This document shows positions 1-64,000 of a DNA stretch of 64,000 nt, in pieces. Under the pieces are notes generated by a model. That model did no database searches and was not told the DNA's origin. It saw only the letters and a list, made by a program, of their open reading frames with translations. This stretch comes from Hyphomicrobiales bacterium (lineage in GTDB: Bacteria > Pseudomonadota > Alphaproteobacteria > Rhizobiales > Rhizobiaceae). The first letter of the stretch is position 1; each line of letters starts with the position of its first letter. The DNA lies in assembly GCA_900472175.1 (NCBI GenBank), contig UCHD01000012.1, positions 172,191 through 236,190 on the forward strand, in the 5' to 3' direction. The translations under genes were made by a program, and so were the position numbers.

Positions 1-64
1 AAGTTCGTGAGAAGGGCCTTGTCTATTTCGGGACGGTTCGTTTGGCTGCGAGTTCGCCGCCGTT

Positions 65-346
65 TTATGCCTGGATGACGTCCTGCCAGTCGGGATGACG
101 CTGCGCCTGAGCGCGCATGAAAGGGCAAAGCGGAATGATTTTCCAGCCACCTTTTCGTGCTTCGTCTATGGCATGTGCCGCCAGCGCCTGGCCGACGCCC
201 TTGCCGCGCAACGCGTCGGGGACGGCGGTATGATCGATGATGATCAGGTGGGGTGATGACCGCGAATAGGTCATTTCAGCCGTATGGCCTTCGACGGCTA
301 CGCTATAGCGGCCGTGCGAGCCGGTTTCTTGCAATTGTATATTCAT
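65..346 (-). CDS. small GNAT-family N-acetyltransferase (YjdJ type)
   Basis: A 93-residue protein of the minimal GNAT class, in which one short acetyltransferase fold moves an acetyl group from acetyl-CoA to an amine; the acceptor is unknown. The acetyl-CoA pyrophosphate-binding motif RGKGVGQ is at residues 47-53, preceded by the beta strand LIIIDHTAVP. The C-terminus carries the Cys-Pro-Phe-x-x-Ala segment typical of the YjdJ subfamily. The ATG at 346 follows AGAGGG at good spacing. Length fits the family (about 90-100 residues). It lies downstream of and parallel to sciP, with 133 bp between them. The first 64 bases of the window, beyond its stop, hold nothing I can assign. Confidence 0.85.
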   Translation of the reverse strand: MNIQLQETGSHGRYSVAVEGHTAEMTYSRSSPHLIIIDHTAVPDALRGKGVGQALAAHAIDEARKGGWKIIPLCPFMRAQAQRHPDWQDVIQA

Positions 347-479
347 GGGTCACCCTCTGGTCGCCGGATTGCTTCACCATGATATCGGATGAAGCCGGCA
401 GAAGAGTAGGGCATTCCGCAAATATTTCGGGCGGCTGCCGGTTCATGGCAGCCGCCCGAAAAAGACTGACGCAGTTCGA

Positions 480-755
480 TCAGTGGCGATATTGCTGGAT
501 GCGGGTCGTGCGCAGACCAGCAAGACCATGGTCGCTGATGGATGACTGCCAGGACAGGAATTCTTCGACGGTCAGGGTATAGCGGTCACAGGCTTCTTCC
601 AGGCTCAGCAGTCCGCCACGCACGGCGGCGACGACTTCTGCCTTTCTGCGGATCACCCAACGGCGCGTATTGGCCGGCGGCAGATCAGCAATTGTCAAAG
701 GGCTGCCATCGGGTCCGATGACATATTTCACGCGGGGTCGTATCATTTCGGTCAT
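480..755 (-). CDS. sciP: CtrA inhibitor SciP (DUF1153)
   Basis: A 91-residue DUF1153 protein. In Caulobacter, SciP is a small helix-turn-helix protein that binds CtrA and blocks transcription of CtrA-activated genes in G1 cells. The sequence shows the conserved N-terminal strand (VKYVIGPDG), the NTRRWVIRRKAEVVAAV helix and the trihelical region with LSLEEAC and LTVEEFLSW. Full family length. The ATG at 755 is followed by another in-frame ATG three codons later, so the start could be 746. Two CtrA-like boxes lie 54-90 bp upstream, consistent with the CtrA-SciP feedback known in Caulobacter. Function is by family; DNA targets here are not shown. Confidence 0.93.
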   Translation of the reverse strand: MTEMIRPRVKYVIGPDGSPLTIADLPPANTRRWVIRRKAEVVAAVRGGLLSLEEACDRYTLTVEEFLSWQSSISDHGLAGLRTTRIQQYRH

Positions 756-808
756 TGGACTCTCTACACATACTCAAGACCATATAGGCTCAACTTACCC
801 TGCCACAT

Positions 809-823
809 TTAACATTTGCCTAA
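809..823 (-). promoter_or_regulatory. candidate CtrA box upstream of sciP (proximal)
   Basis: Read on the minus strand this is TTAGGCAAATGTTAA, that is TTAG-N7-TTAA, seven of eight matches to the CtrA full site TTAA-N7-TTAA. It lies 54 bp upstream of the sciP start, where an activator site would sit. Inferred from motif and gene identity only. Confidence 0.55.
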
Positions 824-830
824 GCGGGTG

Positions 831-845
831 GTAACAATTTGCTAA
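831..845 (-). promoter_or_regulatory. candidate CtrA box upstream of sciP (distal)
   Basis: Minus strand TTAGCAAATTGTTAC, that is TTAG-N7-TTAC, six of eight matches to TTAA-N7-TTAA. Its start is offset 22 bp from the proximal box, so the pair lies two helical turns apart on one DNA face. Weaker than its neighbour on its own; the pairing raises its interest. Confidence 0.4.
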
Positions 846-1253
846 TAATTTTAGAGACTTCCAGCGCGCTCTTCGACCAATCGCGGATCTCGCAAGATGA
901 TGTCTGGTTGACGTTCCTTCATCCGCATCATGCGTCTATATTGTCGGTTCCTGAAGTTTCGGCCCCGTAACTTCAAGGATTGCATAGGAGCCATGCAAAT
1001 ATATCGGTTCAATTTTCCTAAAACTGTTGATAATAACGGCCAGTAATTGAGCATATGCAGCATTTTGTTGCTCTGGAATGCTCTCGATGCACCATTTTAT
1101 TTCAAAATACCGTTCATTTCGCTTCGATTGTGTCCCTTGGGGCCTTTCGGGGTTTTGTCGGTGTTGGACTTATCGTGCTGCTGCCGAAAAAATTCCGGAA
1201 CGAGAATTTTTTGGAGAGCTGGCGCTGCCGCCGGCAAGTTGGTGATTGAAAAT

Positions 1254-2000
1254 ATGAGAGACCCTGACAAGCTGGCCTTGCGAAGCGAGGCTTATGCTGA
1301 TTTCCTTTCGGGCATGACCAGTTCCGCAGTCCAGACGGAGTATGAAGTGCTCCACCTGATGCGCCAGTGCACGGCGCAATTCGGCTTCAACCATTTCATG
1401 ATCGCGCGCATTCCGTTCGGCGAGCAGCAGCGCTTTGCCGAACGTCTGGTTTTGAGCAGCTGGCCGTCGGAGCTTGTGCGAGAATATGACGCCGCCACGG
1501 TTTTCCAGGCCAGTGCGCTGATCGAACGGCTGCGCCATACAAAGCTGCCGATCTTTGGCGCAACAAAATACCTGCTCAACGGGCAAGGGCCTGCCGCGCG
1601 TGACAATGTCGAGGCGCTGTTTGCCGGACCGGCGATGGGCAATACATTTGCCGTTATGCTGCACACGACCCATGGTGAAGCATTCGCGGCCTTGCTCTGC
1701 GGTCCACGTGACGAACCAGACCGGATCGAGACGGCTAATATCTATCTGACATTGCTGCAGCTGTTCGAAACGCTCGAGCGCACTTTCGAGGTCGGCGCCT
1801 CGGCGCGCGACAAGCTGTCGACCCGTGAGATCGAATGTCTTCGCTGGGCTGCGGCCGGCAAGAGCAGCGACGAAATCGCCATCATCCTCGGTATTTCCGC
1901 CTATACGGTCTCCAGCTATTTCAAGACCGCGACCCGCAAGCTGGATTCCGTCAATCGTATGCAGGCGATTGCCCGCGCCATGCGGATGAAGCTGATCTGA
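1254..2000 (+). CDS. LuxR-family regulator with autoinducer-binding-like domain
   Basis: A 248-residue two-domain regulator. Residues about 15-165 resemble the autoinducer-binding fold (the [11 protein letters not shown] segment matches the conserved W/Y/D region of LuxR-type receptors). Residues about 188-248 are a LuxR/FixJ helix-turn-helix ([20 protein letters not shown], then [10 protein letters not shown]). The ATG at 1254 gives normal family length; the frame extends upstream to 1047, but that part is low-complexity and unlike the family. No acyl-homoserine-lactone synthase gene lies nearby, so it is an orphan (solo) receptor or a ligand-independent regulator. The ribosome-binding site is weak and an in-frame GTG at 1242 is an alternative start. 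Confidence 0.8.
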
Positions 2001-2181
2001 GCGGGACAGAACCCTTGCCCTTGTTCAATTCATCCCGACTTTCTATATAGCGGCTTGCGGTATGGCCGGTCTGACCGGCAGCCGCTTCGCTGCGGCGTTG
2101 GCCGTTTGCAGGAAACAGGGTATGGTCGCGCGAAAAATGCCGAACAACCCGTCGATGGACCGGAATACCGGATTGGATGCC

Positions 2182-3378
2182 GTGAACAGTCTCGATTTTG
2201 ATCGCAAGCCCGAAGATACGCGCGTCGTGGTTGCCATGTCCGGTGGTGTCGACAGTTCCGTGGTGGCCGGCATCCTGAAACGGCAAGGCTATGACGTTCT
2301 CGGCATTACCCTGCAGCTCTATGACCACGGCGCCGCCGTCCACCGTGCCGGTTCCTGCTGTGCCGGCCAGGACATCGACGATGCCCGCCGGGTCTGCGAC
2401 GTGCTGGGCATTCCGCATTATGTGCTCGACTACGAACAGCGGTTTCGCGAAACGGTGATCAATCCTTTTGCCGAGAGCTATGTTGCCGGCGAGACGCCGA
2501 TCCCCTGCGTTGCCTGCAACCAGACCGTCAAATTTGCCGATCTTCTGGCAACCGCACGCGAACTCGGAGCCGATGCGCTGGCGACCGGCCACTACATCCG
2601 CTCGAAGGCCAATCCGCAGGCGGATGCACCCGGCCGCCGTGCGCTGTTTCGCCCGACGGATGCCGATCGCGACCAGAGCTATTTCCTCTTTGCAACCACG
2701 CAGGAGCAGATCGACTATCTGCGCTTCCCGCTCGGCAATCTGACCAAGGCGGAAACCAGGCAGCTTGCCGAGGACATGGGCCTCGTCGTCGCCAAGAAGG
2801 CTGACAGCCAGGACATCTGTTTCGTGCCGCAGGGCAAATATGCCGATATCATCAACAAGCTGAAGCCGAACGCTTCTCTGGCCGGCGATATCGTTCATCT
2901 CGACGGCCGCGTGCTCGGTAGCCATGAGGGTATCCTGCACTATACGATCGGTCAGCGCCGCGGCATCGGCGTCGCCACCGGCGAGCCGCTCTATGTCGTG
3001 CATCTCGATGCCCGTTCGCGCCGCGTCATCGTTGGTCCGAAGGAGGCGCTGGAAACCCGCCGTGTCTACCTGCGCGATATCAACTGGCTGGGTGACGGCG
3101 ATATTTTCGACGTGGCAGCCGATGGTTTTGCCTGTTTTGCCAAGGTCCGCTCCACCCGCCAGCCCGCGCCCGCCATCCTGCGCGCCGATGCTGATGGCGT
3201 CTCGGTCGAACTTCTGGAAGGCGAGGCGGGCGTTGCCCCCGGACAGGCCTGCGCGCTTTATTCCGGCATCGGCGAAGACGCTCGCGTCTACGGCGGCGGC
3301 TTCATCCTGCGCTCCGAGCGCGAGGCGGCGGCCGAAGCCGCCCTCAAGGACCTGCTGCAGAGCGTAGCTGCGGCCTGA
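2182..3378 (+). CDS. mnmA: tRNA-specific 2-thiouridylase MnmA
   Basis: MnmA adenylates and thiolates C2 of wobble uridine 34 in tRNA-Lys, -Glu and -Gln, taking sulfur from the IscS/Tus relay. The PP-loop ATP-pyrophosphatase motif SGGVDSS is at residues 20-26. The catalytic cysteine pair is in the segments PCVACNQ and DSQDICFVP, and the ATGHY motif is present. I chose the GTG at 2182 because the residues after it ([20 protein letters not shown]) match the usual rhizobial N-terminus; in-frame ATGs at 2062, 2122, 2137 and 2155 would add atypical residues. It gives 398 residues, normal length. A tusA gene is also in the window (17.6 kb), though unlinked. Confidence 0.95.
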
Positions 3379-3467
3379 TTGGAGGCAGGGGACGGTCCAT
3401 CACATGCGGTCTTCAGCCGTTGTCCACCGTCCCTTGAAAAACTTCCAGTTTTTTGAAACGGCTCGGC

Positions 3468-3496
3468 TTGACACCGGCATGAACCGCACCTTATAA
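3468..3496 (+). promoter_or_regulatory. sigma-70 promoter of tRNA-Met
   Basis: A perfect -35 TTGACA (3468-3473), a 17-bp spacer and a -10 TTATAA (3491-3496), ending 52 bp before the tRNA. Expected for a highly transcribed stable RNA. Confidence 0.85.
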
Positions 3497-3548
3497 GCCG
3501 CCCACTGACGGCAACGACCGCGGCCACGAGCCCAAGTCGCAGTCTGAT

Positions 3549-3625
3549 GGCGGGGTAGCTCAGGTGGTTAGAGCAGCGGAATCATAATCCGCGTGTCGGG
3601 GGTTCGAGTCCCTCTCCCGCTACCA
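3549..3625 (+). tRNA. tRNA-Met (CAT), elongator type
   Basis: A 77-nt cloverleaf with encoded CCA. The acceptor stem GGCGGGG pairs with TCCCGCT (two G-T pairs), the D arm is GCTC/GAGC, the anticodon stem GCGGA/TCCGC encloses loop ATCATAA with anticodon CAT, and the T arm GGGGG/CCCTC encloses TTCGAGT. The G-T closing pair and body resemble alphaproteobacterial elongator tRNA-Met rather than initiator tRNA, which lacks a 1-72 pair and has three G-C pairs in the anticodon stem. A lysidine-modified tRNA-Ile2 also uses CAT and cannot be fully excluded by eye. Confidence 0.95.
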
Positions 3626-3702
3626 ACCCTCTTCCAAAATTTTTGTTCTGCCGCCAACCGCAACCTCCATTGCCGAAGAGGCATCGTTGTGGCTGGTCAA
3701 AG

Positions 3703-4719
3703 TCAAGCCGCGCCGCCTGCGGCTTTTACGAACTGGACATATTTCTCAGCCAGCCCGTCCTGCAGCCGGTCGATCATCAGGAGCGAGATCTGGAAGGCCG
3801 TGTCGAGATCGGGCGTCTGGCCGGTCAGTTCGGCGAGATAGATCACTTCGGCATCGTATTGATCCGGAGCTTTCGTGACCTCGTGCAGAAACGTTCGCAA
3901 TGCCAGCCGGGCATTCGCCGTCTGCGCATTCCGGCGCTCGGTTTCGGCAAGGGGAAGGGCGGTGAGGAATACGTGGACGTCGATGAACCGCAGAAGGGCG
4001 GAAAAGTGTTCTGCCGTGTCTGGCAATCCCGCTTGACGGTAGAGGCTGGTTTTTGCTTCTTCCAGCCCGCTGCGGCTCGCCCAGCGGCCCAGATCATAGC
4101 GGTAGATTGTCGAGGCGTCGGCCACAAATTTTCCGGCAGCGCAGAGCGCAAAACTCAAGGCCCAGTCACAATAGCCACCGCGCGTCGGGTGGGCTTGCGA
4201 GAACAGCGAAAACAGGCCTTTGAAGAGATCGGAGCGGTAGATGCTGTAGTACAGCCCGTTATTGCCGTTGGCCTTGCCATTATACTCGAGCAGCCGGCCG
4301 CCGGCATCCTCTGCGGTGATCGAAAATCGATCGGTCTGTTGCACGCCCTTGTCGTTTGTCCAGACGAATGTTTGCGGACGAACGCCGGCAACATCATCCG
4401 GCAGGTTCGAAAGATCGATCGGCTGCTTTTCATCGAGACCATAGATCTCATCGTCGTCGCCCATCGGCATCAGGAAGGGCGTCTCGACCTTCGAGAGAGC
4501 ATAGGCCATGTTCTGCAGGCCGCTATCACCATCCGGGACCACATAGGTCAGGCGCGGATGGCTGTTTTGATAGTGCGCGTGTTTTTGTGGATCGCCGGAA
4601 TTGTCGGAAACGACCAGCTGGCAATTCCGCTTGTCCGCGTAGATCAGCGCCGTTTCGATCGCCGCGGCGGAATGGCGCAGATCGCGGTTGCTGGGCATGC
4701 AGAGAGTGAGCTGTGTCAT
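3703..4719 (-). CDS. GT2-like glycosyltransferase (GT-A fold)
   Basis: A 338-residue protein that looks like a family 2 glycosyltransferase. It opens with the strand TLCMPSNRDLRHSAAAIETA, then QLVVSDNSGD, and has an aspartate cluster MGDDDEIY at about residue 88 in the place of the metal/nucleotide-sugar DxD motif. No membrane helix or signal peptide is evident. The ATG at 4719 follows GGA; the frame extends to 4803 but those residues look non-native. It is divergent, 134 bp apart, from the GT41-type gene, which suggests a joint glycosylation role. Donor and acceptor are unknown, and the gene may belong to a poorly characterised GT2 branch. Confidence 0.7.
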   Translation of the reverse strand: MTQLTLCMPSNRDLRHSAAAIETALIYADKRNCQLVVSDNSGDPQKHAHYQNSHPRLTYVVPDGDSGLQNMAYALSKVETPFLMPMGDDDEIYGLDEKQPIDLSNLPDDVAGVRPQTFVWTNDKGVQQTDRFSITAEDAGGRLLEYNGKANGNNGLYYSIYRSDLFKGLFSLFSQAHPTRGGYCDWALSFALCAAGKFVADASTIYRYDLGRWASRSGLEEAKTSLYRQAGLPDTAEHFSALLRFIDVHVFLTALPLAETERRNAQTANARLALRTFLHEVTKAPDQYDAEVIYLAELTGQTPDLDTAFQISLLMIDRLQDGLAEKYVQFVKAAGGAA

Positions 4720-4853
4720 CAGGCGTGTCCATGCGGATTGAGGTCTCCCGCTAGTAGCGCCCGTCGGGTGCGCGAAGCTTACGTCGCGTATCCAGCCTTG
4801 CACCAGCCGCTTTCGCTACCGATGGCTTTTCAGTGGATACGTCTGGACCATCG

Positions 4854-6545
4854 ATGTCGGCATCTCTTTCAAAAGCGCTCGGTTTTTACAACGCAGGTCA
4901 ATATGACAAGGCATTGGGCATCCTGTCGCCCGCCCGCCGGCAACTCTTCGGGCAGAACGAACTGCTGCTGATTGCCCAATGTTATGCAAAGACAGAGAAA
5001 TTTGCCGAAGCGGCCGCGTTCTACATCAGGGCGGCAGACCTCGGCGGCCCCAAACAGGCGATGCTGCGGGCGCTAGCGGCCAATATGCTGCAGGAAGCAG
5101 ACGAATCCTTCGCTTCCTTGAACATAGCCCGGCTTGCCGCCAAATCCGGTGCATTCGATGCCAATGCCGAAGAAACCTATCGCCGTTACCTGCATGAGTT
5201 TTTGTGCCTCGACGAGGCGCAAATGGATGACCAGCGATTTCTGGACCGGTTGAAAGCCGGGGATGAACGCTATCTGGGTGCAGAGTTTCCGCATCGGCAT
5301 ATCGGTTGGTGCAGCGACGAAAGCATCAATGCACGCCAGACAAAGATCCATGACGCGGTGGCCTTCACACAGGCGTCAAGAGCAGCTAGGCGCGCGGTGC
5401 CGCACAGCTTTTCCGGCAGGATCAAGGTCGGTTATCTCTCGGCGGATTTCAGCGATCAGCATGCGACGATGCGTCTGTTCCAGAGCGCATTGCTGCAGCA
5501 TGACCGCGACCGGTTCGACATTTCGCTCTTTTGTTGTACCGGCGACGATCTGATCCAGCTCGACAACGGATCACGCAGCACCTATCCCGACCTCCAGCTT
5601 ATCGGCCATCTTTCGGACCAGGATGCGGCAGAGCTGATCCGGCGTTCGGGCATCGATATCCTTGTTGATCTCAAGGGCCATACGAAGGGTTCGCGTGCGG
5701 GGTTGCTCAATCACGGCGCTGCACCGATCCAGGTTGCCTATCTCGGCTTTCCGGGATCGGGGACCGGCATCGATTGTGACTATATCCTCACGGACGCTGT
5801 TGTGACGCCGGAAACGAGCCAGCCATTCTATCATGAAAAATTCTGCCTGCTCCCGGACAGCTACCAAGCCAATGACAATGTCGGCCGTCCGCTGCCGCCC
5901 GCCACGCCGCGCAGTGCACTCGGCCTGCCGGAAGGCCGCATCGTCTTTGCCTCGTTCAACGCCCACCGCAAGATCAAGCCGGTGACGGCGGAGATCTGGG
6001 CGGATATTCTGCGGAAAACGGATGACAGCCTGTTATGGGTCATGTGCTCCAACGGCTTTGCGCGCGACAATCTGGTGTGCTGGATGGAAAAGGCAGGCAT
6101 CGCCGCTGACCGGATCATTTTCGCCGATCCGGCCGCCTATCCGGATCATATCGCCCGCCTGCAGGCGGCGGACATCGGGCTCGATACGTTTCCCTACAAC
6201 GGCCACACGACGACATCAGACAAATTATGGGCAGGCCTGCCGGTGCCGACGTTCAGGGGCACGCACTTTGCTTCGCGTGTCACGGAAAGCCTGCTGCGTG
6301 CGCTCGGGGTTGGCGAACTGGTTGCGGATACGCCGGAACGTTACGTCGATCTCTGCGTCTCGCTGGCTAAAAATCCGGATGAACTGCGCGCTGTAAAAGA
6401 CAAGATTGCTGCGCAACGCATGGTCGCATCTTTGTTTGATACGACACGCTTCATCCGCCATCTGGAAAAGGCTTTCGAACTGATGATCGCGCGTGCCCGC
6501 GATGGTCAGGAGCCGGATCATATGGCAGTACCTGCAAGCGCGTAG
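4854..6545 (+). CDS. SPINDLY/OGT-like glycosyltransferase with TPR region (GT41)
   Basis: A 563-residue protein of the OGT/SPINDLY type. The N-terminus (about 1-120) is helical and TPR-like (FYNAGQYDKALGILSPARRQ). The C-terminal two thirds is the GT41 catalytic region: KVGYLSADFSDQHA, VDLKGHTKGSR, PIQVAYLGFPGSG, FASFNAHRKI and DTFPYNGHTTTSDKLWAGLPV are hallmark segments. Members add a sugar (GlcNAc or fucose in eukaryotes) to Ser/Thr of proteins; bacterial substrates are mostly unknown, flagellins being candidates. The ATG at 4854 is preferred over an in-frame GTG at 4833. Divergent from the GT2-like gene. Confidence 0.85.
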   Translation: MSASLSKALGFYNAGQYDKALGILSPARRQLFGQNELLLIAQCYAKTEKFAEAAAFYIRAADLGGPKQAMLRALAANMLQEADESFASLNIARLAAKSGAFDANAEETYRRYLHEFLCLDEAQMDDQRFLDRLKAGDERYLGAEFPHRHIGWCSDESINARQTKIHDAVAFTQASRAARRAVPHSFSGRIKVGYLSADFSDQHATMRLFQSALLQHDRDRFDISLFCCTGDDLIQLDNGSRSTYPDLQLIGHLSDQDAAELIRRSGIDILVDLKGHTKGSRAGLLNHGAAPIQVAYLGFPGSGTGIDCDYILTDAVVTPETSQPFYHEKFCLLPDSYQANDNVGRPLPPATPRSALGLPEGRIVFASFNAHRKIKPVTAEIWADILRKTDDSLLWVMCSNGFARDNLVCWMEKAGIAADRIIFADPAAYPDHIARLQAADIGLDTFPYNGHTTTSDKLWAGLPVPTFRGTHFASRVTESLLRALGVGELVADTPERYVDLCVSLAKNPDELRAVKDKIAAQRMVASLFDTTRFIRHLEKAFELMIARARDGQEPDHMAVPASA

Positions 6546-6601
6546 GAAGCCGAAGGTGGCCGCTCTGCGGACGATAAACCAACCGCTGCCAGGACCGATC
6601 A

Positions 6602-6826
6602 TCAGGACTGCAGGATTTTCTCGATCATGGTGGTGGATTCGTTGATGCCGCGGAGTTCGTAGGCACCTGTTTCTTCCACCTGGCGGCAAACGAAATTGAC
6701 CCTGGCTTCGTCATGGCCGAGTGCGACAAGCAGGGTCTCGCGCAATCCTATTGCCGTTAAAAGCGTCGGTTCCCGCAGGAGTTGCCCCTCCCGCCATGAA
6801 CTCAGGCGTACGGTGACTGGCATCAT
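6602..6826 (-). CDS. hypothetical small protein, 74 residues
   Basis: I do not recognise a family. The start at 6826 (ATG-ATG) is supported by GAGGAGA six bases upstream, one of the better ribosome-binding sites here, so I believe it is translated. The protein is soluble, mixed-charge and has one cysteine in the segment VNFVCRQVEETGAYELRGI. It lies 119 bp downstream of the araC-type gene on the same strand. An upstream ATG at 6847 has no good ribosome-binding site. Confidence 0.6.
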   Translation of the reverse strand: MMPVTVRLSSWREGQLLREPTLLTAIGLRETLLVALGHDEARVNFVCRQVEETGAYELRGINESTTMIEKILQS

Positions 6827-6945
6827 GGTGATTCTCCTCGCGGTCATCCTACCACAAAGCGGATCAAAACATCAGCGACCGGGTTTCCGGGGGCAACGTT
6901 GGGTGGTGGCGCATCTGCGCAGCAGCGAACGCTTGGCGATGAGGG

Positions 6946-7887
6946 TCAGCCCTCGCTCAGTATTTCCATGCCGCCGGTCAACCGGTCCATCAGGCTGCGG
7001 CGGACGCGGCCGACGTCACGGAGCGGCGGTTCGCCGAATTGGCGGGCGTATTCGCGGCTGAACTGTGACTGACTTTCATAGCCGACCTGATGGCCGGCAG
7101 AGCCGGCGTCCAGCATGTCCTCCAGCATCAGCCGGCGGGCTTCCTGCAACCTTAGCTGTTTCTGATACTGCATCGGGCTCATGGCGGTGATCGCCTTGAA
7201 ATGATGGTGCAGCGAGGAAACGCTCATGCTGACACGGCTGGCCAAATCCTCAATCTTCAGGGGCATGGCGTAATGTTCCTTCAGCCAGACGCAGGCGCGG
7301 CTGATCTGGTGCGACTGGCTTTCGACGACCGCCATTTGGCGCAGGCGCGCGCTCTGCGGACCGGTCAAGAGCCTGTAGATGATCTCCTGTTCGATCAGCG
7401 GCAGCAGGGCCGGAATATCGTCCGGCCGGTCCAGCAGCCGAAGCAGCCGGATGGCGGCATCCTCCAGGTCCGGCGTCACCGAACTCACGGTCATGCCGCG
7501 CGTCGTCAGGGCAGGGGTGCCAGTTTGCGCTCCGGCATGATCCAGCAACGCGGCAATCCGCGTGGTGTCGATCCCGAAGGTTACGCTCAAATAGGGTTTC
7601 TCTTCCGATGCCTCGACGATCTGCGTGGTGACGGGCAGGTCGATTGAAGTCAGCAGATAATCGGCACCGCCATAACGATAGACGTCGTCGCCGAGTACCA
7701 CCTGTTTTGCGCCCTGCGCAATCAGCGCGAGGCTCGGTCTGTAGGAGCCGCAGGATTTCGTCCCCGTTGCCGAGCGCCGGTGAATGCTGACGCCCGGGAT
7801 GGCCGTTTGATGATCGCCATCTACTTTGGCGAAACGGGCAATGAGATCAATCAGTTCCTGACTGCGCGGGGTTCTTGAAATTGTCAT
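6946..7887 (-). CDS. AraC-family regulator with AraC_N domain
   Basis: A 313-residue regulator. Residues about 25-190 form the AraC_N cupin-like domain (SLALIAQGAKQVVLGDDVYRYG, then a DLPVTTQIVEAS strand). Residues about 210-300 carry the double helix-turn-helix of AraC/XylS (MPLKIEDLASRVSMSVSSLHHHF, then VGYESQSQFSREYARQFG). This subfamily is often divergent from an oxidoreductase gene, as here with the alcohol dehydrogenase at 8108. The ATG at 7887 follows GGAAAG; an in-frame TTG two codons upstream is less likely. A 21-bp-spaced direct repeat in the shared promoter region is its likely operator. Confidence 0.9.
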   Translation of the reverse strand: MTISRTPRSQELIDLIARFAKVDGDHQTAIPGVSIHRRSATGTKSCGSYRPSLALIAQGAKQVVLGDDVYRYGGADYLLTSIDLPVTTQIVEASEEKPYLSVTFGIDTTRIAALLDHAGAQTGTPALTTRGMTVSSVTPDLEDAAIRLLRLLDRPDDIPALLPLIEQEIIYRLLTGPQSARLRQMAVVESQSHQISRACVWLKEHYAMPLKIEDLASRVSMSVSSLHHHFKAITAMSPMQYQKQLRLQEARRLMLEDMLDAGSAGHQVGYESQSQFSREYARQFGEPPLRDVGRVRRSLMDRLTGGMEILSEG

Positions 7888-7977
7888 AATCAAAAATCTT
7901 TCCAGTTAGTTAGATTTCATCTCGCAAACAGTAATCTAGTCTCTCCGCGATTGTCTGCAAAACCTCGGCGGCTTGTT

Positions 7978-8007
7978 TTGCAGGATCGTACAATAATCTT
8001 GCAGGAT
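7978..8007 (+). promoter_or_regulatory. direct-repeat candidate operator for the AraC regulator
   Basis: TTGCAGGAT occurs at 7978-7986 and again at 7999-8007, starts exactly 21 bp apart. Tandem same-orientation half-sites two helical turns apart are the usual layout for AraC-family operators. It sits in the 220-bp region between the divergent regulator and alcohol dehydrogenase genes, about 100 bp before the dehydrogenase start. Binding is inferred. Confidence 0.5.
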
Positions 8008-8107
8008 TGCTCTAACGGTCTGTGGGCACGATCTGCAAGTATGCTTTCGGGGAGAGGCGATCTGTGCTTCCATCACATCCCCGCTTCATCAGATAAAGGA
8101 GTGACCC

Positions 8108-9148
8108 ATGGCCCTGGCAAGAGGATATGCGGCGACGGATGCGTCGAAGCCGCTGCAGCCCTTCACATTCGAACGGCGTGAACCCCGCGAGGACGACGTC
8201 GTCATCAGCATCAAGTATTCCGGCATCTGCCATTCGGATATCCATCAGGCCCGCAACGAGTGGGGCAATTCGGCCTTCCCGATGGTGCCCGGCCATGAGA
8301 TTGCCGGTATCGTTACGGCTGTCGGTTCGAAGGTATCAAAATTCAAGGTCGGCGACCGGGTCGGCGTCGGCTGCTTCGTCGATAGCTGCACCACCTGCGC
8401 CAGCCGCGATGTCGACCTGGAACAGTACATGCCGGGCCTTGTCGGCACCTATAATAGCGTCGAAGCCGACGGCAAGACCCCCACCCAGGGCGGCTATTCC
8501 GATTTTATCGTCGTCAAGGAAGGCTATGTCCTCTCCATCCCCGAAAACCTGCCCTTCGAGGCAACGGCACCGCTGCTTTGTGCGGGCATTACGCTCTATT
8601 CTCCGCTGCGCAACTGGGGCGCAGGCCCGGGCAAGAAGGTGGCTATCGTCGGCATGGGCGGTCTTGGCCATATGGGCGTCAAGCTTGCCCACGCGATGGG
8701 CGCCGATGTGACTGTGCTCAGCCAGTCCCTGTCGAAGAAGGAAGACGGCCTGAAGCTCGGCGCCGACCATTATTATGCGACCGCGGACGCCGAGACCTTC
8801 ACGAAACTGGCAGGGACGTTCGACCTCATCCTGTGCACCGTCTCGGCCGAAATCGACTGGAACGCTTATCTCGGCCTGCTCAAGGTTGATGGCACGCTGG
8901 TGCTGCTCGGTATTCCGGAAAAGCCGGTGCCGGTCCATGCGTTCTCGCTGGTTCCGTCCCGCCGCTCGATTGCCGGCTCGATGATCGGCTCGATCAAGGA
9001 AACCCAGGAAATGCTCGATTTCTGCGGCGAGCACGACATCGTTTCGGAAATCGAACTGATCCGCATGGATCAGGTTAACGAAGCCTATGAGCGTGTCATC
9101 AAGAGCGACGTGCGCTACCGTTTCGTCATCGACATGGCGACACTGTAA
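8108..9148 (+). CDS. zinc-type NAD(P)-dependent alcohol dehydrogenase (YahK/CAD-like)
   Basis: A 346-residue medium-chain dehydrogenase/reductase that should interconvert aldehydes and alcohols. Catalytic zinc ligands are C41, H63, E64 and C158; the nucleotide-binding motif GMGGLG is at 182-187. The structural-zinc loop is incomplete: C94 and C97 are present, but the third and fourth positions are R100 and M108, so this lobe probably does not bind zinc in the usual way. AAGGAG six bases before the ATG is a strong ribosome-binding site. Divergent from the AraC regulator; a terminator follows. The true substrate is unknown. Confidence 0.92.
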
Positions 9149-9160
9149 TCCACTCAAACG

Positions 9161-9193
9161 AAAGGCCGGCGGGTTCGACTTGCCGGCCTTTTA
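9161..9193 (+). terminator. rho-independent terminator after the alcohol dehydrogenase
   Basis: The arms AAAGGCCGGC and GCCGGCCTTT pair perfectly over 10 bp, followed by TTAT. It lies 12 bp after the dehydrogenase stop and between two convergent genes. Confidence 0.88.
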
Positions 9194-9217
9194 TTGCCTC
9201 TGCCCCACACACGTGGA

Positions 9218-9580
9218 CTATTTGACTTCGGTCAAAACTTCCGTACCGGAACCATCCTTGCCGGTAATCGTCCACTTGCCATCCAGTGTGCCGTCGCCGT
9301 TGACCTTGTAGACGATCAGCCCCAGAGCGTCTTCCAAGACGTAGGCGGCCGCAAACGCGTTGCCGTTGAGCATGCAGACACCGGTTGATTTCACGCCCGC
9401 CGTGTCCCATTCGATCACGCAGGTGGTTTCGCTGGCGAGCGTTATTTCAGCCGTGCCGGAATAGCTCGATCCATCAAGATTGGTGCCCTCGACCGTGTAT
9501 TTTCCGGCGTTGACAGTCTGCGCATGCGCAGTGGACGCGGCCGCCAGCGCGAGTGCTGCGGCGAAAATGATCTTTTTCAT
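9218..9580 (-). CDS. secreted hypothetical protein, 120 residues
   Basis: The protein begins with a classical signal peptide (MKKIIFAAALALAAASTAHAQ, cut probably after AHA). The mature part of about 100 residues is beta-rich and low in charge, with tandem strands such as GKYTVEGTNLDGSSYSG and GDGTLDGKWTITG. Its two cysteines (in ETTCVIEW and STGVCMLNG) may form a disulfide in the periplasm. The ATG follows GAGGGG. I do not recognise an experimentally characterised family. It is transcribed toward the alcohol dehydrogenase and stands alone. Confidence 0.75.
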   Translation of the reverse strand: MKKIIFAAALALAAASTAHAQTVNAGKYTVEGTNLDGSSYSGTAEITLASETTCVIEWDTAGVKSTGVCMLNGNAFAAAYVLEDALGLIVYKVNGDGTLDGKWTITGKDGSGTEVLTEVK

Positions 9581-9740
9581 CTAACCCCTCAAAGCAATGC
9601 TCGATGATCGAGCAGCGTCTGAGCCTATGCGTAATCGGGGCCGTTTGAAAAGAACCAAAATTGAGCTGATTGGCGCGCGAGGGGAGCCCCAGATCGGCAG
9701 ATTTCATCGCGAAGATGGCTGCCGCCGTGTGGCCGCTGCG

Positions 9741-10592
9741 CTAACTCCGCACTGCCCGGTGCACCGCGCACAGGGTCGAAAGCAGGCTTGCAGCAGTGCC
9801 TAGCGGCAGGCAGCTTGGCCCATCGCAAAGCGCGCGGTCAGGATAGGGATGGAACTCGAGGAATACGCCGTCGGCACCGGCCGCCACGGCCGCCTTGGCT
9901 ATAATGGGGACCCCCTCGCGGCGCCCTCCTGTCGAACCACCGTTGGTGCGGGGATCGGCACCCGGCAATTGTACCGAATGCGTCGCATCGATCGTAACCG
10001 GAACGCCGAGACGCTGCATTTCGGCGATACCCAGCATGTCGACGATAAGATTATTGTAGCCAAAGGAGCTGCCGCGCTCGCACAGAACGATCTGGAGATC
10101 CGGCGCGACGGCCCGCGCTTTGGCGATAATGTTCTTACAATCCCACGGGGCGAGAAATTGAGCTTTCTTGACGTGCAGCAGGCCACCGGCACGCTGCGTG
10201 GCAATGGCGGTGGCAACGATCAAATCCGTCTGGCGGCACAGGAACGCCGGAATCTGGACCAGATCGGCTACAGTGGCAACCGCCTCTGCCTGATCGATTT
10301 CGTGAATGTCCGTGGCAATCGGTACATCTAGGGTCCGCTTGATTTCCGCGAGCATCGCGAGCCCGTCCTTCAACCCGGGACCACGGTAACTGGCGTTCGA
10401 GGAGCGGTTTGCCTTGTCAAAGCTTGCCTTGAACACGAAAGGCAAGCCGAGATCGGCCGTCACCGCCTTCAGGTGCCGCCCCACGTCCAGTGCGAGCTCA
10501 AGATTTTCAAGAACATTCAGCCCTGCAATAACGGTCAGCGGCTGGCCCTCGCCAAACGATATGTTCCAGTGTTTCAGGTGCGCTACGCTCAT
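9741..10592 (-). CDS. kdsA: 3-deoxy-8-phosphooctulonate synthase, metal-independent type
   Basis: KdsA condenses phosphoenolpyruvate with arabinose-5-phosphate to Kdo-8-phosphate, the precursor of the inner-core LPS sugar Kdo and of Kdo-rich capsules. Signature segments are FKASFDKANRSS (54-65), YRGPGL, RQTDLIVA, CERGSSFGYNNLIVDMLG and a GGSTGGRRE loop. At residue 26, where metal-dependent KdsA enzymes have cysteine, this protein has asparagine (AGLNVLEN), as in metal-independent E. coli KdsA. Length 283 is normal. It has no LPS genes beside it; in rhizobia the housekeeping kdsA usually sits near pyrG and eno, so this may be a second copy. Confidence 0.92.
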   Translation of the reverse strand: MSVAHLKHWNISFGEGQPLTVIAGLNVLENLELALDVGRHLKAVTADLGLPFVFKASFDKANRSSNASYRGPGLKDGLAMLAEIKRTLDVPIATDIHEIDQAEAVATVADLVQIPAFLCRQTDLIVATAIATQRAGGLLHVKKAQFLAPWDCKNIIAKARAVAPDLQIVLCERGSSFGYNNLIVDMLGIAEMQRLGVPVTIDATHSVQLPGADPRTNGGSTGGRREGVPIIAKAAVAAGADGVFLEFHPYPDRALCDGPSCLPLGTAASLLSTLCAVHRAVRS

Positions 10593-10745
10593 TGTCGCCG
10601 TCCCTTGCTTGGCACAGCGGGTGCGCCTGCGCTCTGCGGATTGAAGCGAGAATCACACCGCTGATCATCGCAGATGCGCACAATATGGAATTTCGCGAAG
10701 GCTGCAATTTGAGATCGAGGGGCGGGGCGGTTGCGCAGAAGCCTG

Positions 10746-11210
10746 TCAGCCGAGCGGCAACGGCCCGTCGTTCTTGATTTCTTCCATGACGGCGTAAGTC
10801 CGCGTTTCCTTGACGCCCGGCAGGGTCCAGAGCACCTGGCCGAGGAAGTTGCGGTAGGCGTTCATGTCCTCGAAGCGGGTCTTGACGAGATAGTCGAAAC
10901 CGCCGGCCACCATGTGGCATTCGAGCACGGACGGCGCCTGCTTGACCGCCTCGGCAAATTTGTCGAACACTTCAGGCGTCGTCTTGTCCAGCATCACCTC
11001 GATGAAGACGAGCAGCCCGAAGCCGAGTTTGTGCGGATCAAGCCGCGCGCCAAAGCCGGAGACATAGCCTTCTTTGAGCAAACGGCGCAGGCGCTCGCTG
11101 GTGGCGGTGGGGGAAAGCCCGATGCGGTCGGCCAGTTCCAGATTGGTGATCCGGCCGTCCGCCTGCAGGATGTTGAGAATCCGCCGGTCGATCTTGTCGA
11201 TTTCATGCAT
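10746..11210 (-). CDS. Lrp/AsnC-family transcriptional regulator
   Basis: A 154-residue Lrp-type regulator. The N-terminal winged helix-turn-helix (about 5-60; DKIDRRILNILQADGRITN, LSPTATSERLRRL) is followed by the alpha/beta RAM ligand domain (about 70-150). Such proteins form octamers that sense an amino acid and usually regulate a neighbouring amino-acid gene. The nearest candidate is the M20 amidohydrolase, but that gene lies upstream on the same strand, not divergent. The start at 11210 follows GGAGG with ideal spacing; an ATG at 11246 is rejected. The ligand is unknown. Confidence 0.9.
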   Translation of the reverse strand: MHEIDKIDRRILNILQADGRITNLELADRIGLSPTATSERLRRLLKEGYVSGFGARLDPHKLGFGLLVFIEVMLDKTTPEVFDKFAEAVKQAPSVLECHMVAGGFDYLVKTRFEDMNAYRNFLGQVLWTLPGVKETRTYAVMEEIKNDGPLPLG

Positions 11211-11278
11211 GGGATGCCTCCAAATCCTTTGGTGCGCAAAAACCATCTGCGCGCCCCGTCTTTAATGGCGAATGCGGC

Positions 11279-12442
11279 TCAGGCCGCCAGCCGTGTTTCG
11301 GCAAGTTTTACCCAGTAGGAGATGCCGTGCGGGATCGCCTCATCGTTGAAATCGTAGCCTGGGTTATGCAGACCGGCGGTATCGCCGTTGCCGATGAAGA
11401 TGAACGCGCCCGGGCGGGCGAGCAGCATGTAGGAAAAGTCCTCGCCACCCATCATCGGATCGAGATCGCCCGATACCTGGTTCTCGCCCGCGATGTTTGC
11501 CGCCGCCGAAAGCGCATGGCCGGTTTCTTCGCGGTGGTTGACCGTGACCGGATAGTTGCGGGCATAGGAGACCTTGACCTTGGCGCCATAGGCGGCGCCC
11601 AAGTTCTCGGAAATCTGCTTGATCCGTTGTTCCGCAATGTCGCGCATTTCCGGCATCAGCGTGCGCACGGTACCGGCAAGGACGGCCTGCTCTGGAATGA
11701 TGTTATGGGCAAAGCCCGCGTTGAATTTGGTGACCGAGACGACGACTGAAGCCAAGGGATCGGCGGTGCGCGAGGCGATGGTCTGCAGCGCGTTGACAAT
11801 CTGAGAGCCGATAACGATCGGGTCGATCGTCTTATGCGGTTGGGCGGCGTGGCCGCCGCGGCCATCGATGGTGATGTTGAATTCATCGGTGGAGGCCATG
11901 ATCGGGCCGACACGGCTGCCGAACTCACCGACCGGCATGCCCGGCATGTTGTGCATGCCGTAGACTTCCTCGATGGCGAACCGCTCCATCATGCCGTCCT
12001 TGACCATCTCGTGGCCACCGGCGCCGCCTTCTTCGGCCGGCTGGAAGATCACCGCGACCGCGCCTTTGAAGTTGCGTGTCTCTGCGAGGTATTTTGCAGC
12101 GCCGAGCAGCATGGCGGTATGGCCGTCGTGGCCGCAGGCGTGCATCTTGCCCGCGGTGGTCGAGGCCCAGGGCTTGCCGCTGGTTTCGGTCATCGGCAGT
12201 GCATCCATGTCGGCGCGCATGCCGATGGTGCGGCCTTCGCCGAGATTGCCCTTGATCAGGCCGACGACGCCGGTGCGGCCAAGGCCGGTCACGACTTCGT
12301 CAACGCCGAACTCGCGCAATTTATTTTCGACGAAAGCTGCCGTATTTTCGACGGCAAACAGCAGTTCCGGCTTGGTGTGAAGATGGCGGCGCCATTCGGT
12401 GACTTCGGTCTGGAGCTCTGCTGCGCGGTTCAGAATAGGCAT
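11279..12442 (-). CDS. M20D-family amidohydrolase (hippurate hydrolase-like)
   Basis: A 387-residue metallo-amidohydrolase of the HipO/IAA-amino-acid hydrolase type, splitting N-acyl amino acids. Visible metal-binding segments are MRADMDALP, MHACGHDGHTAML, FQPAEEGGAGG and, near the end, MMGGEDFSYML. A dimerisation domain (about 185-295) interrupts the catalytic domain, as usual. The start at 12442 has AGGAAG five bases upstream; the frame continues to 12529 with residues unlike the family. It lies 68 bp upstream of the lrp-type gene on the same strand, so co-transcription is possible. The exact substrate cannot be told from sequence. Confidence 0.9.
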   Translation of the reverse strand: MPILNRAAELQTEVTEWRRHLHTKPELLFAVENTAAFVENKLREFGVDEVVTGLGRTGVVGLIKGNLGEGRTIGMRADMDALPMTETSGKPWASTTAGKMHACGHDGHTAMLLGAAKYLAETRNFKGAVAVIFQPAEEGGAGGHEMVKDGMMERFAIEEVYGMHNMPGMPVGEFGSRVGPIMASTDEFNITIDGRGGHAAQPHKTIDPIVIGSQIVNALQTIASRTADPLASVVVSVTKFNAGFAHNIIPEQAVLAGTVRTLMPEMRDIAEQRIKQISENLGAAYGAKVKVSYARNYPVTVNHREETGHALSAAANIAGENQVSGDLDPMMGGEDFSYMLLARPGAFIFIGNGDTAGLHNPGYDFNDEAIPHGISYWVKLAETRLAA

Positions 12443-12583
12443 TTTGGCTTCCTGTGGGTCCATTGCGGGCATGGGATACGGGATATTCGGCATCGGCACA
12501 AAGAATGGTCTTTGCCATCTCCTCGCCATATAGGTTAAATAGCCGGACGATACGAGGCAATTCCCGAAATTTCGAGGTTTGAT

Positions 12584-13708
12584 GTGACAACTGGAATTCG
12601 CAAGACTGGCGTGTTGAAGTTATTCGCAGTCCTGACGGGCGCCTGCGCGTCGCTGCTTTCGGCGGCCCTGCCAAGTGTCGCCAATCCGCAGCTGGTCGTC
12701 GATGTCAGTTCGCTGAAGGTTTACGAGCAGCGGGAAATCTACCAGAAATGGTATCCGGCCTCGCTGACCAAGCTGATGACCGCCTATACGACTTTCCGCG
12801 CTCTGAAATCCGGCCAGCTGACGCTGGAAACGCCTGTCGTGATGAGCAAGAACGCGGCGGGCGAGCCGCCGAGCAAGATGTTCTACAAGCCGGGGCAGGC
12901 CGTCACGCTCGACAGCGCGCTGAAGATGATGCTGATCAAGTCGGCCAACGATATTGCGGTCGCCATCGGCGAGACGGTCGCCGGCTCGGAGCCCGCCTTC
13001 GTCAACCAGATGAACGCCGAAGCCAAGCGGATCGGCATGACCTCGTCGCACTTCATCAATCCGAACGGGTTGCCGGGTGCCGGTCAGTACACGACGGCAC
13101 GCGACCTTGCGGTTCTGGCGATCACCATCAAGCGCGAGTTTCCGGAATACGCGCCGTATTTCGCCTATGAGGGTTTTACCACCGGCAAGAAGAATTATCC
13201 CAACTTCAATATGCTGATCGGCCGCTTCGATGGTGCCGATGGCATGAAGACCGGGTTCATCTGCGCTTCGGGCTTCAATCAGGTTTCGTCCGCCACGCGC
13301 AATGGCCGTGCGGTCGTCTCTGTCGTTCTCGGAGCAGACAGTCTTGGCGGGCGGGCGGATGAGTCGGCGCGGCTGCTTCAACTCGGCTTGACCTCGAGCG
13401 GCGGCGGCAAGCCGGGCCTTGGCCAGATCGCGCCCTATGGCGAAACCCGCGACATGGTTGCCGATGTCAGCAAGGAAATCTGCAATCCGAAGGCTGCCAA
13501 GGTGCGTTCGGAAAATCGTGACGAAGGTGGCCGGCAGAAATTGCTGTCGCCCTATATCCACGAGATCAACCGTCCGCTGAACCTTGTTGCCGCCGGCCTT
13601 ATCCCGGGCACCGAGAAGGTGGCTGACATCAAGGGCAAGGCACAGACGGAGGCCGCCCAGGGCGATGTCGCCAATGTGCCGGTCCCGGTTCCGCGACCCG
13701 TCTTCTGA
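12584..13708 (+). CDS. D-alanyl-D-alanine carboxypeptidase (S11 penicillin-binding protein)
   Basis: A periplasmic DD-carboxypeptidase that trims the terminal D-Ala of peptidoglycan pentapeptides. The three active-site motifs are S60-x-x-K63 (SLTK), S120-A-N122 and K222-T-G224. A signal peptide covers about residues 1-33, ending SVA. The C-terminal 120 residues are Pro/Lys-rich without a clear amphipathic anchor. The GTG start at 12584 has GAGG six bases upstream; the overlapping ATG at 12582 meets a stop at once. It is followed after 28 bp by the CobW-type gene, likely one transcript. Confidence 0.93.
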   Translation: MTTGIRKTGVLKLFAVLTGACASLLSAALPSVANPQLVVDVSSLKVYEQREIYQKWYPASLTKLMTAYTTFRALKSGQLTLETPVVMSKNAAGEPPSKMFYKPGQAVTLDSALKMMLIKSANDIAVAIGETVAGSEPAFVNQMNAEAKRIGMTSSHFINPNGLPGAGQYTTARDLAVLAITIKREFPEYAPYFAYEGFTTGKKNYPNFNMLIGRFDGADGMKTGFICASGFNQVSSATRNGRAVVSVVLGADSLGGRADESARLLQLGLTSSGGGKPGLGQIAPYGETRDMVADVSKEICNPKAAKVRSENRDEGGRQKLLSPYIHEINRPLNLVAAGLIPGTEKVADIKGKAQTEAAQGDVANVPVPVPRPVF

Positions 13709-13736
13709 GCATCCCGCATACTGATCGGATAAATCC

Positions 13737-14897
13737 ATGAGCCCTGTTTTGAACGCCGTACCGGTGTCGATCCTCACCGGTTTTCTCGGTGCGGGAAAGA
13801 CCTCGCTGCTCAACCGGCTGCTGAAGGATCCTGATCTCACCGATACCGCCGTGATCATCAATGAATTCGGCGATGTTTCGCTGGATCACCTTCTGGTCGA
13901 GGCATCGAGCGACGGGATCATCGAGCTGTCGGACGGCTGCCTGTGCTGCACCGTGCGTGGTGAGCTGGTCGATACGCTGGCTGACCTGATGGACCGGATG
14001 CAGACCGGAAAGATCAAGCCGTTGAAGCGCGTCGTTATCGAGACCACCGGTCTTGCCGATCCGGCACCGGTGCTTCAGTCGGTGATGGGCAATCCCGTCA
14101 TCGCCCAGAGCTTCCGGCTCGATGGCGTCGTCACTGTCGTCGATGCGGCCAATGGTCTTTCGACCCTCGATCATCACGAAGAGGCGGTCAAGCAGGTGGC
14201 AATGGCCGACCGGCTGGTGATCAGCAAGATGCAGCTTGCGACGCCGGATGCGGTGATTGCGCTGAAGGCGCGGTTGCGGGCGCTCAATCCACGCGCGCCG
14301 ATGATCGATGGCGATCTGCCCGAGGCGGGCAAGGCCGAACTGTTTCATTGCGGACTCTACGACCCGGCAACCAAGATTGCCGATGTCGGACGCTGGCTGC
14401 AGGATGAGGCGGCGGCAGACCACGATCACCATCATGATCACCATGATTATTGTGGCCGTGAAAACTGCGGTCATGACCATCATCACGATCACCACCACCA
14501 CCATGATGAAAACCGGCATGGCGCCGATATCCGCTCGTTCAGCCTCGTGCATGACAGGCCGATCGATCCGATGGCGCTGGAAATGTTCGTCGATCTCCTG
14601 CGCTCCGCCCACGGAGAAAAGCTGCTGCGGATGAAGGCAATCGTCTCGATGTCCGACAATCCGGACAGGCCGCTGATCCTGCACGGCGTACAGACAGTGT
14701 TCCATACGCCGCAGCGCATGGCGGCCTGGCCCGATCCATCCGACCGGCGCACCCGCATGGTGCTGATCACCAAGGACCTGCCGGAAGCATTCGTGCGCGA
14801 TCTCTTCGATGCCTTCACCGGCAAGCCGCGTATCGACCGGCCGGACCGGCAGGCGCTTGAGGATAATCCGCTGGCGGTGCCGGGGCTGAGAATCTAA
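13737..14897 (+). CDS. CobW/COG0523-family GTPase with His-rich loop (metallochaperone)
   Basis: A 386-residue G3E GTPase. Walker A GFLGAGKTS is at 15-23, the metal-binding GCLCC motif (C68, C70, C71) is at 67-71, and a CobW C-terminal domain follows (about 265-375). Between the domains, residues about 228-261 carry some twenty histidines with Asp and two Cys, a metal-storage linker seen in zinc metallochaperones. The family delivers metals, zinc in the best-studied cases, to client enzymes; a cobalt/cobalamin role is possible since cobS/cobT are in the window but unlinked. No clear Zur operator seen upstream; the gene probably shares the carboxypeptidase transcript. Confidence 0.9.
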   Translation: MSPVLNAVPVSILTGFLGAGKTSLLNRLLKDPDLTDTAVIINEFGDVSLDHLLVEASSDGIIELSDGCLCCTVRGELVDTLADLMDRMQTGKIKPLKRVVIETTGLADPAPVLQSVMGNPVIAQSFRLDGVVTVVDAANGLSTLDHHEEAVKQVAMADRLVISKMQLATPDAVIALKARLRALNPRAPMIDGDLPEAGKAELFHCGLYDPATKIADVGRWLQDEAAADHDHHHDHHDYCGRENCGHDHHHDHHHHHDENRHGADIRSFSLVHDRPIDPMALEMFVDLLRSAHGEKLLRMKAIVSMSDNPDRPLILHGVQTVFHTPQRMAAWPDPSDRRTRMVLITKDLPEAFVRDLFDAFTGKPRIDRPDRQALEDNPLAVPGLRI

Positions 14898-14917
14898 CAC
14901 ACCGGCAAGGGGCTGGC

Positions 14918-15673
14918 ATGTTTCTCGAGGCGGGCGAAGTCATCGGCAACATGCGGGCGCCAGCCTCGGCTGCCAGCCGCCCCGGCGGCTGGAGTGTCAG
15001 CGCCTCTCTTGGCTTCCACCTGCTGATCGGGCTTGCTCTGCTTCTGGTGGTGACGCCGCGCCCGCAGGGGCCATTATCGGACGACAGTGTCAGTGTCGAT
15101 GTTCTGACGTCGCAACAGTTTGAAGCCGCAAGCAGGCCGCCGGTTGCCGAGGCTCAAATCCCGAATGATACCTTGCCTCAGCCCGTGGACGATGCGTCGT
15201 CTCAGCCATCAACCGAAAGCCCCGCGCCAGATTTTGCCAAGCTGCCGACGGACCGGCCACCCCCGCAAGCACGCGTCATGGTTCAGGCAACACATCTGCG
15301 GTCGGCAAAGGTTCTGGCCGATCCGCGCAGCGCCAAGGCGCGCAAGACGCTTGGGCAATTGGCACCGACCGAGCGCATCGTCCAGCTCTGTAATATCGAG
15401 GGGATGGAACAGGTCCATCTCTGGAAAGCCACGCTGAAGCCGGATTTTCTGGTTGCCTATGCGACGGCGGATACCGAGATGTCAGGGCAGAAACTCAAGG
15501 CCGACGGCGGCGCGTTTCGCAGCAAAGGCCGGTGGTACAATATCGGTTTTACCTGCGAGGTGACTCCGGACCTGAAAGAGGTCGTATCGTTTGCCTTCGC
15601 CGTTGGCAGCGAGATTCCGAAAGGCGACTGGGCCGAACACAACCTGTTGGCTGACGATGGCCCTGCGGATTAG
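14918..15673 (+). CDS. DUF930 domain protein, membrane-anchored
   Basis: A 251-residue protein with an N-terminal transmembrane helix (about 30-47), a Pro/Gln-rich spacer (about 50-120) and a C-terminal DUF930 domain (about 125-245; LGQLAPTERIVQLCNIEGMEQV, then FTCEVTPDLKEVVSFAFAVG). The domain has two conserved cysteines. The topology, a short helix, a proline-rich spacer and a periplasmic domain, recalls TonB-like proteins, but the TonB C-terminal motif is absent. The start at 14918 has AAGGGG; a Met at 14951 is a weaker alternative. It follows the CobW gene by 20 bp and its end overlaps the convergent sigma-factor gene by 4 bp. Confidence 0.85.
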   Translation: MFLEAGEVIGNMRAPASAASRPGGWSVSASLGFHLLIGLALLLVVTPRPQGPLSDDSVSVDVLTSQQFEAASRPPVAEAQIPNDTLPQPVDDASSQPSTESPAPDFAKLPTDRPPPQARVMVQATHLRSAKVLADPRSAKARKTLGQLAPTERIVQLCNIEGMEQVHLWKATLKPDFLVAYATADTEMSGQKLKADGGAFRSKGRWYNIGFTCEVTPDLKEVVSFAFAVGSEIPKGDWAEHNLLADDGPAD

Positions 15674-16950
15674 CCGGCACGAACGGCTCCACTGCCGCAA
15701 GCGGCAGCGCGGCCAAGAAAAAATGCTTTTTCACGAGCATTGCGGGTAAGATTTGCCGCCCGTTCGAATTCGACCCTGGCTTCACCCAGCCGCCCGGCAC
15801 GAAAGAGGAAATCGCCTCGTGCGGCCGGCAGGGGAGCATAGGCGTGCAAGCCCGCTGCGGGATCGATTTCATTGAGGCGCGCGAGGCCGGTTTCCGGTCC
15901 GAAAGCCATACTGTGGGCAATCGCCCGATTGAGGTCGACCACCGGAGACGGCATGATTTCGCGCAGCGTGTCGTAGAGCCCGGCGATTTTCTGCCAGTCC
16001 GTGTCCTCCGCCTTGCGGGCGCGGGCGTGGCAGGCCGCCAGCGCCGCCTGCAGGGCATAGGGGCCGTTGGCGCCGCCCAGCGCTTCGGCGCGCTCAAGGG
16101 CAGCAAGCCCGCGGCGGATCAGCAACTGGTCCCAATGGGCGCGGTTCTGCTCTGTCAGCAGGATCGGTGAACCGTCCGGGGCGGTGCGGGCGTTGAGGCG
16201 GGAAGCCTGGATTTCCATCAGCGAAAGCAGACCCAGCACTTCCGGCTCGCCCGGCAGCAAGCCGGCGAGGATGCGGCCGAGACGCTGGGCTTCGGCGCAC
16301 AGGGCAGGGCGGATCAGGTCCTCGCCGGTGGTTGCCGCATAGCCCTCGTTGAAGATCAGGTAGATCACCTCCAGAACCGATGCCAGGCGTTCCCTGCGTT
16401 CAGGCCCGCGCGGCACGCCGTAGGTCAGGCCGGCATTGCCGAGTGTCTTCTTGGCCCGCACGATCCGCTGGGCGATGGTCGCTTCATTGGAGAGAAAGGC
16501 GCGGGCGATCTCGTCGGTTGTCAGGCCGCCGATCAGCCGCAAGGTGAGTGCTGCACGCGCTTCCGCCGACAGGACGGGGTGGCAGGCGGTGAAGATCAGC
16601 CCCAGCAGTTCGTCACCGAGATCGTCGTCCAAGGCGGCTTCCACATCCTCGACGCTGGTATCGCGTTCGTCTTCGAGGTCGCGGCCGATTTCGGCATGTT
16701 TGCGGGTGAGCATTTTCTTGTGGCGAAAGCCATCGATGGCCCGCCGCTTGGCCGCCGCCATCAGCCAGGCGCCCGGATTTTTGGGGACACCGGTTTTCGG
16801 CCATTCGGACAGGGCGATCACCAGCGCGTCCTGCGCCAGTTCTTCGGCAAGACCGACATCCCTGACCATCCGGGCCAAGCCGCCGATCAACCTGGCCTGC
16901 TCGATCCGGAAAACAGTCTCTATCGCGTGATGCGTTTCGTTTACTGCCAT
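15670..16950 (-). CDS. ECF42-type RNA polymerase sigma factor with C-terminal TPR extension
   Basis: A 426-residue extracytoplasmic-function sigma factor. Sigma2 (about 12-85; AEELAQDALVIALSEWPKTG, AKRRAIDGFRHK) and sigma4 (about 120-175; ALTLRLIGGLTTDEIARAFL) are followed by about 240 residues of helical TPR-like repeats, the extension that marks the ECF42 group. That group lacks an anti-sigma factor and is genomically linked to DGPF (YciI-type) proteins, exactly as here: the DGPF gene lies 70 bp upstream on the same strand. The extension is thought to control activity. The inducing signal is unknown. Confidence 0.92.
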   Translation of the reverse strand: MAVNETHHAIETVFRIEQARLIGGLARMVRDVGLAEELAQDALVIALSEWPKTGVPKNPGAWLMAAAKRRAIDGFRHKKMLTRKHAEIGRDLEDERDTSVEDVEAALDDDLGDELLGLIFTACHPVLSAEARAALTLRLIGGLTTDEIARAFLSNEATIAQRIVRAKKTLGNAGLTYGVPRGPERRERLASVLEVIYLIFNEGYAATTGEDLIRPALCAEAQRLGRILAGLLPGEPEVLGLLSLMEIQASRLNARTAPDGSPILLTEQNRAHWDQLLIRRGLAALERAEALGGANGPYALQAALAACHARARKAEDTDWQKIAGLYDTLREIMPSPVVDLNRAIAHSMAFGPETGLARLNEIDPAAGLHAYAPLPAARGDFLFRAGRLGEARVEFERAANLTRNAREKAFFLGRAAACGSGAVRAG

Positions 16951-17020
16951 GCATCCCGCTTAGGCGAGGAGCAAGGCCTGCGTCAAGCGGCGGTGGCGGC
17001 TTGACGCAGCTTGACGGGTT

Positions 17021-17443
17021 TTAGCGCTTGGCTGCCTTTTCGCGCAGGCGTTCTTCCTGCTCGGCCAGTTCCGGCGTAAACGCCTCGCCGAAGTCGGCTG
17101 CTTCGAACACTTGGCGGATTTCCAGCTCGCTTGGGCCAAGCATCGGGTTTGGGCAACGCTTGGCCCATTCGATGGCTTCGGCCATATCCTTGACTTCCCA
17201 GAGCCAGAAACCGGCGATCAGCTCGCGGGTTTCGGCAAAAGGGCCGTCGATAACAGTACGGCTTGGCCCATCGAAGGCGATCCGCTTGCCCTTGACCGAG
17301 GGATGCAGTCCTTCGCCAGCCATCATGACGCCGGCGTTGACCAGTTCCTCGTTGTATTTACCCATGGCTTCCAAGAGGTCGGTCGTCGGCATGATGCCGT
17401 CTTCACTGTCCTTCGTCGCCTTTACAATAACCATGACACGCAT
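17021..17443 (-). CDS. DGPF/YciI-like protein, ECF42 partner
   Basis: A 140-residue YCII-fold (dimeric alpha/beta ferredoxin-like) protein with the eponymous D66-G-P-F69 motif inside IDGPFAETRELIAGFW. The function is not known; the YciI fold suggests a small-molecule binder or enzyme. It precedes the ECF42 sigma-factor gene, and its promoter region carries an ECF42-like promoter, so it is probably both target and operon partner of the sigma factor. The start at 17443 has GAGGGAGAA upstream. Confidence 0.9.
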   Translation of the reverse strand: MRVMVIVKATKDSEDGIMPTTDLLEAMGKYNEELVNAGVMMAGEGLHPSVKGKRIAFDGPSRTVIDGPFAETRELIAGFWLWEVKDMAEAIEWAKRCPNPMLGPSELEIRQVFEAADFGEAFTPELAEQEERLREKAAKR

Positions 17444-17492
17444 CGTATTCTCCCTCGGGTGACGGAAGCCGGATTGGCCTTCCTGATCATAC

Positions 17493-17519
17493 GACGAACG
17501 AGTTGTGGTCTGATCGACA
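17493..17519 (-). promoter_or_regulatory. candidate ECF42 promoter of the DGPF-sigma operon
   Basis: On the minus strand, TGTCGA (17519-17514) is followed after 17 bp by CGTC (17496-17493), about 50 bp before the DGPF start. This fits the -35 TGTCGA / -10 CGA-or-T-C pattern described for ECF42 sigma factors. It implies autoregulation of the operon. Motif match only. Confidence 0.6.
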
Positions 17520-17614
17520 TCAATTCAAATTTTTTTGAAAAATTATTCAGAACGCGATCGGCAGGATAGCATGGGGCGGGCCGCCAGATGGGGTTTGAGG
17601 CCAAGCGGTAGCGC

Positions 17615-17845
17615 TCAAGCCTTCTTGCGAATGATGAAACGATGGCCGCCCGCCAGCGTCTCGGATTGCTCCAGATCGTGGCCGTCTTCGTTGCAGAAAT
17701 GTGGAATGTCGATGATGGCGAGCGGATCGGTCGTCTCGACCGTGATCAGCGTGCCGGGGGCAAGGGTGAGCATGCGCTTACGGGTTCGCAGAACCGGCAA
17801 GGGGCATTTCAGCCCCTTGAGGTCGTAGACCAGACTGTCAGGCAT
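17615..17845 (-). CDS. tusA: TusA-family sulfur carrier
   Basis: A 76-residue TusA fold with the persulfide-bearing cysteine C14 in LKCPLPVLR. TusA proteins take sulfur from a cysteine desulfurase and pass it on, for example toward tRNA thiolation by MnmA (encoded at 2.2 kb) or molybdenum-cofactor synthesis. Its ATG shares one base with the TGA of the upstream L,D-transpeptidase gene, so translation is probably coupled. It could instead be a TusA-like protein of another pathway; rhizobia often have several. Confidence 0.88.
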   Translation of the reverse strand: MPDSLVYDLKGLKCPLPVLRTRKRMLTLAPGTLITVETTDPLAIIDIPHFCNEDGHDLEQSETLAGGHRFIIRKKA

Positions 17846-19515
17846 CAATTGCCCCAGAGTTTCCAGAACGGACGCTTCTTCGGTTGCTCGGCAACGGCCT
17901 GCTCGGCGATTGGCGCAACCTCGGTGCTGGCCACTGTCTGCGCGGCAGTTTCCTTGGCTTTTTTCGCCGTTTCGGTGGCTGCAGGCTTGGTCGTGGCTGT
18001 GACCTGCTGTTGGACAACAGGTTGCTGAATAGCAACGTTGGCGGCCGTCATGGCTGCAGGCTGAGATGTCTGGGCGCCATTGCTGCCCTTGGCAAACAGG
18101 CTGCCCCAGAACCCCTTCTTTGCAGGCGCCGACTCGGCAATTTGCTCGGCCACAGGAGCAGTCTCGATCGTGGCGGCTCCCTGTCTTGCGGCTTCCAACG
18201 GTTTCTGCACGGCTTCCGCGCCGTTTGTCCGGGCTGCGGCTACGATTGCTGTTTGCTGGGCCGTATCGACAGGTGCGGCAGCGGCTGGCTGCAACTGTTG
18301 CGCGTTATCGCCGCTTTTGGAGAACAGGCCTCCCCAGAAACCCTTCTTGGCCGCCGTCTGTCCGACGGATGCCGTCTCAACCGGGCGCGGCAACGGGTTC
18401 TCGGCCGGTACTGGCACGCTCTTGCCGTCGCGGGTGGATTTTGCGAGCTCGGCCTGCTGGATTTCGATCGCCTTCTTGGCCTCTTCCAGTTCGGCGCGGC
18501 GGGCCTCCTGCTTTTCGAGGTCGGCGACCTTCATCAGCTTGCCGGCGTCGAGCGAGGTACCGGTCGGTGCGTAAGCCAGTTCCTTGCCGACGCGCTGCTT
18601 GGCGACGATCGCCTTGCGTTCGGCCTCAGTGGGCTCATACCAGACCAGACCGTCAAGCTTCTTCGTCGCCTTGGCGTAATCGTCGTTGTATTTCTTGTTG
18701 TAGCTCGCCAGTGCGCCCTGCATTGCTGCTGGCGTCGATAGAGCCGGGCATTGACCGGTCGGCGAGAATTTGCCGTCGGTCTGCTGGTTGAAGACGTATT
18801 TCTTCTCGCAGATATTGACTTCCGGCGGCCGCTTGGTGATCTCGAACTGGTCGTAGCCGGGCTTCAGCATGTTCCAGAAGTCGATATTCGGGCTGTTCTT
18901 GTGTCGCGCCATGTTCTCCGCAGTCATGCGGAAGGGCAGGGCCTGCAACTGGATCGCCTGTTGGCCGCCCTTGTAGGCGTCGCGCGACAGCGCAAAGATT
19001 TCCTGCATCTGCTCGTCGGTCATCGAGTAACAGCCGGACGACGAGCAAGCGCCGTGGATCATCAGATTGGTGCCGTAGCGGCCGTTGGCCTGGTCGAAAC
19101 GGTTGGGGAAGCCGGTGTTGATGGCGAGGTAATAGCTGGAGTTCGGGTTCATCTGACCGGGAGAGATCGGATAGAATCCTTCCGGCGCCTGCCGGTCGCC
19201 TTCCTTGACCTTCGGGCCGAGCTTGCCGGACCAGGCGCAGATCTTGTACTGGCGCAGCATTTCGAAGCGGTTGGATGTATTGGCCTTCCAGACTTCAAGC
19301 ACGCCTTCTTCCTTGAAGATGCGCAGCATGATCGGCGATTCCTTCGCCATGCTCATTGCCTGCATCTTCTGGACGATCTTGCCGGAGAGCTGGTAATTGA
19401 CCTTGCTGGAGACCTTTTTCAGATCGACATCGACGGTGTCCATCGCCTCATTGGCGGTGCAGCTCGAAAGGAGCGCGGCGACGGCAGCGGTGGCAACAAG
19501 ATGTGTCAGGCGCAT
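17845..19515 (-). CDS. L,D-transpeptidase lipoprotein (YkuD/YafK type) with repeated C-terminal motif
   Basis: A 556-residue lipoprotein (lipobox LLSSC, C19). The YkuD/YafK-type catalytic domain (about 30-260) has H154 and C162 in the IHGACSSSGCYS motif. Such enzymes make 3-3 peptidoglycan crosslinks, abundant in polar-growing Rhizobiales, or attach proteins to the wall. The C-terminal 200 residues are low-complexity Ala/Gln/Thr-rich with three spaced copies of a KK-x-FW-x-x-L(F/W) motif near residues 388-398, 462-472 and 546-556. The ATG at 19515 is preferred over 19572 because it opens directly into the lipoprotein signal. It is coupled to tusA. Confidence 0.87.
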   Translation of the reverse strand: MRLTHLVATAAVAALLSSCTANEAMDTVDVDLKKVSSKVNYQLSGKIVQKMQAMSMAKESPIMLRIFKEEGVLEVWKANTSNRFEMLRQYKICAWSGKLGPKVKEGDRQAPEGFYPISPGQMNPNSSYYLAINTGFPNRFDQANGRYGTNLMIHGACSSSGCYSMTDEQMQEIFALSRDAYKGGQQAIQLQALPFRMTAENMARHKNSPNIDFWNMLKPGYDQFEITKRPPEVNICEKKYVFNQQTDGKFSPTGQCPALSTPAAMQGALASYNKKYNDDYAKATKKLDGLVWYEPTEAERKAIVAKQRVGKELAYAPTGTSLDAGKLMKVADLEKQEARRAELEEAKKAIEIQQAELAKSTRDGKSVPVPAENPLPRPVETASVGQTAAKKGFWGGLFSKSGDNAQQLQPAAAAPVDTAQQTAIVAAARTNGAEAVQKPLEAARQGAATIETAPVAEQIAESAPAKKGFWGSLFAKGSNGAQTSQPAAMTAANVAIQQPVVQQQVTATTKPAATETAKKAKETAAQTVASTEVAPIAEQAVAEQPKKRPFWKLWGN

Positions 19516-19718
19516 CGGCAAAGGTCCATCAAGAAAACTGTCGAACGTGGCACTCCCAAGCAGGCTACCCACAGGGAATCAATATGCCCTTATACTTCAC
19601 AAAATATTAACCCTACAGAACCGCTTTGGTCCAACCGTTCCAGACGCCAAGAATATGGCCAAGGTAGGACCGCGCTCGCCTTTTATCCCGGGAGCGCGGC
19701 CGAAACCAGCAGATGTGA

Positions 19719-20672
19719 TTAAAGCTGGCGTCCGATCGACAGGTATTTCTGGCGCCGGTCGGAGCGCAGTTCGTCCCCCGTGCGGCCTGAAAGCTCCTTG
19801 AGCGCGTCGGCGATGACAGTGCCGGTCTTCTCGATCACGGCATCGGGATCACGATGCGCGCCGCCGACCGGTTCGCCGATGATGCCGTCGATGATGCCCA
19901 GCGATTTGAGGTCCTCGGCGGTGATCTTCATGTTGGTCGCGGCTTCCTTGGCGCGGGTACTGTCGCGCCAGAGGATGGAGGCAGCGCCTTCCGGCGAGAT
20001 CACGCTGTAGATCGAATGCTCCAGCATGTAGACGCGGCTGCCGGTGGCAATCGCGATGGCGCCGCCGGAACCGCCTTCGCCGATCACGACAGAGACGATC
20101 GGAACGCGCATGTTGAGGCACATTTCCGTCGAACGGGCGATGGCTTCCGCCTGGCCGCGTTCTTCGGCGCCAATGCCGGGATATGCGCCGGCGGTGTCGA
20201 TCAGGGTGATCAGCGGCAGGCCGAAACGGTCCGCCATTTCCATGACGCGGATCGCCTTGCGGTAGCCTTCAGGACGGGCGCTACCAAAATTGTGCTTGAT
20301 GCGCGACTTGGTGTCGTTGCCCTTTTCCTGGCCAATGACCGCGACAGGGGTGCCACGGAAGCGCGCCAGACCAGCCTGGATCGCCTCGTCATTGGCAAAT
20401 TTCCGATCGCCGGCGAGTGGCGTGAATTCGGTGAACAGATTGGCGGCGTATTCCTGGAAATGCGGACGCTGCGGATGGCGCGCAACCTGCGTCTTCTGCC
20501 AGGGATTCAGCTTGGAATAGATTTCGGCCATCGCCTCGCGGGCGCGGACTTCCAGACGCTCGACCTCGTCGGCCGTGTCGATGCTCTCGTCCTCGCTGGC
20601 AATCTTCTTCAGCTCGTGAATCTTGCCTTCGAGATCGGAGATTGGTTTTTCGAAATCGAGATAATTGTGCAT
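19719..20672 (-). CDS. accA: acetyl-CoA carboxylase carboxyltransferase subunit alpha
   Basis: AccA (317 residues) with AccD transfers carboxyl from biotin to acetyl-CoA to give malonyl-CoA, the first step of fatty-acid synthesis. It has the family opening [18 protein letters not shown], the crotonase-like core with [18 protein letters not shown], the oxyanion region [12 protein letters not shown] and [13 protein letters not shown]. Normal length. It lies 79 bp downstream of xerD on the same strand. Confidence 0.97.
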
Positions 20673-20751
20673 GTGATGCGTTTCCGATCATATTGCGTCA
20701 GTGGCTTCGGACATGACGATCCCGTCGTCCCTGCCAAGGGTTCTGGCGCTC

Positions 20752-21708
20752 CTAATCCTGTTTTTTCGCCTGTTTGGCAAGAGGGTGATGGTTCTGGACC
20801 AGCTGATGCAGCCGTTCTTCCAGTACATGTGTATAGATTTGTGTCGTTGAAATGTCCGAATGCCCGAGAAGTTCCTGTACGGCGCGAAGGTCGGCGCCAT
20901 TGGCCAGAAGATGGCTGGCAAAGGCATGCCGCAGCACATGCGGCGAGATCGCTGCAACGCGGATGCCAGCCCGGGCGGCGAGATCCTTGAGATCGCGGGC
21001 AAAAACCTGACGCGGCAGATATCCGGCTTTGCCGGAGGAAGGAAACAGCCACGGGCTTTCCGGCGGTGGGGTTTTCTGATTGGCATTGTCGCTGGCCATC
21101 GCCGCGCCATAGGCCTGCATCGCCCGGATCGCCGCATGTGACAGCGGTACCATGCGCTCCTTGTTGCCTTTGCCGCGCACGACAAGAAAACGTCCATTCT
21201 GGGCAAGCACCGAGGCTGGCAGCGAAACCAGTTCGCTGACGCGCATGCCGGTGGCATAGAGTAGCTCGATCAGGGTGTGCATGCGCAGGCGGGCAACAGG
21301 ATCGTTGCCGCCTTGCGCTGCTTCCTGCTCCGCTTGGCCGATCAGCTTTGAAACATCGTCGATGCTCAGCACCTTCGGCAGCGACCGGGCTTTCTTCGGC
21401 GCGTCGAGAACGCCGGTCGGATCATCGGTGCGCAGCCCTTCGGCATAGAGAAACTTGTAGAACTGCCTCAATGCCGACAGCCGGCGTGCCTGCGACGAGG
21501 CCTTGAACCCCTGCTGGGCCAGATGCGAAAGATAGGCGCGCAAATCCTCGGAGGCTGCATCTGTTGGCTTGACGCCGCGCTGCTTGAGAAAGGAATAGGC
21601 ATCTTCCAGGTCGCGCTCATAGGAGATCAGCGTGTTGTTGGCAGCACCCCGTTCGGCGCTCATCATCTCCAGGAAGGATTCCATATGGGCAGCGGACAAA
21701 TCGATCAT
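20752..21708 (-). CDS. xerD: tyrosine recombinase XerD
   Basis: XerD acts with XerC at dif to resolve chromosome dimers under FtsK control. The protein has 318 residues: an N-terminal SAM-like core-binding domain (about 1-95) and a catalytic domain with the Arg of [10 protein letters not shown], the [12 protein letters not shown] box, the second histidine of [17 protein letters not shown] and the nucleophilic Tyr in the same segment. The ATG at 21708 overlaps the stop of the small upstream gene. Its place in a housekeeping run (with accA) argues for the resident recombinase rather than a phage integrase. Confidence 0.95.
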
Positions 21709-21854
21709 TGCGGCTTGTTGACCCGCTCTGAGGGGATGCGGATCGTTACGTCGCGCTCCATCGGATTGACGAAGGTTACCAGCGCCACCATCGTTCCATA
21801 GATCACGCCAGCGATCAGGGCGCAGATGAACAGGAACCGGAATAGGGTGGGCAT
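21705..21854 (-). CDS. 49-residue single-pass membrane protein
   Basis: A short gene read directly from the sequence, starting [20 protein letters not shown] and ending RVNKPQ. One transmembrane helix (about residues 4-26) is followed by a short basic/acidic tail ([15 protein letters not shown]). It overlaps the xerD start by 4 bp (ATGA), a sign of translational coupling. Small proteins of this kind occur before xerD in Rhizobiaceae from my recollection. The function is unknown. Confidence 0.75.
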
Positions 21855-22011
21855 TTTCAACTCCTAGGGTCAGGGGTCTATATGACCATGCCTGTTTGCA
21901 AGTGCAAGAACCGCTGTATCGCACGGGATTCACAATGCCTTGTACGCCGTGAAGTCTTGACGCTTCCGGCTGATTTGTCGATACCGGAGCAGAACGGGAA
22001 ATTGAAACTGC

Positions 22012-22590
22012 ATGAGCGACGTGATTGAACCGGTTTCCGAGGCGCTGATCGAGCGGGCGAAGGCCGCGCTCGGGCGACGAAACCTCGTCTTCGTCGGCCT
22101 GATGGGGGCCGGAAAATCGGCGGTCGGGCGGATGACCGCGTCGGCGCTCGGAATTCCCTTCGTCGATTCCGATCACGAGATCGAGCGCGTCTCGCGCATG
22201 ACCATCAGCGAACTGTTCGCGGCCTATGGCGAAGAGGAGTTTCGTGCGCTGGAGGCCCGCGTCATCAAGCGGTTGCTGAACACCGGCCCGCGCATCGTCT
22301 CCACGGGCGGCGGCGCCTATATCAACGAGCGCACGCGAAAACATATCAAGCGCCACGGCCTGTCTGTCTGGCTGAACGCCGAACTCGATGTTCTGTGGGA
22401 ACGCGTCAACAAGCGCGATACCCGCCCGCTTTTGAAAACCGAAAACCCGAAGCAAACGCTCGAAAACCTCATGCACGCCCGGTATCCGATCTATGCACAG
22501 GCGGACCTGACGGTGCTGTCCCGCGATGTCAAGAAAGAGGTGATGGTGGAAGAGGTTCTCGCCGCTCTTGCCGCCATGCCGAAGAAGTGA
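22012..22590 (+). CDS. aroK: shikimate kinase
   Basis: AroK phosphorylates shikimate at O3 with ATP in the chorismate pathway. It has 192 residues. The P-loop GLMGAGKS is at 29-36, followed by DSDHEIE (shikimate/Mg binding), FRALEARVI and STGGGAYIN. The first 20 residues are a charged extension usual in alphaproteobacteria. It begins an operon with aroB (4-bp gap) and the CNNM-type gene, divergent from xerD. Confidence 0.95.
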
Positions 22591-22594
22591 AGCC

Positions 22595-23728
22595 ATGACC
22601 AGTGCCAGCCTGTCCGCCGCCCGTAAAACCGTTCGCGTCAACCTGGGCGACCGTTCCTATGATATTCTGATCGGCCCCGGCCTGATCGCCACCGCCGCGG
22701 ACGAGATCGCCGGCCGCCTGAAGGGCCGCCGCATGGCTGTCATCACCGACGAGCATGTCGCGCCGCTCTATCTCGAGCCGCTGATGGAAAGCCTGAAGGA
22801 AAAGGGCATCACGGCCGTGTCGCTGGTTCTGCCGGCCGGTGAAAAGACCAAGAGTTTTGAACATCTGATCCCCGTCTGCGAGGCGATCCTCGGCGCTCGT
22901 ATCGAGCGCAATGACGCCGTCATCGCTCTCGGCGGCGGCGTCATCGGCGATCTCACCGGCTTTGCCGCCGGTATTGCCCGGCGCGGCTCGCGCTTCATCC
23001 AGATCCCGACCTCGCTTCTGGCGCAGGTGGATTCATCTGTCGGTGGCAAGACCGGCATCAACTCGCCGCATGGCAAGAACCTGATCGGGGTGTTCCATCA
23101 GCCAGATCTCGTGCTTGCCGATACCGACGTGCTGGATACGCTGAGCGAGCGTGAATTCAGGGCCGGTTATGCCGAGGTCGCCAAATACGGACTGATCGAC
23201 AAGCCGGACTTTTTTGAGTGGCTGGAAAACAACTGGCAGGCGGTGTTTGCCGGTGGTGACGCCCGCATCGAGGCGATTGCCATCAGCTGTCAGGCGAAAG
23301 CCGATGTGGTCGCAGCCGACGAGCGCGAGAATGGCCGCCGTGCCCTGCTCAATCTCGGGCACACATTCGGGCACGCGCTGGAGGCAGCGACACAGTATGA
23401 TGGTACGCGCCTGGTGCACGGCGAAGGCGTGGCGATCGGCATGGTGCTGGCGCATCAGTTTTCGGCGCGCATGAATCTGGCAAGCCCGGACGACGCCAAA
23501 CGTGTCGAAGCGCACCTGAAGACGGTCGGCTTGCCGACGCGGATGGATGAGATCCCTGGCATCCTGCCGCCTGTGGACAAGCTGATGGATGCGATTGCCC
23601 AGGACAAGAAGGTCAGCGGTGGCAAGCTCACCTTCATCCTGACCCGCGGTATCGGCCAGTCGTTTGTTGCCGATGACGTTCCCGGGTCGGAAGTCAGCGC
23701 CTTTCTGAAGGAAAAGCATCCGGGATGA
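22595..23728 (+). CDS. aroB: 3-dehydroquinate synthase
   Basis: AroB converts DAHP to 3-dehydroquinate using NAD and zinc. The protein has 377 residues: an NAD-binding N-terminal domain ([37 protein letters not shown]) and the zinc-ligand region with [11 protein letters not shown] and HGEGVAIGM. The ATG at 22595 is chosen; an in-frame ATG at 22568 lies inside aroK. The stop overlaps the next gene's start. Confidence 0.96.
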
Positions 23729-25059
23729 GCAACGAGACATTCACACTGTTTCTGGCGGACTACGGTCCAGGCATCCTGATCATCCTATTGATGATCCTGC
23801 TATCGGCGTTCTTTTCTGGATCGGAGACTGCGCTCACCGCAGCGTCGCGGTCGCGCATGCACACGCTGGAGAACAATGGCGACGAACGCGCCGGACTGGT
23901 CAACCGCCTGATCGAACGCCGCGACAGGCTGATCGGTGCGCTGCTGATCGGAAACAATCTTGCCAATATTCTGTCTTCCTCGATCGCCACCAGTCTGTTC
24001 CTGCACTTCTTCGGCTCGTCCGGTGTGGCCTATGCGACGCTGGCGATGACGGTTATCCTGGTGATCTTCGCCGAGGTACTGCCGAAGAGCTGGGCAATCG
24101 CGGCGCCTGACCGCTTTGCCCTCACGGTGGCGCGCGCCGTCAATGTCGTCGTGATCGTTGTTGGTCCTGTCTCCAGCCTGGTAAACTGGATCGTCCGCCG
24201 TATCCTCGGCCTGTTCGGGATCAACCTGTCTTCCGAAATGCCGATGCTGACGGCACATGAAGAGTTGCGCGGCGCGGTCGATTTTCTCCACCGCGAGGGG
24301 TCTGTCATCAAGGCCGACCGCGACCGGCTCGGCGGCGTTCTCGATCTCGGCGAACTCGAAATCTCCGACATCATGATCCACCGCACGTCGATGCGCGGCA
24401 TCAATGCCGACGATGCGCCGGAAGTGGCGGTTCGCGCGGTGCTGGAAAGCCCTTATACGCGCATGCCTGTCTGGCGCGGATCGACCGACAACATCATTGG
24501 TGTCGTGCATGCCAAGGATTTGTTGCGGGCACTGGCTGAACCGGATGTCGAGCCGGAAAATCTCGATATTGTCCGGATTGCGCAAAAGCCGTGGTTCGTG
24601 CCCGAAACCACCAACTTGAAAGATCAGCTCAACGCCTTCCTGCGTCGCAAGGTGCATTTCGCCATCGTCGTCGATGAATATGGCGAGGTGCAGGGGCTGG
24701 TGACGCTGGAGGATATTCTCGAAGAAATCGTCGGCGACATCTCCGACGAGCACGATATCGAGATCCAGGGTGTGCGCCAGGAAGCCGACGGTTCGATCGT
24801 CGTCGATGGCAGCGTGCCGATCCGCGATCTCAACCGTGCGCTCGACTGGAACCTGCCTGATGAGGAGGCAACCACGGTGGCGGGGCTTGTGATCCACGAA
24901 TCCAAGACGATCCCCGAGGAACGGCAGGCGTTCACGTTTTACGGCAAGCGCTTTACCGTGATGAAGCGGGTGAAAAACCGGATCACGCGGTTGCGGATCC
25001 GGCCGGCCGATGATGCGGCAATGCCTCCGCTCCCGGTGAAGAGCGAAGGCATTGAATGA
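23725..25059 (+). CDS. CNNM/HlyC-CorC-like membrane protein with CBS domains
   Basis: A 444-residue protein with an N-terminal DUF21 (CNNM) transmembrane domain (about 1-190; four helices, with [13 protein letters not shown]), two CBS domains (about 205-340; [30 protein letters not shown]) and a C-terminal CorC_HlyC domain (about 355-430). Relatives are proposed magnesium/cobalt exporters or Mg-resistance proteins; older hemolysin annotations are unsupported. Its ATG overlaps the aroB stop (ATGA), so it is coupled into the aro operon, a common rhizobial arrangement. Confidence 0.9.
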
Positions 25060-25072
25060 TCCCTGCTCAGTT

Positions 25073-26647
25073 CTAGCGGCCGATGATGCCGCCGAGGGCG
25101 CCGCCGAGCAGGCCACCGGCAAAGGCAGCGCCTGCCGGATCCACCCCGTCCCGGCGTTCGACAGGACCTTCCAGGGTTGCGCCATCGTGCTGCCGCTTGA
25201 CGTGCTGGCCAGCTACCTTCTGGCGAACTGGGTTCTGCGCCTTGCGAACCGCGATTGCAGCTTTCTGCGCTTCGTACTGCGCGCGGATCTGCGGCATCAT
25301 CGGATCGGTCTGGACGACCAGGAACATGTGTTGCTGCTGCGTCAGGTAGGTCGTTTCGACCATGCCGTTCTGCCTCTGCCATGCGCCGATGGCCGTGCGT
25401 GACCTAGCGCCAAGCGCGCCGTCTGCGCCGCCGGTGACATGTCCGAGCGCGCCGAGCCGCAATTGCAGATCGATCCTGCCGTCCTTGTCGAGATTCAAAG
25501 CGGTTTCCGTGTCTGGCGTCCCGACGCTGAGTTTGACATCGTCAGGCATGGCAACGGCGGTACGGACCTGCGAAGCCGAGGCTGCTGCCTCGCCAGCAGG
25601 GGCAATGGAGGCGACTTGTGTGGTCGCCGTTGCTTTCAATTGGTCGAGATTGAGCTTGGCAAGGGTGGCGAAATTGCCGTTCGGATATTGCTGCAGGTAA
25701 AGTTCATAATGCGCGACCGTGTTGCGCTTGGATGCTTCTTCCCAGAGCTTCTGCTCGACGGTCCAGTTGACGTCGTTGGTGCTGGTGGTTGCAGTGTCGG
25801 CCGCAGGCTTGACGTCTGAGGCTGTCGTCACCGCCGCTGCTGCGGCAGGCTCTCCACCAATGAACACTTCACGCGAGAGCGAGGCATTGTGCCAGGGATG
25901 CTGGGCGCCGCCGGTTGCCTCCGAGACGTCGGCGCGGACCCGCGTCAGCGCGCTCTGGATTTCAAGGCCCGGCGTCGTCAGGTGCCGTGCAAGGGCGGCT
26001 GTGTAGGGACTGTTGATGCCTTTGCCGTCATAGGCGACGGCACCGGGATCAGTCGCATAGGCGATTAGCAACCCGCCCGCGCCTGCTGCCTGGTTGTTGG
26101 CCTGCACCGGCGCCAGACCCACGCCCATCGAGGCGGAGCGGCTGGCCGGCATCACCTTAGCCAAGGAACGCGCCAACGGATTGTCGCGGCAGGCATCGAG
26201 GATGATAATGCTGACAGCCGGATCTGGTGGTAGGGCGGCCAGGAATTTTTCGGCTGGCACCGTGCGCGTCTGCAACTGCGCTGCCTTTTCCAACTGCGCA
26301 TCGACCGGCACGAGATAGTTGCGTCCATCGACCTGCAAGCCATGACCGGCATAATAGACGACGGCAATATCGGCGTCATAGGCGATCTCGGTGAACTGAT
26401 CGACCAGTGCGGTCATCGCGGTCTTGTCGAGATCTTCGCCTTCGATGACGGTGAAGCCTGCCGTACGGAATGTTTCCGCCATCAGCTTGGCGTCGTTTTT
26501 CGGATTGGGCAGCTCGACCGCATGCTGGTAGGCGCTATTGCCCATGACAAGCGCAACCTTCTTGGCGGATGGCGTTGCTGCCGATGCGGCACTGAATGAT
26601 AGAAACGCGGCGACAACCGCCACGACAAGCCCAAACCTCCTGAGCAT
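25073..26647 (-). CDS. secreted caspase-like (C14) protein
   Basis: A 524-residue protein with a signal peptide (about 1-24). A caspase-fold domain (about 28-270) has the catalytic dyad H102 (YYAGHGLQ) and C153 (ILDACRDNP), both intact. A Thr/Ala-rich linker and a helical region follow (about 300-340; WEEASKRNTVAHYELYLQQYPNG), then a peptidoglycan-binding-like segment (about 375-420; LQLRLGALGHVTGGADGALG) and a Gly-rich C-terminal tail (FAGGLLGGALGGIIG) that may insert in a membrane. Proteolytic substrates of such proteins are unknown. A good promoter lies upstream. It is convergent with the CNNM gene. Confidence 0.87.
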   Translation of the reverse strand: MLRRFGLVVAVVAAFLSFSAASAATPSAKKVALVMGNSAYQHAVELPNPKNDAKLMAETFRTAGFTVIEGEDLDKTAMTALVDQFTEIAYDADIAVVYYAGHGLQVDGRNYLVPVDAQLEKAAQLQTRTVPAEKFLAALPPDPAVSIIILDACRDNPLARSLAKVMPASRSASMGVGLAPVQANNQAAGAGGLLIAYATDPGAVAYDGKGINSPYTAALARHLTTPGLEIQSALTRVRADVSEATGGAQHPWHNASLSREVFIGGEPAAAAAVTTASDVKPAADTATTSTNDVNWTVEQKLWEEASKRNTVAHYELYLQQYPNGNFATLAKLNLDQLKATATTQVASIAPAGEAAASASQVRTAVAMPDDVKLSVGTPDTETALNLDKDGRIDLQLRLGALGHVTGGADGALGARSRTAIGAWQRQNGMVETTYLTQQQHMFLVVQTDPMMPQIRAQYEAQKAAIAVRKAQNPVRQKVAGQHVKRQHDGATLEGPVERRDGVDPAGAAFAGGLLGGALGGIIGR

Positions 26648-26773
26648 CGCCTTGACCCCAAAAAAAGAGGCTTCCCGGACAACCTTGAACCGGCTCCGCC
26701 TATGATGAAAATTTTCTGTATGTCGTAATAAAAATGGACCGTTCGATCCAATAATTCTCTCGCCCCACCCACG

Positions 26774-26802
26774 ATTGTAGATGTTGGTCCCAATTTCGTC
26801 AA
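26774..26802 (-). promoter_or_regulatory. sigma-70-like promoter of the caspase-like gene
   Basis: On the minus strand, -35 TTGACG (26802-26797), a 17-bp spacer and -10 TACAAT (26779-26774), about 127 bp before the start at 26647. Good consensus and spacing; it implies a leader of roughly 120 nt. Confidence 0.6.
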
Positions 26803-26863
26803 TTTGGCAGGAATTAGACCTTTCGGCCTAGCTTCGTTGCTTCCGTAAAACCTATCTCTATCC

Positions 26864-27145
26864 TTACCAGCGGGTTGTTTCCCCGGGAACAGCCGGTTCA
26901 AGGGCAAGCGCATGCAGTCCCGCGTCGATTTCGGCCTTCAGGACATCATTGATGGCGCGGTGGCGGGCAACGCGGCTCATGCCGATGAAAGCGCTGGAAA
27001 CAATCCGTACCCGCATATGGGTTTCGCCGGTGCCGTCGATATCCGGATGGTGGCCGGCATGCAGATGGCTTTCGTTGACAACAATCAATCGTTCGGGCGA
27101 AAAGGCCGCGGTGAGCTTTGTTTCGATGCGGCTTTGAAGTGACAT
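26864..27145 (-). CDS. bolA: BolA-family protein
   Basis: A 93-residue BolA fold. BolA proteins act with monothiol glutaredoxins in Fe-S/iron signalling and, in some bacteria, affect envelope genes. Conserved segments are VVNESHLHAGH and THMRVRIVSSAFIGMSRVARHRAIND, with the histidines thought to share the Fe-S cluster. Divergent (161 bp) from the DnaJ-like gene, an arrangement I recall from other Rhizobiales. Confidence 0.93.
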   Translation of the reverse strand: MSLQSRIETKLTAAFSPERLIVVNESHLHAGHHPDIDGTGETHMRVRIVSSAFIGMSRVARHRAINDVLKAEIDAGLHALALEPAVPGETTRW

Positions 27146-27306
27146 GTTTTAGCCCCGTTTTTCTGGCTTTTCCGTAGGCATCGGTCTCGAGTGGGCGGCC
27201 TGTGCTGGATTGCTTTTTGCGCGGTGCAAAATGGGTTCACAAAGCCTGTAACATTCCCATTTGTCAATTCTTGTTGTGGCGTCCGCCACGCCCCATAATT
27301 AGCGCC

Positions 27307-27933
27307 ATGAAACTCGATTCAAAATACTTCGACGGGATACGGACGCGCCGCAGGGTGACCCAGAAACCCGAGCCGATGGCACCCAAATGCCAATGGGACG
27401 GGTGCGAGGAAAATGCTGTTCATCGCGCACCCGTGGGCCGCCACGCGGAAAACGAGTTTTTCATGTTCTGCTTCGAGCACGTCAAGGAATACAACAAGGG
27501 CTACAACTACTTTTCCGGCCTCTCCGATAACGAGATCGCCCGCTACCAGAAGGAAGCCATCACCGGCCACCGACCGACATGGACGGTCGGTGTCAACAAA
27601 AATGCCAAGAATGCGCCGCAACAGTCGCATCAGCGCTCGGGTTCCGCTGGTGCGCAGGCCCGCATGCGCGATCCCTTCGGCTTCGTCGATCAGGCGCGCG
27701 CCCGCGCCAACCGGCAGGAACCACGGCTGCGCAAGTTGAAGACATTGGAGGCCAAGGCTTTCGAAACGCTCGGTCTACATGCCAATGCGACTGCGGCAGA
27801 TGTGAAATCTGCCTATAAAGAGCTTGTAAAAAAGCATCACCCCGATGCAAATGGCGGAGACAGGGGATCGGAAGAGCGTTTTCGCGCCGTGATCCAGGCA
27901 TATCAATTGTTAAAACAGGCTGGCTTCTGCTAG
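27307..27933 (+). CDS. DnaJ-domain protein with N-terminal Cys/His motif
   Basis: A 208-residue J-domain protein of unusual layout: the J domain is C-terminal (about 150-208, HPD at 178-180), not N-terminal as in DnaJ, and the zinc-finger and client domains of DnaJ are absent. The N-terminal part has C28-x4-C33 and C55-x2-H58, a possible metal site. The J domain should recruit and stimulate an Hsp70. The ATG at 27307 gives the expected opening MKLDSKYFDGIR. It is followed by cobS; a functional link is not evident. Confidence 0.87.
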   Translation: MKLDSKYFDGIRTRRRVTQKPEPMAPKCQWDGCEENAVHRAPVGRHAENEFFMFCFEHVKEYNKGYNYFSGLSDNEIARYQKEAITGHRPTWTVGVNKNAKNAPQQSHQRSGSAGAQARMRDPFGFVDQARARANRQEPRLRKLKTLEAKAFETLGLHANATAADVKSAYKELVKKHHPDANGGDRGSEERFRAVIQAYQLLKQAGFC

Positions 27934-28023
27934 GAACCCGTTTTATTACGGTCACACATTTATAAAGGCATAGACGGGAACGCCCCCGCTAATCGAGTCA
28001 AGGGGCTTTACCGTGCTGGAGAC

Positions 28024-29022
28024 ATGATGAGCAAGGTAGACCTCGATATTTCCAACCTCCCCGATACGACAGTTTCCGTCCGTGACGTTTTCCGTATCGA
28101 TACCGATCTGCGCGTGCCGGCCTATTCGAAGGCCGATGCCTATGTGCCGGATCTCGATCCCGACTATCTCTTCGACCGCGAGACGACGCTCGCCATTCTC
28201 GCAGGCTTTGCGCACAATCGCCGCGTCATGGTCTCCGGCTATCACGGCACCGGCAAGTCGACCCATATCGAGCAGGTCGCGGCCCGCCTCAACTGGCCCT
28301 GCGTACGCGTCAACCTCGACAGCCATGTCAGCCGTATCGATCTCGTTGGCAAGGACGCCATCGTCGTCAAGGATGGCATGCAGGTTACCGAATTCAAGGA
28401 CGGCATCCTGCCCTGGGCCTACCAGCACAATGTCGCGCTCGTCTTCGACGAATACGACGCCGGCCGCCCGGACGTGATGTTCGTCATCCAGCGCGTGCTG
28501 GAATCCTCCGGCCGCCTGACGCTGCTCGACCAGAGCCGGGTCATTCGCCCGCACCCGGCTTTCCGCCTGTTCGCAACGGCCAACACCGTCGGTCTCGGCG
28601 ATACGACCGGCCTCTATCACGGCACGCAGCAGATCAACCAGGCGCAGATGGACCGCTGGTCGATCGTCACCACGCTGAACTACCTGCCGCATGACAACGA
28701 AGTCGATATCGTTGCCGCCAAGGTCAAGGGCTTCACCAAGGATCGCGGCCGCGACACCGTCTCGAAGATGGTCCGCGTTGCCGATCTCACCCGTGCAGCC
28801 TTCATCAACGGCGACCTGTCGACCGTCATGAGCCCGCGTACCGTCATCACCTGGGCTGAAAACGCACATATCTTCGGCGATATCGCTTTCGCTTTCCGTG
28901 TCACCTTCCTCAACAAGTGCGACGAGCTTGAGCGTGCACTGGTGGCGGAGCACTATCAGCGCGCCTTCGGCGTCGAGCTGAAGGAAAGTGCTGCCAATAT
29001 CGTGCTCGAAGCCACGGCCTGA
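28024..29022 (+). CDS. cobS: cobaltochelatase subunit CobS
   Basis: CobS is the AAA+ ATPase subunit of the aerobic cobaltochelatase CobNST, which inserts cobalt into hydrogenobyrinate a,c-diamide. It has 332 residues with Walker [10 protein letters not shown] (72-80), Walker B ALVFDEYD (about 138-145) and the sensor region [11 protein letters not shown]. Two adjacent ATGs open the gene; either may be used. It is 3 bp from cobT. cobN is not in this window. The J-domain gene upstream ends 90 bp before. Confidence 0.95.
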
Positions 29023-29025
29023 TCC

Positions 29026-30930
29026 ATGGCAGGCCGGGGCGACAATTCGAAAGCAAGGCCGGCCGGTGTCGTGGATGTGGAGCCATTCCGCCGCGCACTG
29101 ACCGGTTGCATCCGCTCGATTGCCGGGGATTCGGAAATCGAGGTCGTGTTTGCCAACGAGCGCCCGGGCCTTTCCGGCGAGCGCATGCGGCTGCCCGAAA
29201 TTTCCAAGCGGCCGACACGCCAGGAACTTGCGGTCACCCGCGGGCTTGGCGATTCGATGGCTCTTCGCAAGGCCTGCCACGATGCCCGCATCCACGCGAC
29301 CATGGCCCCGCAGGGGGCTGATGCGCGCGGCGTCTTCGATGCCGTCGAGCAGGCGCGCGTCGAGGCGATCGGTTCGTTGCGCATGACCGGCGTAGCCAGC
29401 AATCTCACCTCGATGCTGGATGAAAAATACGCCCGCGCCAATTTCGGCAACATCGACCGGCAGGCGGATGCGCCGCTCGAAGAAGCCGTTGCGCTGATCG
29501 TGCGTGAAAAACTGACCGGCCAGAAGCCGCCTGCGTCGGCCGGCAAGGTGCTCGATCTCTGGCGCGATTTCATCGAAGAAAAAGCTGCCGGCGACATGAA
29601 AGAGCTGTCCGCCGCGGTCAACGACCAGCAGGCGTTTGCCCGTGTCGTGCGCAACATGCTGACGTCGATGGAGATGGCCGAGAAATACGGCGACGAGGAT
29701 GTCGAGCCGGACGATCAGGAAAGCCAGACAGACGAGGACCAGCCGCGCAGCCAGGAGCAGGATGAAAACAGCTCCGACGAGGATGCCGGGTCCGACGCAG
29801 CGCCCGCCGACGAGAACGAATCTGCCGACGAGCAGATGGACGAAGGCGAAATGGACGGCGCCGAGATTTCCGAAGAGGAAATGTCGGATGACGGCGAGGA
29901 CGACAGCGAGACACCGGGCGAGGTCAAGCGGCCGAACCATCCCTTCGACGATTTCAACGAGAAGGTCGACTACGGCGTCTTCACCGAGGAATTCGACGAA
30001 ACCACCACGGCCGAAGAGCTTTGCGACGAGGCCGAACTCGACCGCCTGCGTGCCTTCCTCGACAAGCAACTAGCCCATTTGCAGGGTGCCGTCGGCCGTC
30101 TCGCCAACCGGTTGCAGCGCCGCCTGATGGCGCAGCAGAACCGTTCCTGGGAATTCGACCTGGAGGAAGGTTATCTCGACTCAGCGCGGCTGACGCGCAT
30201 GATCATCGACCCGATGCAGCCGCTGTCCTTCAAGCGGGAAAAGGATACCAATTTCCGCGACACGGTTGTGACGTTGCTGATCGACAATTCCGGCTCGATG
30301 CGCGGCCGGCCGATCACGGTTGCCGCCACCTGCGCCGACATCCTGGCCCGCACGCTGGAACGTTGCGGCGTCAAGGTCGAGATTCTTGGCTTCACCACCA
30401 AGGCCTGGAAGGGCGGGCAATCGCGTGAAAAATGGCTGGCCAGCGGCAAGCCGCAGACACCGGGCCGCCTCAACGATCTGCGCCACATCATCTACAAGTC
30501 TGCAGATGCCCCGTGGCGCCGCGCGCGCCGCAATCTCGGCCTGATGATGCGCGAAGGCCTGCTGAAGGAAAACATCGACGGTGAAGCACTGATCTGGGCG
30601 CACAACCGCCTGCTCGGCCGTTCCGAGCAGCGCCGCATCCTGATGATGATATCGGATGGTGCGCCGGTCGATGATTCCACGCTGTCGGTCAATCCGGGCA
30701 ATTATCTCGAGCGGCACCTGCGCGCCGTCATCGAACAGATCGAGACGCGTTCGCCGGTCGAATTGCTGGCGATCGGTATCGGTCACGATGTGACGCGCTA
30801 CTACCGCAAGGCCGTGACCATCGTCGACGCCGACGAACTGGCAGGCGCGATGACCGAGCAGCTTGCCTCGTTGTTCGACGACGAGAGTTCGCGGCGCCGG
30901 GCTGCCCCTGCACGGCGGCGTGCGAGCTGA
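29026..30930 (+). CDS. cobT: cobaltochelatase subunit CobT
   Basis: CobT (634 residues) pairs with CobS in a two-ring AAA+ complex driving cobalt insertion by CobN. It has an N-terminal CobT region, a strongly acidic linker (about residues 222-302, long runs of D/E) and a C-terminal von Willebrand A domain with the MIDAS motif DNSGSM at about 420-425 and a later [12 protein letters not shown]. Normal length and domain order; immediately downstream of cobS, so co-expressed. Confidence 0.95.
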
Positions 30931-31043
30931 CAATAGTGTCTGACCGGGATGCTGAGCGGCATCCCGGTCTTGCCTGCCATATTTGCATGTTGATTTTTCG
31001 GAGCCGCTTAGCGCTCCATGCCGGCCTGCCGGAAGGACGTCTT

Positions 31044-32060
31044 TTGAAAGCGACACTGATCCAGGCCGCCACCTTATCCCTGCTTCTGGCCGTCGCTCCG
31101 GCGGTGGCCGCTCCGTTGGCGCCTTCGGAAATCGTTCCGGTGAAAAGCCGGCAGATCGAAAACTTCAAGATCGGTTCGGACCAGAAACTGTTCGGCAAGC
31201 TGGAATTCATCGGCGGCATCGAGATGTCGTCGTCGAATGCCCTGCTTGGGGCGATCTCGTCGATCCGCTTTCGCCCCGACCGGAAATCCTTCCTGGCGAT
31301 CATGGATACCGGCCACTGGGTCGAAGGCGCAATCGAGCGCGACCAGCAGGGGCGGCTGGCCGGTACCAGCGATCTGACGGTCACCTCGATGATCGATGCC
31401 AATGGCCGCTCCGAGCAGGTCAAGGAGCGGATGGACTGCGAGGGCGTGGCGCTGCGCGATGGGATGGTCCTTGCCAGCTACGAGGGGCTTCATCGCGTCG
31501 ATGCCTATCCGGATCCCGGCTTTGCCCAGTCCGGCCCGGTCGCAACCCTGCCTTTGCTGATTCCGGTCAAATCGCTGCGCGGCAATCGTGGGCTCGAAAC
31601 CATCGCCGTTGCACCGAAGGACAGCCCGCTTGCGGGCGGCGTTACCGTTGTGTCCGAACTGAGCTTCGACAAGAGCGGCCATCTTCTGGCGGCCGTCCTC
31701 GACGGTCCGCGCAAGGGCATTTTTGGTGTCGTTCGCAAAGGTCCGTTTGCGGTGACCGATGGCGCATTTCTGCCGAATGGCGATCTCCTGATTCTCGAGC
31801 GCCGCTTCTCATTTGCCGAGGGCATCGGCATGCAGATCCGCCGCATCAAGGGGGACGATATCAAGCCGGGCGCGATCGTCGATGGCGAAATCCTGCTCAA
31901 CGCCGACATGGGCTACCAGATCGACAACATGGAAGGTCTGGACGTTATCGCCGAGCCTGGCGGTGATATCCGCCTCATCCTTGTTTCCGACGACAATCAT
32001 TCCATCCTCGAGCGGAACCTGATGCTGGAATTCCGGTTGGTCGAACAGAATCCAGCGTAA
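31044..32060 (+). CDS. esterase-like activity of phytase family protein, secreted
   Basis: A 338-residue protein of the phytase-associated esterase-like family, predicted periplasmic. It looks like a beta-propeller: repeated strands such as SIRFRPDRKSFLAIMDTG, CEGVALRDGMVLASYEG, LETIAVAPKD and NMEGLDVIAEPGGDIRLILVSDDN. I prefer the TTG start at 31044, which follows GGAAGGA and leads straight into a signal peptide (MKATLIQAATLSLLLAVAPAVAA); ATGs at 30936 and 30987 lack good ribosome-binding sites. The substrate is unknown. Confidence 0.82.
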   Translation: MKATLIQAATLSLLLAVAPAVAAPLAPSEIVPVKSRQIENFKIGSDQKLFGKLEFIGGIEMSSSNALLGAISSIRFRPDRKSFLAIMDTGHWVEGAIERDQQGRLAGTSDLTVTSMIDANGRSEQVKERMDCEGVALRDGMVLASYEGLHRVDAYPDPGFAQSGPVATLPLLIPVKSLRGNRGLETIAVAPKDSPLAGGVTVVSELSFDKSGHLLAAVLDGPRKGIFGVVRKGPFAVTDGAFLPNGDLLILERRFSFAEGIGMQIRRIKGDDIKPGAIVDGEILLNADMGYQIDNMEGLDVIAEPGGDIRLILVSDDNHSILERNLMLEFRLVEQNPA

Positions 32061-32061
32061 G

Positions 32062-32096
32062 AAAAAACCCGCATCACGGGGTGATGCGGGCTCGAT
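32062..32096. terminator. bidirectional terminator between convergent genes
   Basis: The arms CCCGCATCAC and GTGATGCGGG (32068-32077, 32081-32090) form a 10-bp perfect stem with a 3-nt loop. Six A residues precede it on the plus strand, giving a T-run for minus-strand yhhQ transcripts; a weaker T-rich tail follows on the plus strand. Confidence 0.85.
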
Positions 32097-32118
32097 TTCT
32101 TTATTGCCTATTCCGGGA

Positions 32119-32757
32119 TTAGGCGTTTGCCTTGACGCCCGGCATCGGCTTGATGACGTTCATCAGAGCGCCATAGGGCAACAGCATCACTAGGCCGACG
32201 ATGATCTTGACGCTGAGGTCGCCGAGCGCCCAGGAGATCCAGCGCGGTGCTTCCGCAGTCATCACGCCGAGGATCGGGGCGCTTTCCAGCGCAAAAGGTT
32301 CGTTCGGGCCGAAGAAGACGAAGACCGCTGCAAAGGCGAACGAGAAGAAGATCGCCGTATCAAGCAAGGAGCCGAGCAGCGAGCCGAGCAGCGGCGCACG
32401 CCACCAGCTCTGTGCCCGCAGTCTGTTGAACACCGAAATGTCGAGAAGCTGGCCGAACAGGAAAGCGGAGCCGGACGCGATCGCGATGCGCGGCGAGGCG
32501 ACCAGCACCGACAGCGCGATGGCGACGGCAAAGCCGGCGAAAACCACCTTGCGGGCGGTACGCGGTCCGAACTGGCGATTGGTGAGATCGGTGACGAGAA
32601 AGGCGATCGGGTAGCTGAATGCGCCGAAGGTCAGGAGATCACCCAGCTGCATGCCGGCGATTGAGCCGGGCAGGGGGTACTGGACCAGGATATTGGAGGC
32701 TACGACCACGAGGGTCATCAGCGCGACATAGGTTAGGAACGTGCGGTTTGTCAGCAT
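32119..32757 (-). CDS. yhhQ: queuosine precursor transporter (YhhQ/VUT family)
   Basis: A 212-residue membrane protein of the VUT/YhhQ family, which imports queuosine precursors such as preQ0/preQ1 for tRNA modification. About six hydrophobic helices are visible; the family segment PIAFLVTDLTNRQFGPRTARKVVFAGF is clear. The ATG at 32757 is chosen; the frame extends to 32805 with hydrophilic residues. I looked upstream for a preQ1 riboswitch and did not recognise one. Terminators bracket the gene, so it is probably monocistronic. Confidence 0.88.
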   Translation of the reverse strand: MLTNRTFLTYVALMTLVVVASNILVQYPLPGSIAGMQLGDLLTFGAFSYPIAFLVTDLTNRQFGPRTARKVVFAGFAVAIALSVLVASPRIAIASGSAFLFGQLLDISVFNRLRAQSWWRAPLLGSLLGSLLDTAIFFSFAFAAVFVFFGPNEPFALESAPILGVMTAEAPRWISWALGDLSVKIIVGLVMLLPYGALMNVIKPMPGVKANA

Positions 32758-32860
32758 TTTTTTATCCTGGGGTATGCCACCAGTTGGAGTCATCTGAATC
32801 CACAATTCACCGCGCGTTGAGCCCGGTAAGCCATGAACGGTTTACGGTCAATCTAACACG

Positions 32861-32894
32861 AGAAAAAGGCTCGCCGGTTGCCCTGGCAAGCCTT
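32861..32894 (-). terminator. rho-independent terminator of rpmB
   Basis: On the minus strand, AAGGCTTGCC and GGCGAGCCTT form a 10-bp stem (one wobble pair) around a 9-nt loop, followed by TTTC. It starts 26 bp after the rpmB stop. Confidence 0.85.
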
Positions 32895-32920
32895 CTAATC
32901 TCTGTAGTCAAGTGTGCCGA

Positions 32921-33217
32921 TTAAGCGGCGACGGCTTCAGCCGTCTTCTTGACGATCTGGCGGCGCAGCAGGCGAGCGCGCATCGACAGCTCGACTTCGT
33001 CAGCCTTGATCAGGAATGCGTCGAGACCACCGCGGTGTTCAACCGAACGCAGAGCTGCGGCCGAAACGCGCAGACGGTAACGCTGGCCGAGCACGTCGGA
33101 AATCAACGTAACCTGGCACAGGTTCGGAAGGAACTTGCGCTTGGTCTTGTTGTTTGCGTGGCTCACATTGTTGCCCGACTGGACGCCCTTGCCGGTCAAT
33201 TCGCAACTACGGGACAT
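32921..33217 (-). CDS. rpmB: 50S ribosomal protein L28
   Basis: L28, 98 residues, a structural protein of the large ribosomal subunit. The N-terminus [20 protein letters not shown] and the segment [11 protein letters not shown] are diagnostic. The start at 33217 is certain from homology; the frame runs on upstream to 33391 without meaning. Unlike many bacteria, rpmB here is not with rpmG. It has its own strong promoter and terminator. Confidence 0.97.
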
Positions 33218-33586
33218 GATGCACCTATTTTTCTTTTCGCCTTCGGTCCATGCGTTGGCGGGCCATAAGCCCAGGCCGCATTCCGTTGGCCATGATTGGA
33301 AAGTTGCGGTTCTATAGTCAGCGAGAGCCGCGGCGTCAAGCCAAACCTTCGTTTTCCGGGAAAAACTCTTGAGAAACGCGGGGTCTATCAAGCCGGAGAT
33401 GCCGTTCGGTTCAGATTCTTTCAGTGCCTATACATCTTTCCTGCGGCCAATTCCACTTTATTGCTCCATGGGTTAAGCCTTGGGGCAAAAGCGGGTTTTC
33501 CGGCGCAGAAATGCCGCAAACCCGCCCTATCGCCTAAGCGAAGTGAACGGACGTGTCGCATCAGCGAAAATGGAAGGGCATCTGGA
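33218..33586. other. 369-bp intergenic region between divergent rpmB and DUF3108 genes
   Basis: It holds the rpmB promoter (33311-33339). The plus-strand half contains an inverted repeat at about 33485-33522 (GCGGGTTT ... AAACCCGC with inner GGC/GCC pairs) with no T-run, possibly a structured leader of the DUF3108 transcript. No additional gene was recognised. Confidence 0.55.
33311..33339 (-). promoter_or_regulatory. sigma-70 promoter of rpmB
   Basis: On the minus strand, -35 TTGACG (33339-33334), a 17-bp spacer and -10 TATAGA (33316-33311), giving a leader of about 90 nt before the rpmB start. Confidence 0.75.
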
Positions 33587-34363
33587 ATGAACTGGCGCAA
33601 CGGTCTTTCGGCGCTTCTGGCATTGGCCACGGCTACGTTTTCCACAGGCACGGCCCATGCCGTCGATGTGACGCATACGACGGACTACAGCATCTCGCTT
33701 GCCGGCCTACCGATTGCCAAGGCCTCGTTCTATACCGAGTTAAACGACAAGCGCTACACCATTTCCGGCACGATGAATTCCGCCGGCCTTGCCGATATCT
33801 TCGCCAAGACCTCGGGCGAGACCTCGGTCTCCGGCACCGTCGGCCGTGACCAGTTGAGCGCCTCGGAATACCGGGTCAAGTATCAGAGCGGCAAGAAGGG
33901 CCGGGCGATCGACGTCCAGTTCCGCGACGGCGATGTCGTGTCCGCGTCGATGAGGCCGCCGCGCAAGATTCCGAAGAACTGGGTGCCGGTCACCAAGGCG
34001 GATATGCGCAATGTCGTCGATCCGCTTTCCGGCCTGATCTTTCCCGCCGATACACGGGTCTGCCCGAAAAGCGTGCCGGTCTTCGACGGCGAATCGCGCA
34101 TGGATCTGAAACTCTCGCCAAAGGGCACGAAGCCCTTCAAGACCGAAGGTTTCCAAGGCGACGTCATTGTCTGCGGCATCAAGTTCGTGCCGAAATCCGG
34201 CTACCGCAAGGGGCGCGATGACGTCGATTACCTGCGCAAGCTGGAAACCATGGAAATCTGGTTTGCCAAGGCCGATGCGGTGAATGTATATGCCCCGGTC
34301 TACGTCCGTATCCCGACCAGCTACGGCCCGGTTACCATCTGGGCGACGCGGTTCGGAAGCTGA
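33587..34363 (+). CDS. DUF3108 domain protein, periplasmic
   Basis: A 258-residue protein with a signal peptide (about 1-25, ending GTAHA) and one DUF3108 domain of beta-rich character (DYSISLAGLPIAKASF, YTISGTMNSAGLADIF). Two cysteines (in DTRVCPKS and VIVCGIKF) could pair. The function of the family is unknown. The start at 33587 leads directly into the signal peptide, with AAGGG upstream. Divergent from rpmB and followed by the DMT exporter gene after 27 bp. Confidence 0.88.
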   Translation: MNWRNGLSALLALATATFSTGTAHAVDVTHTTDYSISLAGLPIAKASFYTELNDKRYTISGTMNSAGLADIFAKTSGETSVSGTVGRDQLSASEYRVKYQSGKKGRAIDVQFRDGDVVSASMRPPRKIPKNWVPVTKADMRNVVDPLSGLIFPADTRVCPKSVPVFDGESRMDLKLSPKGTKPFKTEGFQGDVIVCGIKFVPKSGYRKGRDDVDYLRKLETMEIWFAKADAVNVYAPVYVRIPTSYGPVTIWATRFGS

Positions 34364-34390
34364 CGATCCATTCAGGCCGGGGGGCAGGGT

Positions 34391-35281
34391 ATGAAAGTCA
34401 AGGCAACGCTGATCGGCTTTTCGGCGATCCTGATGTGGTCGCTTTTGGCTCTGATGACCGCCGCGTCCGGCACCATGCCACCCTTCCAGCTTTCGGCTAT
34501 CTGCTTTTCCATCGGCAGCATTCCCGGCCTCGTGGTACTGGCGCTCAAGCCTGAGCGTCTGGCGCTGCTGAAGCAGCCCGCAAAGGTCTGGATCGTCGGC
34601 ATTGCCGGGCTGTTCGGTTACCACTTCCTCTATTTTACCGCGCTTCGGAATGCCCCTGCTGTCGAGGCCGGGTTGATCGCCTATCTCTGGCCGTTGCTGA
34701 TCGTTGTCGGTTCTGCCCTTTTGCCGGGCGAGCGGCTGCGCTGGTATCATGTCGCCGGTGCCATTTGTGGCCTCGCCGGCACGATCCTGATCGTGGCGCG
34801 CAATGGCGTCCAGTTCGATGATGCCTATGTCATGGGTTATGGTGCGGCTCTGGCCTGTGCCTTCACCTGGTCCGGCTATTCGCTGCTGACGCGCCGATTC
34901 GAGGCCGTCTCGACGGATGTCGTCACCGGCTTCTGCTTGGCAACGGCGGCCCTGTCTTTCCTGTGCCACCTTGGCCTCGAAACGACGGTCTGGCCTGAAA
35001 CGGCAACACAGTGGATCGCGGTGGCGGGTCTCGGCCTGTTGCCGGTCGGCGCGGCCTTCTATGCCTGGGACTATGGCGTCAAGAACGGCAATATCCAGAT
35101 TCTTGGCGTCGCCAGTTATGCGGCGCCGGTTCTCTCGACGCTGATCCTGATCGTTTTCGGCTTCGCAGAGCCATCCTGGCGGATCGCGCTGGCTTGCCTG
35201 TTCGTGACCGGCGGCGCGGTTCTGGCGGCCAAGGACGTCATTTTTCGCGACCGCTCCAGCGCCGCACAGCCCGCCGAATAG
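34391..35281 (+). CDS. DMT/EamA-family transporter (YddG-like)
   Basis: A 296-residue integral membrane protein with about ten helices and two EamA repeats, of the drug/metabolite transporter superfamily. The pattern (FSAILMWSLLALMTAASG at the start, then LFGYHFLYFTALRNAPAVEAGLIAYLWPLLIV) is close to YddG, an aromatic amino-acid exporter, so export of amino acids or similar metabolites is likely but the substrate is not certain. GGGGCAGGGT precedes the ATG. Confidence 0.85.
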   Translation: MKVKATLIGFSAILMWSLLALMTAASGTMPPFQLSAICFSIGSIPGLVVLALKPERLALLKQPAKVWIVGIAGLFGYHFLYFTALRNAPAVEAGLIAYLWPLLIVVGSALLPGERLRWYHVAGAICGLAGTILIVARNGVQFDDAYVMGYGAALACAFTWSGYSLLTRRFEAVSTDVVTGFCLATAALSFLCHLGLETTVWPETATQWIAVAGLGLLPVGAAFYAWDYGVKNGNIQILGVASYAAPVLSTLILIVFGFAEPSWRIALACLFVTGGAVLAAKDVIFRDRSSAAQPAE

Positions 35282-35283
35282 GA

Positions 35284-35727
35284 TCACGCCTTGGGCGGCT
35301 GCCAGTCCGGCGGGGCCATTTCAAACGCCGAGAAGTCAAAGCCGGGAGAAACCGTGCAGCCGACCAGCGTCCAGGCGCCGAGCGAGGTTGCCGATTGCCA
35401 CCAGTTGGCGGGGACGATTGCCTGCGGCCTCTCGCCGGTCAGGATATTCGAGCCGAGCGTGACGGTGGTGGCCGGTTTGCCGTCCTCGGCAATGCTGAGC
35501 GCCAGCGGGGCCCCGGCATAGAAGTGCCAGACCTCGGCCGCATCACGCACGCGGTGCCAATGCGACCGCTCGCCGCGCTCCAGAAGATAATAGATGGCCG
35601 TCGAGTGGCCGCGTGGACCGCCCGCCTTGTCCTTGAAGGTCTGGATGTACCAGCCACCTTCCGGATGGCGCTCCATTTTCAGTGTTTCAATGATGGCTTG
35701 CGCCGACAGCGGCAGTTGAACATCCAT
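35284..35727 (-). CDS. DUF985 cupin-domain protein
   Basis: A 147-residue single-domain cupin (DUF985/cupin_5). Conserved segments are HPEGGWYIQTF, STAIYYLLERGERSHWHRV, EVWHFYAG and GCTVSPGFDFSAFE. The histidines of SHWH and EVWH could bind a metal. The function is unknown; it may be an isomerase or a sugar-nucleotide-binding protein. Its ATG overlaps the gloB stop by one base, so it is translated from the gloB transcript. Confidence 0.88.
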   Translation of the reverse strand: MDVQLPLSAQAIIETLKMERHPEGGWYIQTFKDKAGGPRGHSTAIYYLLERGERSHWHRVRDAAEVWHFYAGAPLALSIAEDGKPATTVTLGSNILTGERPQAIVPANWWQSATSLGAWTLVGCTVSPGFDFSAFEMAPPDWQPPKA

Positions 35728-36497
35728 CAGAAATTGTCCTTGCGCTTGCGGATTTCGGCAAAGACCTCGGCGTTCGATGCGTTCTGCAATCCCAGATGTG
35801 CCCGTATTCCGGCATCATGCGGCCGCAGGAAAGGGTTGGTTTCCTTTTCCAGCCCCAGCGTCGTCGGCGCGGTGAAGCCACCCTTGGCCCGCAAAGCCTC
35901 AATTTCGGCTGCTCGCGACTTCAACGCCTCGTTCGCGGGATCCACGGTCACCGCGAACCGCGCGTTGGAAAGCGTATATTCGTGACCGAAATAGACGACG
36001 GTATCGTCCGGCAACGCCATCAGTTTCTGCAACGAGGCCCACATCTGCGCCGGCGTCCCCTCAAACAGGCGGCCGCAGCCAAGAGCAAACAGCGTGTCGG
36101 CGGAAAACAGCAGCTTGTCGTCGGGAAAATAGAAACAGATATGCCCGGCCGTATGTCCCGGTGTTTCGAAAACATGCACCTTGTGACCGGCAAACTCGAA
36201 ATCGCCGCCGTCGCCGATGGTCCTGTCGATGCCGGGGATTTTCGAGGCCTCATTTTCCGGGCCGATGATCGTCGCATCATAGCGCGTCTTCAGCGCCAGA
36301 TTGGCGTCGACATGATCCGGGTGATGATGGGTGGTGAGGATATGGGTCAGTGTCCACCCGCGCCGTTTCAGCGCAGCCAGAATGGCTGCCTCCTCCGGCG
36401 CGTCGATCGAGGCGGTGGCGCCGCTTGCCGGATCGTGGATCAGCACGCCGAAATTATCGGTGCGGCACGGGAAGAGTTCGATATCGAGCTTGGCCAT
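35727..36497 (-). CDS. gloB: hydroxyacylglutathione hydrolase (glyoxalase II)
   Basis: GloB hydrolyses S-lactoylglutathione to D-lactate and glutathione, completing methylglyoxal detoxification. This metallo-beta-lactamase fold has THHHPDH at residues 56-62, the HTAGH metal ligand, the [14 protein letters not shown] segment and FGHEYT. It has 256 residues, normal for the family, with the C-terminal glutathione-binding helices ending [18 protein letters not shown]. It heads a two-gene unit with the cupin and is divergent from the methyltransferase gene. Confidence 0.95.
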
Positions 36498-36584
36498 GAT
36501 GGAATTCCTGCAGAGGACATGTCGTTGTGGCGAATGTAGTCAGCGCCGCCTTGAAGTCCACCCGTTCCAGTCTAACATGAGGGT

Positions 36585-37328
36585 ATGCACGCAGATATCG
36601 TCGACCTTCGCCAGTTCTATCATTCCCGCCTCGGCCGCTTTGCCGAGCAATCGATCAGCATGGCGCTGTCGTCAGTCTGGGCCAAGCTGCCCGAAGAGCG
36701 GCTGGTCGGGCTTGGTTATGCCGTGCCGTATCTCGATCGCTTCCGCGCCGATACCGAGCGCACGTTTGCCTTCATGCCAGCGGGGCAAGGGGCGGTGAAT
36801 TGGCCGGTTGCCGAACTATCCTCGACAGCGCTGATCTTCGACGAGGAACTGCCGCTGCCCGATTCGTCGATCGACCGGGTGCTGATGGTGCATTCACTGG
36901 AATTCGCAGAAAACCCGCGTGAAACAATGAAGGAACTCTGGCGCGTTCTGGCGCCGGGCGGCCGCCTGGTGATTGTCGTGCCGAATCGCCGCGGCGTCTG
37001 GGCGCGGATGGAACACACGCCTTTCGGATCGGGAAGGCCATATTCGCGAGGACAGCTGACCGCGCTTCTGCGCGAAACCAATTTTACCCCCGGCGCGTCC
37101 GCCGATGCCCTGTTCTTTCCGCCCTCGAAGCTGAAACTGATTCTGAAGATGCGCCAGGCCTTCGAGCGCATCGGCCGGTCGCTCTGGCCGGTGTTCTCAG
37201 GCGTGATCATCGTCGAGGCACAGAAGCGGCTCTATCAGGGCCTGCCGGTCGCGGCCCGCGCCTCGCGCCGTGTCTTCGTGCCGGTGCTGGCGCCGCATGG
37301 CGTTCCGACGACGCGGGATGCTGGGTAA
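36585..37328 (+). CDS. class I SAM-dependent methyltransferase
   Basis: A 247-residue methyltransferase of the Methyltransf_11 type. Motif I is degenerate (VGLGYAVPYLDRF, where a GxGxG would be), then FDEELPLPDSSIDRVLMVHSLEFAENPRETMKE and the strand GGRLVIVVPNRRGVWAR. The C-terminal 60 residues are basic. Divergent from gloB, an arrangement I recall in Rhizobiales. The substrate is unknown. Confidence 0.85.
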   Translation: MHADIVDLRQFYHSRLGRFAEQSISMALSSVWAKLPEERLVGLGYAVPYLDRFRADTERTFAFMPAGQGAVNWPVAELSSTALIFDEELPLPDSSIDRVLMVHSLEFAENPRETMKELWRVLAPGGRLVIVVPNRRGVWARMEHTPFGSGRPYSRGQLTALLRETNFTPGASADALFFPPSKLKLILKMRQAFERIGRSLWPVFSGVIIVEAQKRLYQGLPVAARASRRVFVPVLAPHGVPTTRDAG

Positions 37329-37353
37329 GCTTCCATCTTGCCACGGAGCAGGC

Positions 37354-37491
37354 CAGCCCCCCTCTGTCAGCTTTGCTGACATCTCCCCCACAGGTGGGAA
37401 GATTTTTCCTTTTCCTTGTGATCTTTGGAGTCGATGGTTGATCTCCCCCCTTGTGGGGGAGATGTCGGCGTCGCCGACAGAGGGGGGTAAG
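37354..37491. repeat. rhizobial intergenic palindromic repeat element
   Basis: A left arm (about 37356-37402: CCCCCCTCTGTCAGC..., CATCTCCCCCACA) and an inverted right arm (about 37438-37488: ...TGTGGGGGAGATGTC, CGACAGAGGGGGG) form an imperfect palindrome of about 45-bp arms around a T-rich centre. The motif CCCCCTCTG...CATCTCCCCCACA is a familiar interspersed element of Rhizobiaceae genomes (RIME-like). It lies between two genes and overlaps neither. Confidence 0.8.
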
Positions 37492-37589
37492 CTACAAGCG
37501 AGAGCGAAGAAACAATGTCACCCTCGACAAAAACCCGCTGCACCGGTATTGCCAGAGCGTCATTTTCCCTGTCGCCGAAAGCTGATCCC

Positions 37590-38696
37590 ATGAGCACAGA
37601 CCTTACGAGCCCAACCCCACGCCCCGGTATCCTCGATATTGCCGCTTACGTGCCGGGCAAGGAGCATGCGCCGGGTGTGGCCAAGGTCTATAAGCTCTCT
37701 TCGAACGAGACACCGCTGGGCGCGAGCCCGAAGGCGATCGAGGCCTTCCAGAAGGCGGCTGCCAAGCTTGAAATCTATCCCGATGGCCAGGCGATCGAGC
37801 TGCGTGAAGCCATCGCCTCCGTCTACGGCCTGAACACGGCCAACCTGATGTGCGGCAACGGCTCAGACGAGCTGCTTGGCTTGCTCTGCCATGTCTATCT
37901 CGCCCCCGGCGACGAAGCCATCATCACCGAGCACGGCTTTCTGGTCTACAAGATTCAGATCATGGGCGCCGGTGCGACGCCGGTCACGGTGCCGGAAAAC
38001 GATTGCCGCGTGACGGTCGATGCTATCCTTGCAGCCGTAACGCCGAAGACCAAGATGGTGTTCCTCGCCAACCCGGGCAATCCGACCGGCACCTATGTGC
38101 CAGTCGATGAAGTCCGCCGCCTGCAGGCCGGTCTGCCGAAGAATGTCATCCTGGTTCTCGATGCCGCCTATGCGGAATATGTCCGCCGCAACGATTACGA
38201 GGCGGGCCTTGAGCTGGTATCGTCCAACCAGAACGTGGTGATGACGCGCACCTTCTCGAAGATCCACGGGCTGGCTGCTCTGCGTGTCGGCTGGATGTAT
38301 GCGCCGCTTGCCATCATCGACGCGCTGAACCGGGTGCGCGGGCCGTTCAACATGAACGCCCCAGCCATTGCTGCTGGTTCTGCTGCCATCCGCGACCAGG
38401 CTTTCATGGCGGCCGCCCTCGAGCATAATTCGCTCTGGCTCGGCAAGCTGACCGATGCCTTCTCTTCGCTCGGTCTGCGCGTCACGCCGTCTGTCACCAA
38501 TTTCGTGCTGATCCATTTCCCGGATGCCGACGGCAAGCGCGCGCCGGAGGCCGACGAGTTCCTGACCAGCCGCGGTTTCATCCTGCGGGCGGTGCGGGGC
38601 TATGGCCTTCCCAATGCGCTGCGCATGACGGTCGGATCCGCTGAAGCCAATGAAGGCGTGATCGCCGCGCTCACCGAGTTTATGGGCCGGGCATGA
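37590..38696 (+). CDS. hisC: histidinol-phosphate aminotransferase
   Basis: A PLP-dependent class II aminotransferase (368 residues) converting imidazole-acetol phosphate to histidinol phosphate. Segments are [13 protein letters not shown] (substrate side), [34 protein letters not shown] and the PLP lysine region [16 protein letters not shown]. Its fusion into an operon with tyrC (ATGA overlap) suggests that it also, or mainly, transaminates aromatic precursors (phenylpyruvate/prephenate), known for some HisC. The ATG at 37590 gives the usual N-terminus. Confidence 0.93.
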
Positions 38697-39619
38697 TGGC
38701 AAAGCAGTTTGAAACCATCGCGCTGATCGGGATCGGCCTGATCGGCTCGTCGATCGCCCGCGAAATCAAGGACAAGGGCCTTGCCGGTTCCGTCACCGTC
38801 TCGACGCGCAGTGACGCGACGTTGAAGCGGGCAGAGGCGCTGAACCTCGGCGACCGCTACACGACGTCGGCTGCCGATGCGGTCAAGAATGCCGATCTGG
38901 TTATCGTCTCCGTTCCGGTCGGCGCATCCGGTGCCGTTGCAGCCGAGATTGCTCCGCACCTGAAGCCAGGTGCGATCGTCACTGATGTCGGCTCGACCAA
39001 GGGCTCTGTCATCGCCCAGATGGCGCCGCATATGCCGGAAGGCGTCCATTTCATTCCCGGCCATCCGATTGCCGGTACCGAATATTCCGGCCCGGATGCC
39101 GGCTTCATCGGCCTGTTCAAGGGCCGCTGGTGCATCCTGACGCCGCTGCCGGAGACGGACGAAACAGCCAAGGCCAAGCTGCGCACCTTCTGGGAAGCGC
39201 TGGGTTCCATGGTCGATGACATGGACCCGGAGCACCATGACAAGGTTCTGGCGATCGTTTCGCACCTGCCGCACATCATCGCCTATAACATCGTCGGCAC
39301 AGCCGACGATCTGGAAGCAGTGACCGAATCGGAAGTGATCAAATATTCCGCCTCCGGTTTCCGCGATTTCACCCGTCTGGCCGCATCGGACCCGACCATG
39401 TGGCGCGACGTCTGCCTGCACAACAAGGATGCAATCCTGGAAATGCTGGCGCGGTTTTCCGAGGATCTAGCCTATCTGCAGCGAGCAATCCGCTGGGGCG
39501 ACGGCGACAAGCTGTTCGACCTCTTCACCCGCACCCGCGCCATCCGCCGCTCCATCGTCCAAGCCGGCCAGGATACCGACATGGCCGATTTCGGCCGGCA
39601 TGCGATGGATCAGAAGTAG
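38693..39619 (+). CDS. tyrC: prephenate/arogenate dehydrogenase
   Basis: A 308-residue NAD(P)-dependent dehydrogenase of tyrosine synthesis. The Rossmann motif GIGLIG is at 13-18, [10 protein letters not shown] and [15 protein letters not shown] follow, and the helical C-terminal domain contains the [13 protein letters not shown] segment with the catalytic-region histidine. It overlaps hisC by 4 bp. Whether it uses prephenate, arogenate or both (cyclohexadienyl dehydrogenase) cannot be decided by eye. A palindromic repeat follows its stop. Confidence 0.92.
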
Positions 39620-39639
39620 GCGCGCTACCGAGCCGCCGC

Positions 39640-39757
39640 TTTGCCCCTCACCCTAACCCTCTCCCCGCAAGCAGGGGGAGGGGACGACGGAGTCAGCCGC
39701 ATATCCCTTCGCCCCGTTTACGGGGAGAAGGTGCCCGACAGGGCGGATGAGGGGTGT
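39640..39757. repeat. second type of interspersed palindromic repeat
   Basis: CCCCTCACCCTAACCCTCTCCCCGC followed by GGGGGAGGGGAC, then CCTTCGCCCCG...CGGGGAGAAGGTG and GGCGGATGAGGGG. It contains nested inverted repeats (CCCCTC...GAGGGG; CTTCGCCCCG...CGGGGAGAAG). This motif is widespread between genes in rhizobia and other proteobacteria. Its position after tyrC and before the convergent DUF2125 gene suggests a transcription-end or mRNA-stabilising role. Confidence 0.8.
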
Positions 39758-39797
39758 GTGACGCCGGGAGGCTTGCTTTGGTTTTATCCAGCCAAGC

Positions 39798-40841
39798 TCA
39801 AAGCTGCGGCAATTCCCCAATCGGGAAGAATGCCAGAAACGCGATGCCGTCACGCACGTTCAGCTTCACCGTCGCCTCGTTCTTGCCGTCGGCCAGCGCC
39901 GTCAGCATATTGGCGATGTTGTTGACCATGACGGTGCCGTCCTTGTCGGGGAACACCTTGACGAGGTTCTGACGCCAGCCCTCGATATTCTTCATGGTAA
40001 CGCTGAATTCGCCCGAGATCAGGCCTTGGTCGTTGACGGTGAACGGGCCGGACGCCGATGTCACCATGCCGTTGCCGAGATCGAGCGTCAGGTCGCGCAT
40101 CTCGCCCTTGCTGCCCCGCAAGGCATCCGGTTTCCATCCACCGCGCTCCATCAGATTGGCACGATCAACGAAGGTCATGTCGGCGCTGGCATTGATAAGG
40201 GGCAGCAGGCTCAATCCCTTGTCGAATTTCAGATCGAATTGATCGACACTGAGGGCGGCGTCGAGATCGGCGCCGTTCTGCCGCAGATGCACTTCGCCGT
40301 GCCCGGCATTGAAGATGAACTTGTGCGTGTCGCCCGGTGCGGCGTCGTCGTCGAAGGACGGCAGCATGGCCGTGCCGGCAAGCTTGTCATAGGTCAGCGA
40401 GGTGCGATCAAGGCCGGACAGCGTCGCCTGTACGCTCGCATGCAGCAATTCCCAATCGGCAGAGACGGTCATGCCGGGCGAGAAACGGACTTCCGCCGGA
40501 CCGTCAAGCTCGATGATCGCATGGCCCGGCCGGTAGGCCTGGGCAGCCGAGCGCAACGCGCCGAAAGAGGCCGATGCTCCGCGTGAAATGTTATCGAGGC
40601 GGACGCTGTCGCAGAACAGGCCGATACGGAAGGGGAAGCCGCGCACGCTCATGCCGTCGCATTCCGCCGATGAGCCGCTGGCCTTCTTCTCTGTCAGAAA
40701 GTCGGCCAGCCGCGTCTCTATCTGGTTGGCCGCGAAAAACCACGCGCCGGCATAAACGATGAGGAACAGCACGACACCGATTGCCAGCCGTCTGATTTTC
40801 CGGCTGCCGGCGGAGGGGGCGGCGATATCTGCTGCGGTCAT
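39798..40841 (-). CDS. DUF2125 domain protein, membrane-anchored
   Basis: A 347-residue protein with one N-terminal transmembrane helix (about 17-38; LAIGVVLFLIVYAGAWFFAA) and a large beta-rich DUF2125 region outside the membrane. A conserved CDGMSVRGFPFRIGLFCDS segment carries two cysteines that may pair. The repetitive beta architecture (strands of LKFDKGLSLLPLINA type) recalls AsmA-like lipid-transfer or envelope proteins, but this is inference. The start at 40841 is preferred to 40925. Confidence 0.85.
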   Translation of the reverse strand: MTAADIAAPSAGSRKIRRLAIGVVLFLIVYAGAWFFAANQIETRLADFLTEKKASGSSAECDGMSVRGFPFRIGLFCDSVRLDNISRGASASFGALRSAAQAYRPGHAIIELDGPAEVRFSPGMTVSADWELLHASVQATLSGLDRTSLTYDKLAGTAMLPSFDDDAAPGDTHKFIFNAGHGEVHLRQNGADLDAALSVDQFDLKFDKGLSLLPLINASADMTFVDRANLMERGGWKPDALRGSKGEMRDLTLDLGNGMVTSASGPFTVNDQGLISGEFSVTMKNIEGWRQNLVKVFPDKDGTVMVNNIANMLTALADGKNEATVKLNVRDGIAFLAFFPIGELPQL

Positions 40842-41037
40842 GGTTTGCTCCGTCGTTCGTCCGCGACGCTGCGGCACGAGAATTCTGGTCTGCTGCTCTG
40901 GCCGTCCACCGCCGCCGTGCTTCAAAATCGTGGAGGAAATCGATTCCGATTGCCGGGCAGATGCGCTAGGAAAGCACCAGAGTGTCTGTCCGCCGCTCCT
41001 GGCCCTGGTTTGTGGCGCCGGGATGGCATGGATGTGA

Positions 41038-41583
41038 ATGGCAGTGGATATGGACGATTTTTGGGTGTTTGGCTACGGTTCGCTGATGTGGAACCCCGGC
41101 TTTGCCTTCGAGGACAAGATGACGGCCCGGGCGTTCGGTTACCGGCGCTCGCTCTGCGTCCGCTCTTTCGTGCACCGGGGAACCCCGGAACGTCCCGGCC
41201 TCGTGCTCGGTCTCGACCGTGGCGGCTCCTGCCGCGGCATGGCGTTCAAGGTGGCCTTGAAGGACAAGGACGACGTTATCGGTTACCTGCGCGAACGTGA
41301 GCTGGTTACCCATGTCTATCTCGAGCGTACCATGCCGGTGCTGCTTGCCGACGGCCGCCGTGTCGCAGCACTCACCTACACGATCGACCGCGCCCATGCG
41401 CAATACGCAGGCGCCCTGAGCGTGGAGGATGCGGCCGCCACCATCGCCGTGTCCCACGGAAAATCCGGACCCAATACCGACTATGTGGTCAACACGCTCG
41501 CCCATCTGAAGGAGATGGGCATTCGCGATCATTGGCTGGAAGAGGTGGCTGCCACTTTCGAGCGGATCCGGCTTCAGGCCTGA
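41038..41583 (+). CDS. ChaC-type gamma-glutamylcyclotransferase
   Basis: A 181-residue ChaC-family protein with the substrate-binding FGYGSLMW motif (about residues 11-18) and the catalytic glutamate in the RERELVTHVYLE region. ChaC enzymes release 5-oxoproline from glutathione. The ATG at 41038 or the one at 41050 (MDDFWVFGYGS) may be the real start. The 3' end overlaps the convergent plsC by 10 bp. Confidence 0.9.
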   Translation: MAVDMDDFWVFGYGSLMWNPGFAFEDKMTARAFGYRRSLCVRSFVHRGTPERPGLVLGLDRGGSCRGMAFKVALKDKDDVIGYLRERELVTHVYLERTMPVLLADGRRVAALTYTIDRAHAQYAGALSVEDAAATIAVSHGKSGPNTDYVVNTLAHLKEMGIRDHWLEEVAATFERIRLQA

Positions 41584-42368
41584 GTGCCGAGTTCCTTCAG
41601 CTCTTTCAGGCGCTGCACAGCCGTTGGCGGTAGCGGCACGTGCGGATTGTTCTTCACCGTCTCCACCAGCAGAGCGTCGCTGGCGCTTTCCATCACGTCG
41701 ACCAGCGTCTTCAGGAACACGTCCGGATCAAGCCCGGCCTCGATCGGTGGAAGGATCTGCACCTTGAAATGGCCGGGGTAGCGCAGGAACTTGCGGCGCG
41801 GCCAGAACAGGCCCGGATGCATGACAACGGGTACGACGGGCATCTTCAGGTCGCGGTAAAGCCTTGCAATACCATATTTGTACTCGGGCGGAGCACCCGG
41901 CGGACGGCGGGTACCCTCGGGATAGATGATCAGCTGGCGGCCTGTTGCCATCTCGTCCCTGGTCCGCTGCATCACTGCCGCCATCACCTTGCCGCGCGCA
42001 CCGCGATCGACCGGCACCATGCGCTGCTTCTGGACGTACCAGCCGAACAGCGGGATCCAGACCAGTTCGCGCTTCAGGATGAAGAACGGGTCCGATAGCC
42101 AGGGCAGCAAGGCATAGACATCCCAGAACGACTGGTGCTTCGGCGCAAAGATGTAGCCGCCTTTGGGAATGTTCTCCAATCCCTCGATCTCGAACGTCGT
42201 GCCGACCATCACCCGGAACAGCCAGTGATTGCTGCGCGCCCAGTTCTTTGGAACGAACCAGGATGTCTTGCGCGGTACCAGAAAATAGAACGGCGTCATC
42301 ACCACCATCTGCAGGATCAGGTTGATGTAGAACACGATGTTGAACAGGACTGAGCGCAGGATGATCAT
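41574..42368 (-). CDS. plsC: 1-acyl-sn-glycerol-3-phosphate acyltransferase
   Basis: PlsC (264 residues) acylates lysophosphatidic acid to phosphatidic acid at the inner membrane. It shows an N-terminal hydrophobic anchor (about 5-30), the catalytic H78-x4-D83 box (KHQSFWD), the PEGTRR motif (149-154) and the VPVVMHPGLFW segment. It is last in the ftsE-ftsX-ydcF-plsC run. Rhizobia have several paralogues, so this may be one of them (for example an ornithine-lipid or membrane-remodelling form). Confidence 0.9.
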   Translation of the reverse strand: MIILRSVLFNIVFYINLILQMVVMTPFYFLVPRKTSWFVPKNWARSNHWLFRVMVGTTFEIEGLENIPKGGYIFAPKHQSFWDVYALLPWLSDPFFILKRELVWIPLFGWYVQKQRMVPVDRGARGKVMAAVMQRTRDEMATGRQLIIYPEGTRRPPGAPPEYKYGIARLYRDLKMPVVPVVMHPGLFWPRRKFLRYPGHFKVQILPPIEAGLDPDVFLKTLVDVMESASDALLVETVKNNPHVPLPPTAVQRLKELKELGTQA

Positions 42369-42460
42369 CGGCAGGCTTTCGCAGCAAAAAGGTTAGCCCG
42401 CTGCCTACACGAATATTACGGCAAGGAAAACAGCTGGGTTGGCGTGATCCTGTGCGATGT

Positions 42461-43156
42461 CTAGTGGTTGCTGCTGGCGCCGTTCGTTTCGGTGCGCAGT
42501 CCGCTGGCCGGGTGAGCGCCCAGGGCATCACGCGCAGACGCGATCGTCAGCTTGAGATATTCCAGAAGGATCGTCTTTAGCACCATCGGGTTTGCCAGCC
42601 AGTTGGTGCTTTTCAGGTCGGAATTGACGACGGGATAGGCGATGAACTCGATGCCCGGATTTGCCCGGCGCAATTCCAGCAGGCTGCGCGGCATATGGTA
42701 GTTGTTGGTAACGACCAGGATGCTGCGATAGCCGTTGTCGCGGATCCAGTTGGCGGTCTCGTTGGCATTGCCGATCGTATCGATCGCATCATGGCCGATA
42801 TCGACACAGCATTTGAAAAGATCGGCCGAGCTCTGCGTGTTGCGGCGGATCTGACCGCCGGTCGTCGAGGGATGAACGCCCGAGATCAGCAGCCGTTTTC
42901 CAGCCCCCGTCTGCAGCAGTTCGACGGCCTGGTCGATCCGCTGGAAGCCGCCGGTCAGCACAACGATGGCGTCCGCCTTGGGATTGGCCGGCGGTTGCAG
43001 CGAGGCGACCGAATCGGCGAAGTAAAGGAACCCGGCAGCGGCCGCTCCAGCAATCAGCAGAAGCACGTAAAATGTCAGCCGGACGATGCGGCGGCGAAGG
43101 CTTACATGCCGTCGCACCAGCGTTCCCTTCCGCCGTGTTTCGCCGCTGTCGCTCAT
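42461..43156 (-). CDS. YdcF/DUF218-family protein
   Basis: A 231-residue protein with a basic N-terminus, one transmembrane helix (about 27-48) and a DUF218 domain in the periplasm (DAIVVLTGGFQRIDQAVELLQ, GAGKRLLISGVHP, SILVVTNNYHMPRSLLELRR). SanA/YdcF relatives influence envelope permeability, probably through lipid or sugar chemistry. It lies between ftsX and plsC on the same strand, suggesting an envelope role. Confidence 0.87.
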   Translation of the reverse strand: MSDSGETRRKGTLVRRHVSLRRRIVRLTFYVLLLIAGAAAAGFLYFADSVASLQPPANPKADAIVVLTGGFQRIDQAVELLQTGAGKRLLISGVHPSTTGGQIRRNTQSSADLFKCCVDIGHDAIDTIGNANETANWIRDNGYRSILVVTNNYHMPRSLLELRRANPGIEFIAYPVVNSDLKSTNWLANPMVLKTILLEYLKLTIASARDALGAHPASGLRTETNGASSNH

Positions 43157-43256
43157 TGCTATTCCGGCTGCTCCGCTGGGGCCAGGACTGATTCTGTTCC
43201 TTCAATAGAAGCAGATTGCGGCAACGGATGGATGCAGGGTAACGCAATCATCACGA

Positions 43257-44267
43257 TCAGGTCTGGTTGCCGTCGATGCGGGCCGGGTCCGACCGGATCA
43301 GATCGATTTCGTAGATGGTGCGCATCACCGTGAAACGGGCCGTCAGCGTCGTCAAAAGCGCAATGACGATCATGATGGCGGCAATGCCGAGATAGCCGGT
43401 AAAGCCGATGGAAAAACTGCCGAACATGGCGGTCGTCTGGTCGCTCTGCGGGGTGGCGAGCGAGCGCGATTGCCAAAAACCCGCCACGGCAAAACACGCC
43501 GCTGCCAGAAGCCCGCCGGCGCCGGCGCCCTTCAGGCTGATCTTCAAAAAGTGTTTCTGGAATTCGGAAGCGACAAAACCCGCCTCCGCACCGACGAAAT
43601 GCAGCACCTCGACGATGTGGCGGTTGCCGGACAGCGTGCCGCGGGTGGCAAAGATCACGGTCAGCACCATTGCGGAGAACACCAGCACGAGCACGCCGGT
43701 ACCGATCAGCGCCGTCGTATGTGCCATCGCCACCAGCCGGTCGACCCATGTGCGGTGATCGTCGAGATAGGCTTGCGGAATGGTTTCCGTCAGCATGGTG
43801 CGCATGGCGGCGAAATCGGGTGGGTTCTGCTCGTCGATGGTGATGATCACGAGGCGCGGCACCGGCAGGTCGTCGAGATCAAGGCCCGCTCCGAGCCATG
43901 GCTCGAGCAGCCGGGCGGTCGCCGCCTTGTCGACGATCGTGCCATTGGTGGTGCCTTCGAAGGTCAGGGCCAGATCGCGGGCGTCGGCCAGCGCCTTTTC
44001 CATGTCGAGTTTTTCGTCCGGCTTGATCTGGATGGTGATCTCGCGGGAAATCTGACTTTCCCAGCTTTGCGCGGTCGAACGCACCATGCTGACGGCACCG
44101 AGCGTCAGGCAGGCGAGGAAGGCCATGATGGCGATGACCAGCACCAGCGCATTGCCGGAGACGTTTGCCGGTGGCACGATCGGCGCCGTCGGGCGCACGC
44201 GCATGGCCGCCTTGCGCTCCTGCGGCGCGGTCTGGCCGGTGCGGTTGCTGGTGGGCGCTTCACTCAT
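43257..44267 (-). CDS. ftsX: cell-division protein FtsX
   Basis: FtsX (336 residues) is the permease-like half of the FtsEX complex that couples ATP hydrolysis to periplasmic peptidoglycan hydrolases at the divisome. It has a cytoplasmic N-terminus, a first helix (about 40-62), a large extracytoplasmic domain (about 65-175) and three further helices, with the conserved IVEVLHFVGAEAGFVASEFQKHFL segment. Its ATG lies 8 bp inside the ftsE end, so translation is coupled. Confidence 0.93.
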   Translation of the reverse strand: MSEAPTSNRTGQTAPQERKAAMRVRPTAPIVPPANVSGNALVLVIAIMAFLACLTLGAVSMVRSTAQSWESQISREITIQIKPDEKLDMEKALADARDLALTFEGTTNGTIVDKAATARLLEPWLGAGLDLDDLPVPRLVIITIDEQNPPDFAAMRTMLTETIPQAYLDDHRTWVDRLVAMAHTTALIGTGVLVLVFSAMVLTVIFATRGTLSGNRHIVEVLHFVGAEAGFVASEFQKHFLKISLKGAGAGGLLAAACFAVAGFWQSRSLATPQSDQTTAMFGSFSIGFTGYLGIAAIMIVIALLTTLTARFTVMRTIYEIDLIRSDPARIDGNQT

Positions 44268-44919
44268 AGATATCGAGCCGCCCCTGCGAGAGGATCATCC
44301 GGCGCGCCTCGACCTGATCCATCAGTGAAAGGTCATGCGTCGCGATGACGACGGCGGTGCCAAGCCGGTTGAGTTCAAGGAACAGGTTGAGCAGGCGACG
44401 CGCCATCGGCGGGTCGACGTTGCCGGTGGGTTCGTCGGCAAGCAGGATTTCCGGCCGGTCGATCAGCGCGCGGGCAATAGCCGCGCGCTGCTTCTCTCCG
44501 CCCGAAAGCACCGGCGGCAAAACGTTGATGCGTTCGCCAAGTCCGACCCAGCCCAGCAGCTCAAGCACATCGGAGCGGTAGGACGATTCGTCCTTGCCGC
44601 GCACACGCAGGGGCAGGGCGACATTCTCGTAGGTGGTCAGATGATCGAGTAGGCGGAAATCCTGGAAGACGATGCCGACGCGGCGGCGTAGCATCGGGAA
44701 TTCGTCGCGCGGAATGGTCGAGATGTTGCGATCGAACATGCGAATGAGGCCGCGCGTCGGCTGCAGCGACAAGAACAGCAGCCGCAACAGCGTCGTCTTG
44801 CCCGCCCCCGAAGGGCCGGTCAGGAACTGGAACGATTTCTTGGGAATGTCGAAGGTCAGGTCGCGGAGGATTTCCGGGCCCATTCCATAACGCAATCCGA
44901 CATTTTCAAAATGAATCAA
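44260..44919 (-). CDS. ftsE: cell-division ATP-binding protein FtsE
   Basis: FtsE (219 residues) is an ABC ATPase with Walker A GPSGAGKTT (about 35-43), Q-loop FQDFRLLDHLTTYENVALPL, signature LSGGEKQR, Walker B ILLADEPTGNVD and H-loop ATHDL. I chose a TTG start (44919) because the family opens with MIHFENVGLRYG; an ATG at 45006 would add a 29-residue tail unlike the family, and it would leave only 23 bp between the start and the CtrA box. The ribosome-binding site before the TTG is weak, so the start remains uncertain. Confidence 0.9.
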   Translation of the reverse strand: MIHFENVGLRYGMGPEILRDLTFDIPKKSFQFLTGPSGAGKTTLLRLLFLSLQPTRGLIRMFDRNISTIPRDEFPMLRRRVGIVFQDFRLLDHLTTYENVALPLRVRGKDESSYRSDVLELLGWVGLGERINVLPPVLSGGEKQRAAIARALIDRPEILLADEPTGNVDPPMARRLLNLFLELNRLGTAVVIATHDLSLMDQVEARRMILSQGRLDIYE

Positions 44920-45029
44920 CGGGTCAGTGTCCAGCTTCTCTTCGATCCAGCATGCCACGGTTTCGCGGCGGGGTGATGGCTCTTGTTGCAGCATATCGCG
45001 CAGCATTCGCTGTTACAGCGCCAACATGG

Positions 45030-45044
45030 TTAAACAGTGGTTAA
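45030..45044. promoter_or_regulatory. perfect CtrA full site upstream of ftsE
   Basis: TTAAACAGTGGTTAA, that is TTAA-N7-TTAA with all eight consensus bases, symmetric and so readable from either strand. It lies 111 bp upstream of the chosen ftsE start and 154 bp upstream of the divergent gene at 45198. Together with sciP in the window, it suggests CtrA control of ftsEX. Inference from motif. Confidence 0.65.
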
Positions 45045-45197
45045 TTTTACGTGAAAACCGGCCGTTCCGGCGGCGCCGTTTTCGAAGCATTAACCATTTA
45101 GGTTTACGTCTCGGAAAGGTTTGTTTCAATGCCCGATTCTGGCCTGTCGATGGCCCGGGCATTCTGGCGCGGCCAGTATGGCTGCGAAGGGGAGACG

Positions 45198-45866
45198 ATG
45201 AACGCTTTCCATCCCAAGGGTGCCGCCAGCCGCATGGATCTGCTGCCGCCTGAGCGCCGGGCGCGCGCCGCTCAGGCAGGTGCTCCGCCACGCCGGGCCG
45301 AGATCGTCGATGCCGAATTCGAAACCGTCCCGTCGCACAGCCGGCGCAACACCTATCCGGTTTTCAACGACAACCGGGTTCGCGCGGCCGTGCCGCCGGC
45401 GCAGAGCCGCAACACTGGAATCTCAGCTTTCGGCTGGGCGGTGAACCATTTCGAGCGCCTGCTCCAGACGGCGTCTCCAAAGGCGTTTGCCGTTTTGGTC
45501 ACATGCCTGTGTGCTCCAGTCTTTCTGCTGTTTGCCAGCCTTTCCGAATATCAGCCAGCCGTGGCCTCCGTGCCGCCACTGTCGATTAGCGGTGTCACGA
45601 CATCGCTCAACGATGCCAATGGCATGAAGATCTTGTCGGTCTACGGCGCCGTTGAAAATCACTCCGATGCCCCGAAAGCCGTACCGGCGATTTTCGTCGA
45701 TGTGATCGCCAACGGTCACCGGCGAACAGCGACCCGGATCGAGCAAAACCAGGCCGTTCTGGCGCCGGGCGAGAGCCGTCCGTTCTCGACGCGCCTCCTA
45801 CACACAGGTGGAAAACTGCCGGGCGTCGCCGTTTCCTTTGGCCAACCGGGTGATTCGGCGCCCTGA
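45198..45866 (+). CDS. membrane protein of unknown function, divergent from ftsE
   Basis: A 222-residue protein with a basic, proline-rich cytoplasmic N-terminus (1-70), one hydrophobic helix (about 97-118; AFAVLVTCLCAPVFLLFASL) and a C-terminal extracytoplasmic domain (ISGVTTSLNDANGMKILSVYGAVENHSD). The C-terminal half resembles the FxxL-type domain in the zinc-ribbon (MJ0042) proteins found at this place in other rhizobia, but the zinc ribbon itself is absent. The ATG at 45198 has GGGGAG. The function is unknown. Confidence 0.7.
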   Translation: MNAFHPKGAASRMDLLPPERRARAAQAGAPPRRAEIVDAEFETVPSHSRRNTYPVFNDNRVRAAVPPAQSRNTGISAFGWAVNHFERLLQTASPKAFAVLVTCLCAPVFLLFASLSEYQPAVASVPPLSISGVTTSLNDANGMKILSVYGAVENHSDAPKAVPAIFVDVIANGHRRTATRIEQNQAVLAPGESRPFSTRLLHTGGKLPGVAVSFGQPGDSAP

Positions 45867-45903
45867 CTGTGCTAAGCGGCTAGTTTCCGGAGGCATAAAA
45901 CGC

Positions 45904-45928
45904 AGTCTCCATTCTATATCTGGAGACT
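45904..45928 (+). promoter_or_regulatory. hairpin that covers the hpt ribosome-binding site
   Basis: AGTCTCCA (45904-45911) and TGGAGACT (45921-45928) are perfect complementary arms around a 9-nt loop. The right arm contains GGAG, the only plausible Shine-Dalgarno, 9 bases before the hpt ATG. Folded, it would hide the start signal. It may be a simple translational control element; no riboswitch class was recognised. Confidence 0.5.
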
Positions 45929-45934
45929 ATTCCC

Positions 45935-46480
45935 ATGCCTGTCGTTCGTGGAAAGAACATTGATCCGCTTTATACCGCCGACGTGATTTCGGCCCGAAAC
46001 GTTGAAATGGCGGAACAAATCGCCAAGGGGCCGCTCAACGACCTTCTGGTCATTGCCGTCCTCAAGGGCTCGTTCATCTTTGCCGCCGACCTCATCCGCG
46101 CCATGCACACCGTCGGCCTGGCGCCGGAAGTCGAGTTCATCACTCTGTCCAGCTATGGCACAGGCACGGTGTCGCAGGGCGTCAAGATCATCAAGGACAT
46201 TGATAGTGATGTGCATGGCCGCGACGTGCTCCTGATCGATGATATCCTCGAATCGGGCCGCACCCTGCTTTTCGCCAAGGAACTGATGCTGGAACGCGGC
46301 GCAAAGTCCGTGACCATCGCCGTTCTGCTCGACAAGAAGGTCAAACGCCAGACCAGTCTCGAAGCCGATTATGTCGGGTTCGAATGCCCGGATTATTTCG
46401 TCGTCGGTTACGGCATGGACGTGGCCTATGCCTTCCGCGAACTTCCCTTCGTCGGCATCGTCACGGGCGACGCCGAATAA
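45935..46480 (+). CDS. hpt: hypoxanthine phosphoribosyltransferase
   Basis: Hpt (181 residues) converts hypoxanthine and guanine to IMP and GMP with PRPP in purine salvage. Family motifs are VLKGSFIFAADLIRA, LSSYGTGTVSQG and the PRPP loop VLLIDDILESGRTL, with DYFVVGYGMDVAYAFRELP near the end. Normal length. It is followed by a CpdR-like response-regulator gene 160 bp downstream. Confidence 0.94.
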   Translation: MPVVRGKNIDPLYTADVISARNVEMAEQIAKGPLNDLLVIAVLKGSFIFAADLIRAMHTVGLAPEVEFITLSSYGTGTVSQGVKIIKDIDSDVHGRDVLLIDDILESGRTLLFAKELMLERGAKSVTIAVLLDKKVKRQTSLEADYVGFECPDYFVVGYGMDVAYAFRELPFVGIVTGDAE

Positions 46481-46552
46481 CGATCCGGCTGTGGACAGTC
46501 GCTGATCTGGCCTTCGGCGTTTACGGAAAACAAACAAAACTCTGGTGGTGTT

Positions 46553-46579
46553 GACCCCGCAGCTTCTGTGCTGCGGGTC
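46553..46579 (+). terminator. GC-rich hairpin between hpt and the response-regulator gene
   Basis: CCCGCAGC (46556-46563) and GCTGCGGG (46570-46577) form an 8-bp stem with a 6-nt loop, extended by flanking GAC/TC. There is no T-run after it, so it may be a weak hpt terminator, an mRNA-end stabiliser, or a leader element of the next gene. Confidence 0.4.
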
Positions 46580-46640
46580 CGGAATCTTGCGCCATCAACG
46601 GCGGATGGTTTCCGGCAGAGCTGTTGCCAAAACGGAGGCC

Positions 46641-47003
46641 ATGATGGCGAAGATCCTGATTACCGAAGATGAGGACGGCCTGCGCCGCTTCGTTGCCCGC
46701 GCGCTTCAACTTGATGGACATGAGACCGTCGAGGCCGCCGATGGTGCCGAGGGCCTTGCCTGTCTTCAGGGCGATAGATTCGACCTGCTGCTTTCCGATA
46801 TCCGCATGCCCGTGATGGATGGCATCGAGCTTGCCCACCAGGCATCGGCCGCCTTTCCGGCATTGAAGATCCTGTTGATGACCGGCTATGCCGAACAGCG
46901 CGAGCGGGCCGACAACCTGACCGGCAAGGTTATCGATGTGGTCTCCAAGCCGTTTTCGCTGCCGGATATTCGCAAGGCCGTTGCCGTTGCATTGGCGGCT
47001 TGA
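46641..47003 (+). CDS. single-domain response regulator, CpdR-like
   Basis: A 120-residue receiver domain without output: acidic pocket D10-E11-D12, phospho-acceptor D53 (LLSDIRMPVMDGIELA), threonine in LLMTGYAE and lysine in VSKPFSLPDI. CpdR proteins control polar localisation of ClpXP and so CtrA degradation; rhizobia carry two. The sequence fits that group but could be another stand-alone regulator. ACGGAGG precedes two adjacent ATGs, either of which may be used. Confidence 0.85.
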   Translation: MMAKILITEDEDGLRRFVARALQLDGHETVEAADGAEGLACLQGDRFDLLLSDIRMPVMDGIELAHQASAAFPALKILLMTGYAEQRERADNLTGKVIDVVSKPFSLPDIRKAVAVALAA

Positions 47004-47109
47004 GCGGTGCCGCCTTTAGACTTTCCGGTCTCACGATTTTTCTTGTTTTCATTATCCCTAAAATTAGTAAAGTGAGATGCTTTATTAAGTGTTCGTTGCT
47101 AGGGGCGTG

Positions 47110-47349
47110 ATGAAAAAAGCTATGGTTCTTTTTCTATTTCCGTTTTTCTTAGTGGGATGTACGCAGGCAACCGGTCACAAAGGCCCGAAAATATATCAAA
47201 CGGAATCTCGTCCCGGGAAAATTAAAAGCGGGATCAAGGTTCTGGTTGATGATAACTCGTGTGGCGCGGGTAAAATCAAACAGGTGACTGGCGGAAATAT
47301 GAGATTGGGCCTGGACCGGAAATACGCCTGTATCAGCAAGCCATTCTGA
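47110..47349 (+). CDS. small AT-rich lipoprotein of unknown function
   Basis: A 79-residue protein beginning MKKAMVLFLFPFFLVGCTQ, a lipoprotein signal with lipobox LVGC and C17. The mature part has a basic C-terminal domain with two further cysteines (SCGAGKIKQVTGG, KYACISKPF), resembling small rhizobial lipoproteins of the DUF6719 type. Base composition is clearly lower in GC than its neighbours and codon use includes AGA and ATA, suggesting later acquisition. AGGGG precedes the ATG at 47110. Confidence 0.65.
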   Translation: MKKAMVLFLFPFFLVGCTQATGHKGPKIYQTESRPGKIKSGIKVLVDDNSCGAGKIKQVTGGNMRLGLDRKYACISKPF

Positions 47350-47447
47350 GAAGCCAACGAAAATGTCGGTGCTTTAGGCCTGTTCTTGCGCCGTTCTGAC
47401 TGTGGAGCGGCACCGCATCTTGATGTGGCGCGTTTGGGAGCTGGCCT

Positions 47448-50078
47448 TCATCGAATATCCAGCAGCCTTTCCAAATACTGCCGCTCCGTCTCCGGCGACG
47501 AGTTCGTTCCCAGACGTCTGCGGATTTCGTCGAGGATTTCGCGGGCGCGCTGGGTGTCGATTTCGTCCGGCACCTTGACCTGATCGCCAAAATCCGGGCC
47601 GGCATTCTGCTGGCGGCGGCCGAGCGGGTCGCGGCCGTTCTGGCCATATTGCGGCACGCCCTGGCCTTGCCCGGGGCCTTGGCCCTGACTTTGCATCTGC
47701 TGCATCATATCCTGCGCGCCGTCACGCAGCGCCTGCAATGCGCGGCCCTGGCTGCCGACGGCCTGTTCGCCCTGTCCCTTGCCAAGCGCGCCGGAAGCGC
47801 CTTTCATTTCGCGGCCGGCCTCGCCAAACCCCTTACCGGGCTTGATGCCCATGCCTTCAAGGCCCTTCTGCAATTCGCCAAGCTGCTTGCCCAGCTGGTC
47901 CTGCTGCGCCTGCATGTCCTTCAGCGCCTGCTCCAGCTGCTCGGCCGTCATGTTGTCCAGCGGGCCAGGCTGCGCATTTTCGTCCTGCTGCTGGCCGGGC
48001 GGCTGCGGCATGTCCTGGCCAAACAGTTCCTGGTCCTCGCCCTCCAGCGGATCGCCGCGCTGCATGCGGTCGCGCAGCGCCTGATCGTGTTTGAACGTCT
48101 CGTCCATCAGCCGCTGCTGCTCCTGCATCAGCTGGCCGAGCTTGTCCATCTGCTTGCGCATTTCGCTGTTCTCCTGGCCCTGCTGCTGTTGCTGCGGCCG
48201 GCCGGCCTGGAGATTGTTCATCATGCGCTGCATTTCCGACAGCATCTGGCGTGCCTGATCCTTGGCGCCGGATTTGGCGAGGTTCTCGATCTGGTTCATC
48301 ATCTTTTCCAGATCCTGCTGGCGCAGCACATTGTTCTGGTTCGGGTTGGCCGCCACCTGCGGGTTCTTTGCCGCCTGCTTGGCCAGCGCCTCCATGTAGT
48401 CCTTCATGGCGTCGCGCAGTTCCTGCATCAGCTTGCTGATCTCTTCGTCCGATGCGCCTTTCTCCAAGGCGTCCGACAGCTTCTGCTGGGCATCGCGCAG
48501 CCGCTTGTCAGCCAGCGCCATGTCGCCGCCTTCGATGCCGAGTGCGATATCCCAGAGATAGCCGGCGGCATCACGCAGCATGTCGTCATTACGCGACAGC
48601 GCCATGCGGGTACGGGCGGATTGCAACAGCAGGAAATGCGTCAGGTTGGGGATGGTCTCGTCTGCCCGGACCGACAGTGCGTCGTTGAGTTCGATGGCGC
48701 GCGGCAGCTCGTTGGCGTTGAGCGCAAACACCTGGCGCTGCTCGGCAACGGCGCCGGCGAGCGGCTCGAAGAACGGGTGGGCGGGCAGGATCATGTCCTG
48801 CGGCACGCTGCGGCCTTCCTGTCCGGCCGCATCCTTGGCAATCAGGGTGATGCGAACACGCTTTCCAGACAGCGGATGTTCGCTCAGGTTGCGGCTGGTC
48901 AGGCCCTTTGCCTCGCGCGCATTGCGCTTGGGCAAGTCGAGACGATATTCGGGCAGGGGATAGAGCGGCCGGGCATCGGCCACGGGCTTGTCGAGCGGAA
49001 CGATCTCGGCCCAGGCATCCTGGATGCCGTAGTCATCCTTGGCGGCAAAACCGATTTCGAGCGCAGCGTTGACCGTCGTGCGCGGAATGCCGTCGAAGGC
49101 GATATCCGGAACGCTGTCCGGGATCACCGTGAAGGACCATTGTTCGCCACCGACGGAGAGGGATCCGTCCCTAGTGATTTTCAGCATATGCGTGTCGCTG
49201 CCGGGTTTTGCCGGATCGGCAGTCGCTGTTTCCGCTGGTGCCTTCCCGGCCTTGTCCGGCTTTGCCGATTGGGCCGCGATGACCAGCGGTTGCGCCGCCC
49301 CGTTTTCGAGATACGTCACCGGCGTATCTTCGCCGCCGCTGGTTATGCGCACGGTCAATTCACTGAACTGCGGGATGCGCAGCGGCTCGGCGTTGCCAGC
49401 CATTGGCTCCGCGCTCTGCCGTCCCGTCAGGAACACTGGCGCGCGGCCGGTATAGGCCGGTGGCGTCACCCAGGCGTCGATACGGACATCCGGTATCGCG
49501 GCGATCTGCTGTGGCGGGTGGAAGGCATCGGAAATCAGGCCGGCACGGTTCGAATAGGAATAGGCAAAGGCAACGCAGGCCAGCAGCACCGGCACGGCGC
49601 GCAGGCCGTAGCTGTCTGTACGGGCGATGTCGGGCTTGGGCAGTCCGGCTTCCAGCGAACCGATCATCCGCGCCATGCGCGTCTGGTGCTCCTGCCAGAG
49701 CGCCTGACCGAAGGTGCCGCCGGTGGCGGGCTGATCGTCCTGCACGCGAATGGCCTGATGCGGCAGGTGGTTGCGCTCTTCCAGCATCCGGTCTGCGTCG
49801 ACCATGCCGGGGACGCGCAGGCGCAACAGCGGGATGAGGAAGAGGATGAAGGCGGCCGCAAACGCCACAAGCGCTGTCACATGCAGCCAGCCGGGCGCCA
49901 CGCGGAAAAAGCCGAACCATGTCGCCGACAGGAACAGAAGCACGGTCGCGATCAGCGGCAACGTCAGGGGCGCTGCCTGCTCGGCGACGAGAACGAGGCG
50001 CGCAAGCGTCCTCTTAACCGCAAGGCTTCGCATAAAGCCTGCCGCCGCCGTCGAGCTGTCCCGCCGGATTTCCGTCAT
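47448..50078 (-). CDS. DUF4175/TIGR02302-family membrane protein
   Basis: An 876-residue protein of the DUF4175/TIGR02302 family. N-terminal hydrophobic helices (two near 35-85 and one near 150-170) are followed by a large hydrophilic region with beta-sandwich-like segments (about 200-450) and a long Gln/Met-rich helical, probably coiled-coil, part (about 520-800) dotted with QQ and GQG runs. It is the last gene of the argH-lptM-lysA run. The function is unknown; the architecture suggests an envelope scaffold. Confidence 0.88.
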   Translation of the reverse strand: MTEIRRDSSTAAAGFMRSLAVKRTLARLVLVAEQAAPLTLPLIATVLLFLSATWFGFFRVAPGWLHVTALVAFAAAFILFLIPLLRLRVPGMVDADRMLEERNHLPHQAIRVQDDQPATGGTFGQALWQEHQTRMARMIGSLEAGLPKPDIARTDSYGLRAVPVLLACVAFAYSYSNRAGLISDAFHPPQQIAAIPDVRIDAWVTPPAYTGRAPVFLTGRQSAEPMAGNAEPLRIPQFSELTVRITSGGEDTPVTYLENGAAQPLVIAAQSAKPDKAGKAPAETATADPAKPGSDTHMLKITRDGSLSVGGEQWSFTVIPDSVPDIAFDGIPRTTVNAALEIGFAAKDDYGIQDAWAEIVPLDKPVADARPLYPLPEYRLDLPKRNAREAKGLTSRNLSEHPLSGKRVRITLIAKDAAGQEGRSVPQDMILPAHPFFEPLAGAVAEQRQVFALNANELPRAIELNDALSVRADETIPNLTHFLLLQSARTRMALSRNDDMLRDAAGYLWDIALGIEGGDMALADKRLRDAQQKLSDALEKGASDEEISKLMQELRDAMKDYMEALAKQAAKNPQVAANPNQNNVLRQQDLEKMMNQIENLAKSGAKDQARQMLSEMQRMMNNLQAGRPQQQQQGQENSEMRKQMDKLGQLMQEQQRLMDETFKHDQALRDRMQRGDPLEGEDQELFGQDMPQPPGQQQDENAQPGPLDNMTAEQLEQALKDMQAQQDQLGKQLGELQKGLEGMGIKPGKGFGEAGREMKGASGALGKGQGEQAVGSQGRALQALRDGAQDMMQQMQSQGQGPGQGQGVPQYGQNGRDPLGRRQQNAGPDFGDQVKVPDEIDTQRAREILDEIRRRLGTNSSPETERQYLERLLDIR

Positions 50079-50222
50079 CCGTTCCCTTTCAACGTTTGAA
50101 ACGTGCCGTGAAGGATAACACTCTTTGTGGCGAAGACGAGGGCGACAACGCAATCGTGATCAATTTCGAGGCTCGATCCCGGCGCTATCAACAACGCCGG
50201 GCAGGAGCCTGCGTATGTCCTG

Positions 50223-51491
50223 TCAGGCGAGCCAGTCCGGTACCGAATCGAGGCCGATCAGGTCTTCATAGGTCGTCCGCGGGCGAATTACATGAAAGCG
50301 ATCGCCGTTGACAAGCACCTCGGGCACCAGCAGACGGCTGTTATAGGTGCCTGCCTGCACCGCGCCATAGGCGCCGGCGGTACCGACCGAAATCAGGTCT
50401 CCGGGCTTCGGCATGGCCATTTCCCGGTCGAGCGCCAGATAATCGCCGGTCTCGCAGACCGGGCCGACGATATCGGCCTTGATGCGCGGCGCGTTGGCGG
50501 CGGAAATCCGTACCGGCTGGATCTCGTGATAGGCCTCGTAGAGCGTCGGGCGGATCAGGTCGTTCATAGCGCCATCGACGATGACGAAAGTTTTCGAACC
50601 GCCGTCCTTCACATAAATGACTTCCGTGACCATGATGCCTGCATTGCCGACGATCAGCCGGCCGGGCTCCATGACGATCTTGCAGCCGAGTTCGCGCAGC
50701 TGGTCCTTGACGATCGTCGCATAGGCATCGGGCAGCGGTGGCGGGTTGTTGTCCAGCTTGTAGGGTACGCCAAGGCCGCCGCCGACATCGACGTGATCGA
50801 TGTTGTGGCCGTCGGCACGTAGCGTATCGACCAGTTCGCGCAGCAGCTTGAAAGCGTCGGCGAAGGGCTGCAGTTCGGTAATCTGGCTGCCGATATGCAT
50901 GTCGATGCCGGTCACCTGAATGCCGGGCAGGGTCGCTGCATGAGCATAAACAGCGCGGGCGCGCTCATAGGCAATGCCGAACTTGTTTTCTTTCTTGCCG
51001 GTCGAAATCTTGGCATGGGTCTTGGCGTCGACATCCGGGTTGATGCGGAAGGACACATGCGCCTTTTTGCCTTCGCGCACGGCGCGGGCATTCAGCACTT
51101 CCAGTTCCGGCTCGGATTCGACGTTGAAGCAGTAGATGCCGGCGTCGAGCGCCAGGTCCATTTCGGCGGCGGTCTTGCCGACGCCGGAAAACATGATGCG
51201 GCTGGCCGGGATGCCGGCTGCCAAAGCCCGGCGCAGTTCGCCACCCGATACCACATCGACGCCAGCGCCGAGCCGTCCGAGGGTCTTCAGCACGGCCTGG
51301 TTGGAATTGGCCTTCATGGCGTAGCAGACCATCGCGTCGATATCAGAAAACGCCTTGGAGAACACCGAATAGTGCCGCTCCAGCGTCGCGGTGGAATAGC
51401 AGTAGAACGGGGTGCCCACAGCCTTGGCGATGTCGATGACGGAGACGTCTTCCGCAAACAGAATGCCGTCACGATATTCGAAATGGTTCAC
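50223..51491 (-). CDS. lysA: diaminopimelate decarboxylase
   Basis: LysA (422 residues) decarboxylates meso-diaminopimelate to L-lysine with PLP. The Schiff-base lysine is K60 (VCYAMKANSN), followed by GVDVVSGGELRRAL, the HIGSQI segment, DVGGGLGVPY and a C-terminal CESGDYL-type motif here CETGDYLALDREM. The start is GTG (51491); lptM ends 12 bp upstream. It uses the same precursor that feeds peptidoglycan, fitting an envelope-linked operon. Confidence 0.95.
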   Translation of the reverse strand: MNHFEYRDGILFAEDVSVIDIAKAVGTPFYCYSTATLERHYSVFSKAFSDIDAMVCYAMKANSNQAVLKTLGRLGAGVDVVSGGELRRALAAGIPASRIMFSGVGKTAAEMDLALDAGIYCFNVESEPELEVLNARAVREGKKAHVSFRINPDVDAKTHAKISTGKKENKFGIAYERARAVYAHAATLPGIQVTGIDMHIGSQITELQPFADAFKLLRELVDTLRADGHNIDHVDVGGGLGVPYKLDNNPPPLPDAYATIVKDQLRELGCKIVMEPGRLIVGNAGIMVTEVIYVKDGGSKTFVIVDGAMNDLIRPTLYEAYHEIQPVRISAANAPRIKADIVGPVCETGDYLALDREMAMPKPGDLISVGTAGAYGAVQAGTYNSRLLVPEVLVNGDRFHVIRPRTTYEDLIGLDSVPDWLA

Positions 51492-51503
51492 GAGTGTGCT
51501 CTG

Positions 51504-51698
51504 TTACAGGAGGGGATCGAGGAAGAAGGGCTTACCTGCCGCTTCGTCCTTCTTTTCAACGGTGCCGGGTGCCGCCTTGGTGTTGATCGGCGCGGAGGAG
51601 CCTGGACGATCGAGGTCGCCCTTGCGGCCGCAGCCGGACAGCGTCAGGCCGGCAACGGCAACGGCTGCAAGCAGAATGGTGGTGTTTCGTGACAGCAT
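51504..51698 (-). CDS. lptM: LPS-assembly lipoprotein LptM-like
   Basis: A 64-residue lipoprotein: signal MLSRNTTILLAAVAVAGLTL, lipobox LSGC with C23, then GRKGDLDRP. LptM (formerly YifL) stabilises the LptDE outer-membrane translocon. The C-G-R/Q-K-G start of the mature protein is diagnostic. It lies between argH and lysA, a conserved location in many Gram-negatives. The start at 51698 is the first Met of the signal. Confidence 0.88.
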   Translation of the reverse strand: MLSRNTTILLAAVAVAGLTLSGCGRKGDLDRPGSSAPINTKAAPGTVEKKDEAAGKPFFLDPLL

Positions 51699-51792
51699 CG
51701 ATGGTTCCCGGTCCGGGCAATCAGCCCTTCTGCGCAAATTCGTCAAAACTCTTATCGGCTTTTCAGGGCATTGTGCACCCTGAATCGTATCC

Positions 51793-53196
51793 TCAGTTGC
51801 GGCTCCGCCACCAGGCAATCTGCTTCCTGACTTCGCTCGGCGCGGTGCCGCCAAACGACGTGCGGCTGGCAACCGAAGCCTCGACAGTCAGGACGTCAAA
51901 TACCTTGCCGGTGATATCGGGATGGATCGCCTGCAGGTCTTCAAGGGAAAGCTCCGCCAGTTCGCAGGCCTTCTGCTCGGCCAGCGCCACGGCGCGGCCA
52001 GTGACGTGATGGGCGTCGCGGAAGGGAAGTCCCGCTTCGCGCACCAGCCAGTCGGCAAGGTCGGTGGCGGTGGAATAGCCGGAGCCTGCGGCAGCCTTCA
52101 TCCGGTCGGCGCGAATGGTCATGTCGCGGACCATGCCGGTCATGGCGGCAATCGCTAGCTCCAGGCTCTCGGCACTGTCGAAGACCTGTTCCTTGTCTTC
52201 CTGCATATCCTTGGAGTAGGCGAGCGGCAGGCCCTTCATGACGGTCAGCAGCGCGATCAGCGAGCCGTTGATGCGGCCGGTCTTGGCGCGGACCAGTTCG
52301 GCGGCGTCCGGGTTCTTCTTCTGCGGCATGATCGAGGAGCCGGTCGAGAACGCATCCGACAGGCGCACGAAGCCGAATTGCGGTGTCGACCAGATGACGA
52401 TCTCTTCGGCCAGCCGCGACAGGTGCACGGCGCAGATCGAGGCGATCGACAGGAATTCGAGTGCGAAATCGCGATCCGATACGGTGTCGATCGAATTGCG
52501 GGTCGGCTCGCGGAAACCGAGCGCCTTGGCGGTCATCTGGCGGTCGATCGGAAAGCCGGTGCCGGCGAGGGCGGCAGCGCCGATCGGGCTTTCGTCCATG
52601 TGTTCGATGGCGTGGCGCACGCGCTGCCGGTCGCGGCCGAACATTTCGACATAGGCCATGCAGTGATGGCCGAAGGTGACGGGCTGGGCCGTCTGCAAAT
52701 GGGTAAAGCCGGGCATCACCGTTTCGGCGTGCTCTTCGGCGCGGTCGAGGAAAGCGGCGATCAGGCTCGTCAGCATGCCTTCGCACTTCTGAAGTTCTTC
52801 CTTCACCCAGAGGCGGAAATCGAGCGCCACCTGGTCGTTGCGCGAGCGGGCAGTGTGAAGGCGTCCGGCCGCTGGGCCGATCAGGTCGCTGAGCCGCGCC
52901 TCGACATTCATGTGGATGTCTTCGAGGCGGCGGGAAAATTCGAACTGGCCGCTTTCGATCTCTGACAAGATCGTGCTCAGGCCGTGAACGATCTTGTCTT
53001 TATCGTCTGCCGAAATGATGCCTTGATGCGCCAGCATGGTTGCATGCGCCATTGAGCCGCGGATGTCTTGGGCGAAAAGCTTCTTGTCGAAGCCGATCGA
53101 GGCATTTATCTCCTCCATGATCGCCGACGGTCCTTGAGCAAAGCGACCGCCCCACATCTGGTTGGAACTTTTGGTTTCAGAAGTGCCGTCAGCCAT
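51793..53196 (-). CDS. argH: argininosuccinate lyase
   Basis: ArgH (467 residues) splits argininosuccinate into arginine and fumarate. Fumarase/ASL-superfamily features are [18 protein letters not shown], the [15 protein letters not shown] region, the [15 protein letters not shown] segment, TGFPIDR and the signature [12 protein letters not shown]. The start at 53196 leads into the usual [17 protein letters not shown] opening; the frame runs upstream past the divergent tlpA. It heads the argH-lptM-lysA-DUF4175 run. Confidence 0.96.
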
Positions 53197-53226
53197 GAAG
53201 ATGTCCGCCCTGGAGAATGACCCGTT

Positions 53227-53907
53227 TTGGAAAATGAAGTAAACGACAAGAAGAAACGCTTTCCCCCTGCCAGACTGGTGATGATCGCTGCCCTTGCGGG
53301 CGTGATCGCCGGTGCGGCAGCGGTATACGTCAGGGAAAGCGGGTCTGGCAATGGTGCGGCGGTGGAAACCGCAGACGCCAAGACCTGTGAAGCGGCAAAA
53401 GGCAAGGTTGCGGCCATCACGCCGTTCCTCAAGGGCCAGGTCGCCGCGATGGCGCCGGTCAGCGAGCCGCGCTCCATGTCCACCCTCAGTTTCAAGGGCA
53501 AGGATGGCAAGGACCTGACGCTTGCCGATTTTGGCGGCAAGACCGTGTTGCTCAATCTCTGGGCCACATGGTGCGGCCCCTGTCGCGAAGAGATGCCGGC
53601 CCTCAATGCGCTGCAAAAGGCCGCGGGGAGCGACAAGTTCGAGGTGGTTGCCGTCAATATCGATATCGGTGACGATGAGAAGCCGACGGCATTTCTCAAC
53701 GAAACCGGCGTGCATGACCTCGGTTATTACCGCGATGCGTCGATGGGCGTTTTCAATTCGTTGAAGAAGGAAGGCCTGGCCTTCGGCCTGCCCGTCACCC
53801 TGCTGATGGACGACAAGGGTTGCCTGATTTCGTCGATGAACGGCCCTGCCGCATGGGATAGCGACGATGCCAGGGCACTGATCAAGGCTGCCACTGTCGG
53901 GATTTAG
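53227..53907 (+). CDS. tlpA: TlpA-type periplasmic thioredoxin
   Basis: A 226-residue membrane-anchored thioredoxin with one N-terminal helix (about 17-36) and a TlpA/ResA fold. The redox motif is W115-C116-G-P-C119 ([12 protein letters not shown]), followed by [15 protein letters not shown] and cis-Pro segment [10 protein letters not shown]. TlpA reduces Cu-binding proteins for cytochrome oxidase assembly in rhizobia. The start is TTG (53227); there is no closer ATG before the membrane helix. Divergent from argH by only 30 bp, so their promoters overlap. Confidence 0.9.
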
Positions 53908-53912
53908 GCCGT

Positions 53913-54950
53913 TCAAACACCCTGACGGACGGCAGCGGGCTGGAACCGCTGCCGGTATTGCGCCGGGCTGAGGCTGGTAATGCGCTTGAACAGGCGGCGG
54001 AAAAAGGTCGGGTCCTCGTAGCCGACGTCGGCGGCAATATCATCGATACTGTCTTGGGTGGTTTCCAGCATTTGCTTGGCTTCCTCGATACGGATCGCCT
54101 GCACATAATTGACCGGTGTGTACCCGGTCGCTTTGGTAAACCGCCGCTTGAAGGTGCGTTCTGCCAAGCCCGATTGGATCACCATTTTTGTCACCGGATT
54201 GGCCTCGGGATAATGATCGGCAATCCAGGTCTGGCTTTCAGCGATAACGGCGTCATCATGCTGGCGCGGACGTGTCATCGCGGCAAAGGGCAATTGCCCG
54301 CCGCTGCGATCACCGATCAGAAAGATCTTTGCGGCCCGCATCGCCTCCGCCGACCCGCAGTAGCGGCCGATCAGGTAGAGCGACAGATCCTGCCAGGACG
54401 ACGCGCCGCCGGCGGTCAGCAATCGGCCCTCGTGGCCGCTGTCGCAGAGAATACGGTCGGGACGGAAGTGGACGGCTGTATACCGGTCGCGAAAAAGTTC
54501 GGCCGCGCTCCAGTGCGAAGCGGCGTCGCAGCCATCGAGAAGGCCAGCCTCGGCAAGCAGGACGGAGCCGCTGCAGGTCGAGCAGACCAGTGCACCTCTC
54601 GCAAGCGCCGCCCGCACCCAGGCAATCTCTTCCGTCCATCGGCCCTGCGGGCTGCCGCGGAGCGGCAATTCGATATCGCAGACGATCACCACATCGGCGT
54701 CATGGTTATCCCCAATGGCCGACTGCGGCGTCATCGGAACGCCGATGACGGATGTGAACGGTTCGGCGGTCTTCGCAACGATCTGTGGGGCAATGCCGCG
54801 AACCTTCTCGGTCTCACCGGTCAATTGCGGCCAGATTTTACCGACCGATCCCAGCACTTCATAGAGGCCGTAAACCGCCATGGGTGCCGTTTCCGGCAAA
54901 ACCAGAATGCTGACGCGCAGCGGTGGCGGCGTGAACTGTTTTGGAAACAT
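53913..54950 (-). CDS. GlxA-type transcriptional regulator (DJ-1/PfpI + AraC)
   Basis: A 345-residue regulator with an N-terminal DJ-1/PfpI-like domain (about 10-210) whose nucleophile-elbow cysteine lies in [15 protein letters not shown], and a C-terminal AraC helix-turn-helix pair (about 235-335; [33 protein letters not shown]). GlxA-type regulators sense small molecules, often nitrogen compounds. The start is MFPKQF at 54950. It is divergent, 108 bp apart, from the SRPBCC-GST pair, its likely target. Confidence 0.9.
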
Positions 54951-55058
54951 GGCGGCAATTTGGCACGTATGCCCCGTTATTGTCCATCCTGCCACTGAAA
55001 CCTGCAACGGCGAGCGGCTAGGATTTGCGTGTCTTCAACCGGCACAGGAAACAAGCTC

Positions 55059-55529
55059 ATGACCATCCAGCATATCGATCACGCCACAATCGTACTCGAA
55101 CGCAGCTTCGCCGCTACTCCGGCGGCCGTCTTTGCCGCCTGGTCAGCCCGTGAGGCGCTTCTCGACTGGAGCGCGCCGGGAGAGGGGTGGGACATGGCCT
55201 ACAAGGCCTTCGATTTCCGCGTTGGCCATACCGATGTCCTGACGTTCGGTCCCACCGGTGCGCAGCCTTACGTCAACACCGTGCAGTATCATGCCATCGG
55301 CGCCGATCGGTACATTCTCTATGCGAGCACCGTTTCGCACGACAGCGGCCTGCTTTTCGCCGGCACAGTCCTGCTGGAGCTTGCCCAGACCGCTGGCGGC
55401 ACGGATTTCAGGCTGACCGAGACCGGCTTCTACTTCGATGGTGACAGCCCTGAAGGTCACAAGGAGGGGTGGGCGGCCATGCTCGATGGCTTGACGGTCT
55501 ATCTCGCCCGCGCCAGCAGTGCCGCCTGA
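55059..55529 (+). CDS. SRPBCC/AHSA1-domain protein
   Basis: A 156-residue START-like protein of the AHSA1 subfamily (VLERSFAATPAAVFAAWSAREALLDWSAPGE; ESGFYF-like C-terminal strand LTETGFYFDGD). Members bind hydrophobic ligands in a deep cavity and often sit beside an ArsR or AraC regulator. AGGAAA precedes the ATG at 55059; an upstream start at 55029 is less likely. It is followed 34 bp later by the GST gene and faces the GlxA regulator. Confidence 0.85.
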   Translation: MTIQHIDHATIVLERSFAATPAAVFAAWSAREALLDWSAPGEGWDMAYKAFDFRVGHTDVLTFGPTGAQPYVNTVQYHAIGADRYILYASTVSHDSGLLFAGTVLLELAQTAGGTDFRLTETGFYFDGDSPEGHKEGWAAMLDGLTVYLARASSAA

Positions 55530-55563
55530 AGCCCAGCATCGTTTGAACTGAGAGGATTTTGAG

Positions 55564-56148
55564 ATGAAATACTACTATTCGCCCGATACCTGCGCGCTTG
55601 CCGGCCATATTGCCCTGTTGGAAGCGGGCTTCGAGCCTGAACTGCTCAAGGTCGATATCATGACGCGGACGATCGCCCAGCCGGGAGATTACCTCGCTGT
55701 CAATCCGAAGGGATATGTCCCGCTTCTCGATATCGGCGAAGGGGTGACGCTGACGGAAACCGTGGCGATCCTGGACTGGATCGCCGAAAATACGCCCGGT
55801 CAGGCTGCGAAGAGCCCGATGGAGCGCCACCGCCGGGTCGAGATGCTGGCGTTTCTGTCCAGCGAAGTGCAAAGGCCGTTTGCCTATTCCTTCTTCCTGC
55901 CGGGAGACGAGGCCGTTGCCATGCTACGCGGCATGATCGAGGAACGCTTCGTGCTGATTGCCGGGCAGATCAGGAACGGTTTTCTGCTTGGCCAGAGGAG
56001 CGGCGTCGAGGACGGCCTGCTCTATGTGATGTTGCGGTGGGCGCGCATGGTCGGGATGCCGGTTCCGGAGAGCCTGATCCTTTTTCGTGATGCCATGGAA
56101 GAGCGGCCAGCCGTCCGGCGCGCGCTGCGCGAGGAGGGATTGGCATAG
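55564..56148 (+). CDS. glutathione S-transferase family protein
   Basis: A 194-residue GST: N-terminal thioredoxin-like domain (about 1-78; MKYYYSPDTCALAGHIALLEAGF, NPKGYVPLLDI, LTETVAILDWIAE) and an all-helical C-terminal domain. C10 in the DTCALA segment is where beta-class GSTs place their catalytic cysteine, so a beta-class or related activity is likely. Probably co-transcribed with the SRPBCC gene as a detoxification unit. Confidence 0.87.
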   Translation: MKYYYSPDTCALAGHIALLEAGFEPELLKVDIMTRTIAQPGDYLAVNPKGYVPLLDIGEGVTLTETVAILDWIAENTPGQAAKSPMERHRRVEMLAFLSSEVQRPFAYSFFLPGDEAVAMLRGMIEERFVLIAGQIRNGFLLGQRSGVEDGLLYVMLRWARMVGMPVPESLILFRDAMEERPAVRRALREEGLA

Positions 56149-56161
56149 CTCGATCCTTCAT

Positions 56162-57034
56162 TTACCGCGTCGGAACGGGAACCTCGCCGCGGTAATCATA
56201 GAAGCCTCGGCCGGATTTGCGGCCGAGCCAGCCGGCCTCGACATATTTCACCAGCAGCGGGCAGGGGCGGTATTTCGAATCCGCCAGGCCGTCATGCAGC
56301 ACCTGCATGATCGAAAGGCAGGTATCGAGGCCGATGAAATCGGCCAGCTGCAACGGACCCATCGGATGATTGGCGCCGAGCCTCATCGCCGTGTCGATGG
56401 CATCGACGCTGCCGACGCCTTCATAGAGCGTGTAGATCGCCTCGTTGATCATCGGCAAGAGGATGCGGTTGACGATGAAGGCTGGAAAATCTTCGGCAAC
56501 GGTGATCGTCTTGTCCAGCGTGGCGACGAATTGCTTGGCAGTGGCGAACGTGCCTTCTTCGGTGGCAATGCCACGCACCAGTTCTACCAGCTTCATCACC
56601 GGCACCGGGTTCATGAAGTGGATGCCCATGAAACGCTCCGGCCGGTCGGTCGCGGACGCAAGCCGCGTGATCGACAGGGAAGAGGTATTGGTGGCGAGAA
56701 TGGCGTCGGCTTTCAGCACCGGACAGACCTGGCCGTAGATCTTGCGCTTGACGCTTTCGTCCTCGGTCGCGGCTTCGATCACCAGATCCATCGGCGACAG
56801 ATCATTAAGGTCGGCCGATCCTTTGATCAGCGACAGCGCTTTCTTGCGCTCCTCGTCCGTCAGCTTGCCGGAGGAAACCTGACGCGCCATGTTACCGTTG
56901 ATGGTCGCAAGACCGGCTTCAACGCGGTCGGCCGAAATGTCGTAGATATGCACCTTGTAGCCGGCCGAAGCCGATACCTGGGCAATGCCGCAGCCCATTT
57001 GTCCAGCGCCCACAATTCCGACATTCTTGATCAT
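56162..57034 (-). CDS. 3-hydroxybutyryl-CoA dehydrogenase
   Basis: A 290-residue NAD(H)-dependent short-chain 3-hydroxyacyl-CoA dehydrogenase (PaaH/HbdA type), for beta-oxidation or butyrate/PHB metabolism. The Rossmann motif GAGQMG is at 9-14, the catalytic histidine lies in FMGIHFMNPVPVMKLVELV and the pair continues in DFPAFIVNRILLPM, then AMRLGANHPMGPLQLADFIG. It lies downstream of etfBA on the same strand but after a terminator, so it may have its own promoter or receive readthrough; the electrons of acyl-CoA oxidation go to EtfAB. Confidence 0.93.
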   Translation of the reverse strand: MIKNVGIVGAGQMGCGIAQVSASAGYKVHIYDISADRVEAGLATINGNMARQVSSGKLTDEERKKALSLIKGSADLNDLSPMDLVIEAATEDESVKRKIYGQVCPVLKADAILATNTSSLSITRLASATDRPERFMGIHFMNPVPVMKLVELVRGIATEEGTFATAKQFVATLDKTITVAEDFPAFIVNRILLPMINEAIYTLYEGVGSVDAIDTAMRLGANHPMGPLQLADFIGLDTCLSIMQVLHDGLADSKYRPCPLLVKYVEAGWLGRKSGRGFYDYRGEVPVPTR

Positions 57035-57213
57035 CGAACCGATTTTCCATCATCCATACGAAAGGCCGATTGCGCTTCCGTTCGTGCAAAAAGCAAAGCC
57101 CCCGTTGGGGCGAGGTATTTAGATGCCAGTGATAAAGGCATCGCGCCCAATTTTCCAGCCTTTATTCAAGGTGTAGGTCATTGTGGGTTAAGGAAACGCA
57201 TTGCTTCTAAAAC

Positions 57214-57244
57214 GAAAAACGGCCGCGCAGAATTGCGCGGCCGT
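57214..57244 (-). terminator. rho-independent terminator of etfBA
   Basis: On the minus strand, ACGGCCGCGCA and TGCGCGGCCGT form an 11-bp perfect stem with a 4-nt loop, followed by five T residues. It is 20 bp past the etfA stop. Confidence 0.9.
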
Positions 57245-57264
57245 TGGTTGTATTCTCGAAACGC

Positions 57265-58194
57265 TTAAAGCGCTTTTTCAAGCTCCGGAAGGATGGTGAA
57301 GAGATCGCCGACGAGGCCGTAGTCGGCAACCTGGAAGATCGGGGCTTCCTCGTCCTTGTTGATGGCGACGATGACTTTCGAGTCCTTCATGCCGGCCAGA
57401 TGCTGGATCGCACCGGAAATGCCGACAGCGATGTAGAGCTGCGGGGCAACGACCTTGCCGGTCTGGCCAACCTGCCAGTCGTTCGGGGCATAACCGGCGT
57501 CGACCGCAGCGCGCGAGGCGCCGACGGCTGCACCGAGCTTGTCGGCCACCGGCAGGATGACTTCCTGGAACTTTTCCGAGGACCCGAGTGCGCGGCCGCC
57601 GGAGATGATGATCTTGGCAGACGTCAGTTCCGGACGGTCCGACGAGGACAGCGCGTCCTTGACGAAGGTCGAGAGGCCCGGATTGGCAGACGCCGAAATG
57701 GTCTCGACCGATGCCGAGCCGCCTTCGGCTGCCGAGGCAAACGAGGCCGTGCGCACGGTGATCACCTTCTTGGCTTCACCGGACTGCACCGTCTGGATGG
57801 CGTTGCCGGCATAGATCGGCCGCTTGAACGTGTCTGCCGAAACCACTTCGGTGATTTCCGAGATCTGCGCGACATCTAGCAGGGCTGCAACACGCGGCAA
57901 AACGTTCTTGCCGGTCGACGTGGCGGCCGAAATGATGGTGTCGTAGGAGCCGGCCAGCGAGACGATCAGGGCGGCCAGCGGCTCGGCCAGATTGTTGGCA
58001 AGATCACCGCTTTCGGCCAGCAGTACCTTGGAAACACCGGACAGTTTTGCGGCGGCATCGGCTGCAGCCTTGGCGCCAGAGCCTGCTACCAGCACATGCA
58101 CGTCGCCACCAATCTTGGCGGCAGCCGTCAGCGCCTTGGCGGTCTGGTCGGAAAGCGTTGCGTTGTCGTGGTCAGCCAGAAGAAGAATGGCCAT
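57265..58194 (-). CDS. etfA: electron transfer flavoprotein subunit alpha
   Basis: EtfA (309 residues) with EtfB carries electrons from acyl-CoA dehydrogenases to ETF-ubiquinone oxidoreductase. The C-terminal FAD domain shows the segment [57 protein letters not shown] and [23 protein letters not shown]. Normal length. AAAGGGAG precedes its start; etfB ends 23 bp upstream. Confidence 0.96.
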
Positions 58195-58217
58195 ATGTAA
58201 TACTCCCTTTCTGGACC

Positions 58218-58967
58218 TTAAAGCACGCCGGCTTCGTTCTTGAGCTTGTCGACCAGTTCGGCGACGGTCTTGACCTTGATGCCGGCCTTGCGGCCACCCG
58301 GCTCTTCGGTCTTCAGAACTTTCAGGCGCGGCGCGGTATCGACGCCGAAGTCCGCCGGGCTCTTCTTGTCGAGCGGCTTCTTCTTGGCCTTCATGATGTT
58401 CGGCAGCGAGGCATAGCGCGGCTCGTTCAAACGCAGGTCGGTGGTCACCACCGCTGGCAGCTTGATCTCGATGGTCTGCAGGCCGCCATCGACTTCGCGG
58501 GTAACCGCAGCCTTGCCATCGCCAAGCTCGATCTTCGAGGCAAACGTGCCCTGGGCCCAGCCGAGCAGCGCCGACAGCATCTGGCCAGTCTGGTTGCTGT
58601 CGTCATCGATCGCCTGCTTGCCGACGATGATCAGGCCAGGCTGTTCGGCTTCCGCCACGCCCTTGATGATCTTGGCGACAGCCAAAGGCTCGACCGCATC
58701 GTCGGTCTCGACCAGGATCGCCCGGTCGGCGCCCATGGCAAGAGCGGTGCGCAAGGTCTCTTCGGCCTTGGCCGGGCCAACGGAGACGACGACGACTTCC
58801 TCGACCTTGCCGGCTTCCTTCAGCCGCAGCGCTTCCTCGACCGAAATCTCGTCGAACGGGTTCATCGACATCTTCACATTGGCAAGCTCGACCCCCGTGC
58901 CATCCGGCTTGACCCGGATCTTCACGTTGTAGTCGACGACACGCTTGACGGTGACCAGAACTTTCAT
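58218..58967 (-). CDS. etfB: electron transfer flavoprotein subunit beta
   Basis: EtfB (249 residues), the AMP-binding partner of EtfA. It opens [23 protein letters not shown], with [40 protein letters not shown] and the recognition-loop region [31 protein letters not shown] precedes the ATG. A LiuR-like palindrome lies 145 bp upstream. Confidence 0.96.
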
Positions 58968-59111
58968 GATGTCCTTCCTTACGAAACGTTTGCGAGAAAA
59001 TGCGCTTTAACGCGGCGGTCTGATTGTCGGTTGGCGACATCGATACGCGTTTTTTCTCCAATTACAATCTTTGCCCGTTGCTCCTCCGCAAGATTGCCAT
59101 GGGAAAAATAC

Positions 59112-59131
59112 TGACGTTTACGTGCGCGTCA
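59112..59131. promoter_or_regulatory. LiuR-like palindrome upstream of etfBA
   Basis: TGACGTTTACGTGCGCGTCA reads TGACG-N3-ACGT-N3-CGTCA, a symmetric 20-bp site in the 276-bp gap before etfB. The form resembles operators described for the MerR-family regulator LiuR of branched-chain amino-acid and fatty-acid degradation, whose regulon includes etf genes. I recall the motif only approximately, so this is a lead. Nothing else was recognised in the gap. Confidence 0.45.
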
Positions 59132-59243
59132 ATATTAAATCGGAAGAATGCAATCATCTTCTGCCTCCTGCCGGTAGAAGCGCGTTGTTAACCCGCTATT
59201 TTCAAAAGGATATTGCAGAATTTTCGCCGTTAATCGGCCAAGA

Positions 59244-60038
59244 TCAGGTGGGCCTGCCCCATGGTGTGGGTTTCTTGATCGCCGGGGCAACAACAGGCGG
59301 TGCGTCAGCCGTTGCTGCTTCAACATGCCGCACGGCGCGTGGCGTGACGATCGTGCGGTCGAACAGCGGTACGTCGCGGCGTCGCAAAATGACCACCAGG
59401 ATCAGCCCGGCGATGATGCCGCCGACATGCGCACCCCACGACACGTCGCCTTGCGGGTCGATGAGCACCATGAAAAACTGCTGGCCGATCCAAAGTGCCA
59501 GTGGAATGAAGGCGGGCAGGGGCAGCGGAATGCGGAACAGCACCAGCACCCAGACGCGTACCTTCGGATGCAGCAGGAAATAGGCGGCGACGACGCCGGA
59601 AATGGCGCCCGATGCGCCGATCAGCGGTGCCTGCGATTCCGTGTTGATCAGGCCATGCGTCAGCGCGCCGGCGGCTGCACAGAGAAGATAGAAGATCAGG
59701 AAGCGGAAATGCCCCAGCGCATCCTCGACATTGTCGCCGAACACCCAAAGGAACAGCATGTTACCGGCCAGATGCCAAAAATCACCATGCAGGAAAGAGT
59801 AGGTGAGATAGGTGGCGTCATCGGGAACCAGCACGAGGTTCGGCGCCAGATGCGCATAGTCGAAGGCGATGGCCGGAATATAACCCAGGCCCATCGTCGC
59901 TGCATTGGTGAATTCTTCCGGCACCAGCAGCGGCCCGGTCAGCAGCCAGACCAGAGTATTGACGATGATCAGGCTGATCGTGACATACTGGACCTTGATA
60001 TGCTTGAGGGAATTCGCGTCGTGCAGCGGTATGAACAT
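59244..60038 (-). CDS. rhomboid-family intramembrane serine protease
   Basis: A 264-residue membrane protease with six or more helices. The catalytic serine S143 is in the GASGAISG motif and the histidine H203 in SWGAHVGGIIAG; the HGDFWHLAGNMLFLW segment (84-98) is the family loop. Rhomboids cut transmembrane proteins within the bilayer; bacterial substrates are mostly unknown. The C-terminal 45 residues are Arg/Pro-rich and cytoplasmic. It lies downstream of the adenosyltransferase gene on the same strand. Confidence 0.92.
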   Translation of the reverse strand: MFIPLHDANSLKHIKVQYVTISLIIVNTLVWLLTGPLLVPEEFTNAATMGLGYIPAIAFDYAHLAPNLVLVPDDATYLTYSFLHGDFWHLAGNMLFLWVFGDNVEDALGHFRFLIFYLLCAAAGALTHGLINTESQAPLIGASGAISGVVAAYFLLHPKVRVWVLVLFRIPLPLPAFIPLALWIGQQFFMVLIDPQGDVSWGAHVGGIIAGLILVVILRRRDVPLFDRTIVTPRAVRHVEAATADAPPVVAPAIKKPTPWGRPT

Positions 60039-60074
60039 AGGCGCGTTGGTCCCTCGAAGCGGTGATCAGCGTCA

Positions 60075-60104
60075 AGCTTATCTGTTTTTAGCTTACCTGT
60101 TTTT
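60075..60104. repeat. 15-bp tandem duplication at the adenosyltransferase stop
   Basis: AGCTTATCTGTTTTT (60075-60089) and AGCTTACCTGTTTTT (60090-60104) are adjacent copies with one mismatch. On the minus strand each encodes Lys-Asn-Arg followed by TAA, so the gene now has a second in-frame stop copy five codons after the first. Likely a simple slippage duplication. Confidence 0.8.
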
Positions 60105-60671
60105 CCCGGGAACCCATAGCACATCCGACTTGCCCTTTTCATTGCTCCAGCGAGCCGCGACGAAGAGGAAATCCGAGAGCCTGTTGATATATTCCAGCGC
60201 AGGGGCGCTGACGATCTCGCCGTCCATCCGGGCAAGCTCCACCATCAGCCGCTCGGCCCGCCGGGCAACGGTGCGGGCGATGTGCAAGGTGGCGGCAGCG
60301 CCGCTACCGCCGGGCAGCACGAACGAGCGCAACGGATCGAGGTCGGCGTTTAGCGCGTCGATTTCGGCTTCCAGCCGGCTCACCTGCGCGGCGATGATCC
60401 GCAACGGCTCATAGGCCAGCGTTTCGCCGGTATCGGGTGTGGAAAGATCAGCGCCAAGGTCGAACAGGTCGTTCTGGATGCGCATCAGCATCGCGTCGAG
60501 CGTGGCGAGTTCCTGCGTGTGCTGGCGTGCCAGCCCGATAAAGGAATTGGTCTCGTCGATCGTGCCATAGGCATCGACGCGCAGGTCGCTTTTCAGGCGG
60601 CGCGGGCCGGTGGCCAACCCTGTCGTGCCATCGTCGCCTGTCTTGGTGTAGATCTTGTTGAGTTTGACCAT
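60093..60671 (-). CDS. PduO-type ATP:cob(I)alamin adenosyltransferase
   Basis: A 192-residue trimeric PduO/MMAB-type adenosyltransferase. It transfers 5'-deoxyadenosyl from ATP to cob(I)alamin to make coenzyme B12. The N-terminal ATP-binding stretch is IYTKTGDDGTTGL, followed by VDAYGTIDETNSFIGL and the C-terminal RRAERLMVEL and YINRLSDFLFVAAR helices. With cobS/cobT in the window it belongs to cobalamin metabolism. Overlapping repeats at its 3' end are noted separately. Confidence 0.93.
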   Translation of the reverse strand: MVKLNKIYTKTGDDGTTGLATGPRRLKSDLRVDAYGTIDETNSFIGLARQHTQELATLDAMLMRIQNDLFDLGADLSTPDTGETLAYEPLRIIAAQVSRLEAEIDALNADLDPLRSFVLPGGSGAAATLHIARTVARRAERLMVELARMDGEIVSAPALEYINRLSDFLFVAARWSNEKGKSDVLWVPGKNR

Positions 60672-60674
60672 CGC

Positions 60675-60872
60675 TCAGCGGCCGCCGCCGGTGAGCCACA
60701 GGGTCAGCATGATCAGGACGATCGCGACCGCTTGCAGAAACACGCGGGCCTGCATCAGCTTGTTGGATGTATTGCCATCGCCGCCCTTGGCCATATGGAC
60801 GAGGCCGCGAACGAGAACGATGGCGACGAGGCCCATGACGAGCAATGTCAAACCGGTGAGAAAACTATGCAT
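60675..60872 (-). CDS. twin-transmembrane HIG1-domain-like protein
   Basis: A 65-residue protein with two helices (about 5-24 and 43-60) joined by a basic loop (HMAKGGDGNTSNKLMQARVFLQA), the layout of HIG1/twin-helix proteins, which in mitochondria help cytochrome oxidase assembly. Three bases separate its stop from the adenosyltransferase start. The function in bacteria is not established. Confidence 0.85.
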   Translation of the reverse strand: MHSFLTGLTLLVMGLVAIVLVRGLVHMAKGGDGNTSNKLMQARVFLQAVAIVLIMLTLWLTGGGR

Positions 60873-60895
60873 GTGACTTACCCTTGCCTTTCAGC

Positions 60896-61729
60896 TCAGC
60901 CGAGGCGGCCAATGAAATGATAGAACAGCCCGGCCGGCAGCAGTTTCTTCAAAAGCGCACCGTGTTTGGCCGGCTGCGTCACGATGTAATGCGGCTTCGG
61001 CTTCTTCGCGGTCAATGCGCGTTTCAGCGCAGCATACACCGCATCGGGCTCGAGCTTGCCCTTCGCCGGCCTGCTCTCACCCTTCAACCGTCGCAACTGC
61101 TTTTCGTATTCCACCGCATGCACCGATCCCTTGAGATCGATGAAGCGCTCGATGTTGACGAGCGCGTTGGCGGTAAAGCGCGACGTGATCGGCCCCGGTT
61201 CGATCAGGCTTACCTCGATACCGCTGCCTTCAAGCTCCATGCGCATGGTGAGTGTCAGGCCTTCCAGGGCGAATTTCGACGCATTATACGCGCCGCGCCA
61301 CTTATAGGGAACAATTCCCAGGATAGATGAGCACTGGACGATGCGTCCGTGGCCCTGCGCCCGCATCGCCGGGATGACCCGCCGCGTCAGGTCGTGCCAG
61401 CCGATGACATTGGTTTCCATCTGCAGCCGCAGCGCTTCCACCGGCAGGTCCTCGACTGCACCCGCCTGGCCATAGGCGCCGTTGTTGAACAGGGCATCCA
61501 GTCTGCCGCCGGTGCGGGCAAACACGTCATCCACAAGTTTGGATATGGTGTCCGGTTTGGTATAATCCATCAGGAAGGCTTCGATGCCGTCGTTTTCGAG
61601 TGCAGTCAAATCCTCCGCCTTCCGGACCGTGGCAAAGACCCGCCAGCCGTCCTTCAGGAGCGCGCGGGCGCACCAGGCACCGATGCCGGACGAGCAGCCG
61701 GTGACGATTATCGAGGGACGATCGGTCAT
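60896..61729 (-). CDS. short-chain dehydrogenase/reductase
   Basis: A 277-residue classical SDR: cofactor motif TGCSSGIG (10-17), NNGAYG, and the active-site Ser/Tyr/Lys arrangement in CSSILGIVPYKWRGAYNASKFALEG (Y..K). A C-terminal extension of about 80 residues is basic, typical of retinol-dehydrogenase-like SDRs. The substrate is unknown. It precedes the twin-helix gene (23-bp gap), so it may share a transcript. Confidence 0.9.
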   Translation of the reverse strand: MTDRPSIIVTGCSSGIGAWCARALLKDGWRVFATVRKAEDLTALENDGIEAFLMDYTKPDTISKLVDDVFARTGGRLDALFNNGAYGQAGAVEDLPVEALRLQMETNVIGWHDLTRRVIPAMRAQGHGRIVQCSSILGIVPYKWRGAYNASKFALEGLTLTMRMELEGSGIEVSLIEPGPITSRFTANALVNIERFIDLKGSVHAVEYEKQLRRLKGESRPAKGKLEPDAVYAALKRALTAKKPKPHYIVTQPAKHGALLKKLLPAGLFYHFIGRLG

Positions 61730-61822
61730 AATGGATTGTTTCCTGTAGAAATTGCCGCCCGGTTTCCCATATTCAGGAGCGGGTTACAATCGCAGTCGCA
61801 TGGTCAGACAGTTGGAGAGAGA

Positions 61823-62755
61823 ATGCCGGCCTTCATTCGCATAGCCTGGAAGGTCGTCTTCGATGCCGTCTGGCATTTCAGTGAAGACGATGGCTGGGCC
61901 ATGGCGAGCCATGTGGCGCTCTCCACTCTGCTGGCGATCTTTCCGTTTCTGATCTTCGGTACCGCGCTCGGCAGCTTTCTGGGGGCTGACCAATTCGCAA
62001 CGACAGCTGTCCATTTCATTTTCGATACCTGGCCGGAATCGATCGCCAAGCCGATTTCCGATGAGGTCGTGCGGGTTCTGACCATCCCACGCGGCGGCCT
62101 GCTGACGGTGTCGGTCTTGGCGGCCGCCTATTTCGCCTCCAATGGCGTCGAGGCGCTGCGTGTCTCGCTCAACCGCGCTTACCGGGTTGCCGAAAGCCGG
62201 CAGTGGTACAAGACACGGGTTGCAAGTCTCGCCTTCGTTCTGGCTGGCGTTTTGGTACTGGCAATGGTCAGCCTGCTGCTTGTCGCGGTGCCGCTCGCCG
62301 TCCGCTATGCCGGAACCTATCTACCGTGGTTCAACGGCCTCCTGACCATGATCGACAGCTGGAGCCTTGTCGGCGTGTTCGTCATGCTGGCCACCGGCCT
62401 CATCGTCAGCCATCTCTGGCTGCCGGATGGCCGCCGCAAGATCATGGATGTCCTGCCGGGCATCATCCTGACGCTGGTTGCCTGGTCGGTCGGTGCCTAT
62501 GTCTTTGCGTCCTACATCACCACCTTCGCCACCTACGTCTCCACCTATGCCGGCCTCGCCTCGATCATGATCGCGCTGGTCTTTCTCTACATCGTCGGGG
62601 TCATCTTCATTCTCGGTGCCGAAATCAACGCGGCGATCATGAAATACAAGGTCAAGCGCATGGTCATCCGCCACATCATGGGGCGCAGACAGGAGGAGGT
62701 GAAGGTGGAAACAGCACCAGAGGAGGCTGAGCCCCCCCGGCAAAACGTCCTATAG
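61823..62755 (+). CDS. YihY/BrkB-family membrane protein
   Basis: A 310-residue integral membrane protein with about six helices, of the YihY/virulence-factor BrkB family (older name ribonuclease BN, now considered wrong). Landmarks are GWAMASHVALSTLLAIFPFLIF, YFASNGVEALRVSLNRAYRV and the SIMIALVFLYIVGVIFILGAEINAA helix. The ATG at 61823 has GGAGAGAGA. The last 6 bp overlap the convergent gluQRS gene. The function is unclear; an envelope or transport role is likely. Confidence 0.9.
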   Translation: MPAFIRIAWKVVFDAVWHFSEDDGWAMASHVALSTLLAIFPFLIFGTALGSFLGADQFATTAVHFIFDTWPESIAKPISDEVVRVLTIPRGGLLTVSVLAAAYFASNGVEALRVSLNRAYRVAESRQWYKTRVASLAFVLAGVLVLAMVSLLLVAVPLAVRYAGTYLPWFNGLLTMIDSWSLVGVFVMLATGLIVSHLWLPDGRRKIMDVLPGIILTLVAWSVGAYVFASYITTFATYVSTYAGLASIMIALVFLYIVGVIFILGAEINAAIMKYKVKRMVIRHIMGRRQEEVKVETAPEEAEPPRQNVL

Positions 62756-63637
62756 GATCATCGCCTTTATATCGTTAGGCGTCCTACCCGCGTCGCGAAA
62801 TGCGGCGATACCGGTATCCCGGTTGCTCTTCGACAGTTTTCGTCCATCCGGACCCAAGATCAATCGGTGGTGGTGATAGACCGGCTCTGGTAGGCCCAGC
62901 AGGCCTTGCAGCAGGCGGTGTACGGATGTTGCGTGGAAGAGATCGTTGCCCCGGACCACGTGGCTCACCCCCTGCAGCGCATCGTCCAGTGTCACCGCCA
63001 GATGATAGCTCGATGGCGCATCCGAGCGCGACAGCACGACATCGCCCCAGGCGGCCGGATCAGCTGCGATCACACCGGTTTGTCCATCTGGACCGGCGCC
63101 GTTCTCCTGCCACGTCAAAGGTGCCTCCAGTTCGGCCGATGCCCTCGCCATGTCCAGCCGCCATGCATGCGGCTTGCCACTGGCCAGCAAACGTTGCCGG
63201 GCATCGGCCGAAAGCAACCTTTCCTCACCCGGATAAAGCGGCGCGCCATCCGGATCGCGCGGCCAGCTTTTTCCATTTGCCTCGAAGTCCGCAACCGCAG
63301 CCTTGATCGCGCCGCGGGTCAAAAAGGCCGGATAGACGAGGCTCCTATCTATCAACTGGCCGAGCGCCTCCCGGTAAAGATCGAGATGCTCCGATTGCCG
63401 CCGCGTGGGTTTTTCCCAGTCGAGCCCCAGCCATTCCAGGTCTTTGACGATCCCGGCTTCGAATTCCGGCGTGCACCGGGCAATATCGATATCTTCGATC
63501 CGCAGCAGGAAGCGCCCGCGCTCTGCCTTGGCCATGTCATGATTGAGAATGGCCGAGAGCGCGTGGCCAAGATGAAGCTGGCCGTTCGGGCTGGGCGCGA
63601 ACCGGAACACCGGTTGTTTTGACACAGTCTTGTTCAT
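62750..63637 (-). CDS. gluQRS: glutamyl-Q tRNA(Asp) synthetase
   Basis: GluQ-RS (295 residues) is a truncated glutamyl-tRNA synthetase lacking the anticodon domain; it attaches glutamate to queuosine-34 of tRNA-Asp. The HIGH-type motif is HLGH (FAPSPNGQLHLGHAL), the KMSKS counterpart is KLSKS. The usual zinc-binding cysteines after LVYP are replaced (AFLTRG), so the zinc site is absent. The start at 63637 follows AAGAAG. It fits with the queuosine-precursor transporter yhhQ in the window. Confidence 0.92.
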   Translation of the reverse strand: MNKTVSKQPVFRFAPSPNGQLHLGHALSAILNHDMAKAERGRFLLRIEDIDIARCTPEFEAGIVKDLEWLGLDWEKPTRRQSEHLDLYREALGQLIDRSLVYPAFLTRGAIKAAVADFEANGKSWPRDPDGAPLYPGEERLLSADARQRLLASGKPHAWRLDMARASAELEAPLTWQENGAGPDGQTGVIAADPAAWGDVVLSRSDAPSSYHLAVTLDDALQGVSHVVRGNDLFHATSVHRLLQGLLGLPEPVYHHHRLILGPDGRKLSKSNRDTGIAAFRDAGRTPNDIKAMIL

Positions 63638-63725
63638 AATTTCTTCTTGGCATGGAAGCGTACTTCCGGCCATCGATTTTGCCCTTATATAACCCCAACG
63701 CCGATGGCACAGCGGAGGGCTCAAG

Positions 63726-64000
63726 ATGCGGATCATCCGCACGCACGAGGATATCAATGCCGGCCTCAGCGGGCTGGTCATGCTTGATGCGCGGCTGGAG
63801 CATGTCGTCTCGAAGGCCGGCCCGGTGCCGTTGCGCCGCGCCGATCCCGGCTATCGCGGCATCGCCAATATCATCGTCTCGCAGATGGTCTCCAAGGCCA
63901 GCGCCGCGGCGATCTGGAACCGTATGGAAACAGCGCTCGGCGCGATCGATGCGGCCAGCGTTACGGCGATGTCCGATGACGACTGTAGGCAGGTTGGCTT
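63726..64000 (+). CDS. DNA-3-methyladenine glycosylase family protein (5' part)
   Basis: The first 91 codons of a gene that leaves the window. It opens MRIIRTHEDINAGLSGLVML and continues with DPGYRGIANIIVSQMVSKASAAAIWNRME, the N-terminal part of the AlkA/HhH-GPD fold (IVSQ-x-x-S-x-x-A-A is typical). AlkA enzymes excise alkylated purines. It is divergent from gluQRS. The catalytic aspartate lies beyond the window edge and cannot be checked. Confidence 0.85.
   Translation, partial: MRIIRTHEDINAGLSGLVMLDARLEHVVSKAGPVPLRRADPGYRGIANIIVSQMVSKASAAAIWNRMETALGAIDAASVTAMSDDDCRQVG

Follow-up and report, generated by a model that had tools for sequence, protein, structure and literature searches.

The ftsE locus and its upstream gap

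The window, by which we mean the whole stretch of DNA analysed here (64 kb), carries ftsE and ftsX on its minus strand. The ftsE gene (44260-44919) matched NCBIfam TIGR02673 with 276.7 bits, over the cut-off of 264.85. The ftsX gene (43257-44267), which overlaps ftsE, matched NCBIfam TIGR00439 with 52.6 bits (E 3.8e-14), below the cut-off of 255, and gave no Pfam match at 0.1. The longest ftsE reading frame starts with the ATG at 45006 and adds 29 poorly conserved residues before the TTG at 44919. Among the 25 FtsE matches from the genus, 12 align only from residue 17-26 of this long frame and 13 from residue 1-6; in five genomes of the family a stop codon directly precedes the aligned FtsE stretch (open frame 220). 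Because of these late alignments and stop codons, translation of ftsE probably starts at TTG 44919 and not at ATG 45006. The annotated ftsE start of S. meliloti Ak57 lies 12 codons further in.

On the plus strand, ftsE is flanked by a fast-evolving divergent gene (45129-45866) with no Pfam or NCBIfam matches. It begins at 45129 or at a later codon; position 45129 could be incorrect as the start, since a relative from the genus (L018) has a stop at the third codon of this frame. Also on the plus strand are hpt, encoding hypoxanthine phosphoribosyltransferase (45935-46480; NCBIfam TIGR01203, over the cut-off), and a gene for a CpdR-like response regulator (46545-47003), whose domain begins at residue 34 and whose top NCBIfam match is CpdR (NF046022) with 107 bits, below the cut-off of 180.

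The gap separating ftsE from the divergent gene contains TTAAACAGTGGTTAA (45030-45044), the sole perfect TTAA-N7-TTAA (8/8 consensus bases) within 64 kb. This agrees with the original prediction, which had placed a perfect CtrA box upstream of ftsEX. On the ftsE strand (minus) the box reads TTAACCACTGTTTAA and begins 125 bp from TTG 44919, versus approximately 24 bp from the start of the long reading frame. Perfect matches were also found in 7 of 100 shuffled windows (mean 0.07 per window), and the genome (5.46 Mb, 50 contigs) contains 47 distinct perfect matches versus 29 for the reversed pattern, so that a single match taken by itself is weak evidence, suggestive of a CtrA site at best. A sigma-70 scan of 44900-45260 returned no promoter matches; a weak -10-like TGTAAC lies at 45017-45012 and is not conserved in the genus alignment.

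A CenR site was also considered for the box and discarded: the Rhodobacter motif TGA-N8-TGA, as given in PMC9275681, is not visible in it when judged by eye.

Conservation of the box upstream of ftsE

We compared the DNA upstream of ftsE across the genus, the family and the class. FtsE was found in 25 of 26 genomes of the genus, 24 of them besides the window's own; the remaining genome, which is 78% complete, was excluded. Among the 25, G023 encodes an FtsE identical to that of the window and is thus very closely related to it. At five of the 25 genus loci ftsE was anchored by a start-codon DNA motif, at the rest by tblastn. In the family sample, FtsE was detected in 150 of 151 genomes, two of which are members of the genus; 96 of the other 148 were examined and 52 left out, and since these 96 are nearly all the top-scoring genomes, the sample is biased to nearer relatives.

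A perfect box no more than 250 bp from the ftsE start was present in all 25 genus genomes, including that of the window, and in 51 of the 96 other family genomes, while 45 of the 96 have no perfect box. In 200 dinucleotide shuffles of these regions, the mean count was 0.085 for the genus (maximum 1) and 0.365 for the other family genomes (maximum 4). The spacing is specific: in the 96 other family genomes, a spacer of seven bases occurred in 51, and any different length between 0 and 20 bases in 0-7 genomes. When all 256 tetramers were ranked in the T-N7-T form on the same 96 genomes, TTAA came first. The distance from the box to the ftsE start codon is 84-127 bp in the genus and 63-177 bp in the others (median 85). 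Chance occurrence, which the shuffled windows and the 29 reversed matches had left conceivable for a single site, is ruled out as the source of the ftsE box by the 51 family genomes set against a shuffle maximum of 4; we give it a vanishingly small probability. The box is thus conserved upstream of ftsE orthologues, one of the two outcomes on which its reading as a CtrA site had been made to depend, the other being CtrA occupancy, and its conservation in close relatives supports this reading well.

The 45 family genomes without a perfect box include eight with TTTA-N7-TTAA and one with TTAA-N6-TTAA (raw counts). A degenerate TTTA-N7-TTAA precedes ftsE in Rhizobium sensu stricto, and Xaviernesmea rhizosphaerae has a six-base spacer (L139-L144, L146, L181; L043 and L151).

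We also inspected named loci, restricted to the best 80 of 586, which overlap with the genus and family genome set. Among these best 80, the box is present in 30. It was found in all loci from the window's group (4/4), Ensifer/Sinorhizobium (2/2), Hoeflea (4/4), Mesorhizobium (8/8), Nitratireductor (3/3) and Hansschlegelia (2/2), in one of two from Bartonella, and in single loci from Paramesorhizobium, Pseudovibrio, Salaquimonas, Bauldia and two unclassified Rhizobiaceae. The box of S. meliloti Ak57, TTAACCCTTGCTTAACCAT, is located at -213 before ftsE. An FtsEX tree of 82 rows, a quick build with long-branch warnings, has 32 boxed rows and requires a minimum of 11 switches between presence and absence of the box, gain and loss not being distinguished. 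Its Rhizobium/Agrobacterium clade had no perfect box in any of 20 rows. In other families of the class, the box preceded ftsE in 1 of 20 genomes; these 20 were taken from 72 matching genomes besides the window's, are mostly top-scoring, and in several of them the alignment begins at a codon other than a start codon. The absence of the perfect box from 45/96 family genomes, 20/20 Rhizobium/Agrobacterium rows and 19/20 other-family genomes implies that it is dispensable.

Direction of the box and the divergent side of the gap

The eight consensus bases are identical on either strand, and the direction of the box comes from its flank. The box extends on the minus strand to TTAACC-N5-TTAACCATG (also written TTAAC-N6-TTAACCATG; 45025-45044), with the minus-strand sequence TTAACCACTGTTTAACCATG, and none of its CCATG columns varies among the 25 genomes of the genus. 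Of the 76 box-bearing genomes, 68 have CCAT behind the box on the ftsE strand and none has ATGG in front of it, which establishes that the box faces ftsE. In the genus alignment, 80% of the columns of the box and 5/5 of CCATG are invariant, compared with 11% from the CCATG tail to the start codon, 23% in the stretch just upstream of the box and 43% in the first FtsE codons. A second upstream element reaches 63%, so the ftsE box is not the sole conserved stretch of the gap; it is one of two conserved islands in an otherwise drifting region.

This second element, TTAACCATTTAGGTTTAC (45090-45107, plus strand), is conserved in the genus, and the TTAACC half-site within it points towards the divergent gene. 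The genome contains the pattern TTAACCATTNNNNTTTAC of this element exactly once, and the core of the element, AWTGGTTAA (ftsE strand), was present in 20 of the 30 boxed and 19 of the 50 unboxed loci among the best 80 of 586. The element probably belongs to the promoter of the divergent gene.

The gap is common to both sides, and hpt lies inside the upstream ftsE DNA (up to 1500 bp) in 74 of the best 80 of 586 named loci. The box might therefore serve the divergent gene and the hpt/cpdR side instead of ftsE. Such a role would fit with the conserved TTAACC of the second element facing that side, and PMC4433202 describes a CtrA site in the promoter region of S. meliloti cpdR1. However, the flank of the box points to ftsE, the box keeps within 63-177 bp of the ftsE start, and the second element suits the divergent side better. 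Moreover, tblastn (E up to 1e-3) recovered a homologue of the divergent gene from 34 of the best 80 of 586 named loci; the gene was unrecognisable in 18 of the 30 boxed ones, although a diverged homologue could escape such a search. We consider a function of the box for the divergent side quite improbable and retain ftsE as its target.

A GANTC is found at 45135-45139, adjoining the putative start of the divergent gene and the second element. Of the 24 genus genomes with the landmark GGCATTG, 21 have a GANTC by the second element, as do 13 of the 28 others with this landmark. As its middle base alternates between A and T while the site stays, it resembles a kept CcrM methylation site. Between box and ftsE, GANTC was found in 29 of the 96 other family genomes and in none of the 25 genus genomes (-130..0).

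In Caulobacter, CpdR helps to destroy CtrA. A more speculative and rather unlikely picture is that the gap between ftsEX and hpt-cpdR forms a two-sided cell-cycle control region, in which the CtrA box would act on ftsEX and the genome-unique TTAACC element beside the kept GANTC on the CpdR-like cluster. Rhizobium and Agrobacterium would then have lost the perfect box and kept the other element, so that FtsEX timing would have been rewired within one family.

CtrA in the same genome and the possible regulation of ftsEX

A ctrA gene (L261; NF045991, 426.6 bits, cut-off 350) is established in this genome, approximately 0.8 kb to the left of the window. Its receiver is identical in 115 of 118 positions to PDB chain 4qpj, named CtrA, which we take to be a Brucella protein. 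Just left of the window (L261, C24:169189-172419), ctrA lies close to a chpT-like gene, presumably chpT by our reading of the sequence, and near sciP.

The sciP gene (DUF1153; 486-734, minus strand; Pfam PF06627, over the cut-off) was predicted originally together with CtrA-like boxes. The gene is present and one 7/8 match (809-823) lies upstream of it, but such near-matches are at chance level: the window contains four matches with at least 7 of 8 bases, compared with a mean of 3.1 expected by chance. The near-box before sciP therefore adds no support.

Perfect boxes elsewhere in the genome precede rcdA (NF051867, over the cut-off), a flagellin gene (NF009329, at the cut-off) and a second flagellin-like gene, presumably also flagellin by our reading of the sequence. 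They are likewise found before rpoD (a partial piece below the curated cut-off), a probable ftsK (a weak match to a partial piece, below the curated cut-off) and an OmpR-type regulator that we take to be rem. Forty of the 47 genome sites are intergenic and seven lie inside an open reading frame (raw counts from a crude ORF caller). The seven include the rcdA and ftsK sites; the short frames that enclose these two (109 and 100 aa) are likely to be spurious. Many of the 47 sites precede genes without an assigned name. CtrA motifs or CtrA binding are reported for rcdA, rpoD, ftsK and flagellin in S. meliloti or B. abortus in PMC3616915, PMC2877005 and PMC4433202, and perfect boxes before known CtrA targets of relatives are thus established in this genome.

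These shared targets bear on the identity of the protein that reads the ftsE box. Invariance that reaches past the eight bases into CCATG could be expected from another regulator reading TTAACC or from a part of the core promoter. The exact seven-base spacing, the agreement with the S. meliloti CtrA consensus TAA-N7-TTAAC used in PMC3616915 and the occurrence of the same box before known CtrA targets in this genome argue against such a site, which we regard as very improbable. CtrA itself is likely to bind 45030-45044 as a site facing ftsE. Occupancy in this organism is what the conserved sequence predicts.

The binding of CtrA to the B. abortus ftsE promoter reportedly goes back to Bellefontaine et al. 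2002. PMC2877005 states it with reference 38 as its source, and for S. meliloti a matrix match predicted a CtrA motif before ftsE (PMC3616915). The original prediction had left undecided whether ftsEX is a known CtrA target; the link is already published for these two relatives, and the present site is a well-supported further example. CtrA sites were scanned across alphaproteobacteria in PMC2877005, the main text of which names ftsE once. In the literature on CtrA and ftsE or ftsEX, no published survey of the ftsE site was found by title or abstract, subscription journals being mostly outside the search. The present analysis extends the published cases by the footprint of the ftsE box across the family, its direction, a probable correction of the start codon and the distribution of lineages without the box.

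The present site has CtrA as regulator, ftsE as target and the wider bacterial group in common with the B. abortus ftsE promoter; binding is reported there, whereas a site and its conservation are described here, and no Brucella locus was identified among the genomes. A CtrA motif upstream of ftsE is likewise shared with S. meliloti, where, in contrast, the distance to the start is longer and the match concerns a single species, as opposed to the family-wide tracing presented here. With the full-motif promoters of Caulobacter crescentus (PMC4287350) the site shares TTAA-N7-TTAA and a possible position in the -35 region; unlike in Caulobacter, the start site is putative, and the box precedes ftsE in 1/20 of the other-family genomes of the class.

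Phosphorylated CtrA, supplied by the CckA-ChpT-CtrA phosphorelay, would bind the box facing ftsE and adjust the transcription of ftsEX. We favour a real effect of the box on ftsEX transcription, with less confidence than occupancy. A little-effect alternative grants binding as well, and overlaps with our preferred reading in this respect, but takes the box as a relic or redundant site while other promoters drive ftsEX. According to CtrA depletion data from S. meliloti, CtrA does not control the Fts complex but represses minCD, and the rcdA and cpdR1 promoters have CtrA sites without a transcriptional effect (PMC4433202); the 45/96 other family genomes without a perfect box would also be consistent with a dispensable site. 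A relic, however, is unlikely to stay nearly invariant in 25 genus genomes when only 11-23% of the adjoining columns are invariant, and we regard binding with little or no effect here as a minority possibility.

If the box does affect ftsEX, mild activation in the predivisional cell is slightly preferred by analogy. In Caulobacter, full motifs with their 5' base near -35 (-39 at ctrA P2) are associated with activation, and a full motif at -14 (ctrA P3) can repress (PMC4287350). With TGTAAC as a -10 element, transcription would start near 45005 and the box would have its 5' base near -39, a geometry that matches CtrA-activated Caulobacter promoters and for this reason favours activation. As the -10-like TGTAAC is not conserved and the start site is putative, the sign of the effect is a guess; like the sign, the timing of the CtrA effect is a proposal. 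In an A. tumefaciens pdhS2 mutant, ftsE was up by 1.63 in a list filtered by log2 change, and its CtrA site was called by a loose criterion of at least seven matching bases (PMC7003649). This rise could mean repression by CtrA, or control without a perfect box.

In the original prediction, CtrA control of FtsEX would tie divisome activation to the cell cycle, a proposal against which the S. meliloti depletion data speak. Since FtsEX acts both in the cutting of the septal wall and in the activation of the divisome, the conserved CtrA site could plausibly link constriction directly to the cell-cycle clock in rhizobia. Natural contrasts for this question are offered by the distribution of the site, between Sinorhizobium and Mesorhizobium, which keep the site, and Rhizobium and Agrobacterium, which are without a perfect box.
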